In this document: in pieces, positions 1 to 64,000 of the stretch
Numbering within the stretch: position 1 is the first letter of the stretch
Layout of the letters: every line of letters starts with the position of its first letter
NCBI GenBank assembly: GCA_948144175.1
Contig: CANXME010001985.1
Coordinates: 434,001-498,000, forward strand
Direction: 5' to 3'
From: Closterium sp. NIES-65
Lineage: Eukaryota; Streptophyta; Zygnematophyceae; Desmidiales; Closteriaceae
Length of the DNA: 64,000 bases
The notes under the pieces: generated by a model
Told to the model about the DNA's origin: nothing
Database searches by the model: none
The model's input: the letters and a program-made list of their open reading frames with translations, nothing else
Position numbers and translations under genes: made by a program

Positions 1-3000
1 GGATGTAGAACGGCGGCAGAGAGGTGTCGGTGCGCAGAAACAGCGACGGGTCGGCAGTAGAAGGAGCAAACCCAAGTGCCGCCAGTGTAGTCCTCAGTGT
101 GTCGTGCCACTCACGTGGCGCCTGGCGGAGACCGTAGACTGGACGCCGGAGACTCCACTGGGTACCAGGAGGGAAAGACCCAGTGAAGCCAGGTGGGCGG
201 CGCAGCCAGATCTCCTCGTGCAGGCTGCCCTGCAAGAAAGCAGTGCTGAAGTCGAGAGAGTGCAGCTCGTAGTCACGGTGAGCAGCAACGTGCAGCAGTA
301 CCCGAAGAGTGGTCATCTTCGGGGTAGGGGAGAAGGTATGAAAGTAGTCAACTCCCTGCCGCTGACTGAAGCCACGAGCCACGTAACGCGCCTTGAAGAC
401 AAGCGGAGAACCCGGCGGCCGCTTCACCCTGAAGATCCACATGCCACTGACGATGTTCACCCCAGGAGGGGGAACAGCATCAACGTAGGTGCCTGTGGAC
501 TTCCAGGAAGCCATCTCTGCATCCATAGCTGCCTGCCACTGAGAGGAGTAGGGACCCTCTATCGCCTCCGCGTAAGAGCGCGGAGTCGGGATGTCAATTG
601 CTTCCGGGTCTCCCTCAGGGGTAAGCAGTACGGACACGAGATGAGGTGAAGCAGCGGCCAGACACCGGAACTCCTCCTGCCTGTCCTCAAGGATGTCCGT
701 GCCAAGGGCACACTCACCCCCGACGGACGGAGGACAGACCGACTCAGACTCAGCGACAAGACTAGCAGCGTAGTCTAGACGACAGCGAGCAGCAAAGTCG
801 ACGAGCTCAGTAACAAGGGCAGACGCAGCAGTAGACTCGAAAGAAGGGTCAGTGACGACAGTAGCAAGGAGACGCGTGACAGTAGGACTGGCAACACGAA
901 GAGAGTCCGACTCTGGGTCGGCAAGAGCTGGAAGAGAGGACTCAGGAGGAGAAGGCAAAGGGGCACGCAGAGGAGCAGTAGACGGATGCAGAGACATCCG
1001 GTGCGTGCCAGTGACAGGAGGGGGACGCTGACGCGAACCGCGACCACTAGCACGCAGCGCACGAACAGGCGACGCAGGACGAAACGCAGGCTCACGACGC
1101 TCAGTAAGACCTCCAGTAGGACCAGCGTAGGGAGAAGGAGCAGGCAAAGGGGAGGCAGGCTATAGCTGTGACTGTGACTAGACAGGCTGTGGACCCTCGA
1201 AGGTAGGAGGAGGAGGACCAGTAGAAGGGGGAAGACCAAGAACCTGTTGCAGGAGTGGAACGAAGTACGGTTGAGGCCGCGTGGCGACGCCAGAAACAAT
1301 AGGGACAGCACCAGGACCCCCAGCAGGAGTACCCGCTCCAGCAGTACCGCCAGTGGTAGTCTCAGCGCCAACACCCTCAGCAGCACCAGCTCCAGTCGAA
1401 CGTGCAGGTCCAGCAGCTCCAGTACTCCCAGGACGAGCACCTCCGGGACCCGAGACAGCAGCACCCTCAGTAGTCGACGAACCTCCAGCACCAGCAGCAC
1501 GGCTCTAGCGCCGGGCGAACCACTCGCGTAGCTCCTGTGGGGAGAGTGGCTCCCGGCGAGACGAAGCACCCGGAGAACCTCCAGGCGAAGAACCTCCACG
1601 CTCAGCACCCCCAGGCAAAGTACCTCTAGGCGTAGTACCTCCAGGCTCAGCACCCCCAGGCTCAGCACCCCCAGGCGTAGCACCCCCAGGCGTAGCACCT
1701 CCAGGCTCAGCACCCCCAGTCGCAGCACCCCTAGGCTCAGCACCCCCAGTCTCAGCACCCCTAGGCTCAGCACCCGCAGCACCACCAGAGTCACCAGTGA
1801 CCTCGACAGGCTCGACCGCGTCTACCTGAGACACACCTGAAGGGGCAGGACCTTGAGGGGGAAGGGGGTCTACCGGGGGGGGACCTGGTACCAGGATGAG
1901 CGGGGGCGGGGGGAGGGACGGAGTGCGGTAGGGGAAGAGGCGGTAGTAGGGGACCGACTCGTCGAACGTGGCGAGAGGTGGGGTGGTAAAACTACCACCC
2001 AGGTGCGTCGGGGGGGAACCCTAGGAAGACGCAAGGAGCAGCGCGAGGGGACAGCTTGTCCGCAGACAAGTCGCGAACAAACGCCCGAGATCCCCAGACC
2101 CGGAACGCCGACGCATCGCCAACCTTCCCCGTCCACAGCAGGGCTGGGGAGGTCTCCGGCCTGGAGACCCTGGGGTGAAGGTTGATCTGGTGCGCCGCGT
2201 ACCTCACCGCAAACGGCCACAGAAAATGGGGGGCAGCCGCATGCACCATAGACGTACGAGCGACGTCCATGACCATGCCAATGCGGCGCTCTGCAATCCC
2301 ATCTTGTTGCGGTGAGTCCGGAATCGTGAAGGTCTGACGGATGCCTCGCGCACGACAGTAGGCTCGCAGAAGGCCAGAGGAGAACTCTCCGCCTCTGTCC
2401 GAGTGCAGACGCAGAACAGGAAAGTCCGAGCCAAAGCTCTGCCTGAGCTGGAGACGAGCTGCGCGGATCCAGTCGATCAGCACCTCAGTGACATCACTCT
2501 TGCTGCGCAAGGGGAAGACTGTGATGTAACGCGAGTAGTCGTCAACAACAAGCAGGAAGTAGCGCTCGTGACCCTGTCCACGGACGCGGGCTGGACCCCA
2601 CACGTCTATGTGAAGCGTCTGCAACGGGGCCTCTGTCGGAGGAAACTGGGAGGAGTGAGGGGCAGCACGCTGGCGCCCCTCGACACAGGGGACACAGGAA
2701 GGGCCAGGGCCTTGAGGAAGGGGAGGGAGGGACCGGGGGAGACCAGACACAAGAAGCGGGGAGGCCATGCCTCTGAGCCGAAGCAGAGAGGGGTGACCAA
2801 GACGGTGGTGCCAGAGGAGAGTCTCGTGAGACAGGAGACGACACGAACAGTGGGCAGACTCAGGACCAGACCTGGACGCTGCAGCAAACACCTGACCAAA
2901 CGCAGGGACCCTACCAGACTCAGTAACTGGAGGAGACGCAGTGGTCAGTGTGTACAGGCTCGACCCTGGCTGACGGGTAAACGTAGCCAGGTGTCGACCT

Positions 3001-4829
3001 GTGCTAGCCTCTGTGCAGTGCGTCACCCGCTGACGAGCAGGGGTGAACTGGTGGACTCCCACATCCTGTAGGTCAGCACCACTCACCAAGTTCGTAGAGA
3101 ACGAGGGGAGGTAGAGACCAGACAAGGTGCCAGAGGGAGCCGCCGGACACGGGAGGACAGTGGACAAGCGAGACAGGATAGGACCCCCAGAGGGGTCAGC
3201 CAGGGAAACCGCAACCGGCCGACTAAGCGGCGTGAGTGTGGTGCGGTCCCGAAAGAAGGAGCGAGACGCCCCAGAGTCAAGGGGGAAGGTGTGGGAGGCC
3301 GAAGCCGACGTAGTACCTGAGAGCGCAGACTCACCAGTACCTGAGAGCGCAGACTCACTAGTACCTGAGAGCAAAGACGCACTGGCACCTAGAGCAGCAG
3401 CCTCACTAGCACCTAGAGCTGCAGTACCAATGCCCGGGTCGGGCGGGAAACACCGGTAACAGTCACCCTCATCACTAATAGTCACAGCATACATGGCAGC
3501 AAGGATAGCATCAAAGTCAAGATCAAAGATAGCTACGCCAGCCCTAGACAGCTCTCCCCAGCGGGGGATCTCCGTGGCCTCCGGAAACTGCTGACGCCAA
3601 GCGTCCGTCAGGCGGCCAAAGCAGCGCTGGGTGGGGTCGGCACCCCCACACTGCTCACCCGCGCGGTCGCCGGTGCGAAGGACGTAGGTGCAGGGACCAA
3701 GACCCCCACCACGCTGACGCTGCGTGTACCACTCACGGAGCTGCTGAGGGGTGGGGACGTCGCGAGAACGCTGCTGCTGCTGCTGCTGGCGCTGACCATC
3801 CCCAGCGCCGCTCCGCTGTGAAGTGCCACTCCGACCACCTCCACCACCTCCACCTCCGCCTCCTCCACCTCCGCCACCACCGCCACCCCCGCCAGTACCG
3901 CCGCCGCCGACGCCGCCTCCGCCTCCACTGCTGCCACTAGCACCCCCACCCCCGCCACCACCTCCACCGCCACCCCCACTCCCTCCGCCGCCTCCACCTC
4001 CACCGCCTCCGCTAGCTCCACCCGCTCCCTTGCCCCCCTTGCCCTTGCCAGGGCGGCGTCTCCCGCTAGGGGCAGACGCCGCACCGACCGACTCCAGACC
4101 AACGAGGTCGGCCGCAGCGGTAGAGGCGAGAGAGGGCAAGAGAGGGGAAGGAGAACACCCCTCAAAGATGGGGGCGCGGGGGTCACCTCGAGAGGCTCCT
4201 ACAGCGACGATGCTCTTCTCCACCGCTAGGAGGGCCTTCTCTAGGAGGTCGACTGTGAGAGTGGTGAGTTAGACCGCGGGGAAGTGGTCCCGGACTACAC
4301 GAAGGGAGTCAGGGAGGCGGGTGACTAGAAAGTAGAGAGTGATGTACATGGGGGGGGGGGTTCTTGGCGCAGAAGTCAGCAGGAAGCGCAGCACGGTAGC
4401 GGGTGTCACTAGTGCGGAGGTGCGTAATGAGATCAGCGACTGTGGGAAAGGCAGCAAGGTCAGGGAAGAGGAAGGGTAGCATGAGGCGGCTCAGTGCAGC
4501 AGTGGCAGGGGAGGAGTAGCGCGCAACTACAGCGTCGTACAAGGTCTTAGCACTCTTGTACTGACTAAAGTGCGCGCGCTCAGCGGTAGGCAGGTGGCGA
4601 CGCACAGCAAGACGTGCAGCAGCGTCGCGTGTGGCCCACTGGGAACGAACAGTGGGGTCAGCATCAGTAGCAAGGGCAGGGACGGCGCCAGAGGTGAGGT
4701 CAAAGAGAGAAAGACCGTCTGCCCTATCGCACTGTAAGAACAGCTGCAGGTCGTCGACCCAGACCTCAAAGTCAATGGCGCGACCCTCAGCGTCAAAAGC
4801 TAGGACACTAGGGGTAGCCATGACAGCAG

Positions 4830-5800
4830 TCGACGATCTCACCAGACAGGGCGGGTCGGGCAGTTCAGCAGCACAGGAACACGACAACACTGCTGCTCGG
4901 CCGGCCCAGCAGCAACAGCAGCTCCGCGGGACCAGCGGCTCGGCTCCTCAGGTGACTCGGGCGGCTCGGGCGGCGCAGGCGGTTCGGGCGGGTCGAGCGG
5001 CTCGGGCGGCTCGGGCACTCAGCGGCACAGGCGGCTCGGGCGGCTCGGCTCCTCAGCGGCACAGGCGGCTCGTCTCCTCAGCGGCACACGCGGCTCGGCT
5101 CCTCAGCGGCACAGGCGTCCGGGCGGCTCGGGTGGCGCAGGTGGCACGGGCGGCTCGGGCGGCTGGGTGTTACAGCGGCGTACGGGCGGCGTGGGGCCGA
5201 GACGGCGGCGTGCGGCCGGGACGGCGGCGTGCGGCCGAGACGACGGCGTGCGGCCGGGACGGCGGCGTGCGGCCGGGACGGCGGCGTGCGGCCGGGACGG
5301 CGGCGTGGGGCCAGGACGGCGGCATGCGGCCGGGACGGGTGGCGCACGGGCGGCGTGGGGCCGGGACGGCGGCGCACGGTCGGGACGGGTGGCGCACGGG
5401 CGGCGTGGGGCCGGGACGGCGGCGCACGGCTGGGACGGGTGGCGCACGGGCGGCGTGGGGCCGGGACAGCGGCGCGCGGCCGGAACGGGTGGCGCACGGG
5501 CGTCGAGGGGCCGGGACGGGCGGCGCACGGGCGTCGACGGGCCGGGGCAGCGGCGCGCGGGCATCTAAGGGCGGCGCGACGGCGGCGTGGGGCCAGGACG
5601 GGTGGCGCGCGAGCGTCTAGGGGCCGGGACGGGCGGCGCGCGGGCGTCTAGGGGCCGGGACGGGCGGCGCGCGAGCGTCTAAGCGCGGCGCGCGGGCATC
5701 TAGGGGCCGTGACGGGCGGCAAAGGAGGGGCCACTAGGGCAGGTCGCCAAAGCGAGAGAGGGCCCGGAGCGCGACTCACGGCGAGCGCGCTTCGGGCAGG
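4830..5800. repeat. GC-rich minisatellite leader of Copia copy A
   Basis: Between primer site and gag lies about 1 kb of imperfect tandem repeats of about 19-30 bp built from GGGACGGCGGCGTGCGGCC and GGGACGGGTGGCGCACGG. Long open frames exist in several frames on both strands simply because stop codons are rare here, so none is called as a gene. The equivalent position in copies C and E holds a different GC-rich repeat. Confidence 0.8.
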
Positions 5801-5865
5801 AAAAAAAAAATATCGATGTGGTGGGCCCTAAGCACAGTTCCCACGGGGGAACCTGCTCGATACCA

Positions 5866-5996
5866 TGAGAAGAGTAGAACGAGAATGAATGAACTCTGAA
5901 TGAAGTGAGTACAAATATGAAACCCTAATTGGGTTGTACCCCCTATGGGATGCCCCACTATAGCCTACACAAAAGCATAAGCTATACATTCTGACA
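5866..5996 (-). repeat. 5' LTR of Copia copy A
   Basis: A 131-bp LTR with TG...CA ends. On the minus strand it starts TGTCAGAATG and contains the core GTGGGGCATCCCATAGGG followed by GTACAACCC, which is shared with the LTRs of copies C and E. The flank on its right, GAGAC (5997-6001), is the candidate target-site duplication; its partner lies outside the window. Confidence 0.85.
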
Positions 5997-6019
5997 GAGA
6001 CCTCCTACTCTAGTTACCA

Positions 6020-6157
6020 TGTTAAGAACTAAGGCAAGGATGATGGAATTAGGTGAAGGGGTGGGTACAATACTAGGGTATCGAGAAAGTTTCTTTACCC
6101 CTTAGTGCTAACCCCCATGCAGCCTAGATAACCTAAACAAGTATATATAATTTGACA
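6020..6157 (-). repeat. Possible older LTR of a related family
   Basis: A 138-bp segment with TG...CA ends. On the minus strand it begins TGTCAAATTATATATAC and ends in AACA, directly followed by TGGTAACTAGAG, which resembles a diverged tRNA-Met primer site. Size, ends and a central GGGG-rich block match the family 1 LTR layout. No partner LTR is visible because copy A starts immediately next to it. Tentative. Confidence 0.4.
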
Positions 6158-6230
6158 GAGTGGTTATTTTGCTACTACTTTCTGTAGTTTGGCATTTACG
6201 TATATTTGGATCGCGCTTGCTTCAACTTCC

Positions 6231-6372
6231 TGTCAGAATGTTATTATTCTCTAGCCTACAGTGGGGTACTCTATAGCGAGTACAACCCCTTTGGGTTTCC
6301 CATATGTATCCTGCTGCTTTCTAGTGAACCCTCTCCTTCTTCATTCTAAACTTCTACCTCTTAATTTTGACA
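6231..6372 (+). repeat. 5' LTR of F1
   Basis: A 142-bp LTR, TGTCAGAATG...TTTTGACA, with the core CAGTGGGGTACTC...GTACAACCC shared with Copia family 1. Confidence 0.9.
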
Positions 6373-7552
6373 TGCTATCAGAGCAGGTCGATCCCCTTGG
6401 GTCGATCCTGCGGGTGGGCTCACCACCTCACTGCTTCCGCTGCTACTGCTACTCTGTGTGTCGCACGCCCCGTGGCGTGCGACGGATTTTTCATCCCGCC
6501 GCGCGCTCGGAGCGTGCGGCGGTTTTCTGCCCGCCGTGCGCCCCGAGGCGCGCGGCGGTTTTCTGCCCGCCGTGCGCCTCGAGGCGCGCGGCGGCTTTCT
6601 GCCCCGTCACTCCGCGCGTCGCCCCCGGGAGGCGCTGCGACGGGCGACGGGGACCCGCGCGTCGCCCCTCGTCGCCCTTTGTGGCCCGCGCGCCCTACGT
6701 AGGGCCCGCGCGTAGCCCGTACGGGCTGCGCCAGGCCCGCGCGCGGCCCGTACGGGCTGCGCCAGGCCAGGGCGCGCCTCGGGCCGCCCGCACGCGGTTC
6801 GTACGGGCTGCGCCAGGCCCGTGGGTGCCCTGTTTCCTCTTCCCTTGAGGCGCCTGCTGTCCCCCGCACTTCTGACGGCGCCCCACCCCTGCTGCTACCC
6901 GTGCTCCTGCATTAGGGTTTGGGGGTGGAGCGTGTGGGGGTATGGGGGTGCAGTTTCTCAGCAGCATCTCCTGCTCCTCCTCCTCCGTCTCCCGCTGCTG
7001 CAGCTGCCGCTCAGGGGGGTGGGTGTGTGGGAGCCGAAGGAGTGGTACTAGGGGGTGAAGGGGGAGTGGAGCTAGGGGTGAAGCAGGGGGTGTGTGTCAG
7101 GGGGGGTGGGACTGTTTGGGGAGGTTGAACGGAGGTTGCCGTCGTATCGCCAGCAGCACCTGTAGTCCGGGGAGTTGCTCCGGTAGCCCAGTCGCAGCCA
7201 GCTGTGCCAGTCGCCCGTGGGTCCGTTGCTCGTCTGCCGCTAGTTTTAGCTGCGGGGCCAGTTACTCCAATGGTCCGGAGCGCTGTTCCGGTAGCCGCTG
7301 TGCCAGTGTGACTCCTGTTGCCCGTCTGTCTGCAGCTTCAATCGTCGCCTCCTATCTCCTCTCCTCTCACAGTCTCGCCTCCTCCTCCTCACTTGCCCTC
7401 TGCGATAGCCTCTAGCTTTGCTTACATTTGTGAACTTTGAACTGTTGCTTCTTGTACTTGTGCTCAGAATGTGTGGTGACATTGTGATCCACCCTGAGCT
7501 TGTTCTGCTTTGCTTGCTCTGCTGATTACACCCCACTTTGGCTATGGGGATG

Positions 7553-7690
7553 TGTCAGAATGTTATTGTTCTCTAGCCTGCAGTGGGGTACTCTAGAGCG
7601 AGTACAACCCCTTAGGGTTTCCCATACGTATCCTGCTGCTTTCTAGTGAACCCTCTCCTTCATTCTAAACTTCTACCTCTTATTTTGACA
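7553..7690 (+). repeat. 3' LTR of F1
   Basis: A 138-bp LTR directly repeated with 6231-6372 and followed by the target duplication CTTCC. Confidence 0.9.
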
Positions 7691-8652
7691 CTTCCAGTCG
7701 CACGGTTTTCCACGCCGATCTATGTCGCGTGACTAACGGTCAAAACAAAACAAATTCAACTATGGTTTGGGGTCGAATACTAACCCAGAAACTTCGTTTC
7801 TACCCTGTAAGCGAGATAAATGAGATGTCATCGTCGATCGCACTGGAGACAGCGCAATAGGATTAAGAAGTACTCGCGGTCAAGATAAACAATTACTTAC
7901 AGTTAAAAAAACTAAAATATCGAATCGATGATCCCTTCTTCATCGTTTTTCTTGAATTTTGGGCTGGTTTGATCTGGAGCCTCTGATTGGCTGCGGAGCT
8001 GATTAGTGCAATGATTAGGTCAAGCTGCAAAATTTCCCGCCAAAAACGGGACTATAGGGGTCGGGCCAACCCTAGGCGATATCGGAAAATTCTACTCAGG
8101 GGGGGAAAGGGACTCTCTCAGCGAGGGCCTCTAACCCGGAACGTCTGTACATTGAATTATCGATTATCGCAGACCAGTCGCGAAATGACAATGTCAGGAA
8201 CCAAATGACCACTCGGCTAGCACTGCGTTGCGGTGATGTTCCACGTCAAACTGAAAACTGCCCACCGACAAAATGGAAACCAATCATACAACTGTTCCCT
8301 ATCCGAAATGCCGCGAGCGCGGAAACCGCGTGATAAAAGGTGGATTGGAGCGGGATATAAGCCCCAAAGCCCGTGCCGCGGTAATTCTCTCCGAAAGAGG
8401 TTTGTAGAGGCGGGTTCGAGCGATAGTCGCAGGAGGTTGTCACTTTCGCGGGTGTTGCTAGAAGGTCCCACGATCAATGGCGAACAGCACCACGTCCTAA
8501 GCACGACTCTGCACTAGGCAGCCTGTAATGCACTTTCGAAGGAGTCTCTCGTAAAAATATTACGACCTGATTCCTGGAATTGTTCCGACACCCATTCACG
8601 CACCCAACCGATTCCTCTCTTTTCCTTCACATCTTGGTTGTAGCTGGTTTTA
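7691..8652. other. Intergenic region upstream of the thioredoxin-like gene
   Basis: Ordinary-composition DNA, less GC-rich than the elements. I see no convincing gene: the short frames at 8217-8517 overlap on both strands and show no recognisable domain. It should contain the promoter and 5' UTR of the gene starting at 8653. F1 sits at its left edge. Confidence 0.5.
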
Positions 8653-9018
8653 ATGGCGGCGGGACCTACAGATTATGTGAAATTCGTGACTGATAATGAC
8701 CTCAAAGACCTCCTTGACGCCTCTGAGCCGTTGCTAGTCGTGGCTGCGGTGTTTAGTAGTGGGAATGACCGCTACGACGATCGCCAACGACTTCAGTTCA
8801 CTTTTGGTAAGACTGCTGAAAGCTTCTTAGGAGTCGTCGAATTTGTCATGATTGACGTCGACAAGTATCCCCTCGTCGCCAATATTGGCGACCTGAGGAC
8901 AACGCCCACTGTGTGGATCTTCAAAGGGGGAGACCTTGTGAAGAGTTTCATGGACAACGTCAGCCAAGATGATCTCTTTAAGAAAATTGAGCGAGCTCCA
9001 GTAATCTCTCAAGTCTAG
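8653..9018 (+). CDS. Cysteine-free thioredoxin-fold protein
   Basis: Single-exon 121-residue protein, starting at ATG 8653 and stopping with TAG at 9018. The pattern is a thioredoxin fold: strand LLVVAAVF (about residues 27-34), strand VEFVMIDVDKYP (62-73), the cis-proline region RTTPTVWIFKGG (82-93) and a C-terminal helix (DDLFKKIE). Where active thioredoxins have WCGPC, this protein has SSGNDRYDDRQ, and there is no cysteine anywhere, so it cannot act as a dithiol oxidoreductase. By analogy with other redox-dead thioredoxin domains it may be a binding or scaffold subunit; that is inference. No signal peptide or membrane segment is seen, so it is probably cytosolic or nuclear. Its 3' end faces the GT90 gene. 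Confidence 0.8.
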   Translation: MAAGPTDYVKFVTDNDLKDLLDASEPLLVVAAVFSSGNDRYDDRQRLQFTFGKTAESFLGVVEFVMIDVDKYPLVANIGDLRTTPTVWIFKGGDLVKSFMDNVSQDDLFKKIERAPVISQV

Positions 9019-9478
9019 TACAGTTCAGATGCTCATTGATTGTACTTGCAGACCGGAATGCTATACAGAGGATATTGCATGTGGAATTGGTGTGTCATGT
9101 GTTCCTGCTACTCAACGGCAGTGATGAATGCATTCGATAAATGCCCATACTGTGGCATCCACGCATGCCCCTTCTAACTCAAAAAGCTGCTGCAAGTTTA
9201 CCCACCCAATGCCACCCATCCGCTGTAACTGGAGAGATGATGTTGGGCGTGTCATATACACAGTATACGTATGCATATCTAGGCACAAAAAGGGTACCGT
9301 ATTTCAGCGGGCTTGCTCTTAGCATGAGATGCAAATCATCGCGTTACTGGGTATTGAACAAGTAGCAGAGTTTGAGAAAAGGCAGCTTCTTGACTTTCTG
9401 TGTAAGCATTGCCTTTACTGTGTGGGTGCTAGTTATGCAACAATAAAAAAAAAGTCAATAATACAGAAAATGACTGTC
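9019..9478. other. Convergent 3' UTR region
   Basis: 460 bp between two convergent stop codons. An AATAAAA-type poly(A) signal followed by an A-run lies at about 9440-9452 on the plus strand, which fits the end of the thioredoxin-like transcript. No further gene is seen. Confidence 0.55.
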
Positions 9479-12400
9479 TTATTTGGGTCCGACTCTTTCC
9501 AGTTTGTCTAGCGACTCAGCTGGTAACCACTCGAAGGTATCAGGGGACATGATTCCCCCAGCACAGAAAAAAGCACACTCTGGCTGCTTCTTCTCCCTGT
9601 TAGGGTCGCTGCATGTGACTGATGCTGGATCCTTCTCCACCCCTGTTGCTGCCACGATGCTGAGAGAGGGGATGGGGAAAAGGGAGAGCATTGGAATTAA
9701 AGAAGGGTTTGCCTATTCACTCCCGCTGCTTCTCTTCTTCTCCCTGTCAGGGTCGCTGCATGTGACTGATGCTGGATCCTTCTCCACCCCTGTTGCTGCC
9801 ACGATGCTGAGAGAGGGGATGGGGAAAAGGGAGAGCATTGGAATTAAAGAAGGGTTTGCCTATTCACTCCCGCTGCTTCTCTTCTTCTCCCTGTCAGGGT
9901 CGCTGCATGTGACTGATGCTGGATCCTTCGCCACCCCTGTTGCTGCCACAATGCTGCAACTAAAGGAGGAGGAGGGGGGGAAAGGGAAGCGATTCTTAAA
10001 AGTGGCAAAGGTTTTGCCTGTTGCTTTCTCTCCTTGCCACGGTCGCTGCATGTCTGATGCTGGGTCATTCTCCACCCCTGTTGCCGTCACGATGCTGCCA
10101 ATGAAGGGAGGGGGAGGGAAAGAGTTTGCCTGTTCACTACGGCTTCTTCCCTGCTTCTCCCTGCCCGGGTTGCTGCATGTGACTGATGCTGGGTCCTTTT
10201 ACACCCCTGTTGCTGCCACGATGCTGATGGGAGGGCCGCATGAGATGGGGTGACAAGGGAAGGGGAGGGGCAGGGTGACGGGGAAGGAGAGATGGGAGTG
10301 GAAGAGAAAGAAGGGTCTTCGTAGTCACTACGCTTGCTGCTTCTCCCTGCCACCATCGCTGCATGTGACTTGCGCCGGGTCTTGCGCCTTCTCAACCCCT
10401 CTTGCTGCCAAGAGGCTGGGTAGACCCACACACCCTTTCAGGCTCAGCCACGAGGAGCAGCAGAGCCTGAATGGGTGTCCCGGCAGTACTGCACCCAGTA
10501 CAGCATGCGCCCGTGCCACCACTCAACCACACAGACCCTACCACCCTCCCTCGCCTCCCTTCCCCTTGTTTCAAGCATAGCTGAGTGGGCCTGGAAACCC
10601 TTTCAGGCTCAGCCACGACGTCTTAATATGCGCCCATGCCACCGCCCCCATACCCCCCCCCACACACACACATTCATAACATACCGACCTTACAACTCTC
10701 CCTTTCTCCTTTGATACGCACAGTCTAGAGCATAGCTGGGCTGGCTTTGAGACCCTTTCAGGTTCAGCCATGACGTCTTGGTATTTCACCGAAAGAAGAG
10801 CCCAGCACAGCATGCGCCCGTGCCATGTGCATCACACACACGCCCTACTACTCTCCCTTGCTCCCCTCCCTCCCTTTGATACTCACGGTTTAGAGCACAG
10901 CTGGGCAGGCCGTGACACCTTCTCAGGTTCAGCCATGACATCTTGGTACTTCACGAGCAGCAGAGCCCAGTACAGCATGCGCCCGTGCCACGTGCAGGCG
11001 TGGTCTGCAAACCGATTCGCTGCCTCCACCATCTTTAGAACTGCCTTGTCATGCTGCTGCGCCCATATGATTGCCTCGTGCAGGTCTGAAAAACTGAAAC
11101 ACAGTGATTTCAAAGGGTTTTGAACGGTTTCAAGGGGATCAAAGGGGTATGTGGGAGGAAGTGAGGAAGAGGAGGGAGTGGGTTGAGCTGCCTCCACCAT
11201 TCTTAGCACCGCCTTGTCGTGCTGCTGCGCCAATATGATTGCCTCGTGTAGGTCTGAGAAGCTGAGGGTGGGGAGGGGAGCAAGGGATTGCAAAGTGGTT
11301 CAAAGCGGTACAAAGAGTTTACACAGGAGGAGGAGAAAGGAGGAATCGATTGGCTGCCTCCACCATCCTCAGCACCTCGTTGTGGTGCTTCTGTGCCCAG
11401 ATGATTGCCTCGTGCAGGTCTGAGAAGCTGGAAGAAGGGGTTCACAATGGTTGCAACGGGTTTCAAAGGGTTTCAGAGGGTTTCAAAGGGGTAAATTGGA
11501 GTGATGAGAGGAAGAGAGCTAGGAAGTTTGTTAGGCTGGGGATTCAGGAGGACGAAGGGTGAGTGGGAGTGTATCGCCTGACTTGAGACATCGAAAGCTG
11601 GACGGAGGGTCCAGAACTTTTGATTCAAGCGAATTGAGGTCGTTTTTGAGGCGCCTAAAAAACGACCTCAATGCAAACTGGACGGAGGGTCCAGAACTTT
11701 CGATTCAAGCGAAAGATAATACATGTCTACAATCATCGCAGGCTATAGTGGATTTTAAGCTGACACAAAAAAAACGATCTCACTTATAAGTGACTCTGAT
11801 ATAGGCAGCAATCATTGTCGGTTGACAGGCCAGAGACATGGGTGGCAACAACAAGGCAGTGACTCACGTTCGGGAGGTGGCGAGCCAGTGCACCCGATCC
11901 TGCAGCAGAGGCTCGTAAAACTGCAGCATGGGCGTGTGTTGCCTTATAATGAGCTGATTGGATCGCAGCACCCCACACGTGCGGCAACTGCCTCCCCCCC
12001 CATCTGCCACTATCTGATATTGGTGGGAAAGAGGGATACGACGAGTAAAGGGAAAGATGGGAGGAGTGGAGAACAGTGGAGGAAGGGAAAAAAGGTATGG
12101 GAGTGTGCTGCCTTGTGATGAGCTGATTGGATCGCAGCAACCCACACGTGCGACAACTGCCTCCCCCCCCATCTGCCACTATCTGATATTGGTGGGAAAG
12201 AGGGATACGACGAGTAAAGGGAAAGATGGGGGGAGTGGAGAACAGTGGAGGAAGGGAAAAAAGGTATGGGAGTGTGCTGCCTTGTGATGAGCTGATTGGA
12301 TCGCAGCACCCCACACGTGCGACAACTGCCTCCCCCCCCATCCGCCACTATCTGTCACCAGTGGGAGGCAGGAGATGAACAATGGGGAGAGTGCAAAAAT

Positions 12401-14091
12401 GGGAACGAGCGAAAAGCAAACGTGCACGCACCCCCACAGGCACCCATCTGGTACTAACGCATTGAACTGCAGGAAGTTCATCTTCCTGGCGAGGGAAGGC
12501 GCAATTTCCTACTCCACACGAGGGAAGGCGCAATTTCCCACTCCACACACAAACCCCCCAACCACCCCCCCAGCAGCACACCTGGTACTTGAACGCGTTG
12601 AACTGCTGGAAGATCATCTTCCGGCAAGGAGAGCGAGGTAGAAGGTAGAAGATACAAACACGCACACACACCCCACACGCACCCCCCCGCGCACCCCACA
12701 CACACACACCCACCTGGTCCCTGAACGCGTTGAACTGCTGGAAGTTCATTTTCCTGGCGAGGAGAGGCGCAAGTTCCTACCCCACCCCCCCAGCACCCAC
12801 CTGGTACTTGAACGCTTTGAACTGCTGAAAGTTCATCTTCCTGGCGAGGAGCGGTCGTAAGCTCGCACCCCATACTCACAACCCCTCTAACCCCCCCCCC
12901 CACACGCACCCACCCACCCACCTGGTACTTGAACGCGTTAAACTGCTGGAAATTCATCTTCCTGGCGAGCCGCACACCGTCCTTAACTATCCTCTTCACC
13001 ACATGGCCGCCCCGCCTTACCCCACGCGTTGACGGATGCGTTCACCCATCCATTCATACCCACTCACACCACAAGACACACCCCCAGCAACCCACCTGGT
13101 ACTTGAAAGCATTGAACTGCTGAAAGTTCATCTTCCTGGCGAGGAGAGGTCGCAAGCTTGCACCCCATACTCACAACCCCTCTAACCCCCCCCCCCCACA
13201 CGCACCCACCCACCCACCTGGTACTTGAACGCATTGAACTGCTGAAAGTTCATCTTCCTGGTGAGGAGAGGTCGCAAGCTCGCACCCCATACTCACAACC
13301 CCTCTAACCCCCCCCCCCACACGCACCCACCCACCCACCTGGTACTTGAACGCATTGAACTGCTGAAAGTTCATCTTCCTGGCGAGCTGCACGCCGTCCT
13401 TTACTATTCTTTTAACAACAGGTTGCTCCACCTTGGACCACGCGTTGATTCTTGCATCCATCAGGTGGGGCGCAGCGGGGGACATTAAATGCAGGCGGAT
13501 GCGCGGGTTGGCCCCCCAGTTGCCGGCTGGTAGAAGCTCGTAGTTGGTTGTTTTGCCTCTAAAGACCGCCCGTGATTCCTTCTTCTCCCACGGGATCTAA
13601 GAAGCCAGATGGTGGGGTGGAGAAGGATGGGTGGAAGGAGGAAAAGCAGGAAGAAAGAGGGTTGCTCCGCCTTGGACCACGCATTGATGCGAGCATCCAT
13701 CAGGTGGGGCGCGGCGGGGGACATGAGGTGCAGGCGGATGCGCGGGTTGGCCCCCCAGTTGCCACCTGAAAGGAGCTCGTACTTGGTGGTCTTGCCTCGA
13801 AAAACTGCCCGCGATTCCTTCTTCTCCCAGGGAATCTTGGGGGAATGGGGACGTTGGAAGGGAAGGAATGTGGGGTAGAAAGGGAAGGCATGAGAACGCA
13901 ACACACACAATAACACCACCCCCCTCGCAGACACACATTTTCTCATACCTGAGTGGAGAGATCAGGCGTGGAGGGCCCTGTGAGGTCAATCGTATCCGCG
14001 GAGAATCCGGTGCTCATAAAGGGCAGCCAGTCTCTAGCTGGCCGACTGACAACAAATCACCCCCAGTAAGAAAAGGAAGAGCAGGCGATGG

Positions 14092-14140
<49 letters not shown>

Positions 14141-14147
14141 CACGCAC

Positions 14148-14184
<37 letters not shown>

Positions 14185-16592
14185 ACCCGGGTGGTGAGGT
14201 CAGGCGCGTACGGTACGGCCCTGTGAGGTCAAGTTTTGAGGCGCCTCAGAAATGGCCACACACACACCACCTGGTGCTGAGGTCAAGCAGATGAGGCACA
14301 GGGATGTCGATGGTATCTGCTGTGAATCCCGTGCTCATGAAGGGCAGCCAGCCCCTGTTGGGCCGCAAGTCATGCAATAATGGAAGAAAACCCTCCCACC
14401 ACATGCATGCTTGCATTGCACACGCACCTGGGTTTTGAGGTCAGGCGTGTAGGGCCCTGTCAAGTCAAGTGGGTCGGGGACAGGGATGTCGATGGTATCT
14501 GCTGTGAATCCCGTGCTCATGAAGGGCAGCCAGCCCCTGTTGGGCCGCAAGTCACGCCAAAACACCCACCCCACCCCACCCACCCCATCCACCCCCATCC
14601 ACCTCCATCCACCCACATACGTTCGCACCTGAGTGGAGAGGTCCGGCGTGTACGGGCCTGTCAAGTCAAGCGGGTCGGGAACAGGGATGTCGATGGTATC
14701 TGCTGTGAATCCCGTGCTCATGAAGGGCAGCCCGCCCCTGTTGGGCCAGTGCGAGCTGTGGAACGACATGGGGTGGTCGCATGTGTTGAGGAAGAACTCG
14801 AGGCGGAGGGAGGAGAGACGGTACTGCGTCACAGCATCCTGCACAGAAGGTGGATAGGGGATTTGGTTGGAAACAAAGGAGAGGGAACGGCATGGGGTGG
14901 CCACATGTGTTGAGAAAAAGCTCCAGGCGGGGGGAGGAGAGGCGGAATTGGGTCAGTGCGTCCTGCCAGGTGGATGGATTGAACAAGGGTTAGGGGAAAA
15001 TGCAGGTAGAGGGGAAGGGCATGGGGTGGTGACATGTGACTGGTATGAGCTGGGGAAGACCATGGGGTGATCACACGCTCCTAGCCTTTGACTGGCGTTG
15101 ACTACCCTGCCTAGCACCCCTTGACTGGCGTTGACTAACCTGCCTAGCACCCCTTGACTGACGTTGACTCCCATGTGTAGCACCCTTCGACCTGTGTTGA
15201 CTCACCTGCAGCATCTTGACTGTTTGGAGAAACCTCCCAAGGCGGTAGTAACGGTTCCAAAAGCCACCGTAACGAAAGTACACTTTGCCGTCAATGACCT
15301 GCCATGAACAAATGACAGTAACAAAGTAACAGGTGCATCTTCATCTTCATCTTGGATTAATGGAATTAATCCATTAACCCCCCAGAAACGTATATTGTCA
15401 GAAAAAAACGCATGTTTACTCAATTTGTATAGAATATTGCAGAAGGAGGCATGCATTGACTTTGAAATGCCCCAAGCGGCTTTTGGGTCGACTCTGAAAG
15501 TCACCTACTTACTTTGATATGCCCGGAGCAGGACATGAGGTTTGGTGAAATGCTGATGAACTCGAGAGCCTCAGGCGTCACAAAGCCTCTGTGCCCCAGA
15601 CCAGCACTGATGTTCTGATGTGTGAGACACGAGTTAGCATGCGAAAGTATGCAATGCACAAGGGAATCATTGAACTGTTGATGAATTGGAGTGCCTCAGG
15701 CATGGCATGGTACGGTTTATGGCATGGCATGCATGGCAAGATACATGGCATGGAGAAAGCAGTCAGATGCACTCACAGCGATGGGTCGCCATGGCTCTAG
15801 ATACCGGTGAATAAGCTTCAAGTAATTCATTGCTCCTGGCTGCTTCAGAGCCTTTTTTAGCTCGGGAAACTCCGGTATGCGCCCTAAAAAGTCCTTCTCC
15901 ACCGAATTGAATACCCCCGGAGGCAATTCACATACTCTATGTCTTTTCTTAGCTCCTCCTCCCCCTACCTCCCCACCATCCCCACTTCCATCATCCCCTA
16001 GTGCCCCTATTTCTCCTTTTAGCTTCATAACTTCTATCCAAACGTCCAAACCTGCGAGTAGCCCCACTAGAGCCAGCCCCGTTACAAGCACAACGATGGC
16101 TGATCCTTGGTCTCTGTTTAAATGCGGACAGCAGGAGCAGACACGCCATCGGGATCTCCTCCCACCACCATCTCCACTCGCGATATTAGCAACCCCGCTC
16201 TTATGCAATAAGGGCTTCGTAACAGACGCTTTATTAGCTGCTCCAAGCGTACTGTATGAAGCTTTTCCGTCAGGAGAAGTGCTCTGGCTGCGAGCAGTCA
16301 TGGAGTCGGCATTTTCAGGGCTTCGAGGATTAGGGGAACGAGAATTGCGTTCAGCGTACGGATGTACATCAGGTTGTGCATTATGCGCGTCACGGATATG
16401 TCTATGACGCGGATGGCCATGGTCAATTTCGTCATTATCCGCAATCAACCGCTCGCTAGTGTCACATGTCAGCCCAGCGAGCTCAGCTGCGTCAGAAGCG
16501 GAAGCGTCTGGCCGGGACAATCCACCCCCCACCGTCGGATGTGGATGGGATCGACGGTGAGGACCTGCCACGAATTTCTTTCCAAACAACAT
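9479..16592 (-). CDS. GT90 (DUF821/CAP10) O-glycosyltransferase, 8 exons
   Basis: Predicted exons, all with AG/GT borders and consistent phase: 16592-15777, 15614-15513, 15298-15206, 14838-14629, 13596-13339, 12013-11868, 11093-10919, 9583-9479; about 634 residues. It resembles plant DUF821 rumi-like O-glucosyltransferases. Residues ~164-185 form one membrane anchor (type II, Golgi/ER lumenal enzyme expected). Family landmarks follow in order: [111 protein letters not shown], and a C-terminal CAFFC pair. The likely role is sugar transfer from a nucleotide sugar to secreted proteins or wall glycans; the substrate cannot be read. The start is the first ATG in frame (16592); a preceding exon cannot be excluded. 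The introns hold many partial exon copies, so alternative exon use is possible. Confidence 0.82.
9595..10420. repeat. 147-bp tandem array in the last GT90 intron
   Basis: The motif GGGTCGCTGCATGTGACTG recurs at 9603, 9750 and 9897 (exact 147-bp spacing), with degenerate copies near 10040, 10168 and 10365. On the gene strand each unit carries the sequence that lies just upstream of the final exon's acceptor (ATGCAG, then ACAGGGAGAAGAAG). The array therefore looks like serial duplication of the last intron's 3' end. Overlapping open frames here are by-products. Confidence 0.8.
10430..10830 (-). repeat. Partial copies of the 3' end of GT90 exon 7
   Basis: Three further copies of the exon-7 end (coding GVMAEPE-like VMAEPER or its frame variants) with the following GT lie near 10440, 10605 and 10760, downstream of the full exon at 10919-11093. 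The copy near 10760-10815 extends to YQDVMAEPE and the preceding [10 protein letters not shown]. Each keeps a potential donor. Confidence 0.7.
11188..11427 (-). repeat. Two partial copies of the start of GT90 exon 7
   Basis: Right ends at 11261 and 11427 each follow an AG acceptor and encode [18 protein letters not shown] starts like exon 7, but each loses similarity after about 28 codons and has no matching donor. They sit between exons 6 and 7 and are probably unused or alternative 5' exon pieces. Confidence 0.7.
11950..12355. repeat. 169-bp tandem repeat duplicating the GT90 exon 6 acceptor
   Basis: GAGCTGATTGGATCGCAGCA recurs at 11951, 12120 and 12289, exactly 169 bp apart. Each unit contains an acceptor plus the first part of exon 6 ([14 protein letters not shown]). 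Only the leftmost copy (11868-12013) continues to the FYEPLL...HWLA segment and a GTGAGT donor. The other acceptors are at 12182/12183 and 12351/12352. Confidence 0.85.
12440..13290 (-). repeat. Array of about seven extra copies of the 3' end of GT90 exon 5
   Basis: The exon-5 end (coding [12 protein letters not shown], then GTGGGTGGG) is repeated near 12450, 12583, 12716, 12801, 12922, 13099 and 13219, next to the full exon at 13339-13596. The copy at ~12920-13010 includes more exon ([15 protein letters not shown]). Spacing is irregular, 85-180 bp, with C-rich spacers. Most copies retain a GT donor. Confidence 0.8.
13657..13835 (-). repeat. Second copy of the front of GT90 exon 5
   Basis: An AG acceptor followed by [20 protein letters not shown] and onward to [13 protein letters not shown] is nearly identical in protein to the start of the full exon 5 but lacks its last third and a donor. 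It precedes the full exon in transcription order, so it is either skipped or spliced as an alternative front part. Confidence 0.75.
13949..14536 (-). repeat. Three partial copies of GT90 exon 4
   Basis: Segments 14428-14536, 14271-14354 and 13949-14033 each repeat the second half of exon 4 ([14 protein letters not shown] and neighbours). Each has an AG before and a GT after. Their lengths (109, 84 and 85 bp) differ, and only the 84-bp segment would keep the reading frame. Their protein copies are close, implying recent duplication. Confidence 0.72.
14093..14183. repeat. (CA)n microsatellite
   Basis: About 90 bp of almost pure CA dinucleotide with a few CG interruptions, inside a GT90 intron. 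Confidence 0.95.
14888..14967 (-). repeat. Partial copy of the front of GT90 exon 4
   Basis: AG followed by [20 protein letters not shown] copies the start of exon 4 ([20 protein letters not shown]) and sits just upstream of it in the preceding intron. No donor is evident after the similarity ends. Confidence 0.7.
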
Positions 16593-17448
16593 GTCGTTCC
16601 GCTCCGAAGTATGGCGGAAAAATGCGGCGTCCTTCACGGCGGGAAAAGCGCTAGAACGCCCGATCCTCGTAAGTAAAATTCAACCAGGTCGCTCAATTCA
16701 GGTTCATGTATCAAATTGGTATGCCGTGTCCTGTTTTCCGATCGTGAAAACCTTTACTGAGCTCAGTCACCAGGAGCGATCATCCATTCGCCTCACTGCT
16801 GGACATTCCCATCATAACTCAGGTTTCTTTCATTCGTCCTGTAGAACCATCATGTGCTGGATTTGACTCAAAAAAGGTTCTTTCTGGTTCTGCCGACAAT
16901 CTCAACACTGCTTGGCTGGTCGGTTTGGCCCTCGAGATCTCTCGAACTCACGAAAGCCCAATTCGCGAAATACTTTTTCGTTTAGAAAGAGCTGACGAAC
17001 CAGGATAGGGACACATTTGCTAGTTCCACGAAGGTTACGAGGTCATCACGAAGTTCGTTATGCGCATAAAACTTCGTTCGGCTGCGGTTATTGGGCCCGC
17101 AGCCACAGCGACCATCGAGCCTGCCCGATTGCAGCCCCATGAGGCTCCCGCTACTCGTCGTACCAAACCTAGAACCTGTAGGTCTGGGCAGACATCACGT
17201 TCCCCCGAACAAGCAGGCTACTTGCCCCATCAACTGGAGGTTCGGATTTCGAAGGCTTGTTTACGAGGAATCAGGATGCTCTGTGCGTTGTGCTGAGGGT
17301 GGGACTAAAACCGAATGCTGACTATAAGTCGCTGATGTTCGTCACTGCAAATGAAACCCGATTCGTTCGCCCGCTACCAGGTCGGACTTCGCTTCGGAAG
17401 ATTAGATGAGCGAAAAATAGAACCATTGGTAACAGAAACGATGGGCAT
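16593..17448. other. Upstream region of the GT90 gene, no gene seen
   Basis: Ordinary-composition DNA between the GT90 start and the gypsy insertion. It should hold the GT90 promoter and 5' UTR. The short frames present show no domain. Before the gypsy inserted, this stretch was continuous with 31681 onward. Confidence 0.5.
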
Positions 17449-17725
17449 TGTAAGGAATTTTCCCGAATTCCTTATCGGGGTTGACTGCTTCGCATACAAC
17501 CCGATTTTCGGAGTTCGCACGTTCGGCCGATTTCAACGCTGCCGAGGCTCCTCGCATCGCCTTCGGCATTCCCATCGCCAAACCTGCACCCAACCTCCCT
17601 CGTCCGAGGTTTCCTCCTAGCTAGACTAGTCCTACATTAGTCTGTGCATTCATTGTATTCGCAGTTGATTCAGTCACACCCTCGTTATTCGTTTACCTGC
17701 GCACTCTCTTTTACAACTCATAACA
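17449..17725 (+). repeat. 5' LTR of gypsy B
   Basis: 277 bp, TGTAAGGAATTT...CATAACA; followed by CC and the primer site. Confidence 0.95.
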
Positions 17726-17727
17726 CC

Positions 17728-17739
17728 TGGTATCAGAGC
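17728..17739 (+). promoter_or_regulatory. tRNA-iMet primer-binding site of gypsy B
   Basis: TGGTATCAGAGC, the exact 12-nt complement of the 3' end of plant initiator tRNA-Met, two bases inside the 5' LTR. Confidence 0.9.
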
Positions 17740-17920
17740 TACTTTCCTAGTTCACCCCGCTTTTCCGAGGGTAGTTTGGTGGCATAGGGTGTGGCTGGTT
17801 TAGTGACTACACGACGGTTGGCTGCAGGGATTGTTAATTCAATTCTGCTCGACTCTCATAGTTCGTGTTTTAGCTTGCCTGAAGGCCACGGAGACCCGAT
17901 TGCCCACCAGACGTAGCGCT

Positions 17921-18970
17921 ATGCACATGGATCAGGAGGCGGTCAACAGGATGATGGCGCAAGTGGCAGAAATGCAGGAGAGCATGAAGACATTAATGGC
18001 GGAAGTGACAACGCTGCGAGAGGAAAACGCCGAGCTACGCCAGACGCGAGGTGAAGCGCGTCAGGAGTCGCCTGTGGACGAAGGCGAGGGCAACAGTCAA
18101 GCGATGAGCAATCCACTGGATGCGCTCACACGTGACTTCGAAGAGGAGGACAGGCAGCGAGCGGCAACAGCACCAGTTGCAGTGACAAAGATCAAGATCA
18201 AGCCTGTTAATCCGCCCCCGTTTAATCCTACGGACAAGACGGTTACGGTAAAAGGGTGGCTGTTCGGGGTCGAAGTCTTTTTTACTGCAGCCGGAGTTAA
18301 TGACGACGCCACGCGTTTTAATTACGCAGTTTTGCTTCTTCGAGGTGTAGCACTTGAGTGGTGGCGCCGAACCTTGGAAACAGGGACGCCGACAGGTGTG
18401 ACACATGCGGCAGACGGGACCTCAACAGTGACTAATCAAGTGGCACAATCGATCTTCGGAGTGACCACAATACGCACGTGGAAGGAGTGGGGCGCAGCCT
18501 TACGAGGTCGCTTCGAGCACGTATCCGCCTCGGAGCAAGCTCGCATGAAGCTGCGTGCATGGTCGCAGATGGCTTCTGTCCAAGACTACACGGCGTCATT
18601 TATGAGCCTCGCCGACCAAGTCGATGACATGTCAGAAGCTGAACGGCTGGATAAATATATCAGCGGCTTCAAATATGAGATACAGTACGAGGTTCGCAGG
18701 GGCCGTCCGACGTCATTCCTTGCAGCAGTACAGTTGGCGGAGTCCACAGATGCGCTGATGCAGTACGCGAGAGCAGCTTCCCGGGAGGGAAACCGCTTTC
18801 GTGGCCAGACCCATCGGGCCACGATCAACGCCGTCCATACACCCGACCGCCCTCCTAAGGGACCGTGTTATCGGTGTGGGAAGACGGGTCACTATATGAA
18901 AGACTGCCACGAGAAAACGCCGCTGACGGGGAACGACAGGAAGGAGCAGGGAAATGGGAAGAGTCAGTAA
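17921..18970 (+). CDS. gag region of gypsy B
   Basis: Capsid-type gag of about 350 residues. It has an N-terminal coiled-coil stretch rich in Met, Glu and Leu, a retrotransposon gag core (WLFGVEVFF, RTWKEWGAALRGRFE, YEVRRGRP), and a C-terminal CCHC knuckle CYRCGKTGHYMKDC. Fossil part of copy B; the start is taken at the Met-rich MHMDQEAVN, although an upstream in-frame Met exists. Confidence 0.85.
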   Translation: MHMDQEAVNRMMAQVAEMQESMKTLMAEVTTLREENAELRQTRGEARQESPVDEGEGNSQAMSNPLDALTRDFEEEDRQRAATAPVAVTKIKIKPVNPPPFNPTDKTVTVKGWLFGVEVFFTAAGVNDDATRFNYAVLLLRGVALEWWRRTLETGTPTGVTHAADGTSTVTNQVAQSIFGVTTIRTWKEWGAALRGRFEHVSASEQARMKLRAWSQMASVQDYTASFMSLADQVDDMSEAERLDKYISGFKYEIQYEVRRGRPTSFLAAVQLAESTDALMQYARAASREGNRFRGQTHRATINAVHTPDRPPKGPCYRCGKTGHYMKDCHEKTPLTGNDRKEQGNGKSQ

Positions 18971-19079
18971 TTAGCGGGCCCTTTACTGACTGTGCTCCGT
19001 CGCCCGAACCCCACCATCCCCACCGAGTCGTGGTTCCGATTCATGCAATCGATCGCACTCGGTCGAATAACGGGGATAC

Positions 19080-22000
19080 ACATGTGGATCACCCAGTGCT
19101 GGTCGCTGGCAAAGTGTTCAAAAATAACTTAAAAATGTTCGTCGATGGAGGGGCCAGTCATAGCCTCTTCAACTTGGCGAGCGCAAAAAAATGCAAGCTG
19201 CAACTTGACAGGTGTCTGCCCGAAATCGACGCCCGCCTTGTGGATGGGACGCCTCTGGCGATAACGGAAGAAACACGGACGGTCAGGATCGAATGCGGCA
19301 ACGATTTCGGCTTCAGCATGAAGTTCCTCGCGACAACATTGGACGGCTGCGACGTGCTGCTGGGACGTGATTGGCTGCGACGGCACAACCCCGTCATCGA
19401 CTGGACAACGGGATCGTGCAGCATCAACAAGCATGAGGGGCTAATTAAGCTCCCTGCATGGACGCCTGACTACATCCAAGCCCCGTGCGTCAAAGCTATC
19501 ACTATAGCTTGACAAAGTTTGAAGAAAGAAAGAGGGTTGAACTAGCAGAAATGGGGATACAAATAGCAAACCCTAGAAGGGTTGTACTCGCTATAGAGCA
19601 CCCCACTACAGGCTAGAACAATAAGATAATATTCTGACAGACCCCCATAGCCAAAGTGGGGTGTAATCAGCAGAGCAGGCAAAGTAGTACAAGCTCAGGG
19701 TGGATCACAATGTCACCACACATTCTGAGCACAAGTTCAAGAAGAGATAGTTTAGAGTTCACAATTATGAGCAGAGCTAGTGGTAGTCACAACGGGCAAG
19801 TGAGGAGGAGGAGAGAGAGTGAGGGGAGAGGAGATAGGAGGCGACGGCTGAAGCTGCAGGCACACGGGCAACAGGAGGCACACTGGCACAGCGGCTACCG
19901 GACAGCGCCCGGACTACAGGAGTAACAGGCCCCGCGGCTCAAATAGCGGCGGACGGGCAACGGACCCACAGGCGGCTGGCACAGCTGGCTACGACTGGGC
20001 TACCGGGACAGCGCCCCGGACTACAGGTGCTGCGAACGACAAACTGACAACCTCCACTCAACCTCCCGAACACAGTCCCACCCCCTTGATGCACACCCAC
20101 TGCTACACCGCTAGCTGCACTCCCACGCACCCCCCTTAAACCCTAAACCCGAGTCTCCCACACAACCACCCCCCTCAGCGACAGCTGCAGCAGTGGGAGA
20201 CGAAGGAGGAGGAGGAGCAAAGGGAGGAAGGCACACCGAGCACCCCCATACCCGCCACCCCACAGCAAGCGGCCCCCTCAAGTCGACTCGACGGACGACG
20301 GGAAATGGCAGGGGGAGGGGGGAGGGGGGGGGGGAGGCGGTGTGGTGAAAGGGGCCCACCACGGGCCTGGTTGGAGGGCGGGGCCGCGACAAGGGGCGGG
20401 GCCGCGACGAGGGGCGGGGCCGCGACGAGGGGCGGGGCCGCGACGGTCGGGCAGGGCCGCTTCGAGGGGCGGGGCCGCGACACAGGGCGGGGCCGCGACG
20501 TAGGGCGGGGCCGCGACGGTCGGGGCGGGGCCGCGACGTAGGGCAGGGCCGCTTCGAGGGGCGGGGCCGCGATGCAGGGCGGGGCCGCGACGTAGGGCGG
20601 GGCCGCGACGTAGGGCGGACGCCCGCGAAGGTAGGGCAGACGCCCGCCGCGCGCCTCGGGGCGCACAGTGGGCAAAGAACCGCCGCGCGCCCCGGGGCGC
20701 ACGGCGGGCAGAAAACCGCCGCGCGCCTCGGGGCGCACGGCGGGAAGGAAAACCACCGCGCGCCTCGGGGCGCACGGCGGGAAGGAAAGGTAGCAGCGGA
20801 AGCGAGGTGGAAACCCACCCACAGGATCGATCCAAGGGGATCGACCTGCTCTGATAGCATGACAAAGTTTGAAGAAAGAAAGAGGGTTGAACTAGCAGAA
20901 ATGGGGATACAAATAGCAAACCCTAGAAGGGTTGTACTCGCTATAGAGCACCCCACTACAGGCTAGAACAATAAGATAATATTCTGACATAGCTCGCCAC
21001 TTCAACAGAGGCGCGCAACTGTTCGCTGTTTGCTTACGCGAGTTTGCGGTCGACACCGAAGGAAAGGACATCGAGAAGCTGTGTGCAGCTGTACCACCGG
21101 ATTTAGCGGAGCTGATTCGGAGGTACCCGGACATCTTCCCCGACGATCTGCCACCTGGACTGCCACCAGAGAGACCTGAGGACCACAAAATCCAGCTGGA
21201 ACCTGGAGCGCAGCCAACCGTTCGAACACAGTGGCGGTTGACCCAGCCGGAACTCGAGGAGCTGCGACGACAAATTGACGCACTGTTAGAGAAAGGGTTC
21301 ATTCGGGCCAGCACATCTCCTTTCGCAGCACCGATTCTGTTCACCCCGAAGAAGGACGGCGGGCTTCGCATGTGGATCGACTATCGCGCGCTGAACAGGG
21401 TCACCATCAAGTCTCGCTACCCAATCCCACGAACCGACGACCTCCTCGACCAACTTCGCGGCGCTCGATATTTCTCGAAAATTGACTTACGTGGCGGTTA
21501 CCACCAAATTCGAGTCTTTGCCGACGATTGTCACAAGACTGCGTTTCGCACACGCTACGGGAGTTACGAATTTACAGTGATGCCTTTCGGCCTCACGAAC
21601 GCGCCATCAACTTTCCAACTGACCAAGAGCAGGGTTTTTCGGGATCTTCTAGACCGGTATGTCGTCGTCTACTTGGACGATATCCTCATTTTTAGCAAGA
21701 CACGGGAGCAGCACCTCCGTGACCTGGATGTAGTGTTTAAGCAGGAGTTGGAGTTTTTGGGGCACGTCATCTCACGTGACGGCATTAAAATCGACCCGGC
21801 AAAAATCAAGACCATACAAGAGTGGAAGTCCCCGACGAACGTCACGGAGCTCCAGAGTTTCCTCGGATTCGTGAATTACGTCCGGCGGTTTATCCCGAAT
21901 ATGGCGGGGATAACCGGCCCGCTGACCGACCTGCTGCACAAGGACAAGAATTTTGTGTGGGGGGAGGAGGCAAAAGCGGCTTTCCAGAAACTCAAGCATT

Positions 22001-22795
22001 TCCTCGTTTCCCCTCCTGTACTGCGCATCGCCGATCCATCGAAGCCGTTCGAAATTGTAACCGATGCCTCAGATTTCGCCATCGGAGCTGTGCTTCTCCA
22101 AGACTTTGGGAACGGGTTGCAGCCGATAGCCTACGAATCACGCAAGCTGCAGGCAGCCGAACGCAACTACCCGATCCACGACAAGGAGATGCTCGCCATC
22201 ATACACGCGTTTAAATTATGGCGATGCTACCTGGTGGGCGCCGACGTCACTGTTCGCACGGACCACAAGTCCCTACAGTACCTGCGAGCCCAACCCAACC
22301 TCAACCCACGACAGATTCGATGGCTCGACTACATGGAGAGCCACTTCACCTACCACATCACGTACAAAAAAGGGGCTAATAACATCGCCGACGCTCTGAC
22401 CCGACCGATAGTACAATCCGCTGCAGTACTCATCACCCACTCGAACCCGCTACTTACCGGACTGTTTACCCACAGCTACACGACCGACCCATTCTTCACA
22501 ACGGGAAATCATCAGCAGGCTACGACGCAGAAAGGGGACTATTACCTAAAAGCTGGAACCGACCGGATTTGGGTTCCCGCTTACCGACTACTGCGTGAAC
22601 TCCTCATCCAGGAGATCCACGATTCGAACCTCTCCGGACACTTCGGGGTTGATATAACCCAGAAACTACTGCACCGTCAATATTACTGGCCTGACTCATC
22701 TAACGACGTGCAGCGCTATGTGTCCTCATGCAGGGTGTGCCAAGCAATGAAGTCGACACGTCAGCGACCAGCTGGGCTGCTGCAACCCCTCGAGC
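19080..22795 (+). CDS. Protease, RT, RNase H and integrase-zinc region of gypsy B (interrupted by F2)
   Basis: Rounded domain block. Protease at about 19130-19400 (FVDGGASHS, LLGRDWL), then F2, then RT about 21270-21800 (FTPKKDGGLRMWIDYR, VVYLDDILIF), RNase H about 22030-22380 (VTDASDFAIG) and the integrase H2C2 finger about 22640-22750. Copia C begins at 22796. Confidence 0.88.
19510..19639 (-). repeat. 3' LTR of F2
   Basis: 130 bp, TG...CA, identical to 20860-20989; contains GTACTCGCTATAGAGCACC, the family 1 LTR core. Confidence 0.95.
20860..20989 (-). repeat. 5' LTR of F2
   Basis: 130 bp, identical to 19510-19639; flanked on the left by the primer-site sequence. Confidence 0.95.
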
Positions 22796-22932
22796 TGTGA
22801 GAATTATAGAACAGGAATGTGTGGACTATGAATGAAGGCAGTACAAATATGAAACCCTAACTGGGTTGTACCCCCTATGGGATACCCCACTACAGCCTAC
22901 ACAATAGTATAAGCTATAGATATGTTCTGACA
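22796..22932 (-). repeat. 3' LTR of Copia C
   Basis: 137 bp, TGTGAGAATT...TTCTGACA on the plus strand; on the minus strand it is preceded by the purine-rich GCCTATGGGGGTG. Confidence 0.93.
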
Positions 22933-23169
22933 CACCCCCATAGGCAAAGTGGGGGAGAACAAGGGGTCACAAGACCAGTCAAGCAAAGCAAAGCAAAGCA
23001 AGCTCAGGGTGGATCACAAAGTCACCACACAGTCCGAGCACAAGAGCAGGGCCAGAAGCCAGTTCACATGCAAGAGTGCAGACATATATATATAAAATTA
23101 GACAAGCAAGAGCAGGTATATATATATGTCACAGTACAAGTAAAGTCAAGAGGAGAGCAAGTGAGGCAA

Positions 23170-24690
23170 GACAGGCACAAGACCCAGCTGGGTGCAGAAG
23201 CGCTGATGGTCACAAGGCGCAAGTGCCTTGGTGAACACATCAGCAGTGTTGGCCTCAGAGGCCACGTACGCAAGCCGCAACTGTCCAAGCTGCTGTAGCT
23301 CACGAGCAAGAAAGTAGCGAAGAGCAATGTGCTTCGTTCTGTGCTCCAGACGCTGCTCTCGACACAAGGCCAGCATGGCCTTGTTGTCTACGTACAGCAC
23401 TGGAGGAGAACGAGGCGGCTCTCCAAGGTCAATCAGCAGGTAGGTGAGCCAGCGAAGCTCCTGTGCAGCCATGGCCCCGGCGTAGATCTCAGCCTCACAA
23501 CTGGAGCTGAGAACCGAAGACGAACGAGTAGCCCGCCACGAGACAGAGCCGGAACCAAGACTGAAGGTGTAACCCTGTGACGACCGCTGCGTAGCCTGGT
23601 CGTCAGCCCAAGAAGCGTCCGCGTGCCCTGTAAGGACCACTGGACTCCGCCCTCCAAGCACTAGCCCCATGCTCGACGTACTGCACAGGTAGCGCAATAC
23701 CCTCTTCGCTGCAGCCATGTGCTCTGGTCGGTGTCTCCAAGGAGCAACATAGCGTGCAAGAATGCTCAGAGGGTATGCAAGGTCAGGTCGTGTGCAGGTC
23801 ATCAGGTACATGAGGCAGCCAACAAGCTCTGGGTACGGGCCACTCGACTCTACGGACTCATCCGAAGGCAGAGCTGAGAGCGAGTGGCGAGTAGACAGAG
23901 GAGTGGCCTGAGGCGAGGAGTACGTGAAGCCGAAGCGCTGAAGGACCTGCTGCACCATGTGTGACTGAGTCAAGGTAATGGTGCGGCGTGCTCTGTCCCG
24001 AGTGATCTGCAAGCCAAGGTAGCTGCGCAGTTCACCCAAGTCTGTGCACGTGTGTCTCTTCAGCAGCTCGGACTTCACGTAGGCGAGTCCAGCAGTGTCC
24101 GCTGTGGCAAAGACCAAGTCGTCGACGTACACGAGGATGTAGAACGGCGGCAGAGAAGTGTCAGTGCGCAGAAACAGCGACGGGTCAGCAGTAGAAGGAG
24201 CAAACCCAAGAGCCGCAAGCGTAGTCCTCAGTGTGTCGTGCCACTCACGCGGTGCCTGGCGGAGACCGTAGACTGGCCGTCGGAGGCTCCACTGGGTGCC
24301 AGGAGGGAAAGTCCCAGTGAAGCCAGGTGGACGGCGCAGCCAGATCTCCTCGTGCAGGCTACCCTGCAGGAATGCAGTGCTGAAGTCGAGAGAGTGAAGC
24401 TCGTTGTCGCGCTGAGCGGCTATGTGCAGCAGCACCCGAAGAGTGGTCATCTTCGGGGTGGGAGAGAAGGTCTGAAAGTAGTCAACTCCCTGCCGCTGAC
24501 TGAAGCCACGAGCAACGTACCGCGCCTTGAAGACAGGTGGAGAGCCCGGCGGCCGCTTCACCCTGAAGATCCACATGCCACTGACGATGTTCGCCCCAGG
24601 AGGGGGAACTGCGTCAACGTAGGTGCCTGTGGACTTCCAGGAAGCCATCTCTGCATCCATAGCTGCCTGCCACTGAGAGGAGTAGGGACC
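23170..24690 (-). CDS. RT and RNase H region of Copia C
   Basis: Rounded domain block. Copia-type RT begins at WQAAMDAEMAS, passes ARYVARGFSQRQGVDY and LDFSTAFLQGSLHEEIW, and has the catalytic YVDDLVFA. RNase H carries GHADASWADD, SCEAEIYAG and KHIALRYFLARE, ending in ADVFTKAL. Confidence 0.87.
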
Positions 24691-26249
24691 CTCTACGGCC
24701 TCCGCGTAAGTGCGCGGAGTCGGGATGTCTAGTGCATCCGGGTCTCCCTCAGGAGCAAGCAGTACAGACGCGAGATGAGGTGAAGCAGCAGCCAGACACT
24801 GTAACTCCTCCTGCCTGTCCTCTAGGACGTCCGTGCCAAGAGCACACTCACCCCCGACGGACGGAGGACAGACAGACGCAGACTCAGCAACAAGACTAGC
24901 AGCGTAGTCTAGACGACAGCGAGCAGCAAAGTCGACGAGCTCAGCGACAAGAGCAGACGCAGCAGTGGACTCAAAAGAGGGGTCAGTGACGACAGTAGCA
25001 AGCAGACGCGTGACAGTAGGACTGGCAGCACGAAGAGAGTCCGACTCAGGGTCGGCAAGCGCAGGAAGAGAGGACTCAGGAGGAGAAGGCAAAGGGGCAC
25101 GCAGAGGAGCAGTGGACGGACGCAGAGACATCCGGTGCGTGCCAGGGACAGGAGGAGGACGCTGACGGGAACCGCGACCACTAGCGCGAGCAGCACGAAC
25201 AGGTGACGCAGGACGAGACGCAGGCTCACGACGCTCAGCAAGACCTCCAGTAGGACCAGTGTAAGGAGAGGGAGCAGGCAGAGGAGAGGAAGGCTCCAAC
25301 AGTGACTGCGACTGGACAGGCTGTGGACACTCAACCGGAGGAGAAAGACCAAGAACCTGCTGTAGGAGCGGAACGAAGTACGGCCGAGGCCGCGTGGCAG
25401 CTCCAGACTCAGCAGGGACAGCACCAGCACCCTCAGCGACAGCACCAGCGCCACCAACACCTCCAGCGGCAGGACCTCCAGCAGCACCAGCAGCAGAACC
25501 ACCGCCAGGACAGACAGCAGTAGTCTCAGCACCAACACCCTCAGCAGCTCCAGCTCCAGGAGGACCCGCAGGCCCAGCAGCTCCGGGACCAGCAGCACCA
25601 GCACCCTCGACGATCGAAGAAGCTCCAGCTCCAGCAGCACGCCTCCAGCGGCGAGCAAACCACTCGCGCAGCTCCTGTGGAGAGAGGGGCTCCCGTCGAG
25701 ACGCAGCAGCAGGAGAAACCCCAGGCTCAGCAGCTCCAGACTCAGCACCCCCAGGCTCAGCAGCTCCAGACTCAGCACCCCAAGGCTCAGCAGCTCCCAA
25801 CTCAGCACCCCCAGACCCAGCACCCCCTAGCTCAGCAGCTCCAGGCACAGCACCCCCCCGCTCAGCACCCCCAGGCTCAGCACCCTCCGCAGGAGCACCC
25901 CCAGGCCCAGCACCCCCAGGCTCAGCACCTCCAGGTTCGGCACCCCCGCGCACAGCACTCCCAGAGTCAGCACCCCCAGGCTAAGTACCCGCAGCAGCAC
26001 CAGAGTCACCAGTAACCTCGACCGGGTCAACTGCGTCTACCTGGGACACACCTGAGGGGGCAGGAACCTGAGGGGGGAGGGGGTCTACCGGGGGGGGAAC
26101 CGGCACAAGGAAGTCCGGCGGAGGGGGGAGGGAAGGAGTGCGGTAGGGGAAGAGGCGGTAGAAGGGGACTGACTCGTCGAACGTGACGTCCTGGGAGGAC
26201 AGAGCACGACGAGAGGAGGGGTGGTAAAACTGCCACCCGGGAGCGTCTG

Positions 26250-27580
26250 TGGGGAAGCCAAGGAAGACACAGGGAGCAGCACGAGGGGACAGCTTGTCGG
26301 CAGACAAGTCGCGGACAAACGCCCGAGATCCCCAGACACGGAACGCCGACGCATCGCCAACCTTCCCCGTCCACAACAAGACCGGGGACATCGCGGGCCG
26401 AGAGACCCGGGGGTGAAGGTTGATCTGATGCGCCGCGTACCGAACCGCAAACGGCCACAGAAAATGGGGGGCAGCCGCATGCATCATGGACGTACGGGCG
26501 ACGTCCATGACCATGCCGATGCGGCGCTCAGCAATCCCATTCTGCTGTGGAGAGTCCGGAAGCGTGAAAGACTGGCGGATGCCTCGTGCACGACAGTAGG
26601 CTCGCAGAAGGCCAGAGGAGAACTCTCCGCCTCTGTCCGAGTGCAGACGCAGAACAGGAAAGTCCGAGCCGAAGCTCTTCCTGAGCTGGAGACGAGCCTC
26701 GCGGATCCAGTCGATCAGCACCTCAGTGACAGCACCCTTGCTGCGCAAGGGGAGGACTGTGGTGTAACGCGAGTAGTCGTCAACCACCAACAGGAAGTAG
26801 CGCTCGTGACCCTGCCCACGGACGGGGGCTGGGCCCCACACGTCCATGTGAAGCGTCTGCAGAGGAGCCTCTGTCGGGGGGAACTGGGAGGAGTGAGGAG
26901 CAGCCCGGAGGCGCCCCTCGACACAGGGGACACAGGAAGGTCCCGGTCCCGAAGGAAGGGGAGGGAGAGACCGGGGAAGACCTGAGACAAGGACACGGGA
27001 AGCCATGCCCCGAAGACGGGACAGGGAGGGGTGGCCAAGACGGTGGTGCCACAGAAGAGTCTCGTGAGAAAGGAGGCGACACAAACAGGGGGCAGACTCA
27101 GGGCCAGACCGGGACGCAGCAGCAAACACCTGACCTGACGCAGCTACCTGACCAGACGCAGGGACAGGAGGAGACGTAGTGGTCAGGGTTTAGAGGCTCG
27201 ACCCCGGCCGACGCGAGAACGTGGCCAGGTGTCGGCCTGTGCGTGCGTCCGTGCAGTGGGTCACCCGCTGACTCGCAGGAGTGAACTGGTGAACCCCCGC
27301 ATCCTGCAGGTCCGCACCACTCACCAAGTTCGTAGAGAACGAGGGAAGGTACAGACCAGACAGGGTGCCCGAAGGGGCAGCCGGACACGGGAGAACAGTG
27401 GAGAAGTGAGAGAGGACAGGACCCCCAGAGGGGTCAGCCAGGGAGACCGCAACGGGCCGGCCAAGTGGTGTGAGGGTAGTGCGGTCTCGAAAGAAGGAGC
27501 GAGAAGCCCCGGAGTCGAGTGTGAAAGTGAGGGAGGACGGAGGCGACGCAGTACTTGAGAGCGCAGTCTCACCAGCACCT
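26250..27580 (-). CDS. Protease and integrase region of Copia C
   Basis: Rounded domain block. Protease motif LDSGASRSFF lies near 27515. The integrase HHCC region (LLWHHRLGHPSL, PSCVPCVEGR) is followed by the core residues VDDYSRYTTV and LHSDRGGEFSS, then SPQQNGIAERR, and the conserved VWGSRAFVRDL tail. Confidence 0.85.
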
Positions 27581-27649
27581 GAGAGCGCAGACGCACTGGC
27601 ACCTAGAGCAGCAGCCTCACAAGCACCTAGCGCAGCAGTACCAATGCCC

Positions 27650-29049
27650 GGGTCGGGCGGGAAACACCGGTAACAGTCACCCTCCTCACTAATAGTCACA
27701 GCATACATAGCAGCAAGGATAGCATCAAAGTCAAGATCAAAGATCGCTACACCAGCCCTAAGAAGCTCATCCCAGCGAGGGATCTCACTAGCCCCGGGGA
27801 ACTGCTGACGCCAAGCGTCCGTCAGGCGGCCAAAGCAGCGCTGGGTGGAGTGGGCACCCCCACACTGCTCACCCGCGCGGTCGCTGGAGCGAAGGACGTA
27901 GGTACAAGGACCAGTGCCCCCACCCCTCTGACGCCGAGTGTACCACTCGCGGAGCTGCTGGGGCGGAGGGACGTCACGCGAACGCTGCTGCTGCTGCTGC
28001 TGCGAGCGCTGACCACCACCACCGCTGCTCCGCTGCTGGGTACCGCCTCGACCAGCTCCACCTCCTCCTCCACCACCGCCTCCTCCACCGTCACCACCAC
28101 CACTGCCGCCACCACCACCGCCGCCGCCACCACCGCCGCCTCCTCCGCCGCTGCCACCACTACCACCACCACCCCCGCCACCACTCCCGCCGCCACCCCC
28201 ACTCCCTCCGCCGCCTCCACCGCCACCTCCACCGTTCCCTCCAGCTCCACCAGCGCCCTTGCCCCCCTTGCCCCTGCCAGAGCGGCGTCTCCCACTAGGG
28301 GCAGACGCCGCGCCAACCGACTCGATACCAAGCAGGTCGGCAGCAGCAGCAGAGGCAACAGAGGGCAGGAGGGGGGAAGGAGAGCACCCCTCAAAGATGA
28401 GGGTGCGAGGGTCACCACGAGAAGCTCCTACAGCGACGATGCTCTTCTCCGCCGCGAGGAGGGCCTTCTCGAGGACGTCGACGGTGAGGGTGGTGGGACA
28501 GACTGCGAGAAGGTGGTCCCTGACTACGCGAAGGGAGTCAGGGAGGCGCGCGACTACGTAGTAGAGAGTGATGTACATGGGGGGGGGGTTCTTAGCGCAG
28601 AACTCAGCAGGAAGGGCGGCGCGGTAGCGAGTGTCACTAGTGCGGAGGTGCGTAATGAGGTCAGCGACAGTGGGAAAGGCAGAGAGGTCAGGAAAGAGGT
28701 AGGGAAGCATGAGACGGCTCAGTGCAGCAGTGGCAGGGGAGGAGTAGCGCGCAACTACCGCGTCGTACAAGGTCTGAGCACTCTTGTACTGACTAAAGTG
28801 CGCGCGCTCAGAGGTAGGGAGGTGGCGACGCACAGCAAGACGTGCAGCAGCATCGCGGGTGGCCCACTGAGAGCGCACAGTGGGATCAGCATCAGCAGCA
28901 GGGGCAGGAGAGGTGCCAGAAGTGAGGTCAAAGAGGGAGAGGCCGTCTGCCCTATCGCACTGTAAAAACAACTGCAGGTCGTCGACCCAGACCTCAAAGT
29001 CAATGGCGCGACCCTCAGCGTCAAAAGCTAGGACACTAGGGGTAGCCAT
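27650..29049 (-). CDS. gag region of Copia C
   Basis: Begins MATPSVLAFDAEGRAIDFEV at 29049. The capsid part contains WATRDAAARLAVRRHLP and YKSAQTLYDAVVARYSS. A polyglycine linker of about 100 residues follows (~28030-28250), then a Gln-rich run, and a zinc-finger-like cluster CTYVLRSSDRAGEQCGG with a trailing RCF. The boundary with protease is approximate. Confidence 0.85.
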
Positions 29050-29149
29050 GACGACGACAGCGAAGCAGTGCAAGCAGTAGGGGAAGAGCAGTAGCACGCA
29101 GTGACAGTGGGATTGTGCTCACCAAGCAGGGCAGGCCGGGCAGCTCTGC

Positions 29150-30060
29150 AGAAGGGCGGCTCGGCGACTCAACGACTCGGCTGCTGGGCGGCTCGGCTCC
29201 CGGGCGGCTCGGCGGCAGGGCGGCTCGGGTGCAGGGCGGCTCGACTCCCGGGCGGCTCGGCGGCAGGGCGGCTCGGGTGTAGGGCTGCTCGGCTCCCGGG
29301 CGACTCGGGTGCGAGGCGGCTCGGCCGCACCGCTGCTCGGCTGGTGCAGGTGGGGTGGCGGGGCCGCGAGACCAGGGGCGGCGGGGCCGGTGAGTGCAGC
29401 GGCGGGGCCGTCAGGTGCAGCGGCGGGGCCGTCAGAGGGGACGGCGGGGCCGTCAGAGGTGCAGCGGCGGGCCGGCAGAGGGGACGGCAGGGCCGTCAGG
29501 TGCAGCGGCGGGGCCGGCAGAGGTGCAGCGGCGGGCCGGCAGAGGGGACGGCGGGGCCGTCAGGTGCAGCGGCGGGGCCGGCAGAGGTGCAGCGGCGGGC
29601 CGGCAGAGGGGACGGCGGGGCCGTCAGGTGCAGCGGCGGGCCGGCAGAGGGGACGGCGGGGCCGTCAGAGGTGCAGCGGCGGGCCGGCAGAGGGGACGGC
29701 GGGGCCGTCAGGTGCAGCGGCGGGCCGGCAGAGGGGACGGCGGGGTCGTCTCGTAGCGGGCGGCGAGGCCGCGCCTGAGCAGGCGGCGTGGCCGCGTTGT
29801 AGCGGGCGGCGGGGCCGCGGCTGAGCAGGCGGCGGGGCCGCGTCGTAGCGGGCGGCGAGGCCGCGCCTGAGCAGGCGGCGCGGTCGCGTCGTAGCGGGCG
29901 GCGGGGCCGCGGCTGAGCAGGCGGCGGGGCTGCGCCTGAGCGGGCGGCGGGGCCGCGTCTAAACAGGCGGCGGGGCCGCGTTCGAAATGGGTGGCGGGGC
30001 CGCGGCTAGCAGGCGGCGGGGCCGTGAGGGAAGGGCGACCCGGAGGGTCGCTCGAGCGAG
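29150..30060. repeat. GC-rich minisatellite leader of Copia C
   Basis: Tandem repeats of about 60 bp made of GGTGCAGCGGCGGGCCGGCA and GGGGACGGCGGGGCCGTCA blocks, then about 27-bp GGCGGCGGGGCCGCG repeats. Lies between primer site and gag. Open frames are by-products of composition. Confidence 0.8.
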
Positions 30061-30140
30061 AGAAAAAAAAGTTGGCGCGCCTCGGGGCGCGCTTCGGTGG
30101 GCCCTAGGTGAAGTTCCCACAGGGAACCCGCTCTATACCA

Positions 30141-30277
30141 TGTGAGAATTATAGAACAGGAATGTGTGGACTATGAATGAAGGCAGTACAAATATGAAAC
30201 CCTAACTGGGTTGTACCCCCTATAGGATACCCCACTACAGCCTACACAATAGTATAAGCTATAGATATGTTCTGACA
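30141..30277 (-). repeat. 5' LTR of Copia C
   Basis: 137 bp, one difference from 22796-22932; followed on the minus strand by TGGTATAGAGCGGG, a variant of the iMet primer site. Confidence 0.93.
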
Positions 30278-30282
30278 CAAGC

Positions 30283-31373
30283 CACCCGAACGACCGTGGC
30301 AGCAAGTGACGATGGATTTTGTCACGGGGATGCCAGCTGGGCCGACAGGCAACGACGCTGTTCTCGTCGTCGTCGACCGCTTCACGAAAATGGCGCACTT
30401 CGCACCATGCCGAACGACAATCACAGCCGAAGAAAATGCGCGCCATTTCATCTCAACGGTCGTGCGACTACACGGCATCCCTTCGGCGATCATCAGCGAC
30501 CGCGACCCAAAGTTCACATCCAAGTTTTGGAAAGAGACATGGGCGCAGTACGGCACGGAGCTACAGTTCTCATCAGCATACCACCCACAGACGGACGGTT
30601 AAACCAAGCGGACCAACCAAACCATGGAGCAGTTAATCAGGACAAACTGCCCCGACCCTGCCCGCTACGAAGACTCGCTCGCAATGTTGGAATTTGCTTT
30701 CAACAACGCACCATCCAGCACGACTAATCACTCCCCCTTTTTCCTGAATTGTGGGATGGACCCGGCAGTTCCAACGACGACTACACTCGCCAATCCGGTC
30801 CCGAGGTCCTTGACTTTCGTAACGGAACTCCAGGAAGTCCGAGAAAAAGCCACAGATGCGATTCGCAAGGCGAATATCACTTCCCGCAAATACACCAATC
30901 TTCTACGACGGGAACTCGTCTTGACACCTGGGCAACTAGTGCTTCTTGACACGAAGAACCTGAACCTGCCCGGTCCATCGAAACTACGGCCACGATTTTG
31001 CGGACCGTTCAAGATTATCAAGATGGTGACACCTGTCACCGCGAAGCTGTTGCTACCCGACGATTGGCATATCCATGACGCGTTCCACATGAGCCTTCTT
31101 CGGAAGTTCGTGCCTGCAACGACCGACATCGCACGTCAGCAAGCGGCCCCGACAACCCGACCTGTCCCGGAGCCAACCCTTGCACCTTCCAAGATTCTCG
31201 CTCATCGGATCCGCCTTGACGCAGCTGGACGCCACGTGGATTTCTTAATTCGCTGGACCGACCGCACCAGTGAGGACGACACGTGGGTGCCATCCGCTTC
31301 ACTTGACGCCTCGACACTTGTTGGTGATTACCTGGCGCGACGGCGTGTTTCGGATATTGACTGCCCTTCTTAA
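30283..31373 (+). CDS. Integrase core and chromodomain of gypsy B
   Basis: Rounded domain block to the right of Copia C. Integrase core features are MDFVTGMP, VVVDRFTKMAHF, SDRDPKF and SAYHPQTDG. After a GPF-like segment (RPRFCGPFKII) there is a C-terminal chromodomain-like stretch (KILAHRIRLD, FLIRWTDRTSEDDTWVP; about 31190-31360). This places the element among chromoviruses. Confidence 0.85.
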
Positions 31374-31398
31374 GGGGGGGGGGGGGGGGGGGGGGGGG
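31374..31398 (+). promoter_or_regulatory. Polypurine tract of gypsy B: 25 consecutive G
   Basis: A homopolymer of 25 G immediately upstream of the 3' LTR, in the position of the plus-strand primer tract. The length may be affected by sequencing or assembly. Confidence 0.8.
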
Positions 31399-31675
31399 TG
31401 TAAGGAATTTTCCCGAATTCCTTATCGGGGTTGACTGCTTCTCGTACAACCCGATTTTCGGAGTTCGCACGTTCGGCCGATTTCAACACTACCGAGGCTC
31501 CTCGCGTCACCTTCGGCATTCCCATCGCCAAACCTGCACCCAACCTTGCTCGTCCAAGGTTTCCTCCTAGCTAGACTAGTCCTACATTAGTCTGTGCATT
31601 CATTGTATTCGCAGTTGATTCAGTCACAGCCTCGTTATTCGTTTACCTGCACACTCTCTTTTACAACTCATAACA
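31399..31675 (+). repeat. 3' LTR of gypsy B
   Basis: 277 bp, about 96% identical to 17449-17725; preceded by a 25-G tract and followed by the target duplication GGCAT. Confidence 0.95.
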
Positions 31676-32168
31676 GGCATGGGCACCGTAACTTGCAGCA
31701 CGTCCTTATACGTCAAATCCTAGAACCACCTTTATGCGACAGAAGGCCACCATTTCCAGTTGCTTCCATGACTGCTCCTCGGATCAAGCCTGCTGCGATC
31801 AGAAGTTGATCGTGACCTAGGATCTACTCAGGAAGGTTTGCACACAGAGAAGTGGTGTTGGTGGGCCCTTGATCTCAATAGCAGAGTGAATGTAAATGCT
31901 TGAGATAATTAAGACATGCATACATCAAGTTTATATAAGAGTACAGGGGAATACGAAAAGACCTAGACTAGCCATGTACTCTAAGGGGTACATTCCCTTA
32001 TTCAAATACATCCCCAACTATGCAGCGTGAACAGTTACGAAACTGTTCCCGCCGAAACCATCATGCCTGCAGCTGCCTGATCCTGTCTGATGCTGTCTGC
32101 TCTGACGGTGCAGATGCGTTCCAACCGTCTGACGCTTCGCGTTAATTCGCGATACTGCGTGCTTCTCT
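31676..32168. other. AT-richer spacer right of gypsy B
   Basis: About 490 bp of lower-GC DNA continuing the locus left of the gypsy. It contains a TATATAAGAGTACA box-like stretch at about 31930, and some pieces look like old LTR sequence, but no partner or boundary can be set. No gene is seen. Confidence 0.4.
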
Positions 32169-33195
32169 TTGCTGTCGACCAGGGAGCTTGACAGCTGCAA
32201 CTGACTGGTCTGGGCGACGGGTGGGACGTCGACCAGGACCTACAGCTTGACAGGGAGGTCTCCGGAGCACCCCGTCGACCTGCAGCTCAACCGGGAGGTC
32301 TTCGGAGCATCCCGTCGACCTGCAGCTCGACCGGGAGGTCTCCGAAGCATCCCGTCGACCTGCCGTTCGACCGGGAGGTCTCCAGAGCATCCCGTCGACC
32401 TGCTGTTCGACCGGGAGGTCGTCGGAGCAGTTCGTCGACCTGACAAGTGAGCAGCGGTCGACGAGGGGAGCTCGGCGACAACCGGTGATGGTTCTGGTCG
32501 ACGGAAGGGGTCCGTCGACTAGGGGGTAGCTCGACGGGAGTTGTGGTCGACCAGAGGCACCTGGTGGTCGACCAGAAAGACCTGGTGGTCGACCGAAAGC
32601 GCCTGGGGGTCGACCAGAGCGCCTCGGGGTCGACTAGGTAACCTGCTCGACGAACGCCGAACGCGAGGGCGGAGGCACGCGAACGTCGTCGAGGATGCGA
32701 TGGCGCAGGCGACTGCGGGCTGGTATCCCGGAGTCGATGTGGCTCGTGAGGCGCAGAAAACAGCCGACGGATGCCCAACGAGGCAAGTCGGGCCAATCGT
32801 CTGTGCGCATCTGTGAGCGTGCGCACTGCTATGTTCTACGGGGCAATGCTGGACAGCCGCTCTGCTGCAGCGTTGGCACGCCGTCGACCTGCTCTGTTGG
32901 CAGGTCGCCCTCCTGCAGTGCTGGCGCGGCTCCTCTACGCAACGCTGGCAGGCGTTCGACCGAGCTGCGCTGGCGGTCGACCAGGCTAGCAGCAGGGTTG
33001 CTAGGTGCCTGATGTAGTCATTGTTGTCATTGCTTGTTATCGTTCTGTAATTCCAACTTTGCTAGTGGAAACTCTTGCCGATTTCTCCCGTGAATGTGCA
33101 AGCACTAAGGAACCAAGCAAAGCTACGATCACTCCTAGTAGTTCGTGCCAACCCCCGTAGTCTAGCTCACTACCGTTGTAGAGTCACTCTCCGCA
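32169..33195 (+). repeat. Left LTR of Copia D (partial)
   Basis: Matches the right LTR from its ~144th base to the end ACTCTCCGCA. Contains five 40-bp units ending ...CATCCCGTCGACCTGC (32240-32440) and about 23-bp GGTCGACCAG repeats (32540-32640). Followed by TGGTGTGGTGGGTGTGGAC. Confidence 0.8.
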
Positions 33196-33215
33196 TGGTG
33201 TGGTGGGTGTGGACG
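33176..33215 (+). promoter_or_regulatory. Unusual primer site of Copia D
   Basis: The sequence after the LTR end CCGCA is TGGTGTGGTGGGTGTGGAC, not the tRNA-iMet site used by the other families here. The D' element has the near-identical TGGTGCGGTGAGTGTGGAC at the same place (59570 leftward), so the site is real to the family. The donor tRNA is not identified. Confidence 0.6.
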
Positions 33216-34367
33216 GCCCCGCAAATACCTTCAGATCGGAGCCGACTTTTGCACCTACTGAGTCGTTCGTAGGCCGGCAGCAACGATAGTCGCCATGGTC
33301 GACCCCATAGTTGATGCGGGCGTAGCGGATACCTTGGAGGCACGTTTGGCTGACGTGAGGAGACGCCACGCGCATGGAGAGTACGGGATGATCCCCTTGG
33401 TGATCGCTGAGTCGGGCATCCGGTCGCAGTGGGCGATGGAACACCCTTCCCGTCCTGCTTCTCCTCGACCGGTGCGCAACGAAGGTGGCATCGTCGACGA
33501 GGTCGATGGTGGTGCACGAGTCAACAGCAGCGAAGGCACGAGGCAGAGAGGGGTGATCAAGTTCGACGGTGGCTGCAGGCAGCTTGCGTGCCGGCGTTGA
33601 TGTTCGACGTCGTTCTCCTCTACGAAGCGGTGGAGGGCTCTCGGCGACGACGCATGTGACTGCAGGCGGGATTGCACCGGCGTATGGCTACTTCAAATTC
33701 TCACCGGACCGGATCACCGTCGCACCGCTTGAAGGTCGACGGGACCTTATCACTTGGAGGGAGTCAATAGAACCTCAGCTGGAGGTCGCCGGGCTGAAGG
33801 GCTTCGCCGACGACACCGTGCCAATTCCGCCCGAGGGGGATGTCGAGTTGCGCGGGGAGTTTCGTTCTGCTCACCTGCTCACCTTCATTGTCATCTCGAG
33901 GTGCTGCTTGCCGGTGGTGCAGCTAGTGCTCAGGAGCTGTCGAGAGCGACTGGATGCTGGTCAGCAGGCATGGCGCTTCATCATGTTGACGTACTAGGTC
34001 AGGGACGACCTGTACATCGGGCAGCTGGAGGAGAAGATGACACACATTCGGATGGGCGAGCAGGAGTCGGCGACAGATTACTGCAACCGTGCTCGACGGA
34101 TCCTGGCTGAGATGCGGATGGCGGGCGCCGAATAATCGACGGCGTCCTACATCACCCACATCGTCAAGGGCTTGCCACGCAGCTACAATCTCATGAAGAG
34201 GATGATGATGATGCCCAGCACGCGTGAGTCCCTCGACGAGGACTCCATCACCAGCTACATTCTTCAAGATGAGGCAATGCAAGAGGCCGAACAGCCAACA
34301 GAGCTCCTTCCGCAGTCAAACTACGCTGCATCGACGAAGCTGAATCAACAGCAAGGGCAGCGCGGGA

Positions 34368-34509
34368 TGTCAGAATCCCAACCACTAGACCATTGGGATA
34401 AAAGGGCTTTTTTTAGTAGCGGGTCAGTACGCCCATAACCCCCCAGGCAAACGCGCCTGTAACCCCCCTTAGGATCGATCGGGGATCTCACAGCGTAGCT
34501 CTACTGACA
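34368..34509 (-). repeat. 3' LTR of the mini-LTR element
   Basis: 142 bp, TGTCAGAATCCC...CTACTGACA on the plus strand; differs from its partner at three positions. Confidence 0.92.
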
Positions 34510-34572
34510 CCCCCCCACACTGGGAGGCCCAGGACTGAGCACAGTGGCAACGGCCAACATGTGCATACACCG

Positions 34573-34627
34573 GGATTCGAACCCGAGACCGCTCTGATAC
34601 CATGTCAGAATCCCAACCACTAGACCA
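34573..34627 (-). promoter_or_regulatory. tRNA-like A-box/B-box pair across the LTR-primer-site junction
   Basis: Minus strand: A-box TGGTCTAGTGG (34627-34617, perfect fit to TRGYNNARNGG) and B-box GGTTCGAATCC (34583-34573), 33 nt apart, the usual tRNA-gene spacing. Between them TCTGA-CATGGTA-TCAGA forms a five-pair stem with a seven-base loop, and TCGGG-TTCGAAT-CCCGG forms a T-arm. The D-arm resembles tRNA-Glu. No acceptor stem pairs, so this is not a tRNA gene. Confidence 0.75.
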
Positions 34628-34744
34628 TTGGGATAAAAGGGCTTTTTTTAGTAGCGGGTCAGTGCGCCCATAACCCCCCAGGCAAACGCGCATGTAACCC
34701 CCCTTAGGATCGATCGGGGATCTCACAGTGTAGCTCTACTGACA
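34603..34744 (-). repeat. 5' LTR of the mini-LTR element
   Basis: 142 bp direct repeat of 34368-34509; its minus-strand 3' end carries the A-box. Confidence 0.92.
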
Positions 34745-36003
34745 CGGGAAGCCAGGCGGAGGTGGTAGCGGAGGTGGGCGGTCGACGAAGGACATCAACG
34801 AGAAGCAGTCAATGCGGGACAAGGGTCGATAGGTGGTGGTCGACGGCGGGAGTGCTGGATTTGCGGCGACCCTAACCATCTCTCCTTTGAGTGCCCCGAC
34901 CGCGATGACAGCGACGAGGACGACAACAAGGGAGGCCGTGGTCGATCGGCCAGTCGTCGCCCCCGTCGAGATGAAAAGCCGCGCAAGGAGAAGCAAGCGT
35001 CGAAGAAGACGTTGTCGACGAAGGACGTCGGCAACTCCAGCGGCAAGAGCCGAGGCGACGGGGAAGCGTCGTGCTCGATGGTCGGCGTGGTGGAGCCGAC
35101 AGTCTCGCTGGCGCCGGAGGCTGGCGAGAACTTCAAGGCGGTGGCGGCAGCTGTGCAGGCCAACCCGATGGGGGTGGTGCTCGACAACGGGTGCTCCCAC
35201 CACCTGATGGGGACAAAGTCGGTCTTCATCGACATGGGGCTGAGCGACGGGGTGAAGCACGTGCGTGGGTTCAACGGGTTATTGCAGCCTGTCGAGGGTC
35301 GCGGAACCGTCGTTCTGCAAGGGGAGGCCGGGAAGCGGGTCCTCATCCTCGACATACTCTACGTTCCGGGCGTACAGGCGAACCTTCTGTTTGCTGGCCA
35401 GCTGAAGGAGAGCGGAGTGCAGTTGCAGGGCAATGGCGACGAGATGCTGCTCGTCGCTGCGAGCGGGGGGGTGCTCGGTCGAGCACGCTACACCGGATGA
35501 GTCCTCTGCACCGACCTCGCCCCTGCTCGACGCAGTCGCCGACGACCGAGGTGGTGGCTCTGCGGACGATCGTCTCGGCGACGAAGACAACCCCCAATAG
35601 GATCCATGCGCGGCTCGCACACGTCAGCATCGACACGATCAAGAGCTCGGCAAAGCATGATGTTGCTACTAGGCTCGACATCACGTCGTCGACCGGAGTA
35701 GACCCGCCGTGTGTCTCGTGCGTCGGAGGAAAGCTGGCGCGGCACACCTTCCCCGCCATGGGCTTAGACGACGCGGAGGCGCTGGCTGTCGTGCACATTA
35801 ACTGGTGCGGGCCATTTCGGGTGGCTGCCAAGGATGGCAGCTTGTACTTCCTGCGGCTGAAGGATCGCCATACTCAATTTGTATGGGCAATGCCGGTCGC
35901 TAAGAAGAGCGACGTGCTGCGGGAGTTCCAGCGGTGGCTGGTGCTGGTGGAACGGCAGACAAAGAAGTCGGTGCTGTCGCTTCGCTTCGATCGAGGAGGG
36001 GAG

Positions 36004-37109
36004 TGTCAACGGGAGTTGGGTATTGGCCCCGTCCTCGCTTGGGCGGACCGACTTCGTGGTCGGGTGTGAGGGGAGCAGCCGACCTGCAGCAGTGGGTGAG
36101 CTGGTCGACGAGGAGGTCGACCTGCACGGGGAACCACTGCACGGGCGCCGACTTCAGGTTGGCGCCGACTTCAGGGAGGTCGACTTGGGAGTCGACCTGC
36201 GGAGGACGTCAACTTGGTGACGTCAACTTGGGGAAGCCGACTTCGGCGGTCGGCTAACGGACTGCTGGTCGACCTGTTAGTGGTCGACTGGACCTGGTGG
36301 TTGACGAAGGAGGGGCCGACGTCGACCTCGACTCAGGACGCCGAGCAGTTGGGCGTCGAGTAGCGGGGCGTCAACTTCGTGACGCCAACTTCGGGTGGCC
36401 GACGTGGGTGGTCGGTCGACGACTGCGCTGGTCGACGTGGAGCTGGTCGACCAGAAGGGACGTCAACCTGGAGGAGGTCGACCAAGGGGCGTGGTCGACC
36501 TGGTGAGGTCGACCGGAGGTGGTCGTTGACTTCGGAGGTCGACGGGCACGTACGGGAGCTGCTGGTCGACGTGGTTGCCCGGTCGACCAGGTTACCTGGG
36601 TGACGAAGTGCTGCGAAGGAGTGCGACGGTCGCCCAGGCGAAGTTGGCGAGCCCGACCTCGGTGGTGGTATCCCGAGGTCGTCGTGGCGGATCAGAGGCA
36701 GTCGTCAGCTCGAGGTTGACGTGGTGTGTGTGCGGTCCAGGTGACGGGACTCTGCACGCCAGTCATCTGCGCACACCTGTGAAGCGGGTGCACTGCTGTC
36801 CTGCGACGTTGGCACGCCGTCGACCTTGCCTTGCTGGAGTGCGGTCGACCAAGTCGTGATGGAACGTGGTCGACCAAGCTGCGCTGGCAGTTGGCCGACC
36901 TGAATGCTTGCTCTGATGTAGTCTTGCTATGCCAACTTGATTGTACCATTTTGTTCTGAACTTTTCCTAGTGGAACTCTTGCCAATTTTCCCCGTGAACT
37001 AGCAAGAAGCGTGAACACAAGGAAACGACTAAGTGAACGAACGCAGAGATCACACGAGCACACGTGCCTAGCCCGTAGTCTAGCTCCCGTTGTAGTAGTT
37101 ATATCCGCA
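36004..37109 (+). mobile_element. Solo LTR of Copia family 2
   Basis: 1,106 bp, TGTCAACGGGAG...ATATCCGCA, with perfect target duplication GGGAG (35999-36003, 37110-37114), inside the integrase region of Copia D. It is related to the D and D' LTRs (closest to the one at 59571-60730) but has diverged repeats. The internal part has been lost by LTR-LTR recombination, the usual origin of solo LTRs. Confidence 0.92.
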
Positions 37110-39480
37110 GGGAGTTCCTCAGGAAGGCGTTCACCGACTTCATCGACGGGAATGGCATCGTCCACGACATAACGTGCCCCTACACTCCGCAGCAAAATGG
37201 CATGGCTGAGCGGGAGATGCGCACGGTCGTCGAGTCCGTGCGGACGATGCTGCTACACATGGGCGCGCAGCACCACTGGTGGCACCTTGCTCTAAGACAA
37301 GCAGTGTGGGTGCGCAACTGCTTGGAGTGGTCGATGACGCCGCCGGGGATGAATCCGTACCAGCTACTGACCGGGACGAAGCCCGATCTCACGCTGGCGA
37401 GGGTGTGGGGCTGCATGGTGCAGTTCATGGTTCCTGAGCAGCAGCGCGGTGGGAAGCTGGGGCTGAAGGCTCGCTGGGGACTTCACCTGGGTGTGTCGCC
37501 GGAGAGCAAGGGCTGGGAGGTGCTCGACCTGACCGACAACAAGGTAGTCACGTTGGTCGAGGTGATCTTCTACAAGACGCTGTCACTAGAAGTGTGGCGG
37601 GCGAAGTATGGGCCGGCATCGGCGCGGACGCAGGCAGACTCGCCCATGGACACCTCGACGGCGAGGGTTCCACTGCTTGTCGAGGTCGACGAGCCTGCTT
37701 GTGGAGGTCCTTCCACCTCCCCCTATTCTTGCTCCTCCCTCACCCGTTTGTTGACCACTGGCGATGAGGGGAGCCTTGAGGCGTCGCCGGTGGTGCCGGC
37801 CAGTGGCATCGCCGGCAGTTGACCAGGCCCGAAGCTCGTTGACCAGGATGGGAAGCCGTCGACAACAGGGGAGCAGCAGACAGGGGAGCTGTCGAAGTCA
37901 GCAGCAGACGAACACCCGGTCGCCGGGTCAAAGCAATTGGTCGACGACGAGGACGTCGACGAGGAAGGGGAGCAGTTGGCGGGTGAGGATTCCACCGAAA
38001 GCGACGTGGTGGAAGTGCCGATCACGAAGCCTGAGCTGCGACGCACAGGTCGAGCTCGACGGCCACCGGAGCGGTTGAGCTTCCACGCCTGCCTATCGCC
38101 AGCTGCCTTCACCATAGTATTCGACGAGGTCGACGACGACCTGTTGTACGACGACGCCGAGGAGGATGAAGACCTGCCGGAGCTCGACCCCGACATGCAT
38201 GCCGACCCCGAACACCGCTGGGACATCGCCACGATGATGGTGAAGGAGGCGCTATCGAGCTGGAAGGGCGAGGCGGTGAAGGCCGCCATGGAAGAAGAGA
38301 TCTGCAGCCTCATCGGTATGGGGACTTGGGAGCTGGTCGAACGCCCACGCGGGGTGAACATCATGAAGAACCGGTGGGTGCTGATGACCAAGTACCGCAT
38401 CGACGACACCGTCAAGCGTGAGAAGGCGAGGCTGGTCGTGAAGGGCTTCACGTAGGTGTACGGTGTCGCCTACGAGGAGATGTACTCGTCGGTGAGCAGC
38501 TACGTCACGCTGAGGATCTTCCTCAGCATCGTCGCCGACCTCGACCTCAACCTGATGCAGCTCGACATGAAGAACGCTTTCTTGCACAGCAAGCTCGACA
38601 GGGTGCTCTACATGTACTAGCCAGACTACTTCAACGACGGGACTGGCTGGATGTGTAAGCTGCTGAAGAGCCTCTACGGGCTGAAGCAGTCGCCGCTGCT
38701 ATGGTACAGGGCTCTTGACAGTGTGCTGCTGGGCGCTGGCTGGAAGAAGAGCCAGGTCGACGAGGCGCTCTACTTCAAGGCCGCCGACGACGGGGTGACC
38801 TGCTGGGTGCTGGTCTACGTCGACGACCTGCTCGCTGCGAGCAGCAGCACTGCGATGCTAAAGGAGCTTAAGGAGCTGCTAAAGGCCGCCTTCGAGCTGC
38901 GTGAGATCTCGCCGGTGGTGAAGTACCTTGGGCTGGAGATCTTGCGCGACACGCCGGCCAGGAAACTGTGGCTGCACTAGCAGGGCTACGCCGACAAGCT
39001 GCGCAGGTGCTTCATCGACGAGAAGCAGGCGGTTGAGTCCCAAAGACGCTGGTCTTGGTCGACGCCTACGTTCAGCTAACGTTTGACGACGAGGAGGCTC
39101 AGGAGCGCGAAGAGGAGTACCGGTAGAAGGTCGGCTCGCTGCATTTCGCGGTGACGACGACGAGGCCGGACATTGCGTTCGCCTGCAGCAAGCTGGGGAG
39201 TGGCCTCACGGTGAGGAGCGACCAGCATTGGCGTGAGGTCGACAGCTACCTTGCCTACCTCGCCGACACCCGCGACACCGCCCTGGAGTTCGGCGGTGAA
39301 CCAGAATCGTTGGAGCTGATTGACTACGTCGATGCCGATGACGCGGGCGACAAGCAGAACTGGACGAGCACGGGAGGCTACGTGTTCATCTACGGAGGGG
39401 CCGCCGTCTCCTGGTCGAGCTCGCGCATCAATTGCGCGACATTGTCATCGACCGAGTCGGAGTACGAGGCGGCCACGGAT

Positions 39481-40358
39481 TGTTAGAGACTAAGGATCGA
39501 GTCTGTGAAGATTAGGAGCCTAAATTTCTCAAAATCGTTGGCTTGAAATTCTGGACAGAAACCGCGACTTCACAAGAAACGTTGTCGACGAAAAGTTCAC
39601 TGTTAGAATCGTCTCAAACTCAAGTATGTTATAGCCCTTGTTCGTGGCTATCATTCCCAATTTGAATCGTATCGAAAGGTGGAGTAAATCTCGCGTTATG
39701 CTTCTCGGCGCACCAGGGGGTATGTTGCCACACAGAAATTAAATTCACTCACTATAGTTTCACAAGTTCACAAGAGTTGCACACAAGAGAGTTAGAGTGG
39801 CACTAAACCAGGTAGGAGGAAAGAGGAGGACGAGAGGGAAGGTCCCAAGGAGTCCCCAACCAAAGAAAACTCCATGCCACACAATTCCCTTCCCCATAGG
39901 CAACCCAACTTTGACCTTTGTCACTATCCCAACCTCCACAATCCACCTCAACCCAACTTGGCCACACTTGCCAACCTGGTTTGGTTCCTCCCAATCAATT
40001 GGCAGCAACTACAGTAGTAGTGACGAATTTCCCAACCCCCAAAAGTATGTACCCCATATTGAGTCAACCCCACAACTCTCCAAGGTCACCACAACCAAAT
40101 ATCAAAAGCATACGAACTCCAACGTTCGTAACTTTCTTGTTCGTGCTCCGATTGAAGTGATTCTTGGTTCGTCGGAAAGCTCTTGAGCAGTGGAGTCACT
40201 TCAGATATCTGCTCAAGCCAAATAACATTCACACACAGTCAGAAAATCCAAACCGCACAAAACACAAATTCTCACACACACTCACAACACGCATGCAACG
40301 CACGAACATATGATGGGAGGCAGACAGACATGAATGCGAATGGTAGCATCACTCAACA
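39481..40358 (-). repeat. 3' LTR of Copia G
   Basis: 878 bp, TGTTAGAGAC...CACTCAACA on the plus strand, about 98% identical to 45110-45987. Confidence 0.95.
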
Positions 40359-40449
40359 AACTCCCCCTCTGGCTGCCAACCATCATCCCACATGTCATAG
40401 CTCAAGCATGCATCCTCAATGCACACTCATCCCAGCAAGCTTCATGCCC

Positions 40450-41990
40450 TTCCAATGCTCAGATTCAGCCAGGCGCTTGGTGAGAATGCCAGCCGCCTGC
40501 TGATGGGTCTTCACGATCTCCAGCCGCACCTCCTTGTCCAAGAGCCTTCTCACCCAGTGCCACTTAGGCCTGATGTGTTTGGTCAGCCCATGAAGACAAG
40601 CATTCTTTGCTAGCTTCACCGCCGACTCATTGTCACAGAAAATCACAGTCGGCTCCCTCTGACCAACTCCAATCTCCTCCAACAAACGCCTCAGCCACAC
40701 CACCTCCTTTGCCCCATGATGCAGGGCCATGTACTCTGTCTCACACGAGAACTGCCCCACTTCATTCTGCTTCTTACTGCGCCAGCTCACTGCACCACCT
40801 CCGAACAGGCACACATAGCCTCCAATGCTGGTGCCATCCGCTTTCACCGAGTTGAAGCTAGCGTCAGTGTAGCAGGTCAGGAGCATCTCCCCCTTGCTCA
40901 AATCAGCTGCACCCCTCTGCAGCCTCTGCCTCACAGCACTGTACTCCAAACCCACTGATGCCGTTGCACTCACATAGCGGACCAACCTCTTGGCTGCTTC
41001 CAGCTGCTCATGACTGGGGCGTGAAACCACACTGGCAAGCCTAGATGTTGCAAAGGCAATGTCAGGCCGTGTGTGGTTAGCCGCATAGTTGAGTGCCCCA
41101 ACCATGGAATGAAAAAGTTTCCTGTCACTCTCACCCACCACCTCCTCATCAGCACAGGGCTCCACAGTGAACCCCGAAGGCAGTGGGGTGGCTGGCTTTC
41201 CTCCATTTTGCAGCCCATACTTCTCAGTTAGCCCCTCACAATACTTTCTCTGGTGCAACCTCAACACTCCCTTGTCAAGGTCCCTCTCCACACGCATCCC
41301 AAGGTAGTACTTCACATCTCCCATCTTGGAGCACTTGAACTGCAATTCCAGCATCTCCTCCACACGTTCAATCATTGCAGACGACTCAGAGAAGAGCAGG
41401 ATGTCGTCCACGTCACCAGGAGCATGAGGAACTGCTCCTTCTCTTGCAGCAGGAACAGGCTGTGATCACACTCGCTCTTCTTGAACCCCCCGGCCAGCAG
41501 TGTCTCCTCCAGCTTGTGGTACCATGCGCGAGGAGCCTGCTTCAGGCCATAGATGGCCTTCTTGAGCCTGCACACCCTGCCGCTCCCATCATCCAACCCC
41601 TCAGGCTGCAGCATGTACAGCTCCTCCAGAATGATTCCATTGAGGAATGCAATGATTATGTCCATCTGCTTGATCTTCCAGCCACGGTTTGCTGCCATTG
41701 CCAACATCGTCCTCAGTGTCGTGCCTTTCCCTACAGGAGCAAAGATATCATCAAAATCCTTCCCCTTTGTCTGTTGGAACCCCTTAGCCACAAGCCTTGA
41801 CTTGTAGCGGGTCAGCTCCCCATCGGGTCCGTCCTTATGCCTGAAGATCAGCTTGGAAGAAATGGCCTTCTTCCCAGGTGGCAGCTCACACAGCTCCCAC
41901 GTCTCATTCTCCAGCAGAGAGTCATACTCCTCCTTCACACTCTGCTTCCACTTCTCAGCGTCGGGCCCGCTCAATGCCTCGGCTAACGTC
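40450..41990 (-). CDS. RT and RNase H region of Copia G
   Basis: Rounded block. RT motifs: KSRLVAKGFQQTKGKDFDD, MDIIIAFLNGIILEELYM, YGLKQAPRAWYHKLEE. RNase H: CYTDASFNSVKADG, SCETEYMALHHGAKE, FCDNESAVKLAKN, and the tail QQAAGILTKRLAE. Confidence 0.87.
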
Positions 41991-44888
41991 TTGGGCTCAG
42001 GGACGGCTGCCCAGTAGCAGTGAGCTATCTCATCCTCATCACACTGCTCAGCCACACTCCCAGCCCGTACCACCTTTGGCTTGCCAAAGCTCGGATAGGT
42101 CAGCCGGTTAGGAGGGCGCACTTCCCTCCGGGGACGGTCAGCCGGACGCGCGGCACCTTGTGGAGCACCTTGCTGCTGCTGCTGTGGCTGCTGCTGCTGC
42201 TGCGGCTGCTGCTGCTGCTGCTCCTCCACCTCAGGTTCTCCCCCATCCTCAGTCACCCCAGAAATCTCCTCCTCTGAGACTGTGACCTGCACTTGCCTCG
42301 AAGGCCGCTGCACCTCATCAGCCTCAATGATCAGCGGTGTAGTGGGAAGCTTCTGCTGCTGCTGCTTCCACTCCTTGTAGTACAAGGACTCAAGGAACTT
42401 CACATCCCTCGACACAGTCAGCTGCTGGCTGGTCAAGTCCCATATCAGCCAGCCCTTGTGATCCTTAGCAAGCCCCAAGTGCACACCCCATCTCCCAGAA
42501 GCTTCCAGTTTTCCCCTCTTCTCCTTAGGCACATGAAACACCACCATACAGCCATAAGTTCTCAGCATGTTGACTGCATGCACACTCCCATACCACTTGG
42601 TGTAGGGGACCCATTGCTTGTCCCCCACAGTCGCCAGCACCCGGTTCTTCACAACAACGACCTGCCGCAGTGCTGTCACCCAAAACGGATCCGGCAGCCC
42701 TGCACGCCCAAGGAGAGTGCGAGCACCTTCCTGCAGGGTCCGGTTGAACCGCTCAGCTAGGCCATTCTGCTGAGGGTTGTAAGGCACTGTGAGCTGATGC
42801 TGGATCCCCTTCCGCTTCTGCTCCTTCTCAAAATCAGCGCCGATGAACTCTCCTCCGTTGTCAGTGCGGATCACCTTCACCTTGTGTCCGCTCTCCCTTT
42901 GTGCTCTCGGCATCCACTCCTTAAGAACAGCCGCTGCCACCTCCCCCTTAGTCTTGAGAGGGTACACCCACACCGCACGCGTGTGGTCGTCCACAATTGT
43001 CAAGAAGTAGCGGCTGCCCGAGAGATAAAGGGCCCTCGTGGGGCCCACCACATCCATGTGCACTAGTGCAAGTGGTGCCTTTGCTGGTCCTGTGCTGCTG
43101 CTAAAGGGAAACTTCGTGAATTTGGTCTCAAGGCAGGTAGGGCAGCTCCCAATCTCCTTTGCTCCCCCCTTCACCTCCAGCCCCTTCAAGCACCCATCCT
43201 TTACTAACTTCAGCAGCATAGGAATGTTCACATGGCACAGCCTCTCATGCCACGTCTCCCAATCAGCCTCACCACTCCCAGATGAAGCCTTTGCCCATGC
43301 AGCTGTCGCATCCACACCAGCAAGCACCTCACCATGTGGCTGTTGTGGCTGCTGCACCTTCTTGACTGCATCCAGGGCCCCATCAGTTGGTGCAGTCTCC
43401 TCTCCTCCCGCAGTTGCTTTAGCCGCTGCCGCTGCCTTTGCTGTTGCTGGTGGTTTCCCCTTCCAAGGGATGATGGGCAGCTGCCACAAGTCCTTGATGC
43501 AGCTGCTCTTCTCCTCCAAATTCCACAGCAGCAACTTCCCAAGCTTTGCACGGCAGCTGGTTGGGCCGAACGTAACTTTGGCCTTGCTTTTCTGCAGCCG
43601 GCGCACAGAGAGGAGGTTAGCGGATAAACCTTCAACCAACAGCACATTTCCCAGCCCCACAAGCCCCCCATTAGCTCCCATAACCTTGGCATTCCTAACA
43701 CCAATCACAGGGAGCAAGGCACCTGAAGCGGCAGCCACAAACTTTATCTTCCCAGGGGGCTTCACCTCATCAAGCAAATCTGCCCGTGGAGTCATGTGAC
43801 TCGTGCAACCTGAATCGATCACCCAGTGAGTGAGGGGGTGCATCACAACCTTCCCAACTGAACCCACATCACCCCCACTCCCTTGCACGTCCTCAACCAT
43901 GAGGAACATACCAGGGTCGGCTTTACCTTTTGCACCATCACCTTGTGCACCTGAACCTTGCACAGCACCACCTCGTGCACGTTCACCACTTGGCGGCTTC
44001 ATGCCTGGAGGCGCCCATCCTTCAGGCCGGCTGAAACACTTGAACCATGGGTGTCCAGCCTTCTTGCAGTACCAGCACGCACCCTCCATTCGGGTAGTCC
44101 CCCTGCCACCAGAGCTCCCATGCCCCTCATTGTAGTCACCTCGGCCTCTCCCTCTGCCAAAGCCTCTCCCACGGCCTCGGCCTCTCCCTCCCCCTCTCCC
44201 TCTGCTGCCTCCTGCAGCTCCATACCCCTCAGCAGTTTTGTTGGCAGCACCACCTCCAGTGTGGCGCCTGCGGAAGTCCTCCTGCGGGATCTGCTGCCGT
44301 AGCCACTCAGGCGTCCATTTGTCCTGCTGAACGTTGAGGGTGGGGATGAGGTTGTCCCACGAGTTGTCGAGCACCGAGATGATCTTGGTGCACTGTTGCA
44401 TCTGCGACACTTCGCTGCCCGCCGCTGCCATCCTCGCATAGGTGTCCTTGATCTTGTCAAGGACCGGCTTCACATCATCTCCCGGCCGCATGGAGAGGGC
44501 AGCCAACTCCTTCTCCAATACGATCACCATCGGCAGCGTGTTGGGTTGAACCACGTCGCGTAGCAGCTTCCACGCCTTCGGTCCCGAGTCATCGAGCTCC
44601 ACCAAACCCTTGATATGCTGGAACATGTCGTTGTTGACCGACTGTAGAAATCAAGTCGTACAGCACCGCGCTCCGCTCAATCCACCGATCGCGGGCATCT
44701 CCTTCCTCCGGCATCTTCTCTTCTCCCATAGCCAATTTTAGCAGCTTGTAGCGCTTGAAGGCGCTCCTCATCCGCCCACTCCATTCCTCATAGTTGGAGC
44801 CATCCAATGCCTCAATCTTGGATGGTGGCGGCTCACTCTTCTTCTTAGCTGCTTTTCCACTCCCTTGACTCATCTCCTCTTCTCCCAA
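41990..44888 (-). CDS. gag, protease and integrase region of Copia G
   Basis: Rounded block. Gag (44888 to ~44050) has the UBN2-like core YEEWSGRMRSAFKRYKL and the CCHC knuckle near 44075. Protease follows near 43810. Integrase spans roughly 42550-43250 with the HHCC motif (WHERLCHVNI, CPTCLETKF) and catalytic VDDHTRAVWVY and RTDNGGEF. A Gln-rich stretch (~42160-42230) separates integrase from RT. Confidence 0.88.
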
Positions 44889-45109
44889 TCAGAGGTTTCA
44901 GCTCCCCCTTTTTCTGGTCAAAATGTAGATCCACACAATCTTCACAACTGTCGGCGCCAACGAAATTTCGGCAGAGTTTCCCCTTGGCGGAAGTCACATT
45001 CAACCTCCAGAACTCCACTTAGGCACGCCCACATGCCATGGTGGGTCTAAGAGGGTCTTCACACTTCAGTAGACTCTCCACAAAGTCCTTAATCAGCTCT
45101 GATACCACT

Positions 45110-45987
45110 TGTTAGAGACTAAGGATCGAGTCTGTGAAGATTAGGAGCCTAAATTTATCAAAATCGTTGGCTTGAAATTCTGGACAGAAACCGCGACTTC
45201 ACAAGAAACGTTGTCGACGAAAAGTGCACCGTTAGAATCGTCTCAAACTCGAGTATGTTATAGCCCTTGTTCGTGGCTATCATTCCCAATTTGATTCGTA
45301 TCGAAAGGTGGAGTAAATCTTGAGTTATGCTTCTCGGCGCACCAGGGGGTATGCTGCCACACAGAAATTAAATTCACTCACAATAGTTTCACAAGTTCAC
45401 AAGAGTTGCACACAAGAGAGTTAGAGTGGCACTAAACCAGGTAGGAGGAAAGAGGAGGACGAGAGGGAAGGTCCCAAGGAGTCCCCAACCAAAAAAAACT
45501 CCATGCCACACAATTCCCTTCCCCATAGGCAACCCAACTTTGACCTTTGTCACTATCCCAACCTCCACAATCCACCTCAACCCAACTTGGCCACACTTGC
45601 CAACATGGTTTGGTTTCTCCCAACCAATTGGCAGCAACTACAGTAGTAGTGACGAATTTCCCAACCCCCAAAAGTCTGTACCCCATATTGAGTCAACCCC
45701 ACAACTCTCCAAGGTCACCACAACCAAATATCAAAAGCATACGAACTCCAACGTTCGTAACTTTCTTGTTCGTGCTCCGATTGAAGTGATTCTTGGTTCG
45801 TCGGAAAGCTCTTGAGCAGTGGAGTCGCTTCAGATATCTGCTCAAGCCAAATAACATTCACACACACTCAGAAAATCCAAACCGCACAAAACACAAATTC
45901 TCACACACACTCACAACACGCATGCAACGCACGAACATATGATGGGAGGCAGACAGACGTGAATGCGAATGGTAGCATCACTCAACA
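45110..45987 (-). repeat. 5' LTR of Copia G
   Basis: 878 bp; on the minus strand followed by AG and the primer site TGGTATCAGAGC. Confidence 0.95.
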
Positions 45988-46463
45988 CGGATGCCAGCAA
46001 GGAGGGGCGTCGCCTTCGCTTCCTCCTTGCGGAATTCAAGCTGCTCGACGCCGAGAAGCCGACCATCCTCCGCGTCGACAACAAGTCGGCAATCACGGTC
46101 GCTGAGGGCTTGGGGCTGACGGGCAACCTCAAGCAGATGGAGCGACGCTACGCCTGGCTACAGCACATGGTGAGGCGCGCAAAATTCGTGCTGAAGTATA
46201 TCCCGACCACCGAGCAGCCGGCGGACTTCCTGACGAAGGCGCTGCATTTTCCGGCTTTCAACCGGTGCTCTGTCACCATCGGTCAAGTTCGTCTCGCCAA
46301 CGACGGCGACGGCGACGATGAGGTGTAGCAGCAGGTGTCGTGCCCTTCTGCACGGCTGATGCGGTGACGGCGTGCTGTATGTGGGGTGCATGCCGAGGAC
46401 GAGTTTTCTCCGTGGAGTACTGCCGTGTGGGCTGGAGGCCCAAGCGTGAGCGCGGCAGGGGAG

Positions 46464-47644
46464 GGTAAACGGGAACGGATTGTTGGCCCCGCCCTCGCTT
46501 GGGAAACGCCGACGGCTTGGTCGGATGTACGGGAGTAGCAGCCGACCGTTCACAGTGGGAGAGCTGCTCGACGGGCTTCATCGAGATGCAGGGGACCGCT
46601 GTTGTGTTGCTGTCGACCAGGGAGCTCGACAGCTGCAACTGACTGGTCTGGGCGACGGGTGGGACGTCGACCAGGACCTACAGCTTGACCGGGAGATCTC
46701 CGGAGCATCCCGTCAACCTGGAGCTCAACCGGGAGGTCTCCACAGCATCCCATCAACCTGCAGCTCGACCGGGAGGTCTCCGCAGCATCCCGTCGACCTG
46801 CCGTTCGATCGGGAGGTCTCTGGAGCATCTCGTCGACCTGCAGTTTGACCGGGAGGTCGACGGAGCAGTTCGTCGACCTGACAAGTGAGCAGCGGTCGAC
46901 GAGGAGAGCTCGGCGACAACCGCTGATGGTTCTGGTCGACAGAATGGGTCCGTCAACCAGGGGGTAGCTTGACGGGAGTTGTGGTCGACCAGAGGCACCT
47001 GGTGGTCGACCACAGGGACCTGGTGGTCGACCGGAAGCGCCTGGGGGTCGACCAGAGCGCCTGGGGGTCGACTGGGTCGACCGGGTAACCTGCTCGACGA
47101 ACGTCGATCGCGGGGGCGGAGGCACGCGAACGTCGTCGAGGATGCGATGGCGCAGGCGACTGCGGGCTGGTATCCCGGAGTCGATGTGGCTCGTCAAGCG
47201 CAGACAACAGCCGACGGATGCCCAACGAGGCAAGTCGGGCCAATCGTCTGCGCGCATCTGTGAGCGTGCGCACTGCTATGTTCTACGGGGCAACGCTGGA
47301 CAGCCGCTCTGCTGCAGCGTTGGCACGCCGTCGACCTGCTCTGTTGGCAGGTCGCCCTCCTGCAGTGCTGGCGCGGCTCCTCTACGCAATGCTGGCAGGC
47401 GGTCGGCCGAGCTGCGCTGGCGGTCGACCAGGCTAGCAGCAGGGTTGCTAGGTGCATGATGTAGTCATTGTTGTCATTGCTTGTTAAATCATTCTGTAAT
47501 TCCAACTTTGCTAGTGGAAACTCTTGCCGATTTCTCCCGTGAATGTGCAAGCACTAAGGAACCAAGCAAAGCTACGATCACTCCTAGTAGTTCGTGCCAA
47601 CCCCCGTAGTCTAGCTCACTACCGTTGTAGAGTGACTCTCCGCA
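46464..47644 (+). repeat. Right LTR of Copia D
   Basis: About 1,181 bp; starts with an ACGGGAACGG segment preceded by purine-rich GGCAGGGGAGG, carries the 40-bp GTCGAC-containing units at 46690-46880, and ends CTCTCCGCA. The boundary is set by comparison with the solo LTR at 36004-37109. Confidence 0.8.
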
Positions 47645-48027
47645 AGGTGGTCGGCGTCCGTCCTGACACCGGCCCGTGCTCGGACTTCCACACCTCCAGC
47701 GACATATCTTCGTAGAACACCACGTCCGACGTGGTGACCACCCGGTTGGCGTTGATGTCGAGGAGCTCCCAGCCCTTGCTCTCCCCCGACACACCAAGGT
47801 GAAGGCCCCACCGGGCCTTCGGCTTTAGCTTCCCACCACGCTGTTGCTCGGGGACAAGGAACTGCGCCATGCAGCCCCACACCCTCGCCATTGACAAGTC
47901 ACGCTTCTGGCTGACCAGTAGCTGGTACAGCGTCGTCCTCGGCGGCAGTGTCGACCGCTCAAGGCAGGTGTGGACCCAGACGGCCTGCCGCAGAGCGAGG
48001 TGCCACCAGTGGTGCTGCACGCCCATG
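47645..48027 (-). mobile_element. Family 2 Copia D' fragment (integrase part), first copy
   Basis: Minus-strand integrase C-terminal sequence (HHWWHLALRQAVWVH, ARVWGCMAQFLVPEQQRGG, WGLHLGVSGESKGWELLD). It abuts the right LTR of Copia D, whose 5-bp target flank would be AGGTG, and is followed at 48028 by the LTR of Copia E. The same sequence recurs at 54050-54433. Fossil fragment. Confidence 0.8.
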
Positions 48028-48160
48028 TGTCAGAACATTATAGCTTACACATTTGTGTAGGCTGTAGTGGGGTAGCCCATAAGGGGTACAACCCAATTAG
48101 GGTTAGTACTTGTACCCAACTCTTGCATAGTTCAATGATTCTCTCGTTCTAAGTTTCACA
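48028..48160 (+). repeat. 5' LTR of Copia E
   Basis: 133 bp, TGTCAGAACATT...AGTTTCACA, with core GTAGTGGGGTAGCCCATAAG then GTACAACCC; it is inserted in the D' integrase fragment, with CCATG as the likely target flank. Confidence 0.85.
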
Positions 48161-48339
48161 TCGTATAGAGCTGGCTCCCTCGTGGGAACCGTTCCTAGGG
48201 CCCACCGATCCTTTTTTTTCCCTGCCCGGAGCGCGCTTGGCCCCTGCCCGAGTCGCGCCCCGTGTCGTTCCCCTCTAGCAGCCTCTAGCGGCCCCTATTA
48301 CGCCCCCTCACGGCCCCGTCGCGCCGCCCTTGCGGCCCC

Positions 48340-49010
48340 GTTGCGTCGCCCTTGCGGCCCCGTCGAGCCGCCCTTTAAGCGGCCCCGTCGCTGCTCCTTA
48401 CTGCGGTCATGTCGCCGCCCTTTAAGCGGCCCCGTCGCCGCCCCTTAATGCGGCCCCGTCGCCGCCCTTAGGCGGCCCTATCGCCGCCCTTTCAGCGGCC
48501 CCATCGCCGCCCCTAACTGCGGCCCCGTCGCCACCCTTCAGCGGCCCCGTCGCCGCCCTTCCGCGGCCCCGTCACCGCCTTTCAGCGGCCCCGTCGCCGC
48601 CCTTTCAGCGGCCCCGTCGCCGCCCTTCCGCGGCCCTGTCGCCGCCCACCCCTTCCGCGGCCCCTTCGCCGCCCTTTCAGCGGCCCTGTGGCCGCCCTTC
48701 TGCGGCCCAGTCGCCGCCCTTTCAGCGGCCCTGTCGCCGCCCTTTTGCGGCCCCGTCGCCGCCCTTTCAGCGGCCCCGTCGCCGCCCTTCAGCGGCCCCG
48801 TCGCCACCTTTCAGCGGCCCCGTCGCCACCCTTCCCAGCCCTGTTGCCACCCTTCCCGGCCTCGTCGCCGCCCCTACCTGCGGCCCTGTCGCCGCCCTTC
48901 AGCGTCACCGCCGAGCCGCCCTTCCGCGGCCCCGTCGCCACCCTTTCAGCGGCCCCGACGCCGCCCTTTCGCGGCCCAATCGCCGCCCTTCAGCGGCCCC
49001 GCCGAGCCGC
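48340..49010. repeat. GC-rich minisatellite leader of Copia E
   Basis: Some 25-30 imperfect units of about 22 bp, CGGCCCCGTCGCCGCCCTT with CAG or TCAG joints, in the same leader position as in copies A and C. Followed by a GAGCCGCC-type repeat (49000-49150). Confidence 0.85.
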
Positions 49011-52000
49011 CCTTGCTGCCGAGCTGCCGAGCCACCGAGCCGCTAAGCCGCCGAGCCGCCTGTGCTGCCGAGCCGCCGAGCCGCCTTTGCCGCTGAGCCG
49101 CCTTTGGCGCCGAGCAGCCGAGCCGCGTTTAGCCGACGAGCCGCCAAGCCGCACTACAGCCGAGGCGCTGCCGCCTGTCGGCCTGCCTGGGTCCGCCTCA
49201 CTTACCTGGTAAGAGCAGCGCCTCTGTCACTGCATTGCCCTGCCCCACTGTACTCACTACCTGTCTACTGCTGTCATGGCCACCCCTAGTGTTCTCACCT
49301 TTGACGCTGAGGGTCGGGCAGTTGACTTTGAGGTTTGGGTAGATGATCTGCAGCTTTTCCTACAGTGCGATAGGATATACGATCTCTCCTTGCTTGACCT
49401 CACTTCTGGTGTCTCTCCTGCCCCTGCTGCTGATGCTGACGCCACTGTTCGCTCAAAGTGGGCCACGCGCGATGCTGCTGCTCGCCTTGCTGTGCGCCGC
49501 CACTTACCGACCACTGAGCGTGCACACTTTAGCCAGTATAAGAGTGCTCATACCTTGTACGACGCTGTAGTTGCACGCTTCTCTTCCCCTGCTACTGGTG
49601 CACTGAGCCGCCTCATGCTACCGTACCTCTTCCCTGACCTTGCTGCCTTTCCCACAGTCACTGACCTCATTACGCACCTCCGCACTAGTGACACTCGCTA
49701 CCGCGCTGCGCTTCCTGCTGAGCTCCGCGCCAAGAACCCCCCCCCCCCATATACATCACCCTCTACTACATAGTCACCCGGCTCCCTGACTCTCTCCGCG
49801 TAGTCAGGGACCACTTCCTCTCAGTTTGCCCCACCACTCTCACCGTTGACCTCCTCGAGAAGGCCCTCCTAGCGGTAGAGAAGAGCATAGTCGCTGTAGG
49901 AGCCTCTTGTGGTGACCCTCGCACCCCCGTCTTTGAGGGGTGTTCTCCCTCCCCCCTCTTGACCTCTATTGCCTCTGTTGATGCGGCCGACCTCGTTGGT
50001 TTCGAGTCGGTCGGCGCTGCGTCTGCCCCGAGCGGGAAACGCCGCACCGGCAAGGGCAAGGGGGGCAAGGGCGCTGAAGGGGCTGGCGGGGGCGGTGGAG
50101 GTGGTGGTGGAGGCAGTGGAGGGAATGGGGTCGGTGGTGGGAGTGGTGCCGGGGGTGGCGGCGGCGGCGCCAGCAGTGGAGGCGGAGGAGGCGGCGGTGG
50201 AGGTGGAGGGAGTGGAGGCGGCGGAGGTGGCGGAGGAGGCGGAGGTGGAGGAGGCAGCGGAGGCGGCGGCGGCGGCAGTGGTGGAGCCGGTCGCGACTCT
50301 GCGCAGAGGAGTGGCTTAGGTGGTGGTCCGCGCCAGCAGCAGCGGAGTGGCGTGACCCTGTCCCCTCAGCAGCTTCGTGAGTGGTACACTGCGCGTCAGC
50401 GCGGTGGAGGTTTTGGTCCCTGCACTTACGTCCTCCATAACGGCGACCGAGCAGGTGAGCAGTGCGGTGGCCCGCACTCCACCCAACACTGCTTCGGTCG
50501 CCTGACGGATGCGTGGCGTCGCCAGTTCCCTGAGGCGTCAGAGATCCCTCGCTGGGGAGATCTGTTTAGGGCGGGGGTTGCCATCTTTGATCTTGACTAT
50601 GATGCTATCCTTGCTGCCATGAATTCTATGTCTACTAGTGTTGAGGGTGACTGTTACCTGTGTGTACCGCCTGACCCGGGCATTGAGGCCGCTGCGCTAG
50701 GTGCTGGTGAGGCTGCTGCTCTAGGTGCTAGTGCGTCTTCTACCCTAGGTGCTAGTGCGTCTGCTGCCCCAGGTGCTGGTGAGTCTGCTCTCTCAGGTAC
50801 TTCGTTGGCTCAGGCCTCACACACCTTCACCCTTGACTCCGGTGCGTCCCGCTCCTTCTTTCGAGACCGCACCACTCTTACGCCGCTCAGTCGACCGGTT
50901 GCAGTCTCCTTGGCGGACCCCTCTAGGGGTCATGTCCTTGCTAGCTTCTCCACTATCCTACCGTGCCCGGCAGCCCCCTCTGGCACCCTGTCAGGTCTCT
51001 ACCTCCCCTCGTTCTCTACGAACTTGGTGAGTGGAGCGGACCTATAGGATAGGGGGGTTGACTAGTTCACTCCTGCGAGTCAACGAGTGACCCACTACAC
51101 GTGTGCTCGGACAGGACGACACTTGGCCACGTTCACCCGTCGGCCAGGGTCGAGCCTGTACACCCTTACTACTGAGTCTCCTCCGGCTGCTGAGTCTGGC
51201 CGGGTAGCTGCGTCGAGTCAGGTGTTTGCTGCAGCGTCCAGGTCTGGTCCTGAATCTGCTCCCTGCTCATGTCGTCTACTGTCCCACGAGACTCTCCTTT
51301 GGCACCACCGCCTTGGTCAACCCTCCCTACCTCGTCTCTGAGGCATGGCCTCCCGTGTTCTTGTCTCTGGTCTCCCTCGGTCTCTCCCTCCCCTACCTCC
51401 GGGGCCAGGCCCTACTTGCGTCCCCTGCGTCGAGGGGCGACAGCGCGCCGCCCCTCACTCCTCCGAGTTTCCTCCGACAGAGGCTCCGCTACAGACCCTT
51501 CACATGGACATGTGGGGCCCCGCCCGCGTCCGTGGACAGGGGCACGAGCGTTACTTCTTGTTGGTGGTTGACGACTACTCACGCTACACCACAGTCTTCC
51601 CCTTGCGCAGCAAGGGTGAGGTCACTGAGGTGTTGATCGACTGGATCCGCGCAGCTCGTCTCCAGCTCAGAGAGAGTTTCGGCTCAGACTTTCCTGTTCT
51701 ACGTCTGCACTCGGACAGAGGCGGGGAGTTTTCCTCTGCCCGTCTGGGAGCCTTCTATCGTGCACTAGGCATCCGCCAGACCTTCACGCTTCCAGCCTCT
51801 CCACAGAAAAATGGGGTTTTCTGAGCGTCGCATTGGCATGGTCATGGACGTCGCTCGTACTTCCATGATGAATGCGGCTGCCCCCCATTTTCTGTGGTCG
51901 TTTGCGGTTCAGTACGTCGCGCATCAGCTCAACCTTCAGCCTCGGGTCTCCTTGCAAGAGACCTCCCTCGCCTTGCGGTGGACGGGGAAGGTTAGCGATG

Positions 52001-52606
52001 CGTCTGCGTTTCGTGTCTGGGGATCTCAGGCGTTTGTCCGCGACTTGTCTGCGGGCAAGCTGTCCCCCCGTGCTGTTCCCTGCGTCTTCCTTGGCTTCCC
52101 CCCTGACGCGCCTGGGTGGCAGTTTTACCACCCCACCTCGTGCCATGTTCTGTCCTCCTAGGACGTCACCTTTGACGAGTCGGTGCCTTACTACCATCTC
52201 TTTCCCTACCGCACTGCGCCCCTCCCCCCGCCGCCGCTCTTCCTTGTGCCAGGTCCTCCCCCGGTAGACCCTCTCCCCCCTCAGGGTCCTGCCCCGTCAA
52301 GTGTGTCCCACGTAGACGCAGTCGAGCCTGTCGAGGTAGCTGTTGACTCTGGTGCTGCTAGAGGTGCTGAGACTGGGGGTGCTGAGTCTGGGGGTGCTGA
52401 GCCTGGGGGTGCTAGGTCTGGGGGTGCTGAGCTTGGGGGTGCTGAGCCTGGGGGTGCGGAGCCTGGGGGTGCGGAGCCTGGGGGCGCTGGGTCTGCTCGT
52501 GTGGCCGCCGGGGGTGCTTCGTTGAGGCAGGAGCCGCTCTCTCCACAGGAGCTGCGCGAGTGGTTTGCCCGCCGTTGGAGAAGTGCTGCTGAGACTGGGG
52601 GTGCTG

Positions 52607-54049
52607 CTGCATTTTCCAGCTTTCAACCGGTGCTCTGTCGCCATCGGTCAAGTTCGTCTGGCCAACGTCGGCGACGGCGACGACGAGGTGTAGCAGCAGG
52701 TGTCGTGCCCTTCTGCACGGCTGGTGCGGTGACGGCGTGCTGTATGTGGGGTGCATGCCGAGGACGAGTTTTCTCCGTGGAGTACTGCCGTGTGGGCTGG
52801 AGGCCCAAGCGTGAGCGCGGCAGGGGAGGGTAAACGGGAACGGATTGTTGGCCCCGCCCTCGCTTGGGCAACGCCGATGGCTTGGTCGGATGTACGGGAG
52901 TAGCAGCCGACCGTTCACAGTGGGAGAGCTGCTCGACAGGCTTCATCGAGATGCAGGGGACCACTGTGGTGTTGCTGTCGACCAGGGAGCTCGACAGCTG
53001 CAACTGACTGGTCTGGGCGATGGGTGGGACGTCGACCAGGACCTACTGCTTGACCGGGAGGTCTCCGGAGCATCCCGTCGACCTGCAGCTCAACCGGGAG
53101 GTCTCCACAGCATCCCATCGACCTGCACCTCGACCGGGAGGTCTCCGGAGCATCTTGTCGATCTGCCGTTCGACCGGGAGGTCTCCGGGGCATCTTGTCG
53201 ATCTGCCGTTCGACCGGGAGGTCTTCGGAGCATCCTGTCGACCTGCAGTTTGACCGGGAGGTCGACGGAGCAGTTCGTCGACCTGACAAGTGAGCAGCGG
53301 TCGACGAGGGGAGCTCGGCGACAACCGCTGATGGTTCTGGTCGAAAGAAGGGGTCCGTGGACCAAGGGGTAGCTTGACGGGAGTTCTGGTCGACCAGAGG
53401 CACCTGGTGGTCGACCACAGGGACCTGGTGGTCAACCGAAAGCGCCTGGGGGTCGACCAGAGCGCCTGGGGGTCGACCGGGTCGTCCGGGTAACCTGCTC
53501 GACGAACGTCGAACGCGGGGGCGGAGGCACGCGAACGTCGTCGAGGATGCGATGGCGCAGGCGACTGCGGGCTGGTATCCCGGAGTCGATGTGGCTCGTC
53601 AAGCGCAGACAACAGCCGACAGATGCCCAACGAGGCAAGTCGGGCCAATCGTCTGCGCGCATCTGTGAGCGTGCGTACTGCTATGTTCTACAGGGCAACG
53701 CTGGACAGCCGCTCTGCTGCAGCGTTGGCACGCCGTCGACCTGATCTGTTGGCAGGTCGCCCTCCTGCAGTGCTGGCGCGGCTCCTCTACGCAACGCTGG
53801 CAGGCGGTCGGCCGAGCTGCGCTGGCGGTCGACCAGGCTAGCAACAGGGTTGCTAGGTGCATGATGTAGTCATTGTTGTCATTGCTTGTTAAATCATTCT
53901 GTAATTCCAACTTTGCTAGTGGAAACTCTTGCCGATTTCTCCCGTGAATGTGCAAGCACTAAGGAACCAAGCAAAGCTACGATCACTCCTAGTAGTTCGT
54001 GCCAACCCCCGTAGTCTAGCTCACTACCGTTGTAGAGTGACTCTCCGCA
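52607..54049 (+). mobile_element. Second copy of the Copia D tail and LTR
   Basis: Matches 46257-47644 at roughly 96-97%: the last codons of RNase H (FQPVLCRHRSS frame of the CATTTTCCAGCTTTC segment), the 3' untranslated stretch, and a full family 2 LTR (52829-54049) with 40-bp units at 53060-53290. It is followed by the same D' integrase sequence as at 47645. No RNase H core or further pol lies to its left; Copia E does. Confidence 0.85.
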
Positions 54050-56943
54050 AGGTGGTCGGCGTCCGTCCTGACACCGGCCCGTGCTCGGACTTCCACACCT
54101 CCAGCGACATATCTTCGTAGAACACCACGTCCGACGTGGTGACCACCCGGTTGGCGTTGATGTCGAGGAGCTCCCAGCCCTTGCTCTCCCCCGACACGCC
54201 AAGGTGAAGGCCCCACTTGGCCTTCGGCTTAAGCTTCCCACCACGCTGTTGCTCGGGGACAAGGAACTGCGCCATGCAGCCCCACACCCTCGCCATTGAC
54301 AAGTCAGGCTTCTTGCCGACCACTAGCTGGTACGGCGTCGTCCCCGGCGGCAGCGTCGACCGCTCAAGGCAGTTGTGGACCCAGACGGCCTGCCGCAGAG
54401 CGAGGTGCCACCAGTGGTGTTGCACGCCCATGTGTAGTAACATCGTCCGCACCGACTCCACCACCGTCCTCATCTCCCACTCCGCCATGCCGTTCTGCTG
54501 CGGGGTGTACAAGCAGGTAAGGTCGTGGACGATCCCCTGTCCGTCCACGAAGTTGGTGAACTTCTTCCCGAGGAACTCCCCTCCTCGGTCCGAGCGCAGG
54601 ATCAGCACCGACTTCTTCGTCTACCTCTCCACCAACACCAGCCACTTCTGGAACTCCAGCAGCATGTCCGAATTCTTGGCGACCGTTCTCACCCACACGA
54701 AGCGGGTCTTGCGGTCCTTCAGTTGCAGGAAGTACAGCCTGCCGTCCTTGGCAGCCACACGGAACGGCCCGCACAAGTCGATGTGCACGACGGCCAGTAC
54801 GTCGTCGGCGTCGGAGCCTTGGTCGGGGAAGGTGTGCCGCGCCAGCTTCCCGCCGACGCACGAGATACACGGTGAGTCGGCGCCCGTCGCCGACTTGAGG
54901 TCCAGCCCTATGGCGACCTCGTTCTTTGCCGAGCTCCTGATGGTGTCCATGCCGACGTGCACAAGTCTCGCATGCATCCGTTCCGGCGTCGACTTCGTCT
55001 TCGAGACGATCGCCCGCACGGCCACAACCTCCGGCGTGGGCGACATCGACCTCGTGGGGCAGGGACGCATATCGGTGCAGAGGACCTGCCCGCAGTACGT
55101 CGCCCGGCCAAGCACCTCACCAGCCGTTGAGACGAGCAGCATTCTGTCTCCGTCCTCTTGCAGCTTCACGCTGTGCTCCTTCAACTGGCCAGACGACCGC
55201 AGGTTGGCTCGCACACCCGGGACGTACAACACGTCGAGGATGAGCACATGCTTTCCGGCCTTTCCTTGCAGAGCGACGGTGCCGCGGCCCTGGACGTCCT
55301 GCAGCGCCCCATTAAAGCCCCACACGTGCTTGATGGAGCCGTTCGACTGCATGTCGACGAAGACTTCCTTCGTCCCCATCAGGTGATCGGAGCAGCCGCT
55401 GTCCAGCAGGACCACCGCCGGGTTCGCCTGCACAGCTGCCACCACTCCGTCCTCTGGCGCTAGTGAGACGGTTGGCTCCACGACGCCGACCAGCAAGCAC
55501 GACACCGTCTTGTTGTCCCGCCCCTTGCCGCCTGCAGAGGAGTCGACGTCCCTCGCCGAGGTCGACGTCGTTGACTGCTTGTCCTTGCGCGGCTTGTTTC
55601 CTCCTCGACGAGGACGACGACTGCCAGACCTCCCGCGGCCTCCCTTGGCATCATCGTCGTCGGAGTCACTACGGTCAGGGCACTCGAAGGAGAGGTGGTC
55701 GGGGTCGCCGCACAACCAGCACTCCCGACGTTGACCTCCTCCTCCTCGACCGCTGTCCTTAGTTGACTTCTTCTTGTCAACCTCCTTGGTCGGCTTCCAG
55801 CCACTGCTGCCACCGCCGCCAGACTGTCCGCACTGCCCCAGTCGGCCTTCTTGCTTTGCCGGGGCGACGAAGTTTGCCTGCGCCAAGAGCTCCTGGGACC
55901 GCTCTACCTCATGCATTGCCTCGTCCTACATGATGTACGAGGTCAAGTTGTCCTCATTCAGCGTCGTCCTCGTGCTCAGCGCCATTGACAGCCGCTTCAG
56001 GAGGTTGTAGCTGCTCGAGAGTCCCTGCATGACGTGGGTGACGTACGACGCCGTCGATTACTGCGCGCCGGCCATTCTGATGGTGGCGAGAATTCGCCGG
56101 GCCCGGTTGCAGTAGTCGGTCGCCGTCTCCTCGTCACCCATACGCAGGTGCGTCAGCTGTCCCTCCAGCTGGGCGATGAACAAGTCGTCGGTGACTTGGT
56201 AGGCCGACTTGATGAAGTGCCACGCCTGGTGGCCGGCGTCGAGGTACTCTTGGCACCACTTCAAGGCGATCTGCACGCCCGGTGAGCAGCACCGCGAGAT
56301 GACCGTGAAGGTCAACAGCTGCACAGCGCGAAACTCCGCACGCAGGTCAGGGTGGTGCTCCCCGGGCGTCGCCACGGTCCCTCGGGCGAAGCCGATCAGC
56401 CCGGCCATCTCAAGCTGAGGCTCGATGGCCTCTTTCCAGATGAGAATTTCTGGTCGACCAACGAGCGGCGGGGTGACCAAGATCCTGTCCGGCGTAAACT
56501 TGAAGTAGCCGTAGCTTGGTGCTATCCCACCCGACGTCACCTAAGTCGCCGACGTCGGCGACAACCTGCTTCGTCGACCTCCGACGTCACCCTGCGAGGA
56601 GCCTGCAGCCGTCGACGACTGCTTCCCTCGCGCCTGAACGCCACCGACTTCATCGGCGTAAATCACATGACGCTGCCTCGACGTGCCTCCCGCACTGCTG
56701 CCGACTTGGCCACCTCCGGCGTTGACGCCCACGTCGAGGAGAAGTTGGTCGAGAAGAGGGATGCTCCGCTGCCCACACAGAGCGGAGTCCAGCCTCGATG
56801 ACCGCCCAGGGAATCGTCCCATACTCCTGGGCCTCATGGCGTCTCCTCGCATCCTCCAGCCGTCCCTCGAGAGTGTCCATCACCTCTGTGTCACCTACGC
56901 GCACGCTAGGAACTGTACGGCTGCCGGCCTACGAGCAACTTAG

Positions 56944-57190
56944 TGTCACAATAGATTTATATCTATTTAGTATACTCTGCCTGTAGTGTGGCTGTTGTGT
57001 AATTCCCTTGTGTGGTGGTGAACCTCTTTCACCTTTGTTAGGTTGCTATATGTACTGGTGTGCTATAGTGAACCTCCAACCATTCTCTCTCTCGCTTGGC
57101 ACAAACTCTCTCGACTCCCGCTTGGCCTAGGCTACTAAGCCTAGGCCTACTAGCTACACCCGTCGCCTAGATTGCGTTCGTTTGTTGACA
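56944..57190 (+). repeat. 5' LTR of element H
   Basis: 247 bp, TGTCACAATAG...TTTGTTGACA. Confidence 0.92.
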
Positions 57191-58429
57191 TGGTATAGAG
57201 CTAGGTCCGATTTAGGACCGTTCGTTTCACATGGGCCCACCACTAGCCCTCGTCGTGGCGCATCCCGTCGCGCAGCCCGTAGGGCGCATCGTGAGCGCCA
57301 CGACGATAAGCTCGTCGCGCTGCCCTGGTGCAACTCGTCGCCCCGCGCTACCCGCTGCTGCAGCCCGTCGCCCATCCCATTGCGCTACCGCCCGTCACGT
57401 CACGTCCCGTCACCTGCCTCGTCGATTGACACCCGCCCCTATCTCGCTGCAGCCCGTCGCCCGTCCCGTCGCACTACCGCCCGTCGCCAGATCCCCGCCA
57501 CCCGTACGCACTCCGCTGCCCGCGCCAGGTCCCCGCCTGCCCTCCCGTCGACTTCGCAACTGCTGTGAAGGGGGTGGCGGGAGTGGCGAGAGAGCTAGGA
57601 GTGGCGGGAGAAGCTGTTGCTACGCCATTGCATGCGCTAGTTCGTCCGCGACCCGCACCCCGCACCCCGCCTGTCGCCCGTACACCACCCGCACCCCGCA
57701 CCCCGCCCGCCCCTCGTGCGCCATCCGCACCCCGCACCCCGCCCGTCGCCCGTACGCCATCCGCACCACGCACGACGTCCGTGCCCCCGTCCGCGAGACC
57801 CGTTCGAACCCTGTACCTGCACCCAGACGGCCGTTCTGCCCCAGATCCCGCCCCCCCCCCCACCGACAACTGCCACCCCACCTCCATATCCAGCTCCGTA
57901 TCCAACGGGAAGGGGAGGAGGTGTGGTGTTGGCCCAAAGGGGACGGCTGGGGGAGGGGGAGTGGCGGGGTTGGCGGCTCATGTAAGGGGAAGGTTGAGGG
58001 GGTGGGTGATCCATCTGCAGCTACTGCCGCCACACCTCCCCCTCTCTCTCTCTCCGCCGCTACTGCTGCTGTGGGGGGGAGGTTCAAGGGGTATGGGTGG
58101 TGAAATTTCAACTGCAGCATCATCCGCCTTCTCCTCCTCTCATCCCTTGCTGCCTGTGCCTTACTGTCCACCCGTGCTTTCGCCCGTGTCTCCCGTACTG
58201 TCGCCCGTGTTCCCCGTACTTGCCCCGTGTCCGTGCCCATGTCCGTGCAGTCCGCTCGTGTTCCACGTGCCCGTGCTGTCCGTACCCGGTTGTGCCCCAC
58301 CAGTCTCACCCGTGCTGTCCGTACCCGGTTGTGCCCCGCTAGTCTCACCCGTGCCATCCGTACCCGGTGCCCCCCGTGTTCCCGTGCTGCCCCCCGTGTT
58401 CCCGTGCTGTCCCGATCTCCCCGTGCTGC

Positions 58430-58850
58430 CCCGTTCTGCCTGTGTTGTGCCCGTTCCCGTGCCGTGTTGCCCCGTTCAGCCCTTGTCCTGCCCCGTTCTT
58501 CCTGTGCAGCCCCGTTGTCCCCGTATTGCCCCGTTCTGCCCGTGTTGCCCCGTTCAGCCCGTGTACTGCCCCGTTCAGCCCGTGTTCTGCCCTGTTCTGC
58601 CCGTGTTGCCCCGTTCAGCCCGTGTCCTGCCCCGTTCAGCCCGTGTTCTGCCCTGTTCTGCCCGTGTTGCCCCGTTCAGCCCGTGTCCTGCCCCGTTCAG
58701 CCCGTGTTCTGCCCTGTTCTGCCCGTGTTGCCCCGTTCAGCCCATGTCCTGCCCCGTTCTGCCCGTGTTGCCTCGTTCAGCCCGTGTCCTGCCCCGTTCT
58801 GCCCGTGTTGCCCTGTTCTGCCCGTGCTGCCCCGTTCTGCCCGTTTGTGC
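58430..58850. repeat. Minisatellite inside element H
   Basis: Tandem units of about 21-24 bp made from CCCCGTTCAGCCCGTG and TTCTGCCCGTGTTGCC, arranged in a higher-order unit of about 70 bp repeated at least three times (58550-58760). Open frames here reflect composition. Confidence 0.85.
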
Positions 58851-59227
58851 CCTTCCCGTACTGTCCGTACCCATTGGTTCCCCACCCGTGCTGTCAGTTC
58901 TAGCTCGTGCCCCACCCGGTCTGTGCTGCCCGGTCTCGTGCTGCGCGCCACCCCCGTGCGGCCCGTCCCGTACAACACCTAGTTGCTACCCGAACCCGCT
59001 ACCCGTACCCGTGCTCCTCACACACCGTGCACCAGTTGCGGGGCGTTCAACCGCAGCCGGGCACCTGTTCCACCACGGTGGTTCAGATGCTGCTTGGTGG
59101 TTGCTGCTTGCCAACTTCAGAGGGGGCCCCTTGCTGGTGTTCCCACGCCCTGTAATGGGGTTTTACAGGTGTACCACTTCAAGGGGGGCTCTGCGCATGG
59201 TTATGCACTTCAGGGAGATAGGGGGTG

Positions 59228-59500
59228 TGTCACAATAGATTTATATCTATTTAGTATACTCTGCCTGTAGTGTAGCTGTTGTGTAATTCCCTTGTGTGGT
59301 GGTGCACCTCTTTCACCTTTGTTAGGTTGCTATATGTACTCGTGTGCTATAGTGAACCTCCAACCATTCTCTCTCTCACTTGGCACAAACTCTCTCGACT
59401 CCCGCTTGGCCTAGGCTACTAAGCCTAGGCCTACTAGCTACACCCGTCGCCTAGATTACGTTCGTTTGTTGACACCCTAGATTACGCTCGTTTGTTGACA
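59228..59500 (+). repeat. 3' LTR of element H with doubled end
   Basis: 273 bp; matches the 5' LTR to 59474, then repeats its terminal 26 bp (CCTAGATTACGCTCGTTTG and TTGACA) before the target duplication. Confidence 0.9.
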
Positions 59501-59570
59501 CTTAGGTAAGTGACTAGTACGTCGACCTGACTGAAAGGTAAGTCGTGTGTCGTCCACACTCACCGCACCA

Positions 59571-60730
59571 TGAGGAGATAACTACTACGATGGGAGCTAG
59601 ACTATGGGCTAGGCACGGGTGCTCGTGTGATCTCTGCGTTCGTTGGTCCTTAGTCGTTTTCCTAGTGCACACACTTCTTGCTAGTTCACGGGGCAAGTTG
59701 GCAAGAGTTTCACTAGAGAAAGTTGACAAGAATGGTACAACGAAGTTGGCATGGCAAGAATACATCAGAGCTAGCATTCGGGTCGGTCGACTGCCAGCGC
59801 AGCATGGTCGACCGCGTTCCAGCACGACTTGGTCGACCGCGCTCCAGCAGTGCAAAATCGACGGCGTGCCAACGTCGCAGGTTGACGGCGTGCCGTGCGC
59901 TGCTCACAAAGAACAGCAGCGCACCCGCTTCGCAGGTGCTCGCAGATGATTGGTGGGCTGAGCCTCGTCACCTGCACAACGCACACACCAAGTCAGCCTG
60001 GCGTTGATGACAACTTCTGATCAGCCACGTCGACCTCGGGATACCACCACCGAGGTCGGGCTCACCAACTTCGCCTGGGCGACCATCGCACTCCTCCGCA
60101 GAACCTCGTCACCCAGGTAACCTGGTCGACCAGGCAACCACGTCGACCAGCTGCTCCCGTACGTGCCCGTCGACCTCCCAAGTCGACGGCCACCTCCAAG
60201 TCGACCTCACCTTGTCGACCACGCCCCTGGTCGACCAACTCCAGGTCGACGTCACTTCTGGTCGACCAGCTCCACGTCGACCAGCAGTCCTAGTCGACCA
60301 GCTTCAGTTGTCGGCCGACCACCCAAGTCGGCTACCCGAAGTCGGCGTCACGAAGTTGACGCCCAACCGCTCGGCGTCCTGAGTCGAGGTCGACGTCTTC
60401 CCCTCCTTCGTCGACCACCAGGTCAGGTCGACCAGCAGGCCTGGTCGACCAACCACCAGGTCGACCAGCAGTCCGTCAGCCGACCACCGAAGTCGGCTTC
60501 CCCAAGTTGACGTCACCAAGTTGACGTCCTCCGCATGTCGACTTCCCAAGTCGACCTCCCTGAAGTCGGTGCCACCCTGAAGTCGGCACCCGTACAGTGG
60601 TCTCTGTGCAGGTTAACCTCATCGCCAACCAGCTCGCCCACTGTTGCAAGTCGGCTGCTCCCCTCACACCCGACCACGAAGTCGGCTCCGCCCAAGCGAG
60701 GACGGAGCAAACACACAACTCCCGTTGACA
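59571..60730 (-). repeat. 5' LTR of Copia D'
   Basis: About 1,160 bp; on the minus strand TGTCAACGGGAG...TATCTCCTCA, aligned end to end with the solo LTR at 36004-37109, and full of GTCGAC-centred repeats. Confidence 0.85.
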
Positions 60731-61650
60731 GCCTTCTCGGCCCTCAAAAATATTTTGTGCTCACCGCCCGTGCTTCACATCACCGATCCGCACCGTCCGT
60801 TCGAACTCGTCACCGACGCTAGCGACATCGTTGTGGGAGCAGTACTATTGCAGGACTTCGGGAACGGCCTTTAGCCAATCGCGTACGAGTCTCGCAAGCT
60901 TCACCTGCCCGAACGCAACTACCCGATACACGACCGCGAGATGTTGGCGATCGTGCCGCATTCAAAGTGTGGCGATGTTACCTCACGGGAGCAGATGTGA
61001 CAGTACGGACAGACCACCGATTACTACCGTACCTTCGCGCCCAACCCAATCTCAACCCACGACAAATCCGCTGGATGGAATATCTGGAGTCCAGCTTCTA
61101 CTACACGGTCACATACAGAAAAGGCGCATCCAACATCGCCGACGTACTCATACACCCCACCGCCCAACTCCACGCCATCCTACTCGCCCAAACCAACCCA
61201 CTGTTAACATGCCTATTCACCCACGGATACAGTACCGACCCATTCTTCACGACCAAAAATTCACAGCAACTGGCAGAGGCCAGAGGAGTCTATTACGTAA
61301 AAACAGACTCCAACCGCATCTGGGTACCCGCGTACTCACTACTGAGGGAACTGTTACTGCAGGAGGCGCACGACGGGATTACCTCAGGACATTTCGGGGT
61401 AGAAAAACCGCAACAGCAGCTGCAGCGGTATTACTACTGGCCGGAGATGTTGACCGACGTACAGCACCACGAGGGCTCGTGTCCTACGTGTTAGGTGATG
61501 AAGAGCTCACGAAAAAGAAAGGCGGGTTAGTTGCAGCCGATCCCACCGCCTGAGCGCGCCTAGCAGCAGGTTACCATGGATTTCGTCACGGGGTTACCTT
61601 CGAACCCTGGGGATAACGACGCAGTTATGGTCGTCGTTGACAGGTTTGCT
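60731..61650 (+). mobile_element. Gypsy chromovirus fragment I (RT end to integrase start)
   Basis: Plus-strand gypsy pol of the same family as copy B: FELVTDASDIVVGAVLLQDF (RNase H), TVTYRKGASNIADVL, and the integrase finger (GHFGVEKPQQQLQRYYYWP) up to MDFVTGLP and VVVDRF. The left part of RT lies elsewhere because Copia D' borders it; the right end meets fragment J. Broken, about two breaks. Confidence 0.85.
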
Positions 61651-64000
61651 CATTAGTTGTAATCACTTCCGCGATATTGCATTCTGCGCACTCTTCTCTC
61701 ATACAACTCATAACACCTGGTATCAGAGCTACTTTCCTAGGTTACCCTCCACTTTCCGGGGTAGTTTTAGTACGGGGGTGCGATAGGTTTGGTGGGCTGC
61801 AAAGCGGTCGGCTGAGAGATAGATACGATTATATCGCTCCGACTAATAGCATTTGCGCCTTCATCAAAACCAGAAAAATCGTTGTTAACCCCCTGCCCGT
61901 TAGACGAAGCCTGCGACACATGGACCAGGCGGAGTTAAACGAGCTCATGCAACAGTTTCGGGCGCTGCAGGCCAACATGCAGACTATGTCTGGCGAGTTG
62001 GAGCGCCTGAGGGAGGAAAACGCCGAGCTACGCTAGACGCGAGGTGAAGCGCGTCAGGAGTCGCCCGTCGTGGATGAAGCAGGAAGCAGTTTCGTGCCTA
62101 ACGACGAGGTCCTCAGCAAGCTATAGAACTCGCTGGACGCTGAAGACGAGCGGACAGCACGAACGCAACGAGCACAAGGGACGCAGGAACAACAATCACA
62201 GCCGCGGTAACAGTCGCAGACGACGCCACGACAGGCAACAGCGACGACCCCGGTGATGGCTTCAATGGCGCCCCCGATGCATGCAGCAGCTACAGTCTCA
62301 ACAACTGTCAAAATAAAACCGACGAACCCGCCCCCGTTTAACCCCAGCGACAAAACCGTCACTGTGTCAGCTTGGTTGTTCGGTGTAGAGGTGTTTTTCA
62401 ATGCTGCGCAAATTGCTGACGATGCTACCCGCATTAATTTTGCAGTGTCACTATTGCGAGGACCGGCGTTGGAATGGTGGAAGCGGACTCTTCAACCAGA
62501 GGGGGCTTCGGCAGGGATATCACGTGCGAACGACGGGACCTGGGCAGCTGTCACGCAACAGGCAACTTCAATCTTCGGAGTGGCCACGATACGCACATGG
62601 ACGGAGTGGGGCGCCGCGCTGCGAAGCAGATTCGAGCATGTATCCGCCTCGGATTCTGCTCGCATGAAGTTGCGTACCTGGAAGCAGGTGGCGTCGGTCC
62701 AAGATTACACGGCGACATTCTGCAATTTGGCTGACCAAGTGGACGACATGAGCGACGCGGAACGACTCGACCGATACGTCGCAGGCCTCAAGTACGAAGT
62801 ACAGTACGAGGTGCGACGGGCGAGGCCACGCGTATTTATTGAAGCCGTCCAGGTGGCCGAATCGACGGATGCGCTGATGCAATGGGCGAGAATGAGTTCC
62901 CGGGAGGGCACTCAATTTCGTGGACCGCCGCGCCAGCCCACAATCAACGGGGTGGATGCACCGAGGCGGGGAAACAACAACTGCTTCACCTGCAACCAGC
63001 CGGGCCACTGGAAGAAGGACTGCCCGAAGCTGAAACAGGGAAACAGGAACGACGGAGAGGGGTCGGGAAAAGAGACGAGTCAGTAGCATTCGGGCCACCT
63101 ACTGACGAGACCCCGTCGCCCGGCAATCAACATCCACACCGAGTAGTGGTACCGATACGGGCTATCGACCGCAACCGGACGAATAAGGTGGATGAACACG
63201 TGGATCACCCTGTGCTGGTCGTGGGGAGGGCTAACGGGCATAAAATAAAATTATTCGTCGACGGTGAGGCGAGCCACAGTCTCGTCAACCTGGCGACGGC
63301 CAAAAAATTGGAGTCAAGCTGGACAGGTGTCTACCGGAGATTGGTGCGCGATTGGTGGACGGAACACCGCTGGCGATCAAGGACGAGGTCCGACAAATTC
63401 GGATGAAGTGTGGCGACGATTTCGGGTTCTCCATACGAATGCTGGCGACAACACTGGACGGTTGCGATGTGCTGCTCGGAAGGGATTGGCTGCAGCGTTT
63501 CAATCCGACCATCGACTGGACGACGGGAGCGATCACGGTGTTGTGCAACAAGGGGCGCGTGACACTTCCGAAATGGGCGGAGCCGGAGCCGACGACAACA
63601 CGTGTCAACGCGATAACGCTGAAGAGGGCGATAAAACGGGGAGCGCAAGGCTACGCCGTACAGCTGTACGAGGTGGTGGCTTCCGAAAAAATCGCCGACA
63701 TCGACACGCTCTGCGCTGCTGTACCCGACGACGTGGCGAGCATAATTCGGAGGTACCCCGAAATATTCGCGGATGACCTACCTGATGGGCTGCCACCTCA
63801 GCGTCCGGAAGACCACAGGATTGAGCTGGAACCAGGCGCGAAACCAACCGTTCGGTCCCAATGGCGGCTCAGCCAACCGGAGCTCGACGAATTGCAGAAA
63901 CAGCTGGATTATCTGCTTTCTAAGGGTTTTATCCGGCCGAGCACGTCGCCGTACGCCGCCCCGATACTATTTACACCGAAGAAGGACGGAGGCCTGCGCA
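61651..64000 (+). mobile_element. Gypsy chromovirus copy J, continues past right edge
   Basis: Begins with only the last ~65 bp of a gypsy LTR (ending ACTCATAACA at 61715), then the exact iMet primer site TGGTATCAGAGC at 61718. Gag (~61919-63086) has the coiled-coil start (EELERLREENAEL-like), core WLFGVEVFFNAAQ and RTWTEWGAALRSRFE, and knuckle CFTCNQPGHWKKDC. Protease (FVDGEASHS, LLGRDWL; ~63260-63500) and the start of RT (STSPYAAPILFTPKKDGGLR) run to the window end. Related to copy B but clearly diverged. Broken, about three breaks. Confidence 0.87.

Follow-up and report, generated by a model that had tools for sequence, protein, structure and literature searches.

The stretch of DNA analysed here, the window, comprises 64,000 nucleotides from Closterium sp. 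NIES-65. Sequence inspection and a script identified an intact TRIM of 377 bp on its minus strand (34368-34744), which is inserted within a Copia gag region. The 5′ LTR (34603-34744, ends TGTCAG...CTGACA) and the 3′ LTR (34368-34509) have 142 bp each and differ at three positions. They enclose a non-coding interior of 93 bp (34510-34602), which begins with an exact primer binding site (PBS, TGGTATCAGAGC, 34591-34602) that we take to be of the iMet type and ends with a G-rich polypurine tract (GTGTGGGGGGG, 34510-34520). The target site duplication CGGGA is present on both sides (34363-34367 and 34745-34749). Two LTRs, a PBS, a polypurine tract, a length below 1000 bp, the lack of coding capacity and a 5-bp duplication define the element as a TRIM, and the anatomy of LTRs, interior and duplication claimed by a first-pass annotation of this DNA was confirmed by reading and by script.

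All further features of the TRIM are also located on the minus strand, and element position i corresponds to window position 34745-i. Box A (TGGTCTAGTGG, element positions 118-128, window 34617-34627) is found near the end of the 5′ LTR, while box B (GGTTCGAATCC, element positions 162-172, window 34573-34583) is located just 3′ of the PBS inside an intact T-arm (CGGG-TTCGAAT-CCCG, 34571-34585), and the gap between the two boxes is 33 nt. A TTTT precedes box A in the 5′ LTR (34635-34638) and recurs at the matching place in the 3′ LTR (34400-34403), where it is the proposed Pol III terminator; no other TTTT occurs on the minus strand of the TRIM. The 3′ LTR carries a second box A (34382-34392) with no box B behind it. 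Box A forms the loop of a hairpin with a 7-bp stem (H1, ATCCCAA/TTGGGAT, 34610-34634), which shows compensatory changes among copies. A second hairpin (H2, TCTGA-CATGGTA-TCAGA, 34593-34609) with a perfect 5-bp stem and a 7-nt loop spans the LTR/PBS junction, and the PBS occupies its loop and 3′ arm. The positions of both boxes and of both TTTT, the intact T-arm and the primer site as one arm of a stem-loop all agree with what the first-pass annotation had described. Its wider picture of a tRNA-like unit did not hold to the same extent: ARAGORN predicted no tRNA gene in the window, and the box A region is the 7-bp hairpin rather than a canonical D-arm.

Further searches for a tRNA origin were likewise negative. 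An Rfam scan of 34000-35100 revealed no tRNA and only a sub-threshold tmRNA match on the T-arm (12.5 bits). An acceptor stem was absent from the TRIM by inspection, and with it the cloverleaf of a tRNA gene. No host tRNA donor was found, as two Glu-like tRNA patterns returned TRIM copies only (1 and 14 sites). Pattern scans for relatives gave no matches in viral contigs and seven stretches in wider genome contigs, all in bacterial records, by which no relatives were gained. The identity of a SINE was rejected, since the TRIM has LTRs, a PBS, a polypurine tract and 5-bp duplications.

According to the available part of PMC7279448, type-2 promoters follow the consensus TRGYnnARBGG for box A and GGTTCRAnYCY for box B, and these boxes are located at about +12 to +22 and +54 to +64, respectively. 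The boxes of the TRIM fit this consensus and spacing, with an implied start near element position 107. We consider it very improbable that this resemblance to a tRNA promoter is due to chance. Box A alone is indeed common and weak evidence by itself: among 531,140 dinucleotide-preserving shuffles of the TRIM it was found in 288,945, and the two strands of the window hold 162 box A matches versus a single box B. Box B was present in only 301 of these shuffles, and both boxes with a start distance of 30-60 in only 8. The conservation between subfamilies and the number of genomic copies (2,717 sites) described below also argue against chance.

The genome to which the window belongs comprises 874 Mb in 2,400 contigs. 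A search for plastid-type rbcL gave 24 matches in it, and a 927-base piece was most similar to the PDB entry 9chz (691 bits), followed by 4mkv (682 bits), with a lower value for 1gk8 (659 bits), which we read as suggesting a streptophyte. The exact PBS pattern occurs at 17,425 sites (reversed control 8), a PBS followed by box B within 3-20 nt at 3,258 sites (reversed control 0), and the exact combination of box A at −25, PBS and box B short of one G at 2,717 sites (reversed control 0). Since single mutations remove copies from such exact patterns, these counts are lower bounds for the family. The number of PBS sites compared to that of PBS plus box B sites indicates that box B is not a general feature of Copia leaders. 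For the same reason the idea that box B merely extends the complement of the iMet primer was rejected; box B is missing at the three other exact PBS sites of the window (17728, 45107, 61718) as well as at two sites with one mismatch (6373, 20859). A similarity search with the TRIM yielded 1,862 first-look candidates. Scoring of 40 candidates resulted in 41 matches, and 40 of these matches cover essentially the whole TRIM with 97-100% identity. In all 30 loci fetched from this search the 5-bp flanks match, and the LTR pairs differ at 0-3 positions in the 29 loci measured (L013, length 376, was left out), although these loci lean towards young copies because they were chosen as the matches closest to the query. 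The family is large and recently active, and the window copy is one member of it.

Anatomy, copy number, conservation, hairpin covariation and Copia hybrids were seen in the sequences themselves. We infer, with a probability of roughly 0.65, that the TRIM is transcribed by Pol III from a type-2 promoter assembled across the 5′ LTR/PBS junction. The integrity of single copies was followed in several sets. Among the first 30 listed of the 3,258 PBS plus box B sites (L061-L090), box A is located at exactly −25 in 24; L080 has a point mutation, and five loci (L062, L066, L067, L076, L085) have other, Copia-like sequence before the PBS. Both LTRs were recognised by script in 20 of these 30 loci, 16 of them with perfect target site duplications. 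Thirty further loci (L031-L060) were selected for an exact match to the 93-bp interior, box B included. Box A is present in 28 of them, the exceptions being L032 with a Copia-like LTR end and L053 with a point mutation, and TTTT in 25 (missing in L031, L032, L044, L051 and L059). Tandem units were observed at L067, L069, L075 and L076.

Two further sets were defined by short anchors. With the anchors CTGACA-PBS and TGCAC, which do not select for box B, 2,688 sites were obtained, and an exact box B is present in 73 of the 100 listed. The sole common variant lies at the N of the consensus (A 69, T 27, G 1 of 97 ungapped copies). The remaining box B positions vary like their neighbours, which indicates that single copies decay roughly neutrally. 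With the anchors CCGCTAC and PBS, 3,306 sites were obtained; among the 100 listed, box A is located at −25 in 81 and shifted in three more, and TTTT precedes box A in 93. In 7 of 100 listed copies, for example G000:C53:1647278 and C65:8811, box A is one base shorter (of the TGGTTAGTGG or TGGTTAATGG kind), mostly together with a G-C pair at the top of H1. A considerable fraction of the copies, for example L078 and L089, have an unusual 5′ LTR end before the PBS, CTGAGA instead of CTGACA; the G at −2 occurs in 13 of 63 listed copies of length 67.

For a comparison between subfamilies 21 actual copies of three size types (347, 377 and 375) were used. As 20 of the 21 had been picked by PBS and box B, these two segments are conserved partly by construction, while box A, H1 and TTTT were no selection criteria. 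Values are mean pairwise differences in the order 347 versus 377, 347 versus 375 and 377 versus 375. The U3 part of the 5′ LTR differs by 0.195/0.190/0.114 and the A-rich stretch at positions 91-106 by 0.123/0.139/0.088. The following segments show low values: TTTT of the 5′ LTR 0/0/0, 5′ arm of H1 0.024/0.024/0.048, box A 0.054/0.062/0.043, 3′ arm of H1 0/0.024/0.024, LTR end 0.048/0.119/0.071, PBS 0/0/0, spacer between PBS and box B 0.071/0.048/0.024 and box B 0/0.091/0.091. The segment after box B differs by 0.073/0.079/0.028, the rest of the interior by 0.779/0.775/0.100 and the polypurine tract by 0.113/0.131/0.045. In the 3′ LTR the values are 0/0.042/0.042 for TTTT and 0.026/0.027/0.027 for H1 plus box A, versus 0.175/0.193/0.120 for U3. 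The segments from TTTT to the T-arm thus differ by just 0-12% between the three subfamilies; the corresponding range is 11-20% for U3 and reaches 78% for the rest of the interior. In one subfamily the spacer between PBS and box B is three bases longer. These segments define a conserved core of TTTT, H1 with box A, LTR end, PBS and T-arm with box B (34561-34638).

The block is kept between lineages, whereas single copies decay. Conservation among further copies, which the first-pass annotation had proposed as a check, was borne out: the boxes, their rough spacing and TTTT persist across subfamilies while the remainder diverges, and the 2,717 exact sites retain the order of box A, PBS and box B. 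Loss or neutral decay of the boxes, which it had named as evidence against the proposal, was seen in single copies (box A kept in 81 of 100, box B in 73 of 100) but not between the subfamilies. Decay of this kind is expected because individual copies are not themselves selected. It could also be taken as the mark of a relic, in which only an ancestor had a Pol III promoter, which an inserted tRNA or SINE, for example, could have supplied, and the present copies originate from Pol II read-through. The 27 of 100 listed copies without exact box B and the 19 of 100 without box A at −25 would be in line with this, but such a relic is hard to reconcile with a core that is conserved between subfamilies when U3 is not, or with young copies that keep the core, such as the 28 of 30 loci with box A chosen by exact interior (box B included). 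We therefore regard a relic as quite improbable.

In minimum-energy folds of the 21 elements H1, with box A as its loop, was predicted in 20 and H2 in 17. The pair of H1 adjacent to the loop is A-T in 85, G-C in 10, G-T in 3 and A-C in 2 of 100 copies, and in one listed copy a C-G pair of H1 is changed to T-A. Genome-wide, at exact sites, the top pair of H1 has G opposite C or T in 440 cases and A-C in 38; among 100 listed of the 440 G sites, C was counted by eye in 68 and T in 32. G-U is thus tolerated far more than A-C, which suggests that the stem is formed in RNA, although the compensatory changes are not independent events, since the copies share descent. The covariation claim rests on these lists of exact sites and copies, not on RNAalifold, which returned a covariance term near zero for the 21 elements. 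For the RNA of a single copy the predicted fold has only a slight advantage over shuffled sequences (z −1.68; 11 of 200 shuffles were as good).

Covariation in H1 and the position of the PBS within H2 fit a role of the RNA as well and were counted against the Pol III reading. The conserved block might be an RNA structure for replication, that is a tRNA-like leader around the PBS that aids primer placement or release, dimerisation or packaging. The RNA would then be made by Pol II, either through read-through or from a core promoter that escaped recognition. In its role such a leader would resemble the tRNA-like element close to the PBS of HIV-1. We consider this explanation unlikely, because it does not predict that both boxes match the consensus exactly and at the spacing of a tRNA, or that TTTT is conserved at equivalent positions of the two LTRs, and because the Pol II signals TATAWA and AATAAA were absent from all 21 5′ LTRs. 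A structural role of the RNA and Pol III transcription are compatible, and both can hold.

Other signals are in line with transcription by Pol III. Nineteen of the 21 elements have TTTT at both expected positions and nowhere else; L086 lacks the one in the 3′ LTR and L090 has an extra one. The plant Pol III start motif is CAA, as stated in the available part of PMC11700998. The corresponding site lies at element positions 100-102 (34643-34645), where the window copy has AAA, and CAAG is found just 5′ of TTTT in 85 of the 100 listed copies of the CCGCTAC/PBS set. According to the Pol III reading, TFIIIC would bind box A, which falls within the final 25 nt of the LTR, and box B directly behind the PBS. 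The predicted start lies roughly 10-18 nt 5′ of box A, in the region of the CAAGCCCTTTT stretch; from there Pol III would read the PBS, the interior and the polypurine tract and terminate at the corresponding TTTT of the 3′ LTR. The predicted product is an uncapped RNA of about 240 nt (239-245 from the CAA/start region), whose ends would share a repeat of about 10 nt at most. Points against this model are the AAA of the window copy at the start motif, the negative searches for a tRNA gene and for a host tRNA donor, the missing 3′ TTTT of L086 and the need for Pol III to read past the TTTT near its own start.

Both LTRs receive a copy of box A and of TTTT while box B is single, so only the 5′ LTR together with the interior has the whole promoter, and solo and 3′ LTRs should consequently be silent. 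Judged from the arrangement of these motifs, there is a slightly better than even chance that the location of the promoter halves on opposite sides of the LTR boundary lets reverse transcription restore exactly one functional promoter in each complete unit, the primer site being enclosed in the tRNA-like fold of this promoter. Solo and 3′ LTRs would then be born promoterless, and tandem arrays, with one promoter per repeat and a terminator at each end of the unit, would yield unit-length RNAs. The earlier suggestion that the element exploits its primer site holds insofar as the PBS lies between the boxes; the PBS itself supplies neither of them.

Reverse transcriptase and integrase would be provided in trans by a Copia element, which would copy the RNA from the iMet primer and insert it with 5-bp duplications. 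The candidate mobiliser is a family whose LTRs occur in TRIM hybrids. Its member in the window (22796-30277, minus strand) has an RVT_2 domain in the ORF 23146-25953 and 137-bp LTRs with one difference and the ends TGTCAG...CACA. The leader of this element (29135-29997) consists of short GC-rich tandem repeats with 16-, 21- and 23-bp spacings. At 6 of the 60 sites L031-L090 (L032, L062, L066, L067, L076, L085) Copia-like LTR sequence is joined to the TRIM PBS. The flanks of L066, L076 and L085 match the LTRs of Copia 22796-30277, L062 and L085 match its coding part, and for L032 and L067 the likeness to the Copia LTR was judged by eye. In L067 hybrid LTRs of TRIM U3 and Copia-like U5 are present at both outer ends with TAGCT on both sides, and the switch lies a few bases from the predicted start. 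Strand transfer between Copia and TRIM RNAs packaged together, the mechanism we infer for this one case, would leave such a structure. L062, L066 and L076 carry at least one TRIM interior-LTR unit between the Copia 5′ LTR and the Copia PBS-like leader, which looks like an insertion precisely at the LTR/PBS junction. Two other short LTR elements of the window, at 6373 (plus strand) and 20859 (minus strand), have LTRs of 142 and 130 bp and the variant PBS TGCTATCAGAGC; their LTR sequence recurs about 1.2-1.35 kb downstream, and AGCTA flanks the element at 20859 on both sides. Both look non-autonomous, with LTR motifs common to the Copia group.

TRIMs with tRNA-derived sequence in their LTRs have been described as Helenus from fungi, animals and one plant, and the term TRIMp3 was coined for TRIMs transcribed by Pol III (Kojima 2024, PMC10886601). 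In the available part of that paper their tRNA-derived promoters are presumed to be Pol III promoters, most members have a box A with TRGCY and YGG and a box B with GGTTC, and the plant member Helenus-1_SMo has a 120-bp LTR and an 85-bp interior, a size similar to that of the window TRIM. Short length, PBS, polypurine tract, 5-bp duplication, tRNA-type promoter and a proposed Pol III transcript are common to both. GGTTC and TGG are present in the window TRIM, and its type-2 boxes and TTTT are Pol III promoter elements, but its box A has T instead of C as the fourth base. As far as the available description of Helenus goes, both boxes lie inside its LTRs, whereas in the window TRIM only box A belongs to the LTR, box B is part of the interior, and the tRNA-like unit encloses the PBS. 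Filing it as Helenus was rejected on that description, since box B (162-172) is outside the LTR; Helenus-1_SMo may share the split arrangement. By its motifs the TRIM would work like a TRIMp3 without the defining feature of Helenus.

Cassandra is likewise a plant TRIM with a Pol III promoter, a Met-type PBS, a start in the 5′ LTR and a stop in the 3′ LTR. Its 18-bp terminal redundancy (as cited in the available part of PMC10886601) gives precedent for a very short R. It differs by a 5S-derived promoter located wholly within the LTR, a length of 565-860 bp and another sequence type; an Rfam cmscan of 34000-35100 up to E 10 listed no 5S family. SMART/FRetro129 of grasses is a Copia-dependent TRIM (about 300 bp), as our element would be, that has a short LTR motif, PBS and polypurine tract in common with its partner, but its LTRs have a TATA box (TATAAAA) and TGTT...AACA ends, and Pol III signals are not reported in the available part of the description (PMC3281118). 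The window TRIM ends with TGTCAG...CTGACA, and none of the 21 5′ LTRs contains TATAWA. tRNA-headed SINEs also have one type-2 Pol III promoter per element that is read from within; they lack LTRs, PBS, polypurine tract and the 5-bp duplication of the integrase type. The statement of the first-pass annotation that a tRNA-type promoter assembled across the junction is not a described class has to be taken more narrowly, given Helenus and TRIMp3 (2024, available part of PMC10886601). In searches of the open-access literature no description was found of boxes divided between LTR and interior on either side of the PBS junction, and this arrangement appears to be new.

For annotation the proposed arrangement would be a warning: a type-2 promoter could straddle the LTR boundary, and searches limited to LTRs or to interiors would miss such promoters. 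Encounters between a Pol II retrotransposon and a putative Pol III RNA have left a natural record in the Copia hybrids. If the proposed arrangement is true, it makes the sharp prediction that complete elements are on and solo LTRs are off, and an LTR element would use an internal tRNA-type promoter without a useless second copy in its 3′ LTR. It would also account for the presence of thousands of copies of a 377-bp element that has no recognisable TATA or poly(A) signals.
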